A stretch of DNA of 42,798 nt, from contig JAFXVY010000119.1 of the NCBI GenBank assembly GCA_017534595.1, positions 1 to 42,798 on the forward strand, given 5' to 3'. The position numbers and the translations under genes are program-made. The stretch comes from Ruminococcus sp. (GTDB taxonomy: Bacteria > Bacillota > Clostridia > Oscillospirales > Ruminococcaceae). Every line of letters begins with the position of its first letter. Position 1 is the first letter of the stretch. The notes under the pieces are model-generated. The model had not been told where the DNA came from and made no database searches. It was given only the letters and a program-made list of their open reading frames with translations. Positions 1-42,798 of this stretch are shown here, piece after piece.

Positions 1-126
1 ACTTTCAACGGAGCCGGACGAAAAACGTTCGCTCGCGGGGCTCGCTCTCTGTTTCTGGGAGTGCAGGCGCCGGACGGAGTCGATCGGCGCTGCGAATAAT
101 TGTCCCCATTACTTTGAATAAATGAA

Positions 127-170
127 AAGGCGCTTGTGCCCTTTGGATTTTGGGCGCAGCGCCTTGTTTT
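127..170 (+). terminator. Intrinsic terminator at left edge
   Basis: AAGGCGCT (127-134) pairs with AGCGCCTT (158-165), extended by an inner GCCC/GGGC pairing, and is followed by TTGTTTTG. It probably ends a gene lying left of the window. No gene is seen in bases 1-126. Confidence 0.6.
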
Positions 171-300
171 GTATTGATTTATGATTGCCTGCGGAGCCGT
201 CGGGGCTCTGCAAATTTGTCCTTCGGAAAAATTGTACCCCGCGAGGAGGGCTCCGCCCCCTCGACCCCCGCAAGGGAGCAAAGCCCCCTTGACCCCATTT

Positions 301-448
301 CGCTTCGCGTTTGGGTCTTGCACTTTGTTCAGCCCGCCGTCAAACCGAAGTGCTTTACTGCACTCCAAAAGCCAAAGGCGGAACTGCGCCGTCCGCGCCA
401 AGGACCTTCGCGTTTGGGTCACACAACTTTGTTCAGCCCGCTGTCAAA
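301..448 (+). repeat. Interspersed GC-rich intergenic repeat, copy 1 (two partial units)
   Basis: A roughly 44-base unit with the core TTGTTCAGCCCGC and GTCAAA occurs at 301-344 and again at 405-448, with a segment reading CCAAAGGCGGAACTGCGCC between them. The same two segments recur in inverted orientation after xylA (4261-4345). The rest of the 171-547 gap is GC-rich with short hairpins (for example around 237-262). Short open frames here translate to low-complexity peptides without ribosome sites, so I see no gene. Confidence 0.6.
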
Positions 449-547
449 ATGCGTCGTTTCGCGGTATGCGGCGGGATTTTGTCTATTGTGTATTGTATCT
501 GTTTAATTTTTTGTTCATAATCACGAAAAGAAAAAATGAAAATCCCC

Positions 548-576
548 TTGAAATTCGTGTGAAAATGGTATATAAT
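548..576 (+). promoter_or_regulatory. Sigma-A-type promoter of the EF-G-like gene
   Basis: TTGAAA (548-553), a 17-base spacer and TATAAT (571-576), about 80 bases upstream of the TTG start. The near-consensus match suggests strong vegetative expression. Confidence 0.7.
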
Positions 577-653
577 TATTCTATCGGTTTGTGTTTTATT
601 GTGCATTTGCAACAATCAAAACTACGGTAATTATTTGCAAGGAGAGGATCGGT

Positions 654-2732
654 TTGAAAACCTACGAAAGCACACACATCAAAAATATCGCAGTTGCAGG
701 TCACGGCGGCTCGGGAAAGACTTCGCTCGTGGAGGCACTGCTCTATAAGAGCGGTACTACTGACCGCCTCGGCAAGATAGCCGACGGAAATACAGTGTCT
801 GACTATACCTCCGAGGAGATCAAGAGAAAGTGCAGCGTTTATACCTCGCTGTCTTCCTTTGAACTCGACGGCTTCAAGATCAACCTGCTCGACGCTCCCG
901 GCCTGTTCGACTATGAGGCAGGTATGGTGGAGGCTATCGCGGCTTCCGGCTGCGTTATGATCACAGTATCGGCTAAGTCCGGCGTAAAGGTCGGCACACA
1001 TAAGGCCTACGACTACGCCGCCGAGAACGGCAAGCCCCGTATGTTCGTCGTTACCAAGCTCGACGACGAGAATGCAAACTTCAATAATGTCCTGACTCAG
1101 CTCAAGACCGAGTTCGGCCCGACGGTTTGCCCCGTTATCGTGCCGGTCATCGCTGACAGAAAGATAGTTTCCTATGTTAACCTCATCGAGATGAAGGCTT
1201 ACAAGTACGAGAACGGCAAGGCTGTCGAGACCGATATGCCTACCGCTGAGGTCGCCGCCAACATGGAGTACCGTATCGACGGTCTCAAGGAGGCTGTTTC
1301 CGAGGCCGTTGCCGAGACCGACGAGGAGCTGCTCGAGAAGTTCATCGGCGGAGAGGCCTTCACTCAGAAGGAGCTCATCGACGGTATACATAAGGGCATG
1401 AACGAGGGTATCATCACTCCCGTTGTCTGCGTTTCTTCGACCGATCTGTCGGGCGTGGATATGCTGCTCAAGGAGATCTCGCTGCTGCTGCCCGCACCCT
1501 CCGACAACGACACCAAGGAAGCTCTCGATGCCAACGGCGATCCCGTTGAGATCAAGTGCGACAAGGACGCTCCGCTTTCCGCCTTCGTATTCAAGACGGT
1601 TGCTGACCCGTTCGTGGGCAAGATGAGCTTCATCAAGGTACATTCGGGCGTCCTCAGGACCAATAAGGACGTTATCAATGCCACCACCGGCTCCACCGAG
1701 AAGGTCGGCAAGCTGATGACCCTGCTCGGCAAGAAGCAGACAGAGGTCGCTGAGGCCAACTGCGGCGATATCGTAGTTGCCACCAAGATGAATGTCAACA
1801 CCAACGACACGATCTGCGACGCTTCCCGCGTTGTAAGATTCGAGGCTATAAAGTTCCCCGTTCCGACCTATGCTCAGGCTGTAAGAGCCAAGGGCTCCGG
1901 CGACGAGGCCAAGATCTCCACTGCTATCGCAAGGCTGCTTGAGGAAGACAAGACCCTCAAGTACGAGCAGAATCCCGACACTCTCGAAATGGTGCTCTAC
2001 ACCCTCGGCGGTCTGCACCTTGAGTCGGTAGCGGGCAAGCTCCATGACACCTTCGGCGTTGATATCGAGACCTCCGCTCCCAAGATCGCCTATAAGGAGA
2101 CGATCCGCAAGAAGGTCAAGGTACAGGGCAGACACAAGAAGCAGTCCGGCGGCCACGGCCAGTTCGGTGACGTATGGATCGAGTTCGAGCCCTGCATCTC
2201 CGATGAGCTCATCTTCGAGGAGAGAGTATTCGGCGGCGCGGTTCCCAAGAACTTCTTCCCGGCAGTTGAAAAGGGACTTCAGGAGTGCGTAAAGAAGGGC
2301 GTGCTGGCGGGCTTCCCGGTAGTAGGTCTGAAGGCTATCCTCGTGGACGGTTCCTATCACCCCGTTGACTCCTCCGAAATGGCGTTCAAGGTAGCGGCCT
2401 CGATCGCGTTCAAGGACGGTATCCCGAAGGCAGAGCCGATGCTGCTCGAGCCTATCTCGACGCTGACCGTTATCGTTCCCGACGAGAACACCGGTGATAT
2501 CATCGGCGAGCTCAACAAGCGCCGCGGCAGAGTGCTCGGTATGAACCCTGCCTCCAAGAAGGGTCTGACCGAGGTAGTTGCAGAGGTGCCCGAGGCCGAG
2601 ATGGCTGACTTCACCATGATCCTGCGTCAGATGACACAGGGACGCGGCAGCTACTCCATGGAGAGAGCACGCTACGATCAGCTCCCCGGGAACCTTGTTG
2701 CGACCGTTATCGCCAACAACAAGATCGACTGA
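654..2732 (+). CDS. Elongation factor G-like translational GTPase
   Basis: A 692-residue EF-G family GTPase, close to the normal family length. I chose the TTG at 654 because AAGGAGAGG ends six bases upstream; the open frame runs further left without a ribosome site. The G1 P-loop is GHGGSGKT (16-23), G3 is DAPG (80-83) and G4 is TKLD (134-137) in place of the usual NKxD. In canonical EF-G, G3 reads DTPGH and its histidine triggers GTP hydrolysis; here the next residue is Leu84. Domains II to V appear present, with RGRV and SYSMERARYDQLP typical of the EF-G C-terminus. The divergent G motifs suggest the EF-G2/EF-G-like subgroup rather than the main translocase encoded beside rpsL and rpsG, whose genes are absent here. 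It is monocistronic, with its own promoter and terminator. Confidence 0.9.
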   Translation: MKTYESTHIKNIAVAGHGGSGKTSLVEALLYKSGTTDRLGKIADGNTVSDYTSEEIKRKCSVYTSLSSFELDGFKINLLDAPGLFDYEAGMVEAIAASGCVMITVSAKSGVKVGTHKAYDYAAENGKPRMFVVTKLDDENANFNNVLTQLKTEFGPTVCPVIVPVIADRKIVSYVNLIEMKAYKYENGKAVETDMPTAEVAANMEYRIDGLKEAVSEAVAETDEELLEKFIGGEAFTQKELIDGIHKGMNEGIITPVVCVSSTDLSGVDMLLKEISLLLPAPSDNDTKEALDANGDPVEIKCDKDAPLSAFVFKTVADPFVGKMSFIKVHSGVLRTNKDVINATTGSTEKVGKLMTLLGKKQTEVAEANCGDIVVATKMNVNTNDTICDASRVVRFEAIKFPVPTYAQAVRAKGSGDEAKISTAIARLLEEDKTLKYEQNPDTLEMVLYTLGGLHLESVAGKLHDTFGVDIETSAPKIAYKETIRKKVKVQGRHKKQSGGHGQFGDVWIEFEPCISDELIFEERVFGGAVPKNFFPAVEKGLQECVKKGVLAGFPVVGLKAILVDGSYHPVDSSEMAFKVAASIAFKDGIPKAEPMLLEPISTLTVIVPDENTGDIIGELNKRRGRVLGMNPASKKGLTEVVAEVPEAEMADFTMILRQMTQGRGSYSMERARYDQLPGNLVATVIANNKID

Positions 2733-2741
2733 TAAATTCAC

Positions 2742-2775
2742 ACCGCCGTACTGTTATGCAGTGCGGCGGTTTTTG
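2742..2775 (+). terminator. Terminator of the EF-G-like gene
   Basis: A 12-bp uninterrupted stem (ACCGCCGTACTG against CAGTGCGGCGGT, one G-T pair), loop TTATG, then TTTTTG. It starts nine bases after the stop codon. Confidence 0.9.
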
Positions 2776-2833
2776 TGTGTGAAGAGTGAGCAAGATATGA
2801 TATATTTTTCTTGCAAATCTCACAAAAATACTG

Positions 2834-2863
2834 TTGACAAGAAACGGCGTTTTGGTGTATTAT
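2834..2863 (+). promoter_or_regulatory. xylA promoter
   Basis: TTGACA (2834-2839) and TATTAT (2858-2863) with an 18-base spacer. The leader holds a 7-bp hairpin, CCCGTTT (2879-2885) with AAACGGG (2897-2903), before the GGAGG site. I saw no clear operator or cre site. Confidence 0.65.
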
Positions 2864-2927
2864 TATATTGTAAGCTTTCCCGTTTGTACGAAACTGAAAC
2901 GGGTACACAGAATTGGAGGTTTTTAAA

Positions 2928-4256
2928 ATGGCTGAGTTTTTTGCTGACATCCCGAAGATCCCCTATGAGGGCCCGAAATCCACTAACCCGCTGGCATTCA
3001 AGTACTACAATCCCGATGAGGTAGTAGGCGGCAAGACCATGCGCGAGCAGCTCAAGTTCGCACTTTCCTGGTGGCACACCATGGGAGGCGACGGCACCGA
3101 TATGTTCGGTGTGGGTACCGCTGACAAGAGCTGGGGCGCTTCCTCTCCCGAGGCCAGAGCCAAGGCTAAGGTAGACGCGGCCTTCGAGATCATGGACAAG
3201 CTCTCGATCAACTATTTCTGCTATCATGACCGCGATCTTTCCCCCGAGTACGGCACTCTTGCGGAGACCAACGAGAAGTTCGACGAGATCGTTGACTACG
3301 TTGCCGCAAAGATGAAGGCTGACCCCTCCAAGAAGCTGCTGTGGGGCACCGCGAAGTGCTTCGATCATCCGAGATATATGCACGGCGCAGGCACCTCGCC
3401 CTCTGCTGACGTTTTCGCTTATGCTGCCGCTCAGATCAAGAAGGCTATCGACTCTACGATCAAGCTCGGCGGTATGGGTTATGTATTCTGGGGCGGCCGT
3501 GAGGGCTACGAGACGCTGCTCAACACCAACATGGGTCTCGAGCTGGACAACATGGCAAGACTCATGAGACTGTCTGTTGACTATGCAAGGAGCAAGGGCT
3601 ACAAGGGCGATTTCTACATCGAGCCCAAGCCCAAGGAGCCTACCAAGCATCAGTACGATTTCGACACCGCTACCGTTATCGGCTTCCTGCGCAAGTACGG
3701 TCTCGACAAGGATTTCAAGATGAACATAGAGGCCAACCACGCCACCCTTGCACAGCACACCTTCCAGCACGAGCTGAGAGTTGCACGTGACAACGGTTTC
3801 TTCGGTTCCATCGACGCCAATCAGGGCGACCCGCTGCTCGGCTGGGACACCGACCAGTTCCCGACCAACGTTTACGATGCGGCTCTGTGTATGTATGAAG
3901 TGCTCAAGGCGGGCGGCTTCACCAACGGCGGTCTGAACTTCGACTCCAAGGCTCGCCGCGGCTCCTACACCAAGGAGGATATCTTCTACTCCTACATCGC
4001 CGGTATGGATGCTTTCGCACTGGGTCTGAGGATCGCTGTAAAGCTGATCGAGGACGGCAGGATCGACAAGTTCGTAGAGGACAGATATGCTTCCTGGACC
4101 ACCGGCATCGGCAAGGACATCATCGACGGCAAGGTGACTATGGAGGATCTGGAGAAGTATGCGCTCGAGAAGGGCGAGGTAACTGCTTCGCTTTCCTCCG
4201 GCAGACAGGAGCTGCTTGAGAGCGTACTGAACAATATCATGTTCGATATGTTCTGA
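2928..4256 (+). CDS. xylA: Xylose isomerase
   Basis: A 442-residue xylose isomerase, the usual length of the class II enzyme. It converts D-xylose to D-xylulose (and glucose to fructose) in the cytoplasm, using two divalent metal ions. The sequence shows the catalytic pair His100 and Asp103 in [10 protein letters not shown], the [14 protein letters not shown] signature, the metal-binding [13 protein letters not shown] segment, and [14 protein letters not shown] with [19 protein letters not shown]. The ATG at 2928 follows TTGGAGG at good spacing. No xylulokinase gene lies beside it, so xylose use is not organised as an operon here. Codon use matches the EF-G-like gene and suggests high expression. 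A gut fibre degrader would use it to process xylan-derived xylose. Confidence 0.97.
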
Positions 4257-4260
4257 GTCC

Positions 4261-4345
4261 TCGGCGGTCCTCGTCGCGGACGGCGCGGTCCCGCCTTTGG
4301 ATGACACAGTGTGGAAACACATTATTGTTTGACGGCGGGTCGGGT
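4261..4345 (-). repeat. Interspersed GC-rich repeat, copy 2 (inverted)
   Basis: Read on the minus strand, this stretch gives ACCCGCCGTCAAA and then CCAAAGGCGGGACCGCGCC followed by GTCCGCG, matching the two segments of the repeat at 301-448. It sits right after the xylA stop codon. It has no open frame with a ribosome site. Confidence 0.6.
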
Positions 4346-4387
4346 TGACTGCAGGCAAGGACTGTGTAAGGCTAATTGAAAAAACAA

Positions 4388-4432
4388 GGCGCTGTACGCC
4401 GGGATGTTGGGGTACAGCGCCGTTATCTTTTT
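4388..4432 (+). terminator. Hairpin before the receiver-like gene (terminator or attenuator)
   Basis: GGCGCTGTAC (4388-4397) pairs perfectly with GTACAGCGCC (4412-4421), followed by GTTATCTTTTT. It lies 24 bases before the next start codon, so it may end the xylA transcript or attenuate the small gene. Confidence 0.6.
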
Positions 4433-4445
4433 CGGAGGGACGGCT

Positions 4446-4751
4446 ATGGGACTTAAGCTTTTTGTTGACGACAGGCGGGAATTCCCGAAGGGGTTTGAAT
4501 GCGTGCGGAGCTTTGACGAGGCGGTGACGTTTTTCAGGCTGTTCGGAGACTTTGAGTTCGTCAGCCTCGATTACAATCTCGGAGACGGCCTCTCCGGGCT
4601 CGATCTGCTTCGGTGGATGAAAGAGAACGGGAAGTCTCCGGCGCACATAAACATCCACAGCGACCATTCCGAGGGCAGCCGGCTTATGAGGAAATATGCC
4701 GAGGAGAACTTCCCGGGCGCTGCCGTGACGATGAACGCGGCGAAGTCCTGA
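4446..4751 (+). CDS. Cyclic-phosphate processing receiver-like protein (cREC-type)
   Basis: A 101-residue protein beginning MGLKLFVDDRRE. The ATG at 4446 follows CGGAGGGACGGCT. It has a receiver-like layout: an acidic DD pair at 8-9, SLDYNLGDG in the middle and HINIHSDHSEGSRLM near the end. That combination, with the late HS(x)4G element, resembles the stand-alone receiver-like domain family annotated as cyclic-phosphate processing (cREC) rather than a two-component response regulator, because the conserved late lysine and a DNA-binding output are missing. The family assignment is from memory of the pattern and the biochemical function is unknown. It stands alone between a hairpin and a strong bidirectional terminator. 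Confidence 0.65.
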   Translation: MGLKLFVDDRREFPKGFECVRSFDEAVTFFRLFGDFEFVSLDYNLGDGLSGLDLLRWMKENGKSPAHINIHSDHSEGSRLMRKYAEENFPGAAVTMNAAKS

Positions 4752-4788
4752 GCCCGGAGACTCCCTTAGCAGGGGAGTGATTAACAGA

Positions 4789-4839
4789 CGAAAAAAGGGA
4801 TATCTTCCCGCTGCAGACGGGGAAGATATCCCTTTTTCG
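4789..4839. terminator. Bidirectional terminator between receiver-like gene and recombinase
   Basis: A perfect stem of about 20 bp: CGAAAAAAGGGATATCTTCC (4789-4808) against the complementary arm at 4820-4839, with A-run and T-run on the two sides. It can end transcripts from both convergent genes. A second hairpin, ATGCAAAGC (4858-4866) with GCTTTGCAT (4880-4888), lies just after the recombinase stop. Confidence 0.85.
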
Positions 4840-4889
4840 CATTAGTTTTCAGTAATTATGCAAAGCTGCAGCATATCCGGCTTTGCATA

Positions 4890-7070
4890 CTAATTTTCTA
4901 TCTGCTTGCCCAGGAACATCGCGGCAGCGCGGGCGAGCATGAGATTTTTCTCATCCGCTTTGGGTTCGCCGGAGGGCTCGATGAGTGCCACGGCTCCGAT
5001 GGCGTCGCCGGCGGAAATTATCGGTACTGCGGCAAGTGCGGGCTTGTCGAGCCCCTCGATGGGAAAGAGCCGGGGAGTATCGTCACGGTCAAAGGCGTAG
5101 CTGCGGCGCTGCTCGATAAGATCCTCGAGGGCGGGGGAGAGCCGGCGTTCGGCGTACTCGCTGCGGCGTGCTCCCGACACTGCGACCACATGGTCACGGT
5201 CAAAGACGAGGGCGGCGTGGCCGGTGAGCTTCGCGATGACCTCTGCGGCCTGCGCTGTGCCGCCGTCGAGCTCACCGACGGGCGAGAATTTCCTGAACAC
5301 CACCTCGCCGTCGCTCGATGTGTATATTTCAAGGGGGTCGCCCTTGCTGACAATATTGACACTGAAAGTTTCGCTCTTGGAAAGAGCGGAAGACGGCGTG
5401 TTTTCGGGGCTTTCAGTGCCTTGCGTAAAATTTGCCGCATCCTCCAGAGGCACACAGGCGGGGACGGCGTCGCGCTTTTCGGCAAGGCGGAGCAGCGAGT
5501 CGATATCAGCACGCAGGTGGATCTCTATGCGGTCGGTGAAAATGACGATCTTATCGACGGTAAGGTCGATGTCTGATTTGGTGAGGCTGTCCCGCTCGAT
5601 GATGCTGTTGAACACCTCGAAGACGGTCTTAGCGGTGCGGTTGGCTCGTATGAAGGCATTGTGCCTGTCGGCGGCAAGCTTCTGCTGGTTTTTGAGTCCC
5701 TCGATCCGAAGCGTCAGCTCGTCGAGCTGTTCATCGTAGATCTCGTCGAGCATTTCGGCACGCTCGGGGTGTCTGGTGAGATCGAGCGCTCGCTGACGGG
5801 TGAGCATCTTGATCTCAGATCTGGCGGCCTCGATAAGCTGCTCGAAGCTCTCTACACCCGAACGGCTCTGAGCGGTCTCGGCCTGCTCTCTGTCGATAGC
5901 CTCCTGAAGCTCGGCGAGTATTTCCTGAGAGTTATCTCTGACTTTAATAAGGTAATTTTTGATAAGGCTGTCGAGCAGATCGCAGCGGGTATGGTGGGAG
6001 GAGCAAGCCTTGGCACCCATGCGGTGATATGTGCCGCAGCGGTATGCGGGGGCGAGGTCGGCGCGGGACATTGAGAACATGGGTGCGCCGCAGTCTCCGC
6101 AAAAGAGGTGCCCGGAGTAGGCGTTCTCATACTTCCTGATACCGCGGTAGCCTGTTTTGCTGCGCTGCTTTATATTCTCCTGAGCCCTTGCGAAAACCGT
6201 GGGCTCTACGATCGGCTCGTGATTGTTTTCAAATACGAGATGCTCGGTCTGTTCGAGCTTTTCGTCGCTGCCGTTAATTTTCCTGCGGCGGTATTTGCCC
6301 TGACGAAGGGTGCCGATATAGAAATCGTTGGTGAGTATCTCGCCGACAGTAACGATGCTCCACTCTTCCTTTGCGTTGATGCGGCATTCCTCTCCGGCGG
6401 CTTCCTTACGGGCTTTTTCTGTCATTCGCGGCGTGGGGATATGCAGCTCCGAGAGGTGCCGGGCGATCTTTTTGTAGCCCCAGCCGTCGTTGTAGAGGCG
6501 GAATATCTCCCGGACTATGGCGGCTTCCGGTTCGCTGACAGTGAACGCCATAGTCTTGGAGTTAGTCATCACATACCCGTATGGGACAGCGCAGATCCAG
6601 CGGCCTTCCTCCTGACGGCGTCTGATGACCGACTTGACCTTTTTGGAGGCATCCGTTACCGGCATCTCGTTGATCAGGAAGCGGAACTGTATCGCTGTCC
6701 AATCATCGTGGGTAGGGTAGTCGATAGCGTCACCGATGGAGATGATGCGCAGCCCTGCGTCGCGGAGGTCTTCGAGCTCAACGAGCCCCTTGCTGTTGCG
6801 GCGGGAGAACCTGGAAAAGTCTTTGACGATGAGGATATCGTAGCTGCCGTTCATCAGCTTCGGGCGCAGCGCCATATATCCCTCGCGCTGCTCAAAGGTA
6901 TAGCCCGAGCGGTCGCGGTCTTCATACAGGTCGAGCTTGGCACCGGGGAAATGTCTGCAGGTGTAGTCCTGAATGATCGATTTCTGGTTCTCGATGGAGG
7001 TGTTATCGCGGTCGAGTTCCTCGTCCACAGAGATACGGCAGTAGCCGGCGATGTTGAGCTTCTTGGGCAT
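4890..7070 (-). CDS. Large serine recombinase with C-terminal SpoVT segment
   Basis: A 726-residue protein; the ATG at 7070 follows AAGGAGGACACT. Residues 1-150 are a serine resolvase domain with catalytic Ser14 in GYCRIS and the arginine-rich KDFSRFSRR (83-91). Residues 155-295 are the recombinase domain, and Cys324, Cys327, Cys345 and Cys356 form a zinc ribbon followed by a coiled coil (380-470). From residue 577 the protein becomes SpoVT-like to its end: GDPLEIYTSSDGEVVFRKFS, then DRDHVVAVSG, IEQRRSYAF, PIISAGDAIGAV and AAAMFLGKQIEN. In SpoVT of Bacillus the corresponding GDPLEIF lies about residue 32, inside the AbrB fold, so the first strand-helix part of the DNA-binding domain is missing. 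Either the element integrated into spoVT and captured its 3' part in frame, or this is a true fusion with a GAF sensor. It is the last gene of a minus-strand cluster and has its own promoter. Confidence 0.9.
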   Translation of the reverse strand: MPKKLNIAGYCRISVDEELDRDNTSIENQKSIIQDYTCRHFPGAKLDLYEDRDRSGYTFEQREGYMALRPKLMNGSYDILIVKDFSRFSRRNSKGLVELEDLRDAGLRIISIGDAIDYPTHDDWTAIQFRFLINEMPVTDASKKVKSVIRRRQEEGRWICAVPYGYVMTNSKTMAFTVSEPEAAIVREIFRLYNDGWGYKKIARHLSELHIPTPRMTEKARKEAAGEECRINAKEEWSIVTVGEILTNDFYIGTLRQGKYRRRKINGSDEKLEQTEHLVFENNHEPIVEPTVFARAQENIKQRSKTGYRGIRKYENAYSGHLFCGDCGAPMFSMSRADLAPAYRCGTYHRMGAKACSSHHTRCDLLDSLIKNYLIKVRDNSQEILAELQEAIDREQAETAQSRSGVESFEQLIEAARSEIKMLTRQRALDLTRHPERAEMLDEIYDEQLDELTLRIEGLKNQQKLAADRHNAFIRANRTAKTVFEVFNSIIERDSLTKSDIDLTVDKIVIFTDRIEIHLRADIDSLLRLAEKRDAVPACVPLEDAANFTQGTESPENTPSSALSKSETFSVNIVSKGDPLEIYTSSDGEVVFRKFSPVGELDGGTAQAAEVIAKLTGHAALVFDRDHVVAVSGARRSEYAERRLSPALEDLIEQRRSYAFDRDDTPRLFPIEGLDKPALAAVPIISAGDAIGAVALIEPSGEPKADEKNLMLARAAAMFLGKQIEN

Positions 7071-7124
7071 AGTGTCCTCCTTTCTGACAATGTTGTTATA
7101 TATATTCTGTTTACTATATATAAT

Positions 7125-7153
7125 ATTGTAGCACATCCGAGTACTTTTGTCAA
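7125..7153 (-). promoter_or_regulatory. Recombinase promoter
   Basis: On the minus strand TTGACA (7153-7148), a 17-base spacer and TACAAT (7130-7125). A hairpin with arms ATACCGGGT and ACCCGGTAT (about 7158-7192) separates it from the upstream gene, so the recombinase can be transcribed independently. Confidence 0.7.
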
Positions 7154-7193
7154 GCTGATACCGGGTTCTCTTGTAACGGGGACCCGGTATTAT

Positions 7194-7595
7194 CTATTCT
7201 TCGTCGGTTATGCTGAGCATCGTCTTCATCACGAGATCGTCATAGCTGTCATGCATGGGGAAGTCAATGCCGTCCGCGACTGCGATGATGCGGATACCCT
7301 GCTCGCAGAGATTGCGGACGATCGAAAAGGGATATATGTCGTTGAGGCTGTTTACGATAAGTACTCTGACTTCTCCCTCGGCGATAGCTTCCACCAAGCT
7401 GAACAGACCGCGGCGGTCGTCGGGAGATTCGGTGTCGGTGTTGATCTCGTCGCAAATAAGTGTAAACGGATCGGCTTCAAAGTGATCCTTCTTGTAGTCG
7501 AGGACAGTTCCGATCTTGGCTTCAGCTGTCTCGGTGACGTAGAAAAGGTCAGGGTCGGTGAGTGTGAAAACGTAGGCGGCGATCTTTTTGTTCAT
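7194..7595 (-). CDS. Catalytically dead resolvase-domain protein
   Basis: A 133-residue protein; I chose the ATG at 7595 because AAGGAGATG lies about eight bases upstream, while an in-frame ATG three codons earlier is too close. It aligns by eye with the N-terminal domain of the neighbouring recombinase: KKIAAYVFT against LNIAGYCRIS, VRVLIVNSLNDIYPFS against YDILIVKDFSRFSRR, and GIRIIAVADGIDFPMHD against GLRIISIGDAIDYPTHD. The catalytic serine is replaced in YVFTLT and the essential arginines are gone, and there is no recombinase or zinc domain. It therefore cannot carry out strand exchange. It may be a regulatory partner or decoy of the active enzyme, or a decaying paralogue; the intact frame and ribosome site favour retention. 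It lies between the recombinase and a 67-residue gene on the same strand. Confidence 0.75.
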   Translation of the reverse strand: MNKKIAAYVFTLTDPDLFYVTETAEAKIGTVLDYKKDHFEADPFTLICDEINTDTESPDDRRGLFSLVEAIAEGEVRVLIVNSLNDIYPFSIVRNLCEQGIRIIAVADGIDFPMHDSYDDLVMKTMLSITDEE

Positions 7596-7658
7596 GTTTT
7601 TCATCTCCTTTTTATGGAATGATACTGTCCCGTCGGGGAGCAGGACAGTATCCATAAG

Positions 7659-7862
7659 TCACAGCCTTGAGAGCTGCGAAGTGAGCAATGCCTTGGTGCG
7701 CTCAGCGAGAGGCTCGCTCCCCGAAACGTAGATCACGAGCTTTTTGCGCTTTCCGGCACTGCTCCGAAGTCTGGAGACTTCATCGTTGAATGCGGGCGAA
7801 CCGTATTCGTCGCCGCGGACCCATAAGGTCGTTCCGAAATCGGGATCTTTTTCGATCTTCAT
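7659..7862 (-). CDS. Small mobile-element protein of unknown function
   Basis: A 67-residue protein beginning MKIEKDPDFG and ending TKALLTSQLSRL, with a strong ribosome site (AAAGGAGGACATCAACA) and a promoter 80 bases upstream. I do not recognise the family. It is charged, has no membrane segment and contains the strand-like KKLVIYVSG. Its position as first gene of a cluster with a dead resolvase and a large serine recombinase suggests an accessory or regulatory role, as with the small proteins carried by clostridial transposons, but that is inference. Confidence 0.6.
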   Translation of the reverse strand: MKIEKDPDFGTTLWVRGDEYGSPAFNDEVSRLRSSAGKRKKLVIYVSGSEPLAERTKALLTSQLSRL

Positions 7863-7939
7863 TGTTGATGTCCTCCTTTTAAGATAGTATTGCCCTGCTG
7901 GGCGAAACTCAAACTAAAGAACGTGGTTCTTATGGGACC

Positions 7940-7968
7940 ATTATACATGAATGCAGTGGGGATCGCAA
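7940..7968 (-). promoter_or_regulatory. Promoter of the mobile-element cluster
   Basis: On the minus strand TTGCGA (7968-7963), 17 bases, TATAAT (7945-7940). The leader runs about 70 bases to the ATG at 7862. Confidence 0.65.
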
Positions 7969-8217
7969 TTTTTTATTTCCGAGGTAAATATTTTTTGCAC
8001 ATAAACATCAAGTTGAGAGAAGTTTGGAAACGACTCGAATTGCGTCCGAATGTGCAAAAATATGAAACGAGAAGTGGGTAATTACTTTTTACACTAAAAA
8101 ATTGAATATGTCAAATCCTGAATGATCATATACGCCTTGAATTTCTGAAAATCGTTTATTTAGCGCAATTAGAACTCTGGTATCCAAAAACTATTATAAA
8201 AAATGATAAAAAAGCTA

Positions 8218-8246
8218 TTAACAACACCATTATAATGTGGTATAAT
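8218..8246 (+). promoter_or_regulatory. Promoter of a short transcript
   Basis: TTAACA (8218-8223), a 17-base spacer, TATAAT (8241-8246). The following ATGATCA matches the start region of the two repeat-borne RNAs at 9289 and 33168. Apart from this promoter and the RNA it drives, bases 7970-8217 show nothing I can call. Confidence 0.65.
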
Positions 8247-8252
8247 ATGATC

Positions 8253-8313
8253 AACGAAAAAAGTGTGCGACATAGTAAAGCGTTCCAAAGACAGGGGCGC
8301 TTTTCTTTTTTCG
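8253..8313 (+). ncRNA. Candidate short RNA or attenuated leader
   Basis: The transcript from the promoter at 8218 would run only about 60 bases to a strong terminator. Its inner stem is AAAGCGTTCC (8277-8286) with GGGGCGCTTT (8294-8303), and an outer stem pairs CGAAAAAAG (8255-8263) with CTTTTTTCG (8305-8313). It is either a small RNA or a terminated leader of the plus-strand frame that begins at 8367. Confidence 0.5.
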
Positions 8314-8381
8314 TTGCAAAAATCGAATAAACGACTGCACAGGGGTCTCCTTTCTGAGGAACGGGAATGGAGAAGACCATG

Positions 8382-8762
8382 TTAACAAGCAGGAAAAAGG
8401 TAGTTGTTGTCGACGAGAAAAAAGATAGGTGCAAGCCGGGAATCAGCGTCCTTACGTTCCCGTTCAGCAATGATACCGGAGAAAGCCTTGGACGTTCTTA
8501 TTACCGCGTCATTGATGCGGAAGAGCTGCCAAAATGGGTCGACGAGCCCTTTAAAGCGGACAGGAGGGCTGTGAAGTTCATCGAGGAGTTCATTCACGAT
8601 CTCAGACTTTGTTTTATGCGCTGCGATCATCTCATTCCGCGCCTGACGCCGCATATCGAGCGTGCGGAGCTTGTGCTCTTTTTTACTTTGCACGTAAGCC
8701 GCCATCCTTTCAAGTCGTTCACGCAGAGCGTATGCGAGCTGCTTGGCTCTTTTCTTAGCCAT
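8382..8762 (-). CDS. Unknown basic helical protein with long leader
   Basis: A 126-residue protein starting MAKKRAKQLAYALRERLERM. I chose the ATG at 8762 because AGGAGG lies seven bases upstream; another ATG six bases earlier is too close to the ribosome site. The first 65 residues are strongly basic and predicted helical, suggesting nucleic-acid or protein binding; the C-terminal part is less convincing. No family recognised. The opposite strand also has an open frame over the same bases (8367-8840, 157 residues, with GAGGA before its ATG), so the coding strand is not certain; I prefer the minus strand for its better ribosome site and codon use. It would be transcribed from the promoter at 9323-9295 through a leader of about 500 bases. 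Confidence 0.5.
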   Translation of the reverse strand: MAKKRAKQLAYALRERLERMAAYVQSKKEHKLRTLDMRRQARNEMIAAHKTKSEIVNELLDELHSPPVRFKGLVDPFWQLFRINDAVIRTSKAFSGIIAERERKDADSRLAPIFFLVDNNYLFPAC

Positions 8763-8774
8763 AATCATGCCTCC

Positions 8775-9289
8775 TGTACAATTTTTTGGCCAGTTGAATC
8801 GGGTGCCGCGAGCTGTAACACTATTGTTTTATCCGTGTAGGGAATGGGAGCTGGTCCTCTCCCGGCGGCATGGAGTTTTTTAGTCCCTCCAAGACTTTGG
8901 AAAAGTAAGGCTGTCCGGACCGTCGGTTGGAAAACAAACGCAAAACCTCTCCGACCTCGGTTTCTGAATTGCACAATAAAGTACCTCTTTTGCCGATAAA
9001 GGCTCATTCAACTGACCGCCAAGCACTTATGGCGTGCCGTGTTTCACCTGCTTTATGCAGGTCTTTAACGCTGTACGGAAGCGTATGCTTCCCGCCTCCG
9101 AGCACTTACGGAGCGCGGGATCGAGCTGCAAACAGGTTACACCTCATGGCGTAACCCGTTTGCTTCACAAAAAAGCATCTATGTCAAAAGAACGGTGTGT
9201 GGCCGGCACCGTTCTTGGGGATAAAAATGTCCTGAGCGCACTTCCCCCGTAAGGGGAGACACTCGGGACCGGAAAGAGGACATCTGCTG
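8775..9289 (-). ncRNA. Hairpin-rich candidate structured RNA / long leader
   Basis: About 515 bases on the minus strand without a convincing gene but full of stable hairpins. In order from the promoter: the terminator-like stem at 9283-9222; AAGAACGGTG with CACCGTTCTT (9215-9187); a 12-bp stem with one mismatch, GCAAAC plus GGTTAC arms (9163-9127); CTCCG with CGGAG inside CCCGC/GCGGG (9119-9092 region); GGAAGC with GCTTCC (9092-9077); ACCTGC with GCAGGT (9062-9046); GCCA with TGGC (9033-9018); GGGAG with CTCCC near 8865-8848. Two of these stems carry the identical loop TAAGTGCT. Length and complexity resemble the ornate large RNA class, but I cannot assign a known family. It could also be the leader of the gene at 8762. 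Confidence 0.45.
9222..9289 (-). ncRNA. Repeat-borne small RNA, copy 1
   Basis: From the start expected at about 9289, a transcript of about 65 bases ends at a terminator formed by ATGTCCT (start of the RNA) pairing with AGGACAT before a T-run (plus-strand AAAAA at 9223-9227). Inner pairing GAGTG with CGCTC and CCCC with GGGG is shared with copy 2 at 33168. Confidence 0.5.
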
Positions 9290-9384
9290 ATCATATTATA
9301 TCACGGTCTGTTATATTCCGCAAGGCAGGAAAGTCCTTTCTTGGTGACGGATATTACAGCTTTGAACTGCAATATCTGACAGAT
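9231..9384 (-). repeat. 154-bp dispersed repeat with promoter and terminator stem, copy 1
   Basis: On the minus strand it matches 33073-33226 with 9 differences in 154 bases by eye (about 94 percent) and no gaps. It contains a leading hairpin (ATTGCAG, loop TTCAAAG, CTGTAAT), a promoter, and most of a terminator. Outside these limits the two loci are unrelated. Confidence 0.85.
9295..9323 (-). promoter_or_regulatory. Promoter inside repeat copy 1
   Basis: On the minus strand TTGCGG (9323-9318), 17 bases, TATAAT (9300-9295), identical in both repeat copies apart from one spacer base. Confidence 0.7.
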
Positions 9385-9426
9385 CTGGCAGCACCGGTGC
9401 TTGCATTTTTCCAATCCTTCCAACGA

Positions 9427-9455
9427 TTGACATTATCCGAAATGTATGGTATAAT
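9427..9455 (+). promoter_or_regulatory. Promoter of dockerin protein 1
   Basis: Perfect consensus: TTGACA (9427-9432), 17 bases, TATAAT (9450-9455), 34 bases before the start codon. Confidence 0.85.
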
Positions 9456-9488
9456 GTAGAAAATATATTGACAAAGGAGGGTCTTTTT

Positions 9489-12400
9489 ATGCAAGGTATC
9501 AAAAAACGGAGTCTGGCACTGACGACGGCATTTATGCTTGTACTGTCGATGTTCTCGTTCCTGCCGCATGGCTGGCTCGATCAGGCAAGCGCTGAGGATG
9601 CTGTCTACGACCTTTATATCTGCGGAGTACAGGTCAACGGGGGAAATGCTTCCGATATACTCGGCGGCGGCGAGGCTTCCTACGATCCCGAGGCCAATAT
9701 CCTTTCGCTGAAAAAGAATATCGGTCTGCCGGAAGAGCAAGGGGGCGTAATCGTTGACTGCCGGATCAAGGGCCTGACCGTCAGGGCTGAGAACGATATC
9801 ACGATCTCGCGTCCGGGCATCGGCGCGGCGGTCTGCGTTTATGAGGATACCACGGTCACCGGCAGGATGACGCTTACCGGCGGCGCGGGTATAATGGTCG
9901 TCGGCTGCGATCTTACCGTTGATCACGCAGACCTCGATATCGCCGGGAACGGCTGGGGCATCTACGGCGGACTGCTTGAAGATCCCCCAACAAAGCTGAC
10001 GGTCAATGCTTCAAGCATCAGAGCCTCCGGCGAAGAGGGTGCGATCTGCGGTTTTACCGGCGGCATATACCTTAACGGCTGCGGTATCCTCACCGCTGAC
10101 TGCTCCGTAAGGGACGGCAGCTTTTCCGATGCCTATACCGAACAACCGACCCCGCTGGCCGAGGCTGAGGTAACAACGGCTGATATCTACGAGCTCGAGG
10201 TCGCCGGCAGAAGGGTCAGCAGCATTAACAAAGGCGATATTCTCGGAAACGGCGAGGCCTCCTACGATCCCGAGACCAACGCCCTTACTCTTAAAAAGGA
10301 TATCACCTGCAATAAGGATAACACCGACGGCTCTACTCCCTGTATCACCAACCGCATCGGCGGGCTGACAATAAAAGCTGATAATGAGGTCACCCTTACC
10401 CGTGAGCAGTTCGGCGCCGGCATCTACACCGAAAAGGATATCACCCTGACCGGCAAAATGACTATTGAAGGCGGCGTCGGGCTTTTGGCTTCCGACTGCC
10501 AGATCATTATTTCCGATGCCGACCTTACCGTTATCGGCCACAACGGCTCTGCGGCGCAGGGCGGTATGCTCGGCGGGACGAATACCTCCAGAATGACTAT
10601 CAACAATTCCGAAGTCCGTTTCAACGGCACCGAGGACGGCTCCGTTGTCAATTTCGGAAACGGTTTGGAGCTCAACGGCTGTAACCTCCTCAATCAAGGA
10701 GTGTTTTTCGACGGCGTCAGCTACTTATATCTGGGCACAACGGAGCCTGCCACAAACGTTGAGATCACCACCTCCGAGGTCTACGATCTTGTAGTCGGGA
10801 ATCAGAGAGTTTACAGCAAAAACGCTTCTGATATCCTCGGCAACAGCGAGGCTTCCTATGACCCGGAGACCAATACTCTGACCCTCAAAAAGGACTTCAC
10901 GCTGACAGATGACAGAGCGATCCCCGTTGTCAGGAACAATATCAGCGGGCTTACCCTTAACGCCGAAAGTGGGATCACCCTGACCCGCGAGGGCTTCGGT
11001 GCGGCGATCATTACCGAAGAGGATATGACCCTTACCGGCAGGATGACAATCACCGGCGGCGTGGGCATACTTGTCGGGGATGCTCAGCTCACCGTCAAGG
11101 ACGCCGATCTGGATATCTCGTCGGGCGGCGGAGCGATCATCGGTAGATTGGGCGAGGAGTTCGGCAAGACCTCGAGGCTCGTTATCGACAACTCAAAGAT
11201 CAGCGCTAAGAACGACGAGGCCGGTGCGGTATACGGCTTCCCGAACGGCATCGAGCTCGACAACTGCGGCATCCTCACCGGCGACTGCGAGATCAAGGAC
11301 GGCTGTATTCTGGAATCCTATGTTGACGATCCGCTCCCGGTTTCGGAGGTCGAGATCACCAATGCCGAGATCTACGGGCTTGAAATAGCCGGGCAGAAGG
11401 TAACGAGCGATAATATGGACGATATCCTCGGCAACGGCGAGGCCTCCTATGACCCCGAGACCAATACCCTTACTCTTAAAAAGGATATCACCTGCAACAA
11501 GGATAACACCGAAGGAGCGACGCCCTGCATCTCCAACCGCATCGACGGTCTCACCGTCAAGGCAGAGGGTGAGGTCACACTTACCCGTGAGGAGTTCGGC
11601 GCCTGCATATACTCCGAAGCGGACATGACCCTGACCGGAAAAATGAATGTCAGCGGCGGCGCGGGAATACTCGTGACCGACAGCACGCTTACAATAACCG
11701 ACGCGGAAATAAATGCAGTCGGGAACAGCAGCTCGGGAATAACCGGCGGAAGGTTCGGAAACGAATCAAAGCTCGTTATCAACAACTCAACGGTAATTGC
11801 AGTCTCGCATGATGAAGAAGAGGGCTCCGGCGCCATTACAGGCTTCGGAAAGGGTATCGAACTGATCGACAGCGCTCTTGCTCCGGGCTGCGTGATCAAT
11901 GACGGCAGCGTTTGCGGCAGTGACGGCGTGACGCCCGCAGGCTCGGCAGAGGCAGATCCGGTAGTGAAGTTCGATCTCTATGTTTACGGTACACAGGTCA
12001 CAAGCGGGAACATGACCGACATCCTCGGCGACGGCGTATTCAGCTACGACGATACGGCCAAAACGCTGACGGTCAGCGGCAATCACTCCATGAACCTCAA
12101 GGACATAGCGATCAAAAACAGCATCGAGGGTCTTACTGTCAATATTGCCGCGGATTCCAAGCTCTCCGGCTGCTTCGAGACTTCAAAGAGCATGACCCTG
12201 ACCGGCCCCGGCAAGCTGACCCTTGAGACCTTTTCCACCTATCAGGCCGTGCTGATCTGGGGCATGGGCAATACCTTCACGATCAAGGACGCCGATGTTT
12301 CCGTCACCGGCGGATATATGATCGGCTCTTCGATGAACGGTCAGAATACTCTGAGCATTGAGAATTCCACCCTCTATACCAGGATCTCCTGCTCCTTCAC

Positions 12401-12767
12401 CACTCCGTCAAGAGACCTTGCCGCGATAGTGCTCACAGGCTGCGATCTCAAGCTCCCCGAGGGCGGCAGCGTAAGCGGCGCAGTTATCTATGACGGCGAC
12501 GAACAGCTCGCAAAGGAGGTCAGGATAGCTCCGCCCCTGGAGATTCGCAAAGGCGATATCAACTCCGACGGTCACGTCGATGTCACTGATCTGACGATCC
12601 TTGCGCGTTCTCTTGCAAAGTGGACGGGCTACGCCGCACAGGTCAACGACCTCAACGCCGACGTTGACGGCGACGGAGAAGTAACCGTGACCGACTACTC
12701 CATTCTCGCCCGAGCCCTCGCCCGGTGGCCGGGGTATGCCGAGGAGCATAATATAGTGCTCGGATAA
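9489..12767 (+). CDS. Secreted dockerin protein 1 with five beta-helix-like modules
   Basis: A 1,092-residue secreted protein. The ATG at 9489 follows AGGAGG at eight bases; an upstream in-frame TTG overlaps that ribosome site. The signal peptide is about residues 1-33 (TTAFMLVLSMFSFLP, cleavage near ASAED). Five modules of about 190 residues begin near residues 38, 232, 429, 627 and 827, each opening with a YDLxVxGxQV-like strand, DILGxGEASYDPETNTLTL, and then short glycine-rich rungs such as DMTLTGKM and GLTVKAE that look like a parallel beta-helix. Modules 2 and 4 are nearly identical over long stretches of DNA. Residues 1019-1092 are a type I dockerin with two calcium loops, DINSDGHVDVTD and DVDGDGEVTVTD. 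No catalytic domain is recognisable. It probably docks to a cohesin-bearing scaffold on the cell surface as a binding or structural subunit. Confidence 0.9.
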   Translation: MQGIKKRSLALTTAFMLVLSMFSFLPHGWLDQASAEDAVYDLYICGVQVNGGNASDILGGGEASYDPEANILSLKKNIGLPEEQGGVIVDCRIKGLTVRAENDITISRPGIGAAVCVYEDTTVTGRMTLTGGAGIMVVGCDLTVDHADLDIAGNGWGIYGGLLEDPPTKLTVNASSIRASGEEGAICGFTGGIYLNGCGILTADCSVRDGSFSDAYTEQPTPLAEAEVTTADIYELEVAGRRVSSINKGDILGNGEASYDPETNALTLKKDITCNKDNTDGSTPCITNRIGGLTIKADNEVTLTREQFGAGIYTEKDITLTGKMTIEGGVGLLASDCQIIISDADLTVIGHNGSAAQGGMLGGTNTSRMTINNSEVRFNGTEDGSVVNFGNGLELNGCNLLNQGVFFDGVSYLYLGTTEPATNVEITTSEVYDLVVGNQRVYSKNASDILGNSEASYDPETNTLTLKKDFTLTDDRAIPVVRNNISGLTLNAESGITLTREGFGAAIITEEDMTLTGRMTITGGVGILVGDAQLTVKDADLDISSGGGAIIGRLGEEFGKTSRLVIDNSKISAKNDEAGAVYGFPNGIELDNCGILTGDCEIKDGCILESYVDDPLPVSEVEITNAEIYGLEIAGQKVTSDNMDDILGNGEASYDPETNTLTLKKDITCNKDNTEGATPCISNRIDGLTVKAEGEVTLTREEFGACIYSEADMTLTGKMNVSGGAGILVTDSTLTITDAEINAVGNSSSGITGGRFGNESKLVINNSTVIAVSHDEEEGSGAITGFGKGIELIDSALAPGCVINDGSVCGSDGVTPAGSAEADPVVKFDLYVYGTQVTSGNMTDILGDGVFSYDDTAKTLTVSGNHSMNLKDIAIKNSIEGLTVNIAADSKLSGCFETSKSMTLTGPGKLTLETFSTYQAVLIWGMGNTFTIKDADVSVTGGYMIGSSMNGQNTLSIENSTLYTRISCSFTTPSRDLAAIVLTGCDLKLPEGGSVSGAVIYDGDEQLAKEVRIAPPLEIRKGDINSDGHVDVTDLTILARSLAKWTGYAAQVNDLNADVDGDGEVTVTDYSILARALARWPGYAEEHNIVLG

Positions 12768-12780
12768 GTTCAGCTGCACA

Positions 12781-12812
12781 GCGCCCCCGGATTTTGTTCG
12801 GGGGCGTTTTTG
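12781..12812 (+). terminator. Terminator of dockerin protein 1
   Basis: CGCCCCCG (12782-12789) pairs with CGGGGGCG (12799-12806), followed by TTTTTG. The stem and preceding bases are shared with the interrupted terminator after dockerin protein 2. Confidence 0.9.
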
Positions 12813-12931
12813 TACACTCTCCACAAGCTGTATCTTAAATCTTTGTGCAACATTTCCCCATAAATACTATCCGGTCAGAACGTATATATATCAGACGGCT
12901 CAAAACCGACAGATAAAACGGAGGGAATACT

Positions 12932-14338
12932 ATGAAAGCTATGAATATCAAAAGATTGACAGCTATGACAGCGGCTTTGATGATGTGCCTGTCGCTTATC
13001 TCCTGCGGGCAGAACGATGCGAGCACTGCCGATGAAGCAAAGGTGAACTCTGAGAGTGCGAAAGGAGTCGTATCCGCCGATGCCGGCACCGGCTCCGGGA
13101 CGGAAGCATCTTCGAAGTCTGAGACTGTCGATGCGGAGCTCAACGCTACTGATGACGTTGAATACTCTGCCGAAGCAGATCTCGGGGCGGTCGAGAGAAC
13201 CGAAAAGAGCATGATGAAAATGGACGCTCTCGAAGGCGACGGCGGCTTTAAAGGCGAAGCAGCAGCCCCCGAAGCAGTAGGCGATCCCGTGGGTGATCCG
13301 GGTCCCGGCGAAATTGATCCCGGTTCGGTCATTGACAACGATGCAAAGCCTTTCGTCCTCACGGCTGGGGAGTGGAAGGATAACCTCAACTGGGGCTTCT
13401 TTACCAACCTTGTTAAGAACGGCACCATAAGCTACCCTGTATTCGGGCTCGATCCCACGCACAGGATAGCGGTCACCGTGACCAAGGAGGGTACTCCTGC
13501 CGCCAATCAGCCGGTGGAGCTTGTGGACAGCGAGGGTAATGTCATCTGGACCGCCAGCACCGACAAGGACGGTATGGCCTACGTCTTCTACAAGAAGGAT
13601 CAGACTCCCGCGCTGGTAAGGAGCGGCGAGGCTTCTCAGCAGGTCACCGGCAGCACCGGCGACGATCAGCAGGACAGGGCAGGCACCACCGATGCAGCCC
13701 TTGAGGTCAGCGACAGCAAGAAGTACACCGACACACAGGTAATGTTCATCATAGACACCACCGGCTCTATGTCCGATGAGATCGCATACCTCCAGATGGA
13801 CTTCTCCTCTATTGCCAAGGAGGTCAATGACGGTCACACAACATTCTCCGCCAACTTCTACCGTGACGAGGGCGACGAGTACGTGACCAAGTGCAACCCG
13901 TTTACAAGCGATGTTCAGTCGGTACAGTCCGCGATAAACAATGAGTTCGCCGACGGCGGCGGAGATATGCCCGAGGCAGTGACTCAGATACTTGAAGAGA
14001 CCGTTACCGACAACGCCGGGTGGAGCGACACCGCCAACAAGATCGCATTCCTGATCTTTGATGCGCCTCCTCACGAGGGCACGGAGAAGCAGCTCGAGGC
14101 AGCCGTGAAGACCGCGGCTCAGAAGGGCATCAGGCTCGTTCCGGTGGTATCCTCCGGCGCAGACCGTGACACCGAGCTGTTCGGCAGAGCCATAGCCGCT
14201 CAGACCGGCGGCAGCTACGTCTTCCTCACCGACGATTCCGGTGTAGGCGGCGAGCACCTCGAGCCCATCATCGGCGATTACGAGGTCGAGCTTCTGCACG
14301 ACGTTATCGTAAGGAATATCAATGAGGTCAGAGGATAA
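12932..14338 (+). CDS. Von Willebrand factor A domain lipoprotein
   Basis: A 468-residue lipoprotein starting at 12932 after GGAGGGAATACT. The lipobox LISC puts the lipid-modified cysteine at 25, so it is anchored to the outer face of the membrane. Residues 26-130 are acidic and low in complexity, followed by a Gly-Pro-Asp linker. Residues about 165-225 (HRIAVTVTKEGTPA to DKDGMAYVFY) resemble a carboxypeptidase-regulatory or Ig-like beta-sandwich. Residues about 268-445 are a vWA domain whose metal-ion site is DTTGSMS (Asp275, Thr277, Ser279), with later FDAPPHEG and VVSSG elements. Such domains bind proteins or matrix through a magnesium ion. It lies between two dockerin genes in the same direction but has its own terminator, and may help assemble or sense the surface complex; that role is inferred from location. 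Confidence 0.85.
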   Translation: MKAMNIKRLTAMTAALMMCLSLISCGQNDASTADEAKVNSESAKGVVSADAGTGSGTEASSKSETVDAELNATDDVEYSAEADLGAVERTEKSMMKMDALEGDGGFKGEAAAPEAVGDPVGDPGPGEIDPGSVIDNDAKPFVLTAGEWKDNLNWGFFTNLVKNGTISYPVFGLDPTHRIAVTVTKEGTPAANQPVELVDSEGNVIWTASTDKDGMAYVFYKKDQTPALVRSGEASQQVTGSTGDDQQDRAGTTDAALEVSDSKKYTDTQVMFIIDTTGSMSDEIAYLQMDFSSIAKEVNDGHTTFSANFYRDEGDEYVTKCNPFTSDVQSVQSAINNEFADGGGDMPEAVTQILEETVTDNAGWSDTANKIAFLIFDAPPHEGTEKQLEAAVKTAAQKGIRLVPVVSSGADRDTELFGRAIAAQTGGSYVFLTDDSGVGGEHLEPIIGDYEVELLHDVIVRNINEVRG

Positions 14339-14348
14339 GATCTCTCTC

Positions 14349-14386
14349 CCGCCTCCGTGTCCGACCGGGCACGGGGGCGGTTTTTC
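14349..14386 (+). terminator. Terminator of the vWA lipoprotein gene
   Basis: CCGCCTCCGTG (14349-14359) with CACGGGGGCGG (14370-14380), one mismatch, then TTTTTC. Confidence 0.85.
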
Positions 14387-14389
14387 GTA

Positions 14390-14418
14390 TTGACAATATT
14401 CCCAAAATATGCTAATAT
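14390..14418 (+). promoter_or_regulatory. Promoter of dockerin protein 2
   Basis: TTGACA (14390-14395), 17 bases, TAATAT (14413-14418). The promoter and leader resemble those of dockerin protein 3 (22195), including ATGGGTTAA after the -10 and a TTCACATTT-like stretch, which supports duplication of the whole locus. Confidence 0.65.
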
Positions 14419-14476
14419 TATTATGGGTTAATATTATGCATTAGAATTGTTCATATTTCAGAGGGGGGAGATTTTT

Positions 14477-17400
14477 ATGGCACGCATACGCAGAAGGGTG
14501 ACATCGTTCATAACGGCCATGGCACTGGTGCTCTCGATGTTCGGGATGCTTCCCGCGGGGGTGCTGCGGGCGACGGCCGGAGATATGATAATCCTGCAGG
14601 GCAGGGGAACGAAGGATGATCCCTATATAGCTTATTCATACGAAGAGCTGAAATGGGAACTCAGGTTTGCTGATTCTGTCTCCGACCCGCCTTACAGTGA
14701 GGGCTATCACGAAAGATATATCAAGCTCGGCTGTGATATTTTTACCGATGATCCTTGGGCTCTTATAGAATGTAATCATTATACCGGTTCTTATTGCAAA
14801 CTTTATTTTGATCTCGCCGGGCATACGATAAAAAAGGAAGTAGAAGAAAGCATTTTTCAAACTTTTGTCTCAGTTTATGATGACAGCAGTATTATTATCG
14901 ATGACAGTGTAGGCGGAGGCAGGATAGAATTTATTTCAGCGTACCATCAAAACAACGGTGATTATAACTCTGTTATCTGTACCAGAGGCGGCGATCTGAT
15001 CATTAACGGAGGCACATTCAGCTTGGGACCGTATAACCCCAATAATACATATTCTTATGCAATCCATATTCTCGGTGCACAAGGTAATTCCGATTATGAC
15101 GGATCTGAATTAAAACCGGTTGCAATAATAAACGGCGGAAGATTTATAGGTCACTATACTTCGATCTGTCATTCAGGTCAACAGTTTTGTACCTTGATCG
15201 TTAACGGAGGTAAATTTGAAACCGAGCTCGATTCCACATTGTTTGTTGCTGATCAATTACCGTTAGCGGAAGACCGTTTACCAAAGTATATGCCTTTTAA
15301 GATGGTATATAACTGGGATTATATGATCTGCAACAATATCATGATCAATGAGTGCGATATGGATGACGGTATAGCAGTGTTGACTCAGCAATTTGAAAAT
15401 TACAAGGAACCGAAGTATAAAAAATATACGGAATGTATAAATCCCTCATCGACAATTACATACGACAAGCTTACCCAGGAAACAGACCTTTTCGTTCTCG
15501 GAAAGAATGTAAAGATAAGAAAGACCAAGCCTTATGCAACCGGCGTGAGCATTGAGCCTACTGCTCCGGTCGGTGGCAGGCACCCTGCTGATGCGAAATT
15601 ATCATGGTCGCGCGGCATTAAACTGGGCAGCACTGTCTGGAAAGACGTTGCAACCGGAAAAACGCTGAAAAGTTCAGATGTGTTTGTCGCGGGCAAAAAG
15701 TATGAAATGTCTGTCGGGCTCTCTGCCAGCGACGGTTACATCCTTGGCACGATACCGACGGTCTCATCCTGGAACTGTTCGGTCACTCCCATAGTAAAGC
15801 CAATAGAGCCCATTGCAGGCCGTTATTCTTGCAGCTATACCTTCACCTGCCGCGCGCCGATAACAAATATCGACCTTGATGTTGCGACCCCTCTGCCGCT
15901 GCACGATGCCGAAGAGCCCTTCGTTATGACTAACGGTGCAGCTGTTGAACGTTACGAATGGGTAAATCAGAGCGGAAGCAATGTGGCAAGGTTCTTTGTG
16001 AACAACACCTACACACTTAAAACCTATATCACCGCCGAGGAAGGCTACGACTTCGGCAGCACCGTAACGGCGACCGTCAACGGCAAGACCGCAAAAATAA
16101 CAAAGGCTGCCGGCTCAACAAGCGCCACTGAGTACATCGTGGAATACACCTTTGATAAGCTGATACAGTACAAAGTAAAATTCGATCCCGGCAAAGGAAC
16201 GGGAACGATGTCCGACGTAACAGTCAACAAGGGCTTTGCATACACCGTCCCCGAATGCGGATTCAAAGCTCCCGCCGGTCATTATTTCTCCAAATGGACA
16301 GACGGCACCAACTACTATGCTCCCGGCGATCCTGTGACCGTCACATCCGATATCACCCTTACACCCGTTTGGATCTGCAGGGTCTCCGGAGTGAACGTCG
16401 TCCTTACCGAGCCGAAATCGGGAGAAGCGATAAACGAAACGATGACCTCCGTTACCGATGGCATTGATGTCGCAAGGGGGACGCAGAGTTCCACAAGAAA
16501 CCTCGGGCGCTGGTATCACGGCGATACTGTGATGAGCGCGGGCGAGAAATTCGTTGGCGGCGAGACCTACACGGCGATGTTCCGTCTTAAATCCCTGACA
16601 GGCTATGAGTTCACGGAGACCCCCGACGTCTATGCCAACGGCAAAAAGGCGACCTTCCTGAGCGCATCGGGCGTGTACCGCACCTATACGGTAAGCTACA
16701 CCCTGCCGCTTGAGACAAAGTACGTTTCGCAGGTGAATGTCACCCTCACCGAGCCGAAGAAGGGTGAAACGATCAACGAGACAATGATCTCCTCCACCGA
16801 GGGCATAGTTGTCAATCGGGCCAAGACAGATACCACATACAATCTCGGCCGCTGGTATCACAACAACACCGTGATGAAAGCGGGAGATAAATTCCTCGCC
16901 GGCGAGACCTACACCGCCCAGTTCCGTCTGGTACCGTCCACCGGCTACGGCTTGGCAAACAACTTGAAGGTCTACGCCAACGGCAAACAGGCGACCCTGA
17001 ATACGGGAGCGCTCCTCGCCAACACCTATGCGGTAAGCTTCACTCTGCCGGAAGAACAGCCCGAGACCTATGACCTCTGCGTCGGCGACGTTCAGGTCAC
17101 CGACCTCAACGCTGACGACATTCTCGGAAACGGCGCGGCATATTATGACCCCGAGACCAACACACTCGAGCTCATTGCCACCGTAGGCGGACGGGTCAAC
17201 TACGCCGTCAATAACAGCATCTCCGGGCTCACGATCCTGGTCAATGAGGATATCAGCCTCTACGGCGCTAAGGCGGCCATAAGATGTGCGGCCGACACGG
17301 TCATCACCGGCCCCGGCAAGCTGACCCTCAAGACCGGCTCGAACAGCAGCATCCTTCTCAGCTCCAAGGATCTCCTGATCGAGGATGCAAATATCTGCAC

Positions 17401-17854
17401 CGATACCAAATACTTCGTCTGCGGCGTTAAGGGCATCGAGAGACTCACCGTGAAGAACTCGACCGTCGATGCGAACTGCTCCGTCGCCGCTATAGATAAT
17501 ATCGCCGAGCTCACCCTCAAAGACTGCAGCTTCCTGATACCTGCGGGCGGCATCTTCAAACTCGGTACTGTCTACAAGAGCGACGGCTCGACAGTCGCGG
17601 CAAGAGTGAAGATCGTCCCCGGGGATAATATCCGCAAAGGCGATATCAACTCCGACGGCCACGTCGATGTCACCGATCTGACGATCCTTGCGCGTTCACT
17701 TGCAAAGTGGACGGGTTATGCCGCACAGGTCAACGAAGCCAACGCCGACGTTGACGGCGACGGAGAAGTAACCGTGACCGACTACTCCATCCTCGCCCGA
17801 GCCCTCGCCCGGTGGCCGGGGTATGCCGAGGAGCATAATATTGTGCTCGGATAA
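14477..17854 (+). CDS. Secreted dockerin protein 2, mosaic of beta-rich modules
   Basis: A 1,125-residue secreted protein. The ATG at 14477 follows GGGGGGAG; upstream in-frame TTG is rejected. Signal peptide about 1-36 (ITAMALVLSMFGMLPAG). Residues about 40-350 are unlike the other paralogues, with beta-helix-like strands (IIIDDSVGGGRIEF, DLIINGGTFSLG, VAIINGGRF), and their DNA is clearly more AT-rich than the rest. Then come Ig-like segments, an InlB/Flg_new-type repeat (KVKFDPGKGTGTMSDVTV to FSKWTDG, about 575-645), two tandem 110-residue repeats sharing LTEPKxGExINETM and GRWYHxxTVMxAGxKF, one YDLCVGDVQV module, and a dockerin at 1052-1125. The tandem Ig-like and InlB modules suggest adhesion or spacing rather than catalysis. 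Its terminator is interrupted by a cargo cassette. Confidence 0.9.
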   Translation: MARIRRRVTSFITAMALVLSMFGMLPAGVLRATAGDMIILQGRGTKDDPYIAYSYEELKWELRFADSVSDPPYSEGYHERYIKLGCDIFTDDPWALIECNHYTGSYCKLYFDLAGHTIKKEVEESIFQTFVSVYDDSSIIIDDSVGGGRIEFISAYHQNNGDYNSVICTRGGDLIINGGTFSLGPYNPNNTYSYAIHILGAQGNSDYDGSELKPVAIINGGRFIGHYTSICHSGQQFCTLIVNGGKFETELDSTLFVADQLPLAEDRLPKYMPFKMVYNWDYMICNNIMINECDMDDGIAVLTQQFENYKEPKYKKYTECINPSSTITYDKLTQETDLFVLGKNVKIRKTKPYATGVSIEPTAPVGGRHPADAKLSWSRGIKLGSTVWKDVATGKTLKSSDVFVAGKKYEMSVGLSASDGYILGTIPTVSSWNCSVTPIVKPIEPIAGRYSCSYTFTCRAPITNIDLDVATPLPLHDAEEPFVMTNGAAVERYEWVNQSGSNVARFFVNNTYTLKTYITAEEGYDFGSTVTATVNGKTAKITKAAGSTSATEYIVEYTFDKLIQYKVKFDPGKGTGTMSDVTVNKGFAYTVPECGFKAPAGHYFSKWTDGTNYYAPGDPVTVTSDITLTPVWICRVSGVNVVLTEPKSGEAINETMTSVTDGIDVARGTQSSTRNLGRWYHGDTVMSAGEKFVGGETYTAMFRLKSLTGYEFTETPDVYANGKKATFLSASGVYRTYTVSYTLPLETKYVSQVNVTLTEPKKGETINETMISSTEGIVVNRAKTDTTYNLGRWYHNNTVMKAGDKFLAGETYTAQFRLVPSTGYGLANNLKVYANGKQATLNTGALLANTYAVSFTLPEEQPETYDLCVGDVQVTDLNADDILGNGAAYYDPETNTLELIATVGGRVNYAVNNSISGLTILVNEDISLYGAKAAIRCAADTVITGPGKLTLKTGSNSSILLSSKDLLIEDANICTDTKYFVCGVKGIERLTVKNSTVDANCSVAAIDNIAELTLKDCSFLIPAGGIFKLGTVYKSDGSTVAARVKIVPGDNIRKGDINSDGHVDVTDLTILARSLAKWTGYAAQVNEANADVDGDGEVTVTDYSILARALARWPGYAEEHNIVLG

Positions 17855-17956
17855 GTTCAGCTGCACAGCGCCCCCGGAGCATACTGCCGATACTCATATA
17901 GAAGTATTAAGCCATAGTATTTCTGATGTAAAGTCAGAAGTACTATGGCGTTTCCA

Positions 17957-17985
17957 TTGACAATGCGTCAAAGTAGTGATAAGAT
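17957..17985 (+). promoter_or_regulatory. Promoter of the cassette gene
   Basis: TTGACA (17957-17962), 17 bases, TAAGAT (17980-17985), inside the cassette just after its left hairpin, so the cargo carries its own promoter. Confidence 0.7.
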
Positions 17986-18049
17986 TAATTATCAATATAA
18001 ATCGGAATTTGACAAACTGTCAGATAATTTTGATTTCAGGAGGTAAATT

Positions 18050-19066
18050 ATGAAGGTAAAGGATGCGTGGTATTTTAACTATACCCAGAAGAAAAGTGAG
18101 ATCTTGCAGCCGGATATGGCTGTACCGGAGTCTCATGTGGGGATATACTGCGAATTTGAAGAGCTGGTGTTTCCGATATCCTTTCATATTTTGGGGATGT
18201 GTAAAGGAGAGGTGGTATTTGATAAGGACATCACGGCTTTCGGCAACGGGGACGATGCAGATGTTAGTTTGCGCAAAAGCGGATACGGGGCAGTATTTAA
18301 GATCCGTGAAGATAAGGATTGTGAGCCGGATATGTTACGGGTCATCTATGAAGCGGGAGGTAAATCAGAAACTTTTGAAACGGAATGTAAATACTATACA
18401 TTTTCGGGACAGGTATCGGATTTTGACGGAAAGCCTTTTCCGGCGGTGGTGATGTTATATCGCTATGGTTTTGATGCCGCGCCGTTTATTATGGGAACAT
18501 GGACGGATCTGAACGGACGATATAGTCTTCGTGTGCCGGCCGGGAGCTATAATGCCATATATTCAGATGATAATAGCTATGGGATCAGCTCTTTGGAATG
18601 CTGGGGCTGGAATATTATTGCGGACCGGGACGAGGTCATTGATCTGAAAATCGGAAACGGTGAGGTGTATTCGTTAAATGTGAGTGTAAATAACGGAGGC
18701 GTAAAAACGCTTTTCCTTACCTTTAGGCCTATGGTATATTTCAAAAAAGAAGAATATGACACTGTAGTCGATGAAGAAAAGGTCCATATAATGGATGTTG
18801 CACCGGAGATCGCAAAAGAAGATGTTACGGTTTATGTAAACGGAAGAAAAACAGATGTGATTTCCTTACAGAAAATTTACGAGGCTTCTCCCGATGGGCT
18901 GTATTTGCCGATGTATATGGTGCAAATACCCAGAGAGCTGCATCCGGATTGCCTGGATAAGCAGACTGTCGTTTTGGAATACGATACAAAGGACCGCGGA
19001 AACGGACGTGCTTGCAGCAGAGGCTTTACGCAGTTCTTTTATAAGGATGGATTTTGTACGAGATAA
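18050..19066 (+). CDS. Cassette cargo protein with carboxypeptidase-regulatory-like domain
   Basis: A 338-residue protein beginning MKVKDAWYFNYTQKKSEI, start at 18050 after TTCAGGAGGTAAATT. No signal peptide or membrane segment, so it is probably cytoplasmic or exported by a non-classical route. Residues about 122-170 (FSGQVSDFDGKPFPAVVM to GRYSLRVPAGSYNAIY) fit a carboxypeptidase regulatory-like or Cna-B-type beta-sandwich; the flanking regions also look beta-rich. I recognise no enzyme motif and no transposase, integrase or toxin signature. Codon use (many TAT, GGA, CGG, TTA) differs from neighbouring genes, consistent with arrival from elsewhere. It is the only gene of the cassette and is therefore its cargo; its function is unknown. 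Confidence 0.8.
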   Translation: MKVKDAWYFNYTQKKSEILQPDMAVPESHVGIYCEFEELVFPISFHILGMCKGEVVFDKDITAFGNGDDADVSLRKSGYGAVFKIREDKDCEPDMLRVIYEAGGKSETFETECKYYTFSGQVSDFDGKPFPAVVMLYRYGFDAAPFIMGTWTDLNGRYSLRVPAGSYNAIYSDDNSYGISSLECWGWNIIADRDEVIDLKIGNGEVYSLNVSVNNGGVKTLFLTFRPMVYFKKEEYDTVVDEEKVHIMDVAPEIAKEDVTVYVNGRKTDVISLQKIYEASPDGLYLPMYMVQIPRELHPDCLDKQTVVLEYDTKDRGNGRACSRGFTQFFYKDGFCTR

Positions 19067-19107
19067 AATAATTCTGATTTATCTGAGCAGATAAAATAAA
19101 TACAATG

Positions 19108-19136
19108 CCCCGAAGCGCTTTTGAAACGCTTCGGGG
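19108..19136. terminator. Hairpin near the right end of the cassette
   Basis: CCCCGAAGCG (19108-19117) pairs perfectly with CGCTTCGGGG (19127-19136). The T-run is poor, so it may be a weak terminator of the cargo gene or a subterminal structure of the mobile element, mirroring the hairpin at the left end. Confidence 0.55.
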
Positions 19137-19201
19137 TAAAACTTCTATATGGGTATCCGTCATATCCGGGGGCGTTTTTCTGTATGAAATGCTGCTCGTG
19201 C

Positions 19202-19238
19202 TTGACAACGGAAGAAAAAAACTGTATAATTATTACAG
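19202..19238 (+). promoter_or_regulatory. rbr-dfx promoter with PerR-like operator
   Basis: TTGACA (19202-19207), 17 bases, TATAAT (19225-19230). Overlapping the -10, GTATAATTATTACAG (19224-19238) matches the PerR box TTATAATnATTATAA at 11 of 14 positions. Repression by PerR and release under peroxide would fit the two genes it drives; this is inference. Confidence 0.6.
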
Positions 19239-19313
19239 TTCCCGTGAAGAGGGGAGCGGACTTATCAAACCAGATGCGTGCCGGAGGGCGGCGCATCGCA
19301 AAGGAGGAACTCT

Positions 19314-19949
19314 ATGAAATTCATTTGCAAAGTCTGCGGCTATGTCTGTGAGGGCGAGGCCGCACCCGAAAAGTGTCCCGTGTGCGGACAGACAGGCGTG
19401 ATGGAGGCGGCAAAGAATCCCTATGCCGGCACGCAGACCGAGAAAAATCTGGAGGCCGCCTTTGCCGGCGAGTCCCAGGCACGAAACAAGTACACTTACT
19501 TCGCCTCGAAAGCCAAGAAAGAGGGCTTTGAGCAGATCGCAGCGCTTTTCCTGAAGACAGCCGATAACGAGAAGGAGCACGCCAAAATGTGGTTCAAGGA
19601 GCTCTGCGGCATCGGCTCCACTGCCGAGAACCTTGCTCAGGCCGCCGACGGCGAGAACTATGAGTGGACGGATATGTACGAGGGCTTTGCCAAGACTGCC
19701 GAGGCGGAGGGCTTCACCGAGCTTGCCGCCAAGTTCCGCATGGTAGCGGCGATCGAGAAGCATCACGAGGAGCGCTACCGCGCACTGCTTCGGAATGTGG
19801 AGGCGCAGGAGGTCTTTGCAAAGAGCGAGGTCAAGGTCTGGGAGTGCCGCAACTGCGGACATATCGTTGTAGGTACCAAGGCTCCCGAGGTGTGCCCTGT
19901 TTGCGCTCACCCGCAGAGCTATTTTGAGATCAACGCCGAAAACTATTGA
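19314..19949 (+). CDS. rbr: Rubrerythrin with rubredoxin-like domains at both ends
   Basis: A 211-residue protein; the ATG at 19314 follows AAGGAGGAACTCT. It reduces hydrogen peroxide to water in the cytoplasm of anaerobes. The central diiron four-helix bundle shows [12 protein letters not shown] and [13 protein letters not shown], with further glutamates in [12 protein letters not shown] and [12 protein letters not shown]. Cys178, Cys181, Cys194 and Cys197 form the usual C-terminal rubredoxin site. Unusually, the N-terminus also has a rubredoxin-type site, Cys5, Cys8, Cys21 and Cys24 (CKVCGY to CPVCG). Classic rubrerythrins have one C-terminal site and are about 20-30 residues shorter; reverse rubrerythrins have one at the N-terminus. 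It is first in an operon with desulfoferrodoxin, 17 bases apart. Confidence 0.95.
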
Positions 19950-19966
19950 GACAGGAGGAACCGGAT

Positions 19967-20341
19967 ATGGAAATGAAATTCTACAAATGTCCCCACTGCG
20001 GACAGATTATCGCTGTTGTTAAGGGTACCGGAGTACCCGTTATCTGCTGCGGAGCACCCATGCAGGAGCTCGTTCCCGGTGAGACCGACGCTTCCCTTGA
20101 AAAGCACGTTCCGGTCTTCACCGTTGAGGGGAACCGTGTATTTGTTACCGTCGGTTCGGCAGAGCATCCGATGCTCCCCGAGCACTACATCGAGTGGATA
20201 GCCGTACAGACCAGGTTCGGCAGTCAGCGCAAGGCGCTCTCTCCCGGAGACGCACCAAAGGCTTGCTTCTCTCTCTGCGAGGGCGACGAGGTCAAGGCAG
20301 TCTATGCCTACTGCAATCTCCATTCGCTCTGGAAAGCCTGA
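19967..20341 (+). CDS. dfx: Desulfoferrodoxin (superoxide reductase)
   Basis: A 124-residue protein; the ATG at 19967 follows CAGGAGGAACCGGAT. It reduces superoxide to hydrogen peroxide without making oxygen. Cys8, Cys11, Cys27 and Cys28 form the N-terminal desulforedoxin iron site, and His47, His67, His73, His119 with Cys116 (CNLH) form the catalytic Fe(His)4Cys centre. The lysine-containing EKHVP motif before His47 is also kept. Its peroxide product is the substrate of the rubrerythrin encoded just upstream, so the two genes form a complete superoxide-to-water detoxification operon. A strong terminator follows. Confidence 0.95.
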   Translation: MEMKFYKCPHCGQIIAVVKGTGVPVICCGAPMQELVPGETDASLEKHVPVFTVEGNRVFVTVGSAEHPMLPEHYIEWIAVQTRFGSQRKALSPGDAPKACFSLCEGDEVKAVYAYCNLHSLWKA

Positions 20342-20366
20342 CCGCAGCACAACGCTATATGCTCAC

Positions 20367-20401
20367 AACGCTTCCGCCGGAGATCCGGCGGGAGCGTTTT
20401 T
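20367..20401 (+). terminator. Terminator of the rbr-dfx operon
   Basis: A 14-bp stem with one mismatch-like position (AACGCTTCCGCCGG, 20367-20380, against CCGGCGGGAGCGTT), loop AGAT, then a T-run. Confidence 0.9.
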
Positions 20402-20442
20402 GAGTTTGTCCTGCCCCCGTGTAAAATCCTTTCACCCCCCGC

Positions 20443-20471
20443 TTGATTATTTCCGCAATTCGTGGTATAAT
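20443..20471 (+). promoter_or_regulatory. Promoter of the DUF2156-YkgJ operon
   Basis: TTGATT (20443-20448), 17 bases, TATAAT (20466-20471). The expected start near 20478 lies just before the MITE-like element, so the whole element would be transcribed in the leader. Confidence 0.6.
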
Positions 20472-20498
20472 TCGCCTATAAGCTGTTATGATGATATT

Positions 20499-20710
20499 AA
20501 GGCAACACCGCACAACCACCGGCTAACGCCTTTGTACATCATCCGCTTGCATATTTTCCGTCATATTACCGTGTCAACTTGTTGACACTATTCTCCTTGC
20601 CGTTGCGCAAAGCGAAGTGAACTTCGCTTGCAAGACGGCGTCGAATTTAGGCAATCTGACGAAAAATCTGACTGCGTGTCTGACGCACAATGGTTGTGCA
20701 GTGTTGCCTT
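20499..20710. mobile_element. MITE-like element with 20-bp terminal inverted repeats
   Basis: AAGGCAACACCGCACAACCA (20499-20518) is repeated inverted at 20691-20710 with one mismatch. The 212-bp element has no gene and contains two further palindromes, GTGTCAAC/GTTGACAC (about 20572-20589) and AGCGAAGT/ACTTCGCT (about 20610-20627). Flanks TTAA and TTGA could be a decayed 4-bp duplication if the end is taken two bases inward. It is a non-autonomous insertion needing a transposase elsewhere; I cannot name the parent family. Confidence 0.8.
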
Positions 20711-20744
20711 GAAAGTTAGCTGCAAAAAGTAAGGAGTTGATACC

Positions 20745-21662
20745 GTGATCGAATGGAAAAAGCCTCTGCCGGAGGATCTGCCGCTGATGAGATCGCTGAT
20801 CGGGCAGTCCGGGGCGGAGGGAAGTGACGCGAATGCAGCAAACATATTCCTGCTGCGTGAAAAATACAACATTAAGATCGCATTTGCCGCGGGTTCGCTG
20901 CTGCGTCTGTACACCGGTACAAGGCTTCCCGGACGGAGCGGTGTCACCTTTCCGCTGGGCGGGGATACCGAAAAAGCCCTTGACATTCTCGAAGAGGACC
21001 GCCAGAATCTCGGCAAGCCTGCGCGGTTCATTTTCCTGACAGAGCAGCAGCGGGATATCCTCGCGCGGCGCTATCCCGAAATGCGCTTTGAGACCACCGA
21101 GGACAATTCCGATTATATGTACACCGCCTCGCACCTGTCGGAGCTCGCGGGGAAAAAGAACATGAAAAAGCGAAACCATGTCAGCCGCTTCTGCCGAGAG
21201 TACCCGGACTATGAGATACGCTTCCTCGGCCGAAAACCCGATGAGCAGCTGCTTCGGGATATCACTGATGTGGAGGAAAAGTGGTTCGCGCTTCAGACCG
21301 AGCGTGTGGATTCCTCCTTTGTCGAGAGGCTTGAGATCTATGAGGCCTGCAGACTCTGGGATGTGCTGGAGCTCTACGGTGCGGTGATCTATGTCGCGGG
21401 CGAGGCGGCAGCCATGACGATCGCATCGCAGACCTCTCCGGGCTGCTTCGATATCCACTTTGAGAAGTGCTACGGCGATTATGCGCAGAACGGAGGCTTT
21501 GCGATGATAAACAAAAGCTTCGCGCAGATCATCAAAGAGCAGTTCGGCGCGGAGTGGATAAACCGCGAGGAGGATATCGGGCTTGCAGGTCTGCGCAAGG
21601 CAAAGCTCTCCTATCACCCGGACAAGATGCTCCGGAAATATCATACAGTAAAAGAGGGATAA
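20745..21662 (+). CDS. DUF2156 (LPG synthase C-terminal-like, GNAT fold) protein
   Basis: A 305-residue soluble protein; GTG start at 20745 after AAGGAGTTGATACC. The sequence fits the DUF2156 family, the acyltransferase-like domain found at the C-terminus of lysyl-phosphatidylglycerol synthases: an N-terminal half with NIFLLREKYNIKIAF and GVTFPLGG, KKRNHVSRFCREYPDYEIR in the middle, and a C-terminal half with GDYAQNGGFAMINKSFAQII and EDIGLAGLRKAKLSYHP. Stand-alone versions lack the membrane domain, and their substrate is not known; transfer of an acyl or aminoacyl group is inferred from the fold. It is followed after one base by a YkgJ-type gene, implying translational coupling. Its leader holds a MITE-like insertion. 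Confidence 0.8.
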   Translation: MIEWKKPLPEDLPLMRSLIGQSGAEGSDANAANIFLLREKYNIKIAFAAGSLLRLYTGTRLPGRSGVTFPLGGDTEKALDILEEDRQNLGKPARFIFLTEQQRDILARRYPEMRFETTEDNSDYMYTASHLSELAGKKNMKKRNHVSRFCREYPDYEIRFLGRKPDEQLLRDITDVEEKWFALQTERVDSSFVERLEIYEACRLWDVLELYGAVIYVAGEAAAMTIASQTSPGCFDIHFEKCYGDYAQNGGFAMINKSFAQIIKEQFGAEWINREEDIGLAGLRKAKLSYHPDKMLRKYHTVKEG

Positions 21663-21663
21663 T

Positions 21664-22182
21664 ATGCTTTCCGAAGTATTATCAAAAGAGTCCTGTGCTA
21701 AATGCCGGTTCTGCTGCAGTTTCCGAAGGAGCAGCCTGTGGGAGCTCCCCCGGCTACCTTCGGAGTTCACCGAAAAATACAAAACTGACGCCGAAGGCAA
21801 CGAGATCCGCTACCTGTTCGGTGAGTGTGACGGCGTGCGCTATGCAGTGACCGATCTGACCGAAGGCTATAAGTCCGAAGACCCGGAGGAGGAAGTGAGA
21901 TGTCCGTTCCTCGACCCGAAAAACGGCTGTATACTCCCTGCGGAGGATAAGCCCTTCGATTGCAGCATCTGGCCTCTTCGCTATATGCGCCGGGAGGACG
22001 GCAGCCTGATCACAGCCCTGACCCCCACCTGCCCCGAGATAAACAAGCTCCCCCCGGAGCGCATAGCCAAGCTCCTTGACAACGGCCTCCGTGCCCGTAT
22101 CGCCGCTTACGCTCAGGAGCATCCGTATATGATAAAGCCGTACAAAGAGGGGTTTACGGTATTTGGGAACGACGATAAGTAG
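21664..22182 (+). CDS. YkgJ-family cysteine cluster protein
   Basis: A 172-residue protein with the cysteine pattern of the YkgJ/Fe-S or zinc-chelating family: CAKCRFCC near the start, CPFLDPKNGC in the middle, and CSIWPLRYM then TCPEI toward the end. The family is thought to bind iron or zinc; its role is not established. The ATG at 21664 follows the stop of the DUF2156 gene by one base with no separate strong ribosome site, so it is probably translated by coupling. Confidence 0.8.
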   Translation: MLSEVLSKESCAKCRFCCSFRRSSLWELPRLPSEFTEKYKTDAEGNEIRYLFGECDGVRYAVTDLTEGYKSEDPEEEVRCPFLDPKNGCILPAEDKPFDCSIWPLRYMRREDGSLITALTPTCPEINKLPPERIAKLLDNGLRARIAAYAQEHPYMIKPYKEGFTVFGNDDK

Positions 22183-22194
22183 AATATATCCGTA

Positions 22195-22223
22195 TTGACA
22201 ACCTCCCCGAAAAGTGATAAAAT
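22195..22223 (+). promoter_or_regulatory. Promoter of dockerin protein 3
   Basis: TTGACA (22195-22200), 17 bases, TAAAAT (22218-22223). Confidence 0.75.
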
Positions 22224-22283
22224 CATAATGGGTTAAAAGTTTGACTTTTATTCGTTCACATTTATAAAGAAGGGGAGATTATA

Positions 22284-24434
22284 ATGGTACGGATACGCAG
22301 AAGGATGACATCGTTTGTAACAGCTATGGCGCTGGTGCTTTCGCTGTTCCCGGTGATACCGAAGGCTCTTGTCCGGGCGGCGGCACTTGATACCTACCTG
22401 CTTTATGTCGCGGGTACACAGGTAACGAGCGCGAATAAGGATGATATTTTAGGTGACGGCAAGCAAGCAGCTGTCTACGAGCCCGAGACCAAGACCCTTG
22501 TTCTCAACGGCAGCATCACATCAGAAAAGGCTCCTGCTGTTGAGAACCATATAGACGGCCTGACCTTAAAGATCAACAATGAGATCACGGTCTATTCTCT
22601 GGCTTCGGAGATCATCAGCACCAACAATGCCGATATGACAATAACCGGCGGTAAGATGACTGCAATGACCCTTGACGGCTACGACGGCATTGCCGTAAAC
22701 GGCGGCAGCCTCACCTTTGTGGATGCAGAGGCTTTCGTCAGTGCAGATCACGGTATCATCGGCAGCGGTTCAAGCAAGCTGATGATCAGGAATTCTTATT
22801 TTGCCGCTTCCTGCGGGATCGCAGCGATAACCGGTTTCTCCGGCGGTATCGAGTTCGAGGACTGCGAACTTTACCCGTCCGACAGCGGTTATGTCGCCAA
22901 GAAAGACAAAACCTTTTCGGTATACAGGCCGAAAAAGGGCAGCGAGACCGAGGACCCGGTCGCCGAAACCGTAAGGATAGAATACGACAAAGACGTCAAA
23001 TACGACCTCTGGGTATTAGGCAAGCAGGTGACAAGCAGGAACCGCAAGGATATCCTCGGTAAAGGCAAGCATGAGGCTTCCTATTATCCTTCCACCAACA
23101 CTCTTGAGCTCAACGGCAGCATTGTGACAGATCCCGAGAACAATATCACGGGTGATGCTATTGTGAACAGTATCGAGGGGCTGACGATCAAGGCCAACAA
23201 GCGGCTTGACATTTATGCCCCCTATGAAGGCAACGCCCTGGTCTGCAATAAGACCACTACCCTCACCAGCAACGGGCTGCTGGCTGTCTTAGCCGACGAG
23301 TACAACACAGCCATACTTCTCAACAACTGCACCCTTTGGATAAAGGACGCGGAAATGTGGATCTGGGGGAAATACGGAATACAGGGCAAAAACGGCAGCG
23401 ACTCCCTTGTCATACGAAATTCGGACGTTGAAGTCATTTCAGAATACGGTTATGCTGTCGGCGCCTTCGGCAACGGCATCGACCTCGGAAGCGAGAATTA
23501 TGTTATCACTCCGAAAAAGTATCAGAAAAATGATCTCGGCCAGGACGGTCATCACTCGTTCTTTATCTGCAACGAGGACGGGAGCATAGCGAAACAAGTC
23601 GTGATCAAGCGCCCCTACGACCTCTGGGTCTGCGGGGTACAGGTAACGGCAGAAAATGAGGAAAATGTTATCGGCGATACTTCTGTGTGGTTCAACAGGG
23701 ATATGAAGACCCTCTGGATAGAGTCCCCGACCTTCTCAAAGAAGGGGAGCAGCTTCATCCGTAACGTCAACTGCGACGGCCTCACGGTCATCTTCAATGA
23801 GGATGCGAAATACACCGTGACCGGCGGCGGGAATGCGGCTATCGAGACAGATGTGAACATGAAGATCACCGGCGGCTGCCTCACCATTAAGGGTGACAGC
23901 CCCACGTCGGAAGGCATAAGAGTCGGCAATGGTGCCAAGCTGACAGTATCACAGGCTGAGATAGCTATGTCCGGCGTTGAATACGGTCTGCACGGTAATG
24001 AAAACTCTTCGCTCATCATAGACCGCTCGGATCTGGACATTTCGGCTCCCCACGGCGCTGTCTGCGATTTTTCGGGCGGCTTGACCCTGACCGGCTGCTA
24101 TATAAAGGAACCCGTTGATTATAGAATATCTGAGTCATACGGCACCATTTGTTCCTTCGACGGCAGCTTGCCTTTGACTGCGGATAATGTCGTTATCCGC
24201 GTCCAGACCCTCCGCAAAGGCGACGTCAACTCCGACGGTCACGTCGATGTCACCGATCTGACGATCCTTGCGCGTTCACTTGCAAAGTGGACGGGTTACG
24301 CCGCACAGGTCAACGAAGCCAACGCCGACGTTGACGGCGACGGAGAAGTAACCGTTACCGACTACTCCATCCTCGCCCGAGCCCTCGCCCGGTGGCCGGG
24401 GTATGCCGAGGAGCATAATATTGAGCTCGGATAA
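22284..24434 (+). CDS. Secreted dockerin protein 3 with three beta-helix-like modules
   Basis: A 716-residue secreted protein; the ATG at 22284 follows AAGGGGAGATTATA. The signal peptide (VRIRRRMTSFVTAMALVLSL) is almost the same as in dockerin protein 2. Three modules of about 200 residues open with YLLYVAGTQVTSANKDDILG (about residue 34), YDLWVLGKQVTSRNRKDILG (about 240) and YDLWVCGVQVTAENEENVIG (about 447). Each continues with short strand repeats ending in glycine turns, typical of a parallel beta-helix. The dockerin occupies residues 643-716 with loops DVNSDGHVDVTD and DVDGDGEVTVTD. No catalytic motif is seen. It is the shortest of the four paralogues and has its own promoter and a terminator shared with the convergent TPR gene. 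Confidence 0.9.
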   Translation: MVRIRRRMTSFVTAMALVLSLFPVIPKALVRAAALDTYLLYVAGTQVTSANKDDILGDGKQAAVYEPETKTLVLNGSITSEKAPAVENHIDGLTLKINNEITVYSLASEIISTNNADMTITGGKMTAMTLDGYDGIAVNGGSLTFVDAEAFVSADHGIIGSGSSKLMIRNSYFAASCGIAAITGFSGGIEFEDCELYPSDSGYVAKKDKTFSVYRPKKGSETEDPVAETVRIEYDKDVKYDLWVLGKQVTSRNRKDILGKGKHEASYYPSTNTLELNGSIVTDPENNITGDAIVNSIEGLTIKANKRLDIYAPYEGNALVCNKTTTLTSNGLLAVLADEYNTAILLNNCTLWIKDAEMWIWGKYGIQGKNGSDSLVIRNSDVEVISEYGYAVGAFGNGIDLGSENYVITPKKYQKNDLGQDGHHSFFICNEDGSIAKQVVIKRPYDLWVCGVQVTAENEENVIGDTSVWFNRDMKTLWIESPTFSKKGSSFIRNVNCDGLTVIFNEDAKYTVTGGGNAAIETDVNMKITGGCLTIKGDSPTSEGIRVGNGAKLTVSQAEIAMSGVEYGLHGNENSSLIIDRSDLDISAPHGAVCDFSGGLTLTGCYIKEPVDYRISESYGTICSFDGSLPLTADNVVIRVQTLRKGDVNSDGHVDVTDLTILARSLAKWTGYAAQVNEANADVDGDGEVTVTDYSILARALARWPGYAEEHNIELG

Positions 24435-24440
24435 CTGAAT

Positions 24441-24482
24441 AAAAAACCCGCGGTAGCCCCGGCGACGGGACTACCGCTTTTG
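24441..24482. terminator. Bidirectional terminator after dockerin protein 3
   Basis: GCGGTAG (24450-24456) with CTACCGC (24471-24477), T-run on the plus side and AAAAAA (24441-24446) giving a T-run on the minus side. It serves dockerin protein 3 and the convergent TPR gene, which ends 8 bases away. Confidence 0.85.
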
Positions 24483-24489
24483 TGTGTGA

Positions 24490-26985
24490 TCAGACATTCA
24501 GAAACTCGTTCATGAGCTCCTTGTGGGTATCAGGGGCGAGAAGGGCGAAGATGTTTGCTGAGGTGTTGATGATCCTGTCAACATAAGCGCGGGGGCTCTT
24601 TTTGAAAAGCAGGATGTACAGGGTCAGCGACTCGAAATAGCAGGACTCCGCGAGCTCGCGGCGGGAGGTTCTGGCGAACAGATTTCCTATCGAGGTGCAG
24701 TTCCTTGCGAGATCGGTGTTAAATGCACCCGCATCCTTCTTGGTGACGGACTGGTAGATCTTTATAGCCTTCCGGCTGTAATTCTCCGAGTCCTCATACT
24801 GCTCCCACAGATAATAATGGTAGGCGATATTGCTGTATGAGGCGGCAAGATCGGTCTTCATGGTGAGGGGATCTCTTTCGGCGAGCAGTTCCCTGATGGA
24901 GATCGCCTGCAGATAGCATTCCTCTGCCTTTTCCTTGTCGCCGGTCTGGGAATACAGCGTGCCGAGAGTGTTCCAGCTCTGCGCAAGGGATGGTTCAAAC
25001 GCCTCGGGGTTCTCCGCTGCGAGCGCCTTGTAGAGGTTCAGCGACTTCTTGCAGAGCTCCTCCATTTTTGCGCGGTCGATAGGCTGCTCGTAGAAGGAGT
25101 AATCGACCTCGCGCACCTCTTCTTTCTCAAAGCTGTCGTACAGATGCTCGTCTATCTCTCTGCCGACCGTCTCCGCCTCGCTCAGCACATACTGACCGTA
25201 ATCCTTGTTGCCGCACTCGCTCCAGAGCTTGCCGAGCTTTTCAAGTATCCGTTTCAGATACAGGTAATAGCCCTCCGGCTCGCCCTTTGTAAGTGCCTGC
25301 TTGACCTTCATGGCCTGGATATAGTAACGGTCGCTTGTAAGGTGGCTGAATACCGCGATATAGAGATTTGCGGCCTTGTCACAGGCCTTTGCAAGGGCAG
25401 CCCGGTGTACCTTTTCACCGTATCCCACCAGCTCCCGGAACTTGTCGGCTGCCTCGGTGAATACTCGGCCGGCATCCTTGTGGCGGTTTATCATGTAGTA
25501 CAGGTCTCCGAGCTCGATGCTCGCATTGGCGATCTTGGCATCAACTTCCTGAACGCCATCACTGTCATGCCTCCTGTATATCTCAAGCGCCTCGGAGTAA
25601 AGCGCCTCCGATTCGTAATGGCGGTTGACCTTGAACAGCACCTTTGCAAGCCTTACGCAGACGTCCGCAGCCTTGATCTCCTCGGCGTCGCTGCCCTCCG
25701 AGAGCCTCCTGCGCAGCTTGAGAGCTTCTTTGAGATTTTTCTCCGCTTCATCATACTTCATACAGTGATAGCAGCAGGCTCCGAGGCGCTCGTACAGCTC
25801 CGCGATCTCTTTGGTTTCCGTCAGCCCGACTCCGTCGGCGGTAAGGTTCTTGAGCCGCTCGCAGATCTCAATGCCCTTCTGGTAGTTTCCCTGCCTGTAA
25901 AGGAACTGTGCATATTCAAGCACTATCGTTTTGGGCATCTCCGGACGCTCCATGACCTGAGCCGCTGCACGTTCATAGGTGTCGTAGATCTCACTCCATT
26001 TTCCCTGAGCCTCGAGCGCAAGGATCCTCAGCCTGTATTCTTCGATAACGTTTCGTCTTGCCATATTTATATGCTCCTCCATTACGTCCAGCACTTTGAT
26101 CTGATTTTCTATCTCGTCGGGATGAAGAAGATTGAGAACACCATCGTAATCTCCGATGTCAAAGCATCTGATAGCTTCTCTGATCCTGTCGGTCATCATC
26201 GACGAAGAAGCGATCTTCGCGATCTGTTCTCCGATATTTAGTATGCCGTCGGACATCTCGGTGATGTCGTCAATGAGGCGGTCGCGGTTCTTGATCGCCT
26301 TCTGATATGCTCTGAATACCTTCATGTTGTTCTTGTTCGCAGAGTAAAGCCTTGAAAGCCTCTCACATTCAGCATTGGCCTCACGGTAGTCCTCGACCAG
26401 CTCGAGGTATTCATCGTTTTCGGAAAACAGAGGTATATCGTCGGTGGAGGCGATCTTTTCGCTGCCGATCTTTATATCGCTGCCGTCGACCTTCATCTCT
26501 GCTTTCAGGAAGCCGTGGATGTTGAGCTGTGTGATGATCCCGAGCTTGAGAGAGTCTATGTGAGAATAGTTCCTGTAATAGTGCTTGAGCTCTTCGTCTA
26601 TACTGTGCATGACTTTTGCTACATCCTCGGAAAGCGTCTCGCCCTCCTGAAGCGCTTTGAAATACACGACGATCTTGGGATAGTTCTTCTTTTTGAATGT
26701 CTCGTAGGCGACATTCAGCTCATGCTGCGTCACCTCGCCGGCCTTGTGCCAGAAGATAACGAAGCAGAGATCGCTGTCCCTTATCATATCATCAAGGCTC
26801 TTCTGGGAGCCTTCGATTTTTACGGAGTGATCCGCATAATCGTCATCGCATTTGCACAGCCTGATATAGATATCCTGGTCGTGCCCGAAATTATTGATCT
26901 GGTTAATGAAGTTTCCGATGGCTTCTCTGTCGGCTGCGGTATCGTCTATTGAAGATGCCAGAAAAAAGAGTATCTCTTTGCTCAT
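24490..26985 (-). CDS. DUF4062/TIR-like domain protein with TPR repeats
   Basis: An 831-residue cytoplasmic protein; I chose ATG 26985 (MSKEILFFLASSIDD) because GAGAGGAACCG precedes it. Residues 1-160 resemble the DUF4062/TIR-like fold: FLASS near the start, DLCFVIFWHKAGEVTQHEL with acidic residues where TIR enzymes keep theirs, then PKIVVYFK. Residues about 205-300 are helical and charged. From about residue 340 to 830 there are many tetratricopeptide-type helical pairs (for example LGACCYHCMKYDEAEKNLKEAL and LGTLYSQTGDKEKAEECYLQA). No NTPase motif was found between them. Proteins with an N-terminal effector-like domain plus a repeat sensor occur in bacterial immune systems, but they also serve as scaffolds; a defence role is a hypothesis. 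It is transcribed alone from a perfect-consensus promoter divergent from dockerin protein 4. Confidence 0.75.
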   Translation of the reverse strand: MSKEILFFLASSIDDTAADREAIGNFINQINNFGHDQDIYIRLCKCDDDYADHSVKIEGSQKSLDDMIRDSDLCFVIFWHKAGEVTQHELNVAYETFKKKNYPKIVVYFKALQEGETLSEDVAKVMHSIDEELKHYYRNYSHIDSLKLGIITQLNIHGFLKAEMKVDGSDIKIGSEKIASTDDIPLFSENDEYLELVEDYREANAECERLSRLYSANKNNMKVFRAYQKAIKNRDRLIDDITEMSDGILNIGEQIAKIASSSMMTDRIREAIRCFDIGDYDGVLNLLHPDEIENQIKVLDVMEEHINMARRNVIEEYRLRILALEAQGKWSEIYDTYERAAAQVMERPEMPKTIVLEYAQFLYRQGNYQKGIEICERLKNLTADGVGLTETKEIAELYERLGACCYHCMKYDEAEKNLKEALKLRRRLSEGSDAEEIKAADVCVRLAKVLFKVNRHYESEALYSEALEIYRRHDSDGVQEVDAKIANASIELGDLYYMINRHKDAGRVFTEAADKFRELVGYGEKVHRAALAKACDKAANLYIAVFSHLTSDRYYIQAMKVKQALTKGEPEGYYLYLKRILEKLGKLWSECGNKDYGQYVLSEAETVGREIDEHLYDSFEKEEVREVDYSFYEQPIDRAKMEELCKKSLNLYKALAAENPEAFEPSLAQSWNTLGTLYSQTGDKEKAEECYLQAISIRELLAERDPLTMKTDLAASYSNIAYHYYLWEQYEDSENYSRKAIKIYQSVTKKDAGAFNTDLARNCTSIGNLFARTSRRELAESCYFESLTLYILLFKKSPRAYVDRIINTSANIFALLAPDTHKELMNEFLNV

Positions 26986-27066
26986 TTTTACGGTTCCTCT
27001 CCTGAATGAAGAATTGAAAAAGTCCGGGTGAGAGCGCCGCTTAGCAGGGGGTACTCTCACAGTTGC

Positions 27067-27095
27067 ATTATATCATATATCAGCCGCCCTGTCAA
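27067..27095 (-). promoter_or_regulatory. Promoter of the TPR protein gene
   Basis: On the minus strand TTGACA (27095-27090), 17 bases, TATAAT (27072-27067). The leader has a hairpin with arms GTGAGAG and CTCTCAC (27060-27028). Confidence 0.85.
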
Positions 27096-27109
27096 TGCCG
27101 TTCCCCCGA

Positions 27110-27138
27110 TTGACAAACCACCCGCCCCGTGTTATAAT
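27110..27138 (+). promoter_or_regulatory. Promoter of dockerin protein 4
   Basis: TTGACA (27110-27115), 17 bases, TATAAT (27133-27138). Its -35 lies 14 bases from the -35 of the divergent TPR gene, so polymerases would compete. Confidence 0.85.
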
Positions 27139-27172
27139 GTAATCTGATAAAAATTCAGGGGGAGGCATTTTT

Positions 27173-30097
27173 ATGCAAAGGATAGGAAATCGGACGCTGT
27201 CGCTGCTGACGGCTTTCATGCTGGCGCTGATGATGTTCACGCTGCTGCCGCAGGGGGTGCTGAGGGCGGAGGCATTCAGCTATCTTGATGACAACATGAT
27301 CTCATGGTATTTCTCGGTAGACGGTGCTATTGCAGGAGGCGGTGCAAACGAAGAAGGTGCGACTATACTCAGCGGGACTTTAAAAGGCGGCGGAGATTTT
27401 ACTATGGTCACCGTACCTTCATCGGTAGTTGACGACGAATATCATATGACACATCCGGTTATTGGATTAAAGGCAAGCTTTGACCAGGCGGTATTTCCTT
27501 CGTCAATAGAGTATGTCTTTCTTCCTGATACGCTACTATCAATAGGTTACAGAGCATTCAGTAAATGCGATAAACTCCAAAGCATTACTCTGCCGGACGG
27601 TCTTACCGAGATCGGAGACCACGCTTTCTTTGATTGTAGGTCGCTTAAAACCATAACAATACCCGCAGGTGTAAAAGAGATCAATCCCTCGGCTTTTGAA
27701 AGCTGTGATCAATTGGCTGAGGTCAAATTTGCGGAGGGCACGAAGCTCAATGCTATCTATCAGAAAGCCTTTGCATATTGCAGTTATCTTTCCTCTATCG
27801 AGATACCGAGCACCGTAACGGAGATCGGACCGTATGCTTTTAACTCGTGCCGTAGTCTGACAAGCATCAATATCCCGTCAAGCGTTACAAAAATAGGTGC
27901 CCTTGCTTTTGAGGGATGCACACGCTTAAAAACTGTTTACATCCCTGCAAGCGTTACCGAGATAGGTGCGGACGCATTTGGTTTCATCGGCTACGGTGCC
28001 ACGATCTACGGTTACAGCGGTTCTTATGCCGAGACTTATGCGAACGAAAACAGTCTCAATTTCAGAGCGATCGACACCCAGGTGAACGCACTCGGTTTCA
28101 GCGAGATAACAATGGAAAACGGCACGATGGCATACACTGCCCGCAACGGCAGAGAGCGCACGGGCATAACCGAGCTGACCGCGAGCTCAACGCCCAAGAT
28201 CAATGACATAAAGATAGGCACCACCGTTACGATGACCCCGGGTGAAGTCCCCGAAGAGTACGAGTTCAAGGGCTATGAGGTGACCTACGACTTCACTGCC
28301 ACTGTCAACGGTACTGCCTATCACGTTTATTACAAGACTCTTTCCCGGACTGCAGATGAGAACACGTTCCTCGTTGATGTCCCCGCGGAAGCCAAGGACA
28401 GGCTTATCCCGTTCATCATCATGAAGCTGAACAGCTCGAAACCGCAGAATATCACTATCACCGGAAAGATCACCGGCAAGGCCGTGATGGAGAAGGTCAG
28501 CAGAGACCTGGGTACCCTTACCCTTGACCTTTCAAAATCCACCTCCGTTACAAACGATGACCCGACGCTGTATGACAACATCTATAATATCCTCCGCGAT
28601 AACAACACGAGCAAGATCTACCTCGGCTTGTTTGAAAACGGAGCTGAACCTTATAAGTATACATACCTTGTCGATCTTGACAAGAAGGATACTTACGATG
28701 TAAACATCTATGTTAAGGACGGAAAACTCACAGCTAAAATGCGCGATGGTGAAAGTGCTTCCGGCGCATACACCTTATCCATGAAGGACAGCTCAATAGC
28801 CGAATATACAGAGAGCGGAAAAGATTATTACAGCAAGCTCAAGATCATCCTCCCCTCTGCCGATACCTACGAGCCCGCAGATTTCGGAACTATGACCCTG
28901 GACTTCACTCTTGCCCCCTCGTATGTTATCAAGCTCTACGACAACGAGAAAGCCAACCGCATCAAGGCAACCCTTTATGCTCTCGGGAAGTCGGGCAGGA
29001 TAGGTACTTACGGCATCGCTGCATTTGATATGGACAAGGACGGCACAAACGACTTTGAGATCAATGACACCTATGCTGTAATGTACAATAATCAGACGGT
29101 AGGCGAATTTACGGACTATTTTGAGCTCACCGCTCAGGAGATATCCTATGTCAAGGAGTATTATAAGAATACTCTCGGCATCACCGCTCCCGCCGATCTC
29201 AAAGACGCCTGCGCAGGCTATCACGGAAAGATAGGCATGGTGTTCCCGGCATACGGCCTTGTAGTTGCAGGTGTTGAAGTCAATGCGAAGAACAGCAAGG
29301 ATATCCTCGGCGACGGCGTGTTCAAGTACAATGCCGCCACAAAGACGCTGACGGTAAACGGAAACTGTAACAGCGGTGACAAAACACTGATACAGAACGT
29401 AAGCGCTGCCGGACTTGTGATAGATGTTACAGGCACATCTAAGCTGACTTCTGATCTGTCATTCCTTTCGGCAAAGGCAAATACCACGATCACAGGTCAG
29501 GGCAAGCTGACAGTTGACTGCAAATACGCAGGTATCGCTATCGATAAGGACGTTACCGTTACGATAAAGAACACCAAGGATGTTTCCGTAACGGCAACAG
29601 GCGTAGGCGGTAACCTCGTAATATCAGACAATATGCGTGCAGGGAACAGAAAAAATAAAATTATCTTCGATAACGCAAATGTTTATCTGGAATCAAAGAC
29701 ATCAGCTGCCTGTGCGATCGTTCAGGATATTATTCTTAAAGACTGCACAATAACAAAACCTGAAAACGGATATATCGAAGAATCAAAGAACAATAACTAT
29801 AAGAGCATAGCTGTAAAAGACGGCACCGGTACTTCTTCGTTTGCAACAGTGGTCAGGATAGAAGCGAATAAAAGCAGAAAAGGCGACGTCAATTCCGACG
29901 GTCACGTCGATGTCACCGATCTGACGATCCTCGCCCGTTCACTTGCCAAATGGACTGGTTACGCCGCACAGGTCAACGAGCTCAACGCCGATGTTGACGG
30001 CGACGGAGAAGTAACCGTCACCGACTACTCCATCCTCGCCCGAGCCCTCGCCCGGTGGCCGGGGTATGCCGAGGAGCATAATATTGTGCTCGGATAA
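27173..30097 (+). CDS. Secreted dockerin protein 4 with BspA-type leucine-rich repeats
   Basis: A 974-residue secreted protein; the ATG at 27173 follows GGGGGAGGCATTTTT. Signal peptide about 1-34 (LLTAFMLALMMFTLLPQG). Residues about 115-290 are BspA-like (LRR_5) leucine-rich repeats with about 23-residue spacing: LPDGLTEIGDHAFFDCRSLK, IPAGVKEINPSAFESCDQL, IPSTVTEIGPYAFNSCRSL, IPSSVTKIGALAFEGCTRL and IPASVTEIGADAF. Residues about 300-690 are beta-rich and unassigned. A YGLVVAGVEV module starts near 697 and the dockerin fills 901-974. BspA repeats in other bacteria bind host or bacterial surfaces, so this is probably an adhesive subunit of the same surface complex as the other three. Confidence 0.9.
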   Translation: MQRIGNRTLSLLTAFMLALMMFTLLPQGVLRAEAFSYLDDNMISWYFSVDGAIAGGGANEEGATILSGTLKGGGDFTMVTVPSSVVDDEYHMTHPVIGLKASFDQAVFPSSIEYVFLPDTLLSIGYRAFSKCDKLQSITLPDGLTEIGDHAFFDCRSLKTITIPAGVKEINPSAFESCDQLAEVKFAEGTKLNAIYQKAFAYCSYLSSIEIPSTVTEIGPYAFNSCRSLTSINIPSSVTKIGALAFEGCTRLKTVYIPASVTEIGADAFGFIGYGATIYGYSGSYAETYANENSLNFRAIDTQVNALGFSEITMENGTMAYTARNGRERTGITELTASSTPKINDIKIGTTVTMTPGEVPEEYEFKGYEVTYDFTATVNGTAYHVYYKTLSRTADENTFLVDVPAEAKDRLIPFIIMKLNSSKPQNITITGKITGKAVMEKVSRDLGTLTLDLSKSTSVTNDDPTLYDNIYNILRDNNTSKIYLGLFENGAEPYKYTYLVDLDKKDTYDVNIYVKDGKLTAKMRDGESASGAYTLSMKDSSIAEYTESGKDYYSKLKIILPSADTYEPADFGTMTLDFTLAPSYVIKLYDNEKANRIKATLYALGKSGRIGTYGIAAFDMDKDGTNDFEINDTYAVMYNNQTVGEFTDYFELTAQEISYVKEYYKNTLGITAPADLKDACAGYHGKIGMVFPAYGLVVAGVEVNAKNSKDILGDGVFKYNAATKTLTVNGNCNSGDKTLIQNVSAAGLVIDVTGTSKLTSDLSFLSAKANTTITGQGKLTVDCKYAGIAIDKDVTVTIKNTKDVSVTATGVGGNLVISDNMRAGNRKNKIIFDNANVYLESKTSAACAIVQDIILKDCTITKPENGYIEESKNNNYKSIAVKDGTGTSSFATVVRIEANKSRKGDVNSDGHVDVTDLTILARSLAKWTGYAAQVNELNADVDGDGEVTVTDYSILARALARWPGYAEEHNIVLG

Positions 30098-30113
30098 CTG
30101 AATAAAACGCTCA

Positions 30114-30146
30114 GCGGGAGCCCCGGCGACGGAGCTCCCGCTTTTG
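30114..30146 (+). terminator. Terminator of dockerin protein 4
   Basis: GCGGGAGC (30114-30121) with GCTCCCGC (30134-30141), then TTTTG. The shared loop CCCGGCGACGG and the CTGAATAAAA before it show it is a relative of the dockerin protein 3 terminator. Confidence 0.9.
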
Positions 30147-30197
30147 TTATGATCTGTTCAGCAAAAAAGATCAAAAGAAAAAATGTCAAAAACTGTC

Positions 30198-30226
30198 TTG
30201 ACTCCGATTTAATAATATGTTATAAT
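30198..30226 (+). promoter_or_regulatory. Promoter of the cysteine protease gene
   Basis: TTGACT (30198-30203), 17 bases, TATAAT (30221-30226). Confidence 0.75.
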
Positions 30227-30282
30227 TCTGTTAAGATATCAGCTTCGTTGTGTTACAAAAATGTGAAAGAGAGGTATCGGAT

Positions 30283-32868
30283 ATGAAGATAAGAAAGCTG
30301 ATCGCGGGAATGTCCGCGCTGCTCATCATTGCCGGGAGTTTACCGGCTGAGGTCTTTGCCGTTTCGGAGGAGGCTGCCGCTCTGTCTTTGGAGGAGGTCG
30401 GCTATAGAGTGCTGGGTCATGCTCAGCCGGCGACCTTTGACTATACGGTCGATGAACCGTCCGTGGTACCCAAAAAGCCGGACGTTGAAAAGTTCGATCT
30501 GCGGGATGTTGACGGAAAGAATTATGTTACCAGCGTAAAGGATCAGGGAGGCTTCGGCACCTGCTGGGCGTTCGCTTCAACTGCTGCCGCCGAGACGAGT
30601 ATCCTTTATGAGGCCGGCAGGGATCTTAACGCACTTGGGGAGGGGGAGTCGGAGCTGGATCTTTCGGAGCTCCATCTTGCATGGTTCTCCGCAACTCCTT
30701 TGCCCGAGAACGGTACCTATCCTTCACAGGCGGGCGAGGGAAATATCCACTATCTTGCTCAGCTCCTCGGTGAAAGCGAAAATCCCGATTACGGAAAGAT
30801 CAATAACGATAAGTTTTCCGGCGGTAATATGCTGCTTGCAAGTTCTCTTTACAGCACCATGCAGGGGCCTGCTCTTGAATCGATCGCTCCGTTCAGCCGT
30901 TATGGAGCATCGGGAGACGTTTTTTTTATCAATGTCATAATGGATCCTGCGGAAGCTCCGGTATATTCGCTCTCTGTGTTCAGCGACCGCTCGTCCTTGA
31001 AACAGTATCATTTCGATTCGGACAGCGAAAAGGAAGAGGCGCTGAAAAAAGAAGAAGTGCTCGGCTTTATATCCCTTTACGGTGACTGTGACTGGTATGT
31101 CGGCAACGGAAGATACTGTGCCGTTATTCCTGACTATGATACTGTAATGAGTAAGGACTGGTCCGTTCCCGAAGAAGACAGATTCAAAGGTCAGGAGCTC
31201 GAGAATTCCTCCATACTTCCGCCGATCGCGAAGGAGGATCCGGTAACGGGGGAGTATCAGTTCAGCGAGACAGGTCTCAATGCAATAAAAAATGAGCTCT
31301 TAAACGGCAGAGCAGTGAGCCTTGCATTTTACGCTGACCAGTCAAGACCGAACGGACCCAAGCAGAAAGGCGTATATACCAACTTCCTCAAGCAAAACGG
31401 CGAGCCCGCCAAAAGCGGCAGAGAAACCGAATACTGGTGCCAGTACACATACGATGCATCGTATGATCCCGAGGATCCTGAAAGTGTCAATAAACTTGTC
31501 GCAGCGTGCAATCACGCAGTTACTGTCGTCGGATTTGACGATACGATCCCGAAGGAGTATTTCTACGATCCCAACGGAACTATCGGCGGAGACGGAGCTT
31601 TCATAGTAAAGAACAGCTGGGGCTCCAACGAAACAGGCACAAGCTTCGGCAACAGGGGAGAGGGCTTTTTCTACATCTCTTACTATGATCAATCGATCAC
31701 CCTGTTCGAGAGCTTTGATTTTAAGTTCTCCACAGCCAAAGAGGCTGCCTCAAAGAAGGCGACCGCTGTCGTTCCTCATATCTACGACCTGATGCCTACA
31801 AGCGGGATCTATGAGTACCGTCAGGATAATATCGCCTCTGCAAATATATTCTATAACAAGAACGATGTAAGGCTCTATGCGATAGGATTTATGAACCCTG
31901 CCTGCAACGAGAGCGTTACCTACAATGTGTATATGCTCAACGACGGGTTCACGAACCCCATCGACGGAAAGCTTGTTGCTTCTGTCACCGAGATGTACCC
32001 CTATGCGGGCTATCACCGTGTATATCTTGATAAACCCGTATATATCCCCGCAGGCTCGGATTATTCGGTAGTTGCCACAGTCACCGAGGAGAACGGACAG
32101 AACACTTTCAGTTTGAAAGTCGGAAACAGCAGGGCATACGCGGAATCTACGGCGGAATCGCTTAGACAGCAGTATATCGCGGCCGAAGGTACGGATGAAG
32201 GCTTTGAGCCCTCACATATCAATTATCAGGTCGGAGTGGTGAACAAGGGTGAGAGCTTTGTTTATGCTTTCGGACAATGGTATGACCTGGCTGATTTGAT
32301 CGATGCCTACAAAAAAATGGGATCGACATGGGGCTGGGCTTATGAATACGATAATGTCGGTATCCAGGCATTCACCGAATGTGAGCTGGCATCTGTTGTA
32401 AACGAACTCGGCAGCTCGGAGGACGAGCCTTACAGCGTGGGCGATGAGATCCCCGGCACCGTTTCACTCAGATGCAATCTGGCAGGCGGCAGTAAATTCG
32501 ATGTCTATATCAACGGCGAACTCATCGGTACAACGGAAGAGCTCGGGATCGGCGAAGTCGCAGAGCTGACATACAAGCTCCGCGTTACCGAAAAGGATGC
32601 AGACAACGGCTTTGTCGGGAGCAAGGTCACGGTATTCTATGAACAGCAAGGCGTTTACAGAGAGCTTGAGCTCTTTGACGAGTACAGCATTACCGACGCG
32701 ACCGCAGCAGCCGTAAAGGCAGCCGATACCGGTTCAGACCCCGAAAGCACCCCCGAGGAGGACACCAACCCCGCAACAGGTGCAGCTGCTTATGCAGCAA
32801 TAGGCATAGTGCTTGCAGCAATGTTGCTCATCATCGCAAAGAAGAGGGCAAAGCAAGCAAACAGATAA
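30283..32868 (+). CDS. Cell-wall-anchored papain-family (C1) cysteine protease
   Basis: An 861-residue surface protein; the ATG at 30283 follows GAGAGGTATCGGAT. The signal peptide covers about 1-27. The mature enzyme has a C1 fold: oxyanion Gln88 and catalytic Cys94 in QGGFGTCWAF, catalytic His411 in CNHAVTVVGFDD, and Asn444 in VKNSWG. The C94-H411 spacing is larger than in papain because of inserted loops. Residues about 505-650 match the lectin-like domain often found after bacterial C1 peptidases (DVRLYAIGFMNP, YTVYM-type strands, YIPAGSDYSVV). The C-terminus has NPATG (829-833), a hydrophobic segment and a KKRAK tail, the layout of a sortase substrate. It may process or mature surface proteins such as the neighbouring dockerin proteins, or degrade dietary protein; both are inference. 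Monocistronic. Confidence 0.93.
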   Translation: MKIRKLIAGMSALLIIAGSLPAEVFAVSEEAAALSLEEVGYRVLGHAQPATFDYTVDEPSVVPKKPDVEKFDLRDVDGKNYVTSVKDQGGFGTCWAFASTAAAETSILYEAGRDLNALGEGESELDLSELHLAWFSATPLPENGTYPSQAGEGNIHYLAQLLGESENPDYGKINNDKFSGGNMLLASSLYSTMQGPALESIAPFSRYGASGDVFFINVIMDPAEAPVYSLSVFSDRSSLKQYHFDSDSEKEEALKKEEVLGFISLYGDCDWYVGNGRYCAVIPDYDTVMSKDWSVPEEDRFKGQELENSSILPPIAKEDPVTGEYQFSETGLNAIKNELLNGRAVSLAFYADQSRPNGPKQKGVYTNFLKQNGEPAKSGRETEYWCQYTYDASYDPEDPESVNKLVAACNHAVTVVGFDDTIPKEYFYDPNGTIGGDGAFIVKNSWGSNETGTSFGNRGEGFFYISYYDQSITLFESFDFKFSTAKEAASKKATAVVPHIYDLMPTSGIYEYRQDNIASANIFYNKNDVRLYAIGFMNPACNESVTYNVYMLNDGFTNPIDGKLVASVTEMYPYAGYHRVYLDKPVYIPAGSDYSVVATVTEENGQNTFSLKVGNSRAYAESTAESLRQQYIAAEGTDEGFEPSHINYQVGVVNKGESFVYAFGQWYDLADLIDAYKKMGSTWGWAYEYDNVGIQAFTECELASVVNELGSSEDEPYSVGDEIPGTVSLRCNLAGGSKFDVYINGELIGTTEELGIGEVAELTYKLRVTEKDADNGFVGSKVTVFYEQQGVYRELELFDEYSITDATAAAVKAADTGSDPESTPEEDTNPATGAAAYAAIGIVLAAMLLIIAKKRAKQANR

Positions 32869-32890
32869 GATCACACCCGGCAGGAGTTAG

Positions 32891-32933
32891 GTCGGTACTA
32901 ATATAGAAGTTTTTCAACAACTATTATGTAAAG
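32891..32933 (+). repeat. Solo end similar to the cassette terminal repeat
   Basis: GGTACTAATATAGAAGT (32894-32910) differs from the cassette left end GATACTCATATAGAAGT (17889-17905) at two positions, and both are followed within about 25 bases by ATGTAAAG. It lies 22 bases after the protease stop codon, where a terminator would be expected. The other end is not clear, so this may be a decayed or very short relative of the cassette. Confidence 0.5.
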
Positions 32934-32953
32934 ACCTATACAGCGGGCTATAA

Positions 32954-32998
32954 CAACGAAAGACAGATACTTCCACGAGAGGTATCTGTCTTTTTCGT
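32954..32998. terminator. Long hairpin terminator after the protease gene
   Basis: AACGAAAGACAGATAC (32955-32970) pairs with GTATCTGTCTTTTTCGTT (32982-32999), giving at least 9 uninterrupted pairs next to the loop plus an A-T rich lower stem with the T-run. It probably ends the protease transcript. Confidence 0.75.
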
Positions 32999-33072
32999 TA
33001 TCCTTAAATATTCACAAAATATGTTTACATTCGGCAAAGTTCGTATTTTTATTGCTTTTGTATTGACTTTTT

Positions 33073-33226
33073 ATCTGTCAGAAATTGCAGTTCAAAGCTG
33101 CAATATCCGTCAGCAAGAAAGGTCTTTCCGGCCTTGCGGGATATAACAGACCGTGATATAATATGATCAGCAGATGTCCTCTTTCCGATCCCGAGTGTCT
33201 CCCCTTACGGGGAAAGTGCGCTCGGG
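33073..33226 (+). repeat. 154-bp dispersed repeat, copy 2
   Basis: The plus-strand copy of the repeat at 9231-9384, with 9 differences and no gaps. Hairpin ATTGCAG, loop TTCAAAG, CTGCAAT (33084-33104) precedes the promoter. The rest of the 33235-33368 gap shows only a short GC hairpin (TGCCCGTCAGGGGCA, about 33235-33249) and no gene. Confidence 0.85.
33134..33162 (+). promoter_or_regulatory. Promoter inside repeat copy 2
   Basis: TTGCGG (33134-33139), 17 bases, TATAAT (33157-33162). Confidence 0.7.
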
Positions 33227-33234
33227 CTTTTTTG
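33168..33234 (+). ncRNA. Repeat-borne small RNA, copy 2
   Basis: Expected transcript of about 65 bases from the promoter at 33134 to a terminator with arms CCCGAGTG (33190-33197) and CGCTCGGG (33219-33226), an inner CCCC/GGGG stem and a run of seven T. In copy 1 the outer arm has a mismatch but ATGTCCT/AGGACAT pairing makes an alternative stem, so termination is preserved in both. Confidence 0.55.
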
Positions 33235-33368
33235 TGCCCGTCAGGGGCATTTCCATCACCCCCCATACCCTTCCGTCCTCTTCTTCTTTCCGCTTCCCGC
33301 TCGGCATTTTCACAATCACTTGCACAAATTAGCTAACTAAAATTGTGCAAGTTTATCAAAGTTGCGAC

Positions 33369-33397
33369 TTGAAAACAAGCGGTTTTAATGGTATAAT
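33369..33397 (+). promoter_or_regulatory. Promoter of the glycan operon
   Basis: TTGAAA (33369-33374), 17 bases, TATAAT (33392-33397), about 90 bases before the first start codon. Confidence 0.75.
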
Positions 33398-33494
33398 TAA
33401 TTGTATATGAACTCTTTGCGAAAATGAAGTGATCCGGCTGTCAGGGGCTGAAATGACCGGCTGTTCGGGAATCTGGTAAACAGGAGCTGATGTT

Positions 33495-34472
33495 ATGGTA
33501 TCTATCGTTATACCTGTCTATAATGTTGAAAAATATCTCCGCGAATGTGTAGACAGCGTGCTGCGACAGACTTACTCCGACTTGGAGATCATCCTCGTTG
33601 ACGACGGCTCCCCCGACGGCAGCGGTGCTATCTGTGACGAATACGCCGAAAAAGACAGTCGGGTGACTGTTATCCACAAGGAAAACGGCGGCCTTTCCGA
33701 TGCCCGGAATGCGGGCATGGCGGCTGCGCACGGAGAATATATCTATTTTCTCGACAGCGACGATTATATCGTCGATGACGCTATCAGGCTGCTCGTTGAC
33801 AGAGCCCGGACAGAGAACGCGGACTTCGTTTTCTTTGATTCGGAGAATTTTGTCGAGGATTATGAATTCCCGGAATATATCGAAAACTTTTCAAGAGCCC
33901 GTACCTACCGCACCGGGCCGGGCGTTCTGCTTCTCGGAGCAACGGTCAGGAATTCGGAGTATTTCCCGTGTGTGCCGTTTGAATTTTTCAGAAAACAGTT
34001 CCTTGAAGAGAACGGGCTCAGCTTTTACAAGGGCATCATCCACGAGGACGAGCTCTTCACTCCCGTTGCCTTTGTCAGAGCAAAGACTGCGGCGCAGCTC
34101 AGAAAAAAGCTGTATGTCAGAAGGCTTCGGGGCAATTCCATTATGTCGGTCAAGGACTCGGCCAAAAGCTACGAAGGCTCTGCCGTCGTACTCAGAGAGC
34201 TCGACAGGGAACTTGACAGATATTCCGTCCTCAGCCATGAATACAGGGCGTTAACGCTCTGTATGTTGTCCAAAAGCTTAGATATGATACAGAACTACAC
34301 TCTGATCGACCGTGCAGAAAGGAAACGCCTGCGCCCGCTGTATGCCGAGTCGGCGGAGATAATGAAGAAACATCGTTACTTCGGGTTCAGGCGCTTCTGG
34401 GCAAAGGTAGAGCATCCGGAGCTGTATTATTTCTATTTGAAGCATATCAAACCGTTATTGCATAAGAAGTGA
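33495..34472 (+). CDS. Family 2 glycosyltransferase
   Basis: A 325-residue GT-A fold enzyme that transfers a sugar from a nucleotide donor to a growing surface glycan. It has IVIPVYNVEKYL at the start, the nucleotide-binding VDDGSPDGS (35-43), ENGGLSDARNAG (63-74), and the metal-binding DxD motif in YFLDSDD (Asp87 and Asp89). The C-terminal 100 residues are basic and may contact the membrane. No signal or membrane segments, so it acts on the cytoplasmic face. The ATG at 33495 follows CAGGAGCTGATGTT. First gene of a six-gene operon; sugar and linkage cannot be told from sequence. Confidence 0.92.
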   Translation: MVSIVIPVYNVEKYLRECVDSVLRQTYSDLEIILVDDGSPDGSGAICDEYAEKDSRVTVIHKENGGLSDARNAGMAAAHGEYIYFLDSDDYIVDDAIRLLVDRARTENADFVFFDSENFVEDYEFPEYIENFSRARTYRTGPGVLLLGATVRNSEYFPCVPFEFFRKQFLEENGLSFYKGIIHEDELFTPVAFVRAKTAAQLRKKLYVRRLRGNSIMSVKDSAKSYEGSAVVLRELDRELDRYSVLSHEYRALTLCMLSKSLDMIQNYTLIDRAERKRLRPLYAESAEIMKKHRYFGFRRFWAKVEHPELYYFYLKHIKPLLHKK

Positions 34473-34485
34473 TCGGAGCATACAA

Positions 34486-36027
34486 ATGTCAGATTCAAGG
34501 GAGATGACCTCCAACAAAAAGCTGGCGCTCACCATGACCGCAAGCTTCATATCCTACCTTGTGACCTTCGGGATCAGCTTTGTGCTTTCTCCCTATATCG
34601 TTGAAAAGGTGGGGGTGGAAGCCTGCGGATTTGTCGGGCTGGCAAACAATTTCGTAAGCTATGCGACTCTTGCGGCAGTAGCGCTCAATGCCCTCGCGGG
34701 AAGATTCATAACGGTAAAGATATATGAGAACGATCTCGAAGGCGCCAACAGGTACTTTTCTTCTGTGCTGATCTCGAACGGGATCATCTCTGCGTTCATC
34801 ATGACCGTACTTACCGTTGTATGGGTGTTTCTCGAAAAAATCGTAGATATCCCGCCGGATATCCTCTGGGATGTCAAGCTGCTTTTTGCCGCGGTATTTG
34901 TGGAATGCATACTCAGCACATTCGGTTCGGTATTTGCGGTGTCTACCTTTGCGACCAACAATCTGCACCTCAACTCGCTCAGGACCATCGAATCAAGTAT
35001 TGCCAGGGCAATCATACTGGTGCTGCTATTCATGTTCTTCTCACCGAACATCTGGTATCTCGGCGTGACCGCCCTGCTGATGACGGTTTACTGTGTGCTC
35101 TACAACATCCATTACACAAGGAAGCTGCTTCCCTTCATACATATAAGCTTCAAGTATTTTGACATCGGCGCGGTCAAGACCCTTCTTATATCCGGCGTCT
35201 GGAGCCTGATAACCCGGCTCGGGGCACTGATGAGCGAGGGGCTCGATCTGCTGATAACCAATATCTTCATCGACTCGACCTCTATGGGCGTGCTGTCGCT
35301 GGCAAAAACTATCCCCAGCATCATACAGAGCATTATAGCATCGGTAGTGGAAGCCTTCTCCCCCAACTTCACGATACTGTATGCACAGAATAAGACCGAG
35401 GAGCTGGTGAAGGCTCTGAAACAGTCAATGAAGATCATGGGCATCATATCCAACCTGCCGATAATCATTCTCATCGTCTGCGGAGAGCGCTTCTTCACCC
35501 TCTGGCAGCCGACTCAGGATGCCCGGACGCTGTATATTCTTTCGATCATGACCTGCGCCGGCTTTATACTCAACGGCGGTATCAACTGCGTTTTCAATAT
35601 CTTTGTGGTCGTCAACAAGCTGAAGGTCAATTCAATAGCCGTTGTTATCAGCGGTGCGGTAAACGTAGTCATCGTGCTGATACTCCTGAATGTCACCGAG
35701 CTCGGCATCTACGCGGTGGCGGCGGTCAGCACGGTCATAACGATACTGCGCAATCTTATCATAATCATACCGTACTCCGCGAAAGTCCTCGGGCTGAAAT
35801 GGAACACCTTCTATCCCGACGCTTTCAGGCCGGTGATCTTTACGCTGATAAGCACTGCGCTCGGCATACTGCTTATCATCCCGGTACCTCACGGCGGGTG
35901 GATGAGCCTTATCCTCTGCGGAGCGATAACCGGCAGTATCTCGGTGCTGATAGGCTTCTTCGTGATACTCAGCCGCAGCGACAGAGCGGTAGTTATAAAC
36001 AAGCTTCTAAGGAGAAAACATGAGTAA
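34486..36027 (+). CDS. Wzx-type polysaccharide flippase (MOP superfamily)
   Basis: A 513-residue integral membrane protein with about 14 hydrophobic helices, consistent with the polysaccharide transporter family that flips lipid-linked oligosaccharides across the membrane. The N-terminal ISYLVTFGISFVLSPYIVEKVG and AACFVGLANNF-like region, and repeated VSG/SGAV helices toward the C-terminus, fit the family. It begins 13 bases after the glycosyltransferase and its last 8 bases overlap the start of the next gene (ATGAGTAA), so they are translationally coupled. Its presence shows that the operon makes an exported repeat-unit glycan. Confidence 0.88.
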   Translation: MSDSREMTSNKKLALTMTASFISYLVTFGISFVLSPYIVEKVGVEACGFVGLANNFVSYATLAAVALNALAGRFITVKIYENDLEGANRYFSSVLISNGIISAFIMTVLTVVWVFLEKIVDIPPDILWDVKLLFAAVFVECILSTFGSVFAVSTFATNNLHLNSLRTIESSIARAIILVLLFMFFSPNIWYLGVTALLMTVYCVLYNIHYTRKLLPFIHISFKYFDIGAVKTLLISGVWSLITRLGALMSEGLDLLITNIFIDSTSMGVLSLAKTIPSIIQSIIASVVEAFSPNFTILYAQNKTEELVKALKQSMKIMGIISNLPIIILIVCGERFFTLWQPTQDARTLYILSIMTCAGFILNGGINCVFNIFVVVNKLKVNSIAVVISGAVNVVIVLILLNVTELGIYAVAAVSTVITILRNLIIIIPYSAKVLGLKWNTFYPDAFRPVIFTLISTALGILLIIPVPHGGWMSLILCGAITGSISVLIGFFVILSRSDRAVVINKLLRRKHE

Positions 36028-36787
36028 TATCATTCAAAGGGTCAGAGACAAGCTGACCTCGATAAGCAATCTCAATAAGATCAAGAAGGATCATGACCGC
36101 ATAACGGCGCTGAAAAACCGGTACGCCGGCAAACGCTGCTTCATAATCGGCAACGGCCCGAGCCTTACGCCCGAGGATCTTGAACTGCTGAGATCGCACA
36201 AGGAATTCTGCTTCGGCTCGAACAGGGTCTATCAGATCTACGGCAGGACGAAGTGGCGTCCCGATATCTACTGCGTGCAGGATCACAAGCTCATCTGCGC
36301 TTCCGCCGCCGAGATCTCGGCTGTCGATGCGAAGCTGAGGATCGTGAGCACGGTGCCTCAGTGGAAATACCCCCCGCTGAAAGGCTTCCTGCGGGTAAGG
36401 CATACTATGAAGGAGTTCTACCCCGAGCCCCCCGAGTTCTCGGAGGATATCTCCGACTGCATCTACGAGGGCTTCACAGTGTCGTATATGTGCATCCAGA
36501 CGGCTGCGTATCTGGGCTTCCGGGAGATGGTGCTCCTGGGAGTGGATCACTCCTATTCGCAGGAGCTCACAGCAGACGGCAAGGTCAGGAAGTTTGACGG
36601 CGTCAGGGATCATTTTTCGGATAAGGACAAGGCGGACAATCTTCCCCAGCTTTACAGATCCACTCTCGCCTATGAAGCCGCAAAAGCCTATGCCGATGCT
36701 CACGGCATAAAGATATACAACGCTACAAGAGGCGGCAAGCTCGAGGTCTTCGAGCGCAGGTCTCTGGAAAAGATACTGGAGGACTGA
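36020..36787 (+). CDS. MptE-like/DUF115 protein, possible GT42-type glycosyltransferase
   Basis: A 255-residue soluble protein with CFIIGNGPSLTPEDLELL (41-58), FGSNRVYQIYG, PDIYCVQDH, and then EGFTVSYMCIQTAAYLGFRE and LLGVDHSY. This layout is that of the DUF115 (MptE-like) family and is also reminiscent of GT42 sialyltransferases, which start with GNGPSL and use CMP-activated acidic sugars. MptE itself is a pterin diphosphokinase, but homologues in glycan operons are unlikely to do that. Because the next gene is a CMP-sugar synthetase relative, I infer a transferase for a CMP-activated sugar; the evidence is context plus fold resemblance only. It overlaps the flippase by 8 bases and is one base from the next gene. 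Confidence 0.65.
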   Translation: MSNIIQRVRDKLTSISNLNKIKKDHDRITALKNRYAGKRCFIIGNGPSLTPEDLELLRSHKEFCFGSNRVYQIYGRTKWRPDIYCVQDHKLICASAAEISAVDAKLRIVSTVPQWKYPPLKGFLRVRHTMKEFYPEPPEFSEDISDCIYEGFTVSYMCIQTAAYLGFREMVLLGVDHSYSQELTADGKVRKFDGVRDHFSDKDKADNLPQLYRSTLAYEAAKAYADAHGIKIYNATRGGKLEVFERRSLEKILED

Positions 36788-36788
36788 A

Positions 36789-37451
36789 ATGAAGATAACA
36801 GCAGTCGTACCCATGAAGCTGAACAACAGAAGGCTGCCGCAGAAAAACACCAAGCCTTTCACAAACGGCAGCCCCCTCTGCCGGTACATTCTTGACACTC
36901 TCCTGAGCATACCGGAGATAGATGATGTCTATGTGTATTGCAGCGACCCTGCCATAAAGGAGTTTATCCCCGAGGGAGTAAAGTATCTCAGACGCTCCGA
37001 GAGCCTCGATCAGGACACTACCAAAATGAACGAAGTGCTCTCCTGCTTTGCACGGGAGGTGGATGCGGATATCTACGTCATGACCCACACCACCGCGCCG
37101 TTTATCAGCGCCGGGTCGGTAAGCAAAGGGCTGGAGGCGGTGAGAAGCGGGGAATACGACTCCGCCTTTGCCGCAAAGAAGCTCCAGGACTTTCTCTGGA
37201 AAGACGGCAGGCCATTCAATTACGAGCTTGACAACATCCCGAGGACGCAGGACCTTCCCGCACTTTATCAGGAGACGAGCGGTTTCTATATCTACCGCAG
37301 AGAAATAATGACAGAGCTCGGCAGAAGGATAGGCCTCAAGCCTAAGATAGTCGAGATCGGTGAGATCGAAAGCATCGACATTGACGAGGAAGAGGATTTC
37401 CTTATTGCCGATGCCGTTTACAATATGCTTTATAAGGATCGTTCAAAGTAA
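36789..37451 (+). CDS. Cytidylyltransferase (NeuA/KdsB-like CMP-sugar synthetase)
   Basis: A 220-residue nucleotidyltransferase of the acylneuraminate cytidylyltransferase family. The N-terminal VVPMKLNNRRLPQKNTKPF corresponds to the CTP-binding loop (IPARxGSKxxxxKN in NeuA). VYVYCSDPAIKEFIP, RRSESLDQDTTKMNEVL, THTTAPFIS (in the place of the HLQPTSP-like motif) and the late ESIDIDEEEDFLIAD (the metal-binding IDxxxDF region) follow in the order seen in the family. It should activate an acidic keto-sugar as its CMP derivative, but the sugar is unknown: no NeuB, NeuC or KDO-8-phosphate synthase gene is present, and an aldolase follows instead. Starts one base after the preceding gene. Confidence 0.85.
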   Translation: MKITAVVPMKLNNRRLPQKNTKPFTNGSPLCRYILDTLLSIPEIDDVYVYCSDPAIKEFIPEGVKYLRRSESLDQDTTKMNEVLSCFAREVDADIYVMTHTTAPFISAGSVSKGLEAVRSGEYDSAFAAKKLQDFLWKDGRPFNYELDNIPRTQDLPALYQETSGFYIYRREIMTELGRRIGLKPKIVEIGEIESIDIDEEEDFLIADAVYNMLYKDRSK

Positions 37452-37474
37452 GCGCATGGAGATAGGATGAGATC

Positions 37475-39067
37475 ATGTCAGAAATAAAGGTTCTTGACTG
37501 CACCCTCCGGGACGGAGGCTACTGCAACAAATGGGAATTCGGAAAAGAGAATATAAAGAAGATCATCTCAGGGCTCTGCGAATCGGGCATTGAGTTTATT
37601 GAGTGCGGCTTTCTCACGAACAGGCAGGAGCACAGGGACGGTTCAACGCTCTTTACAAACGCCGCTCAGCTCTCGGAGCTGATCCCTCAGAGCGGCAGGA
37701 AGCAGATGCCGGTATGTATGATCAATTACGGAGAGTACTCCGCCGACGATCTGCCGGAATGCTCCGAGACCGTGCTCGAGGGGATAAGGGTCGCCTTCCA
37801 CAAGAAGGATATGATCCCTGCGCTGGAGCTTTGCAGGCAGATCAAAGCCAAGGGCTATAAGATCTTCGTTCAGGCGATGGTCAGCCTGAACTACAACGAC
37901 AGGGAATTCCTCGAGCTTATTGAAAGAGTAAACGAGCTCGAGCCCTACTGCTTCTATATCGTTGACAGCTTCGGAGTAATGAAGAAGAAGGATCTTATCA
38001 GGCTTTTCAGCCTTGTGGAGAACGATCTTTCCAAGGATATCGGGATAGGCTTCCATTCCCATAACAATATGCAGCTTTCCTACTCCAATGCCCAGACTCT
38101 CGCAGATATGCAGACCTCTCATTTCCTGATAATAGACTCCTGCATCTTCGGTATGGGCAGAGGCGCCGGCAATCTCAACACCGAGCTCTTTGTCGAGTAT
38201 CTCAACGACAATCTCGGCGGGAACTATTCCCTCAAGCCCCTGCTCGTCATAATAGATGAGATACTAAACACCTTCTATCAGCGGAGCTACTGGGGATATT
38301 CACTGCCCAACTATCTTTCCGCAAAGCATAACGCCCACCCGAACTATGCAGCCTATCTTGACAGCAAGAATACCCTTACAGTCGAGGCGATGGACGATAT
38401 CTTCTCGCTCATGGATGACTCCGAGCGCAGCTCCTTCAACAGGGAATACATTGAAAAGCTTTATACCGAATACATGGAGAACGGCAGCGTTCAGGAGCAG
38501 CATCTCGCTGAGCTCTCCGAAAGGATAAAGGGCAAGGGCGTGCTCATTATCGCACCCGGGCGCAGCTCCGTCGCCGAAAAGGACAGGATACTTCCCTACG
38601 CCGAAAACTCAGAGCTTTTCTCGGTGAGCATCAATCACCGTTATTCCGCCGCCGAGACCGATATGATCTTCGTCAGCAATCTGAGGCGTTTCCACGAGCT
38701 CGACAGCAGCCTCCATTCAAAATGTATCATAACCTCAAACATCCCCGCTTCCGATGTCTATCTCAAGACCTCCTACGGCGAGCTGCTCAACGATGTCAGC
38801 GGAGTCCACGACAATGCGGGCATGATGCTGATACGTTTCCTGATAAAAATGGGCGCTGCGAAGCTCTTTATCTGCGGGATGGACGGCTACTCCGCCGACC
38901 CGTCGCAGAACTATTCAAGCGAGGATCTGAATTTCTACACCAGAAGAGCCGCCATGGAGCAGATGAACGAAGGCATCGGCAGAATGATAAAGCGCTTTTC
39001 CGAGGAGATAGAGCTGGAATTCATCACCGACTCCAGGTTTGCAAAATTCAGTACGGGAGAAATGTAA
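37475..39067 (+). CDS. DRE-TIM (HMGL-like) aldolase fused to a GNGPSL-like domain
   Basis: A 530-residue protein. Residues 1-270 are an HMG-CoA lyase-like TIM barrel: LDCTLRDGG (7-15) with the DRE-TIM metal-binding Asp and Arg, FIECGF, FVQAMVSLNYND, and GIGFHSHNNMQLSYSNA, whose two histidines bind the metal. This superfamily makes or breaks carbon bonds next to a keto-acid (4-hydroxy-2-oxovalerate aldolase, isopropylmalate synthase). Residues about 355-500 look like a second Rossmann-type domain: GVLIIAPGRSSVAEKDRI, SVSINHRY, DMIFVSNLRRF, MLIRFLIKMGAAKLFICGMDGYS, similar in layout to the GNGPSL protein encoded two genes upstream. I infer that it makes the keto-acid sugar that the cytidylyltransferase activates. 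Located 23 bases after that gene and one base before the next. Confidence 0.75.
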   Translation: MSEIKVLDCTLRDGGYCNKWEFGKENIKKIISGLCESGIEFIECGFLTNRQEHRDGSTLFTNAAQLSELIPQSGRKQMPVCMINYGEYSADDLPECSETVLEGIRVAFHKKDMIPALELCRQIKAKGYKIFVQAMVSLNYNDREFLELIERVNELEPYCFYIVDSFGVMKKKDLIRLFSLVENDLSKDIGIGFHSHNNMQLSYSNAQTLADMQTSHFLIIDSCIFGMGRGAGNLNTELFVEYLNDNLGGNYSLKPLLVIIDEILNTFYQRSYWGYSLPNYLSAKHNAHPNYAAYLDSKNTLTVEAMDDIFSLMDDSERSSFNREYIEKLYTEYMENGSVQEQHLAELSERIKGKGVLIIAPGRSSVAEKDRILPYAENSELFSVSINHRYSAAETDMIFVSNLRRFHELDSSLHSKCIITSNIPASDVYLKTSYGELLNDVSGVHDNAGMMLIRFLIKMGAAKLFICGMDGYSADPSQNYSSEDLNFYTRRAAMEQMNEGIGRMIKRFSEEIELEFITDSRFAKFSTGEM

Positions 39068-39068
39068 G

Positions 39069-40109
39069 ATGAAGCCGGAGCCGCGAAAACGAAATTCTTC
39101 CTTTGAGCTGCTGAGGCTCATCAGTATGTTCATGATCCTCTGCCTTCACGCCAATAAGGATATCATGTTCTCCGGGAGCTATGAGATAAGTACGCTGAAC
39201 AAAGCGTTCATGCTCGGGACCGAAGCCCTCGGTATCGTAGCCGTTAACTGCTTTGTGATGATCTCCGGGTATTTCACGGTGACGAGCAGAAAGCTCAGGC
39301 TCCGCAAGGCGGCGGAGCTGATAGTGCTCACCAGCGGCTACGGGATCCTGATATTTGCCGTCATGTGTCTGACCGGGAATGCGGAGTTTTCTTTCAAGCT
39401 GCTGATTAAGTGTACTGCGCCCTATTTCTACGACAAGGTGTGGTTCATCAATATCTATCTTGTACTGTTCCTGCTGGCGCCGTTTCTCAACAGGGCGCTG
39501 ACTTCTCTCTCGAAGAAAAACTACCGTTTGCTTCTTCTGATAAGTCTGCTGCTGTTTTCGGTATGGCCTTCGTTTTTCCCCAACCCTCCCTCTCAGGACG
39601 GCGGCTACGGGATAGTTTCCTTCGTCCTGATCTATATGACCGCGGGCTACATCCGGCTGCACGTTGAGAGCAAGCCCTCCGTGCTGAAATGTCTGGCGGC
39701 ATATCTGATCTTTAGCATCATTACGGCCTGCCTGCTGGAAACAGAGGTCTTATCCGGGAACTGGCTCAATTACAACAGCGTATTCATCATAGCGGCATCT
39801 GTCTCGCTGTTTATGGCATTCCGCTCACTGACGTTCAGCAGCGAAAAGATCAATCTGATCTCCGGCTCTGTGATAGCCGTCTATATCATCCATGCTCATC
39901 AGCTGATCCGCCCGCTGCTGTTCGCAGAATGGCTGCGGCTGCCGGAGCGTGTGCAGAGCGCAGTCTATCCCCTCATTTATCTGGGCGAACTGCTTTTGTT
40001 GTTTGCGCTGTGCCTGATAACAGACGCTCTGCGCAGGCTGACTGTGCAAAAGCTGACCGTCAGACTGCTTGACAAGATCTCATTTTTCAACCTTGAGTTT
40101 GATATCTGA
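39069..40109 (+). CDS. Acyltransferase family 3 membrane protein
   Basis: A 346-residue integral membrane protein with about ten hydrophobic helices. SSFELLRLISMFMILCLHAN at the start carries the R-(x)-H pattern in which the histidine (about residue 29) serves the acyl transfer, followed by NCFVMISGYF. Family members add acetyl or other acyl groups to polysaccharides or peptidoglycan. I chose the ATG at 39069, one base after the aldolase stop; an in-frame ATG further upstream lies inside the aldolase gene. Last gene of the glycan operon, it probably O-acylates the product. Confidence 0.88.
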   Translation: MKPEPRKRNSSFELLRLISMFMILCLHANKDIMFSGSYEISTLNKAFMLGTEALGIVAVNCFVMISGYFTVTSRKLRLRKAAELIVLTSGYGILIFAVMCLTGNAEFSFKLLIKCTAPYFYDKVWFINIYLVLFLLAPFLNRALTSLSKKNYRLLLLISLLLFSVWPSFFPNPPSQDGGYGIVSFVLIYMTAGYIRLHVESKPSVLKCLAAYLIFSIITACLLETEVLSGNWLNYNSVFIIAASVSLFMAFRSLTFSSEKINLISGSVIAVYIIHAHQLIRPLLFAEWLRLPERVQSAVYPLIYLGELLLLFALCLITDALRRLTVQKLTVRLLDKISFFNLEFDI

Positions 40110-40119
40110 AACAAATACA

Positions 40120-40161
40120 AGGCTGCTGCACCGAAGCATTCAGTGCAGCAGCCTCTTTTTT
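40120..40161. terminator. Bidirectional terminator of the glycan operon and phage-like genes
   Basis: AGGCTGCTGCAC (40120-40131) with GTGCAGCAGCCT (40143-40154), then CTTTTTTC on the plus side. It lies between two convergent gene groups; the minus side has only a short T-run. Confidence 0.9.
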
Positions 40162-40189
40162 CAGCGGATCGGATACCGCAGTTCAGGCA

Positions 40190-41812
40190 TTACGGCTTGC
40201 AGGCAAGACCTCTTGCGGTAGTCCAGGCGCTGTCCTTGGAGACGGTCATCAGCAGAGAAAATGCGCCGTCCTGGCTGCCCCTGTTGGCGGTCCCGCCGAT
40301 CAGCGAAACGGCGGGCTCCGTCCTGTCGAGTATCACAGCACCCACATCGGACACCGATACCGCGGTGTTTGCGCTGTTCCTGAAAACGAGGCACAGCTTT
40401 GAGCCGCTTGCCGGAGCGGTAAAGGTGTAGGGCTGCTGCTGCCAGCCCGAATCGGAGCTTTTGATGTTCGTAGCCGGATCACAGACCCCGACAGCGACCA
40501 TTATCCCCTGACCGGTCGTACTTACCGACACTGATTCTCCGGGATCGAGATAGATCATATCCGGTACGCAGACACGGATCGGATAATACTCGCTCTCGCT
40601 CCCGTAGACCTCCGGCACGCTGCCGATACCGCCGCCCCAGCCGCCCTGCTGCAGCTGATATGTCCTTCGCGAGGAACGGAAGGTGTCGGCGTAACAGGTA
40701 TCGAAATCCTGCGACTCGGTGCATCCCGAGGGGAGCATTCCGAAGGTGCCGAACGCCATAGCCGAGATCTCACTGTCTACCGATGTACCGTCCGGCTGCG
40801 CTCCCGAGGAAATGTATCCGCTGCCGGTAAGGTTGTAGCCGACAGCTTCGGAACCGTCGGAGGTGCCGTAGGTGAGCTTGCATCTGAAAGTGTTATCCGT
40901 CCCTCCGATAAGCCCCAGAGGGCGGTGGTAAAGGCCTCCCCACCAGTTCTCCATACCGAACACCTTTACAAAGCTGCTCCCTCCGGAGACATCTCCCGCA
41001 AACAGACCTGCCTGATCGAGTGCGCCTGTGCGAAGGAGGCTTATATCCGCATTATCGGTGAGACCCGACCCGAACACAGCCTGTGTATCGAGGCTTTTTC
41101 CGATCAGCACGAGCAGCGCGTTTATAAGAACGCGGTCACACCAGAGCTCGGTGCTCCAGATGGGTGCCGAGCCTTTGTTGTTCGCCGCCGCTCTCGAGTT
41201 CTCCGTCGCCGCACTTGTCGGCTGTACACCGTTGCCGTTGTCGAGCAACTGCCCCGAAAGGCTGCGGGTGCAGGACGTCCCCGTACCGTTGTAGATCGAA
41301 GTGTAGAAATGGGGTTTGATCTCGCCTTCGGGATCTGTGCTGCACCAGCACTTGTAGCTTTCATCGGCCTGATGATCCGAGCAGTAAAAGCTGCCTTCAC
41401 CGTCAGCCTCCCCGGGCACGAATTTGTACCAGATCAGCGGCCACTCCATCATGGCGTTCCCCTCAAACGAGGCGTTTGCGACATCCGATGCAGTACCGTC
41501 GGCCTTCTTGGAGTAGTCGTCCGGGTCGAGATAGTAGGCCACAGTGCCGTCATAGCGCAGCATACAGGGCTTCGGCATGAAAAAGGCTCTCGCCCAGCCG
41601 CCGTAGGAGAATGTGCTTGCTCCCATTGCAGCCGGCGTCTTCCCGACCGCATTTTCAAGATAGGTCACGGCCTGTGCGGGGTCGGTAACGGAGGGGTCTG
41701 CGTGCCAGCCGTATATCACGGGCAGGCTCGTTTTATCTCCGGCAAGCTTTGATACAAGATCCCTGACGGGCATCCCCTTGCTTGCTTTGATCACCTGAAT
41801 AAGGTCAAGCAC
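40190..41812 (-). CDS. Phage tail-fibre-like (lectin-fold) protein
   Basis: A 540-residue protein; I chose GTG at 41812, one base after the stop of the upstream gene, with GGCGGAG before it. The frame stays open further upstream inside the other gene. It resembles receptor-binding or tail-fibre proteins of gut Clostridia phages: VFGMENWWGGLYHRPLGLIG, KLTYGTSDGSEAVGYNLTGS, and a C-terminus SLIGGTANRGSQDGAFSLLM ending WTTARGLACKP. The final block, GGxxxxGxxxGAFxL then W and CKP, has the look of the C-type-lectin fold also used by targets of diversity-generating retroelements. No reverse transcriptase or template repeat is in the window. Residues 1-60 are helical and may trimerise. Family placement is by remembered pattern. 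Confidence 0.6.
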   Translation of the reverse strand: MLDLIQVIKASKGMPVRDLVSKLAGDKTSLPVIYGWHADPSVTDPAQAVTYLENAVGKTPAAMGASTFSYGGWARAFFMPKPCMLRYDGTVAYYLDPDDYSKKADGTASDVANASFEGNAMMEWPLIWYKFVPGEADGEGSFYCSDHQADESYKCWCSTDPEGEIKPHFYTSIYNGTGTSCTRSLSGQLLDNGNGVQPTSAATENSRAAANNKGSAPIWSTELWCDRVLINALLVLIGKSLDTQAVFGSGLTDNADISLLRTGALDQAGLFAGDVSGGSSFVKVFGMENWWGGLYHRPLGLIGGTDNTFRCKLTYGTSDGSEAVGYNLTGSGYISSGAQPDGTSVDSEISAMAFGTFGMLPSGCTESQDFDTCYADTFRSSRRTYQLQQGGWGGGIGSVPEVYGSESEYYPIRVCVPDMIYLDPGESVSVSTTGQGIMVAVGVCDPATNIKSSDSGWQQQPYTFTAPASGSKLCLVFRNSANTAVSVSDVGAVILDRTEPAVSLIGGTANRGSQDGAFSLLMTVSKDSAWTTARGLACKP

Positions 41813-41813
41813 T

Positions 41814-42092
41814 TTACTCCGCCTCGCTCTCGGCTTCATCTTCAGGGTCGTCATCCTCCGGCGCGGGAAGCTTTTCGCCTGTGCCCCACTCTGTCCAGAG
41901 CAGGTCGGTGTCAAGGATATAGAGCTTGCTCTCGGACGGGACTATCGCCGCTGAACCCGGTTCAAGCGTCTTCCCGCTCACCTCATCGTAATAAGGGATG
42001 TCCTCGCTCGATGCGGCGACAAGCTCGGAGACAACAGCAGCCGTGCCGTTTGAGAGACAGACAAGTCTCTCGCTTATGATCGAATAATCCAT
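41814..42092 (-). CDS. Small phage-like accessory protein
   Basis: A 92-residue acidic protein starting MDYSIISERLVCLSNGTAAV and ending in an Asp/Glu-rich tail (PEDDDPEDEAESEAE). The ATG at 42092 has a strong AGGAGG site. It contains strand-like SKLYILDTDLLWTEWG, seen in small proteins encoded next to tail fibres in clostridial prophages. It is coupled to the tail-fibre-like gene by a one-base gap. Function unknown; the pair may be a prophage remnant extending right of the window or a domesticated tail module. Confidence 0.6.
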   Translation of the reverse strand: MDYSIISERLVCLSNGTAAVVSELVAASSEDIPYYDEVSGKTLEPGSAAIVPSESKLYILDTDLLWTEWGTGEKLPAPEDDDPEDEAESEAE

Positions 42093-42503
42093 TTTTGTAC
42101 CTCCTGTTTTTCATTTTCCACGATATTCCGGAGCGCCCGGAGAGAGTCCCGCGCCCCGGAAGAAGTACCCCCTTCACTAATAGCGAAAAAAGCCCGTTTT
42201 GCTGCACGCAAAGATGCAACATTTCAGAAAATTTTTTTGAACGAGCTCAAAAAACGGAGATATGCACAAATTGAGGGGGATGGAATTGGGGATTGTGTAC
42301 AAGGGGATAGTGCGATTTCGTTTCAGATCGGTCAGACCTGCTCAGGTCCACCGCCCTTTTCACTTTATGGGGAACTCTGACTTTTTTTCGATGTCCCACG
42401 CTCCGTTGACATTGTCGCCGAGAGCTCGGCAGTGCGGGCGCTTTTTAGTGCCCGAAAAAAATTTTTCAAGAATTTTTGAAAACCCCTGTTTTTTGTAAGA
42501 CTG
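42093..42503. other. Intergenic region without recognisable gene
   Basis: About 410 bases with no convincing gene. It holds a 14-base palindrome GCCGAGAGCTCGGC (42417-42430), a hairpin CGGGC with GCCCG (about 42437-42456) followed by A and T runs, and purine-rich low-complexity stretches. It may be the boundary of the phage-like pair. Confidence 0.5.
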
Positions 42504-42532
42504 TTGTAATACCGGGTGTGTTATTATGTAAT
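42504..42532 (+). promoter_or_regulatory. Probable promoter of the tiny membrane peptides
   Basis: TTGTAA (42504-42509), 17 bases, TGTAAT (42527-42532). A weaker match than the others; the alternative -10 TATTAT is shifted by a few bases. Confidence 0.45.
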
Positions 42533-42583
42533 CACAGAAGAGGAAAACACCTCAGACAACTAAAACCAAAAGGAGGAAAAACA

Positions 42584-42655
42584 ATGATTACAGGCTTTTG
42601 CATATTAGGCGGCATCGCAGCATTTGAAGTGCTTCTGTATCTGATCAGCCCGTGA
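42584..42655 (+). CDS. Tiny membrane peptide 1
   Basis: A 23-residue peptide, MITGFCILGGIAAFEVLLY then LISP, with a strong AAAGGAGGAAAAACA ribosome site. It is one hydrophobic helix with a single glutamate in the middle. It closely resembles the next peptide (MIT-x-x-CI-x-GG, then E-V-L), which argues for real coding. Membrane insertion is likely; the role is unknown (regulatory small membrane protein or type I toxin-like peptide are both possible). Confidence 0.65.
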   Translation: MITGFCILGGIAAFEVLLYLISP

Positions 42656-42709
42656 CTGGATGACGGAAGTTCGCACAAAACAGTATTGATCTGAAAGGAG
42701 GAAAGAACA

Positions 42710-42778
42710 ATGATTACATGGATCTGCATAGCAGGCGGAGTTTTTCTGGTAAGCGAAGTTTTAGTTTTCGTACTTTAA
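42710..42778 (+). CDS. Tiny membrane peptide 2
   Basis: A 22-residue peptide, MITWICIAGGVFLVSEVLVF then VL, with ribosome site GAAAGGAGGAAAGAACA. Homologous to the peptide encoded 54 bases upstream, with the same MIT start, CIxGG and the buried glutamate. The duplicated gene, its repeated ribosome site and the fixed features suggest selection on the peptide. More copies may lie right of the window. Confidence 0.65.
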   Translation: MITWICIAGGVFLVSEVLVFVL

Positions 42779-42798
42779 TAACAGACGATAAACAAAGA

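What the first reader, a model, noticed from the sequence alone, without database searches (positions are those of the whole stretch)
17868..19179. Cargo cassette inserted exactly into the loop of a transcription terminator
Seen directly: the terminator left arm GCGCCCCCGG (17868-17877) and right arm CCGGGGGCG plus T-run (19166-19179) are 1.3 kb apart, while the paralogous terminator at 12781-12812 is intact. Between them lie 25-bp inverted repeats (20 of 25 matching), subterminal hairpins, a promoter and a single 338-residue gene, all more AT-rich than the flanks, and no transposase. Inference: a passenger element mobilised in trans that may choose terminator hairpins as targets. Such sites would be safe landing places and would leave the cargo transcribed from its own promoter.
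Basis: partly seen in the sequence, partly recalled or inferred. Interest (0 to 1): 0.9.

Follow-up and report, generated by a model that had tools for sequence, protein, structure and literature searches.

The report
Gene cassettes that land in terminators
The window holds one copy of a widespread family of mobile one-gene packages in gut Ruminococcus-type bacteria that tend to insert into the loops of transcription-stop signals and are probably moved by a DNA-joining enzyme carried on related larger elements.

Summary
A 1,283-bp AT-rich cassette (17882-19164) splits a terminator whose arms are 17868-17881 and 19165-19179. It belongs to a family whose left-end model matches 32 of 247 genomes and 19 of 126 genera of the bacterial family. 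I paired 43 elements: in 42 the largest ORF reads left to right, and 30 have flanks that match as terminator arms above the 99th percentile of mismatched pairs. At one site (Ruminococcus albus 8) the six relatives whose match spans the insertion point all have an intact hairpin there. Similar cassettes sit at different terminators in different genera.

None of the 31 cargo proteins scanned is a recombinase. A partner exists: a large serine recombinase (DUF4368 type) ends 39-49 bp inside the same inverted end in 11 of 11 examined loci at 65% identity or more. One whole partner is a 16-kb element with Gabija genes.

Best reading: non-autonomous serine-recombinase cassettes that work like integron cassettes, with terminators as landing sites. 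Mobilisation in trans is inferred; cassette-rich G143 has no such recombinase.

The parts
17868..17881 (+). left flank: left arm of the host terminator (GCGCCCCCGG) plus a few loop bases
   Evidence: paralogous intact terminator at 12781-12812
17882..17908 (+). left inverted end (IR1-L), TACTGCC-GATACTCATATAGAAGTATT; TA at the tip is the presumed 2-bp crossover
17911..17949 (+). left subterminal hairpin, followed by GTTTCC; conserved in sequence across the family (no compensatory pairs in 12 sequences)
17957..17985 (+). promoter-like TTGACA, 17 bp, TAAGAT; 57 of 58 left ends in the family have a promoter match against 9.5% of shuffled regions
17997..18009 (+). inner repeat ATAAATCGGAATT, mirrored near the right end at 19070-19082
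18050..19066 (+). cargo gene, 338 aa, weak CarboxypepD_reg match (E 4.8e-4, below the cut-off); one homologue among the 99 other genomes searched, 53% identical in G008, where reading the locus shows no cassette ends
19108..19136 (-). right subterminal hairpin CCCCGAAGCG..CGCTTCGGGG; compensatory change in 5 of 11 pairs over 15 family members
19138..19164 (-). right inverted end (IR1-R), TATGACG-GATACCCATATAGAAGTTTT on the minus strand; TA at the tip
19165..19179 (+). right flank: right arm of the host terminator (TCCGGGGGCG) and its T-run
12781..12812 (+). paralogous, uninterrupted terminator (within-genome comparator for the empty site)

Best explanation
The cassette is a non-autonomous mobile element of a family whose two 27-bp inverted ends are half attachment sites of a TnpX-like, DUF4368-containing large serine recombinase. 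The recombinase is encoded by larger elements with the same ends. An excised circle would carry the two ends back to back as a near-palindromic site of about 52 bp around a 2-bp core, usually TA. The enzyme joins this site to a dyad-symmetric target of the form A-tract, GC-rich arm, 2-bp core, GC-rich arm, T-tract. Intrinsic terminators fit this form, so the cassette lands in the terminator loop. A cassette typically carries one gene read left to right from a promoter just inside the left end. Inward-facing hairpins at both ends probably take over the stopping of outside transcripts. Shown: the family, its anatomy, the split terminators, one empty site seen in six relatives, similar units in different genera, and the recombinase gene next to the same ends. 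Inferred: circle formation, action in trans, the role of the dinucleotide, and insulation.
For: Family and spread. Split terminators: 30 of 43 own-arm stem scores exceed the 99th percentile of 1,806 mismatched pairings. Empty site of the R. albus 8 cassette: 6 of 6 relatives whose match spans the point have an intact hairpin; two further ones (G304, G321) matched only single flanks. Similar cassettes in different genera. Recombinase: stop codon 39-49 bp from an IR1 end (0-2 mismatches in the 14-base block) in 11 of 11 loci examined at 65% identity or more (L345-L354, L365; four further matches at 65% or more came without a locus and were not examined). The window's own genome has a 60% relative, a 546-aa ORF, with the end 62 bp behind its stop. 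Of 15 loci below 55%, none has the end within 2 mismatches. Domains Resolvase, Recombinase, Zn_ribbon_recom, DUF4368 in the three scanned; nearest solved chain, for the N-terminal part, is TnpX. Whole 16-kb element in G170 between arms AGCCCGGCTG and CAGTCGGGCT (9 of 10 complementary). In G258 the two ends on different contigs have complementary arms AAAAGGGACTCTGC and GCAGAGTCCCTTTT. Core dinucleotide identical at both ends in 35 of 43 pairs, 5 of them not TA (TC, TT, three AA), against 26.5 in permutations (0 of 20,000 reached 35); the peak lies at that register. In the same register the G170 and G258 ends agree too (TT and AA, read). 135 half-sites: A-tract 13-17 bp and C-rich 7-11 bp from the core. 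Of 13 genomes with a near-full-length recombinase at 58% or more, 10 have cassette left ends, against 22 of 234 others (Fisher 7e-8).
Against: G143, rich in cassettes (17 left-model and 28 right-model matches, cross-matches included), has no large serine recombinase at all, so the mobiliser is not resident there. Of the 32 genomes with left ends, 22 lack the recombinase at the 58% cut, which I chose after seeing the list; partial matches in G149, G244, G219 and G256 were left out. More distant relatives are common: 145 of 247 genomes have one at E 1e-60. Six of the 11 recombinase-side ends do not abut an evident T-run, so the enzymes of that clade do not all choose terminators (read by eye). 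The one G211 copy examined (60%), G130 (58%) and a partial 62% match in G256 have no such end. Eight of 43 pairs have different dinucleotides (one is a double pairing in an array). A DDE transposase with a 2-bp duplication is not formally excluded. No circle, excision or movement was observed.
Confidence: 0.72

Rival explanations
1. A DDE transposase with a 2-bp target duplication and a palindromic target (IS30-like, or IS630/Tc1-like with TA) moves the cassettes.
For: 27-bp inverted ends, a duplicated dinucleotide and a palindromic target with AT-rich outer parts; recalled behaviour of IS1655 (IS30 family) fits (not looked up).
Against: The IS30 helix-turn-helix (PF13936) has no match in G143, G288 or G240; over the cut-off it is in 8 of 20 genomes, among cassette-bearing ones G229 (325-aa frame) and, in frames of 112-172 aa, G005, G244 and G166. 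AA, TT and TC cores exclude a strictly TA-using enzyme. No DDE transposase was recognised inside an element with these ends, but IS630 and other DDE families were not searched.
Confidence: 0.13
2. The target is chosen by hairpin structure (cruciform or single-stranded terminator), not by the A-tract/GC/T-tract sequence. This is a rival about target choice and can hold together with the serine recombinase.
For: Small computed loops (mostly 2-8 nt) at the insertion point and long stems in 30 of 43; A content at -13 to -18 is higher at hairpin sites (0.71) than at the other 13 (0.51).
Against: The 13 sites without a clear hairpin still have A 0.51 against a background of 0.32; the A-tract sits at a fixed distance from the core, as expected for duplex recognition.
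Confidence: 0.3
3. The split terminator is chance or an assembly artefact; the gene is an ordinary locus between two similar hairpins.
For: Only one genome is held for this species, so the window's own empty site was not seen.
Against: 43 paired elements, 30 with matched arms; one site with intact terminators in six relatives; similar cassettes at different sites in different genera.
Confidence: 0.02

Closest known systems
Tn4451/TnpX-type integrative mobilizable elements and multi-targeting large serine recombinases (DUF4368 clade)
   Same: DUF4368 and the serine-recombinase domains; nearest solved chain for the N-terminal part is TnpX; 2-bp core and low site specificity as described for Tn4451 (passages of PMC5704250). 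A multi-targeting clade rich in DUF4368, and one case with a TT core and T/A-enriched outer target (passages of PMC10083194).
   Different: The passages read describe elements or enzymes that travel with their recombinase. Here the cassettes lack one. 'Terminator' occurs 0 times in the main text of both papers.
CIMEs and mobile insertion cassettes (MICs)
   Same: Passenger genes between recombination sites, no recombinase, presumed help from elsewhere (CIME definition in a passage of PMC5704250; MIC papers seen in the listing only).
   Different: A CIME is a decayed integrative element; here one architecture (promoter, usually one gene, two hairpins) recurs with many unrelated cargos in many genera.
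Integron gene cassettes
   Same: One accessory gene per unit, horizontal spread, site-specific recombinase acting in trans (integron biology recalled).
   Different: Scattered singly instead of in arrays (one possible two-unit array, L114), own promoter, two inverted ends in place of attC, serine instead of tyrosine recombinase.

Membership tests
Large serine recombinase (TnpX/DUF4368 type) element | recombinase with Resolvase, Recombinase, zinc ribbon and DUF4368 domains encoded at the element's end | tested here: met
   Met by the partner elements (domains in three proteins). Not met by the window cassette itself, whose only gene is the 338-aa cargo.
Large serine recombinase (TnpX/DUF4368 type) element | 2-bp identical core at both junctions | tested here: met
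   35 of 43 pairs identical, window TA/TA
Large serine recombinase (TnpX/DUF4368 type) element | excision as a circle and reintegration by the recombinase | not testable with these tools
   needs laboratory work or read data
Mobile insertion cassette / CIME | passenger gene between recombination ends without a recombinase | tested here: met
   No recombinase among 31 cargo proteins scanned (30 and the window's) of 41 distinct ones listed
Mobile insertion cassette / CIME | ends shared with an autonomous element | tested here: met
   IR1 at recombinase-side ends and at T-ends; the likeness is in the 27-bp end, not in the subterminal parts
Integron gene cassette | tandem array of units | tested here: not met
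   Units read are single at scattered places, with one possible two-unit array
Integron gene cassette | attC site and an intI gene | not tested
   No search for intI or attC models was run
IS30-family element | IS30 transposase in the cassette-rich genomes | tested here: not met
   PF13936 has no match in G143, G288, G240

The most novel reading that the evidence does not exclude
Gut Ruminococcus-type bacteria have their own counterpart of integrons: a shared pool of one-gene cassettes (promoter, gene, insulating hairpins, half attachment sites) that a multi-targeting serine recombinase of travelling partner elements inserts into terminator loops all over the chromosome. Terminators serve as a genome-wide, gene-sparing set of landing sites. 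Some partner elements use the same kind of site to carry phage-defence islands.
Probability: 0.62. Interest if true: 0.92.

Novelty: new variant of a known kind. Interest (0 to 1): 0.87.

Why it matters
It would give common rumen and gut bacteria a dispersed cassette system comparable to integrons, with acetyltransferases, hydrolases, a deaminase, a cation-efflux protein and unknown genes as cargo. It points to terminators as safe harbours for insertion, and it offers a recombinase that could be tested as a tool for inserting genes without breaking others. It would explain many scattered accessory genes in these genomes as one mobile family.

Tried and rejected
Rejected: a large serine recombinase as a resident of every cassette-rich genome (G143 has none). 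IS30 as resident mobiliser. The T2 end beside the recombinase in L187 as proof of linkage: that recombinase lies outside the end. The integrase next to the truncated cassette in L098: it reads as an element inserted into the cassette. Viral collection: left-end and right-end patterns 0, T-end 0; 15 matches to a bare 17-mer and 2 to a T-type pattern are taken as probable chance, since the flanks printed show neither the L nor the R hairpin. Phage record MT837163 is, by my reading of its ORFs, a bacterial scaffold. Partner ends of T-type elements were not found in the fetched stretch in most cases. In one search the reversed control pattern also matched often (28 against 45 matches), so conclusions rest on paired or whole-end matches. 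Literature: ten searches of a library without preprints and without most subscription journals; no paper in the listings shown describes terminator-loop cassettes. Of the papers I saw the abstract and passages of PMC3942029 and passages of PMC10083194 and PMC5704250; the others only as listings.

Limits: elements were paired only where I had fetched DNA, a part of the matches in the 32 positive genomes. The 43 pairs count one array (L081) twice; without its longer pairing the longest element is 1,380 bp. The 58% cut was set after seeing the list and the genomes are related, so Fisher values overstate independence. Of 40 distinct cargo ORFs besides the window's, 30 were scanned against Pfam. 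Two of the 20 Pfam matches counted (PNPOx, peptidase MA) lie below the curated cut-off.

Full report
WHAT IS IN THE WINDOW. Positions 17882-19164 hold a 1,283-bp element between the two arms of a terminator. Its order is: 27-bp inverted end, hairpin, promoter-like site, inner repeat, 338-aa gene, inner repeat, hairpin, 27-bp inverted end. The paralogous gene upstream ends with an intact copy of the same terminator at 12781-12812; the two gene ends match at 95.6% over 249 bp, up to the left arm. The cargo has only a weak CarboxypepD_reg match. One homologue was found in the 99 other genomes searched, 53% identical in G008; reading its locus shows no cassette ends.

A FAMILY. A short pattern scan of 16 genus genomes gave 45 matches against 28 for the reversed control, so the pattern alone proves little. 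Reading the places showed pairs of inward-facing ends with two fixed types: a left end with hairpin GCCATAGTA..TACTATGGC, a T-run and a promoter, and a right end with a GCCCC..GGGGC hairpin. A model of the left end (R1) matched 32 of 247 genomes and 19 of 126 genera at E 1e-3. An exact left-end pattern in one genome per species gave 40 stretches, titled Ruminococcus, Oscillospiraceae, Clostridia or (one) Lachnospiraceae, including R. albus 8 and KH2T6 and R. flavefaciens ND2009 and Y1. Degenerate copies lie on R. albus 7 plasmids.

ANATOMY. From the loci I had fetched I paired 43 elements (one array counted twice), 531-1,723 bp, median 776. The largest ORF reads from left to right in 42 of 43; among these it starts at a median of 136 bp from the left core. 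G+C is lower inside in 43 of 43. A promoter match is present in 57 of 58 left ends with enough sequence, against 9.5% of shuffled regions. The right hairpin shows compensatory change in 5 of 11 pairs over 15 sequences, as expected for an RNA hairpin; the left hairpin is conserved in sequence without compensation over 12. Read inward, the left hairpin is followed by a T-run and the right one by a T-rich stretch, so outside transcripts would meet a stop just inside either end. That is inference.

CARGO. Of 30 cargo proteins scanned, 20 had a Pfam match: 7 GNAT acetyltransferases and one each of hexapeptide acyltransferase, uridine-kinase type, LD-carboxypeptidase, CAAX protease, alpha/beta hydrolase, PNPOx, glyoxalase, dCTP deaminase, methyltransferase, peptidase MA, DUF3795, cation efflux and PfkB (PNPOx and peptidase MA below the cut-off); 10 had none. 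None is a recombinase.

TARGET. Folding the joined flanks gives a hairpin next to a T-run in most cases (by eye). Own arms scored above the 99th percentile of 1,806 mismatched pairings in 30 of 43. The R. albus 8 cassette (L171) shows the empty state: six genomes of the same genus match across its insertion point without the cassette, at 70-77% identity, and each has an intact hairpin there; two more (G304, G321) matched single flanks only. The second tested site (L069) has neither cassette nor terminator in G301. At the third (L112), G301 matches the two flanks about 760 bp apart, so it is not empty there. Across 135 half-sites the flank has A at 60-74% from -13 to -17, C at 41-53% from -7 to -11, and A or T in 77% at -1. 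Sites without a clear hairpin (13) still have A 0.51 at -13 to -18, against 0.71 at hairpin sites and 0.32 background.

MOVEMENT. Similar units occur in different genera. The LD-carboxypeptidase gene is 99.2% alike over 948 bp between G143 and G166 (in copies that have each lost one end) and 93.1% over 1,067 bp between G143 and G050. A unit with a 174-aa cargo is 91.3% alike over 771 bp between G014 and G166, the match stopping at the ends while the terminator arms differ. The PNPOx unit is 97.5-98% alike between G143 and two contig-end pieces of G013.

THE PARTNER. An end-only model revealed other elements with the same 27-bp end but different inner parts ('T' ends), one of them in this window at 32886. 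I searched large serine recombinases in 20 genomes and scanned the returned loci for the end. In two, the recombinase gene stops about 50 bp inside such an end. With one of them as query, 11 of 11 examined loci at 65% identity or more have the end 39-49 bp behind the stop codon with 0-2 mismatches; four further matches at 65% or more came without a locus. The window's own genome has a 60% relative, a 546-aa ORF that stops slightly earlier than the others, with the end 62 bp behind. Relatives at 60% (one G211 copy), 58% (G130) and a partial one at 62% (G256) lack it; of 15 below 55%, none has it within 2 mismatches. The three proteins scanned have Resolvase, Recombinase, zinc ribbon and DUF4368 domains. 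The nearest NCBIfam models (XisF, Ccr) lie far below their cut-offs. For the one compared, the nearest solved chain is TnpX, over the N-terminal 115 residues.

In G170 (one contig) the whole element runs about 16 kb from a T end to the recombinase end between arms that pair in 9 of 10 bases. It carries GajA and GajB (Gabija) and restriction-modification genes. In G258 the ends on two contigs have complementary arms. In both, the dinucleotide in register is the same at the two ends (TT and AA; read). Six of 11 recombinase-side ends, however, do not face an evident T-run, and three of them (G119, G276, G149) share one flanking sequence, so target choice in this clade is broader than terminators.

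CORE. In register with the ends, the dinucleotide is identical at both junctions in 35 of 43 pairs, against 26.5 on average in permutations (0 of 20,000 reached 35). Thirty are TA/TA, but TC, TT and three AA pairs also match; shifting the register by one drops identity to 18. A strictly TA-using transposase is therefore unlikely. A 2-bp serine-type crossover fits, as does a DDE enzyme with a free 2-bp duplication.

ASSOCIATION AND ITS LIMITS. Of 13 genomes with a near-full-length recombinase at 58% or more, 10 have cassette left ends, against 22 of 234 others (Fisher 7e-8). The cut was chosen afterwards, partial matches in four genomes (G149, G244, G219, G256) were left out, and the genomes are related. 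More distant recombinases are common: 145 of 247 genomes at E 1e-60. G143, with 17 left-model and 28 right-model matches (cross-matches included), has no large serine recombinase and no IS30-type match. The mobiliser there must come and go, or be something else.

VERDICT. Movement in trans remains to be shown.

Noticed in passing
window 32886-33007 (+) to contig end 42798: A T-type end of the same superfamily after the ORF ending at 32868, with terminator-like left arm CACCCGGCAGG; behind it a glycosyltransferase, a polysaccharide synthesis protein and an HMGL-like enzyme on the way to the contig end. Possibly a second, large element in this window.
   Followed up: partly
window 4890-7136 (-): A 748-aa ORF with a large serine recombinase domain (PF07508); its locus shows no IR1 end at the threshold used.
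   Followed up: no
L355 (G000:C16:6211-7842): A 60% relative of the mobilising recombinase in the window's own genome: 546-aa ORF with an IR1 end 62 bp downstream. The search counted an in-frame TAA because this ORF stops slightly earlier than its relatives.
   Followed up: partly
L114 1364-3072 (G020:C3): Two left ends, two genes and one right end in a row, the second left end preceded by a near-copy of the outer arm: perhaps a two-cassette array or nested insertion.
   Followed up: partly
L180 796-16459 (G166:C2:2840000-2859000): An R end of an LD-carboxypeptidase cassette and a T end face each other 15.7 kb apart inside one pair of near-complementary terminator arms: a hybrid or large composite element.
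   Followed up: partly
L117 557-4136 (G143:C4): A right end followed by more than 3.5 kb with ORFs read towards it, one with weak pAgo-like matches, running off the contig: larger cassettes may exist.
   Followed up: partly
L149 1195-1318: A miniature element of about 125 bp with the same inverted ends and two inner hairpins.
   Followed up: no
L098 250-1972 (G143:C28): ORFs that I read as excisionase and integrase abut the cargo gene of a cassette whose right end is gone, as if an integrative element had landed in it.
   Followed up: no
window 12543-12791, 17630-17878, 24211-24434, 29868-30097: Four gene ends in the window share 92-97% identical 3' parts; Pfam finds a dockerin in the two scanned, ending at 12767 and 17854.
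   Followed up: no
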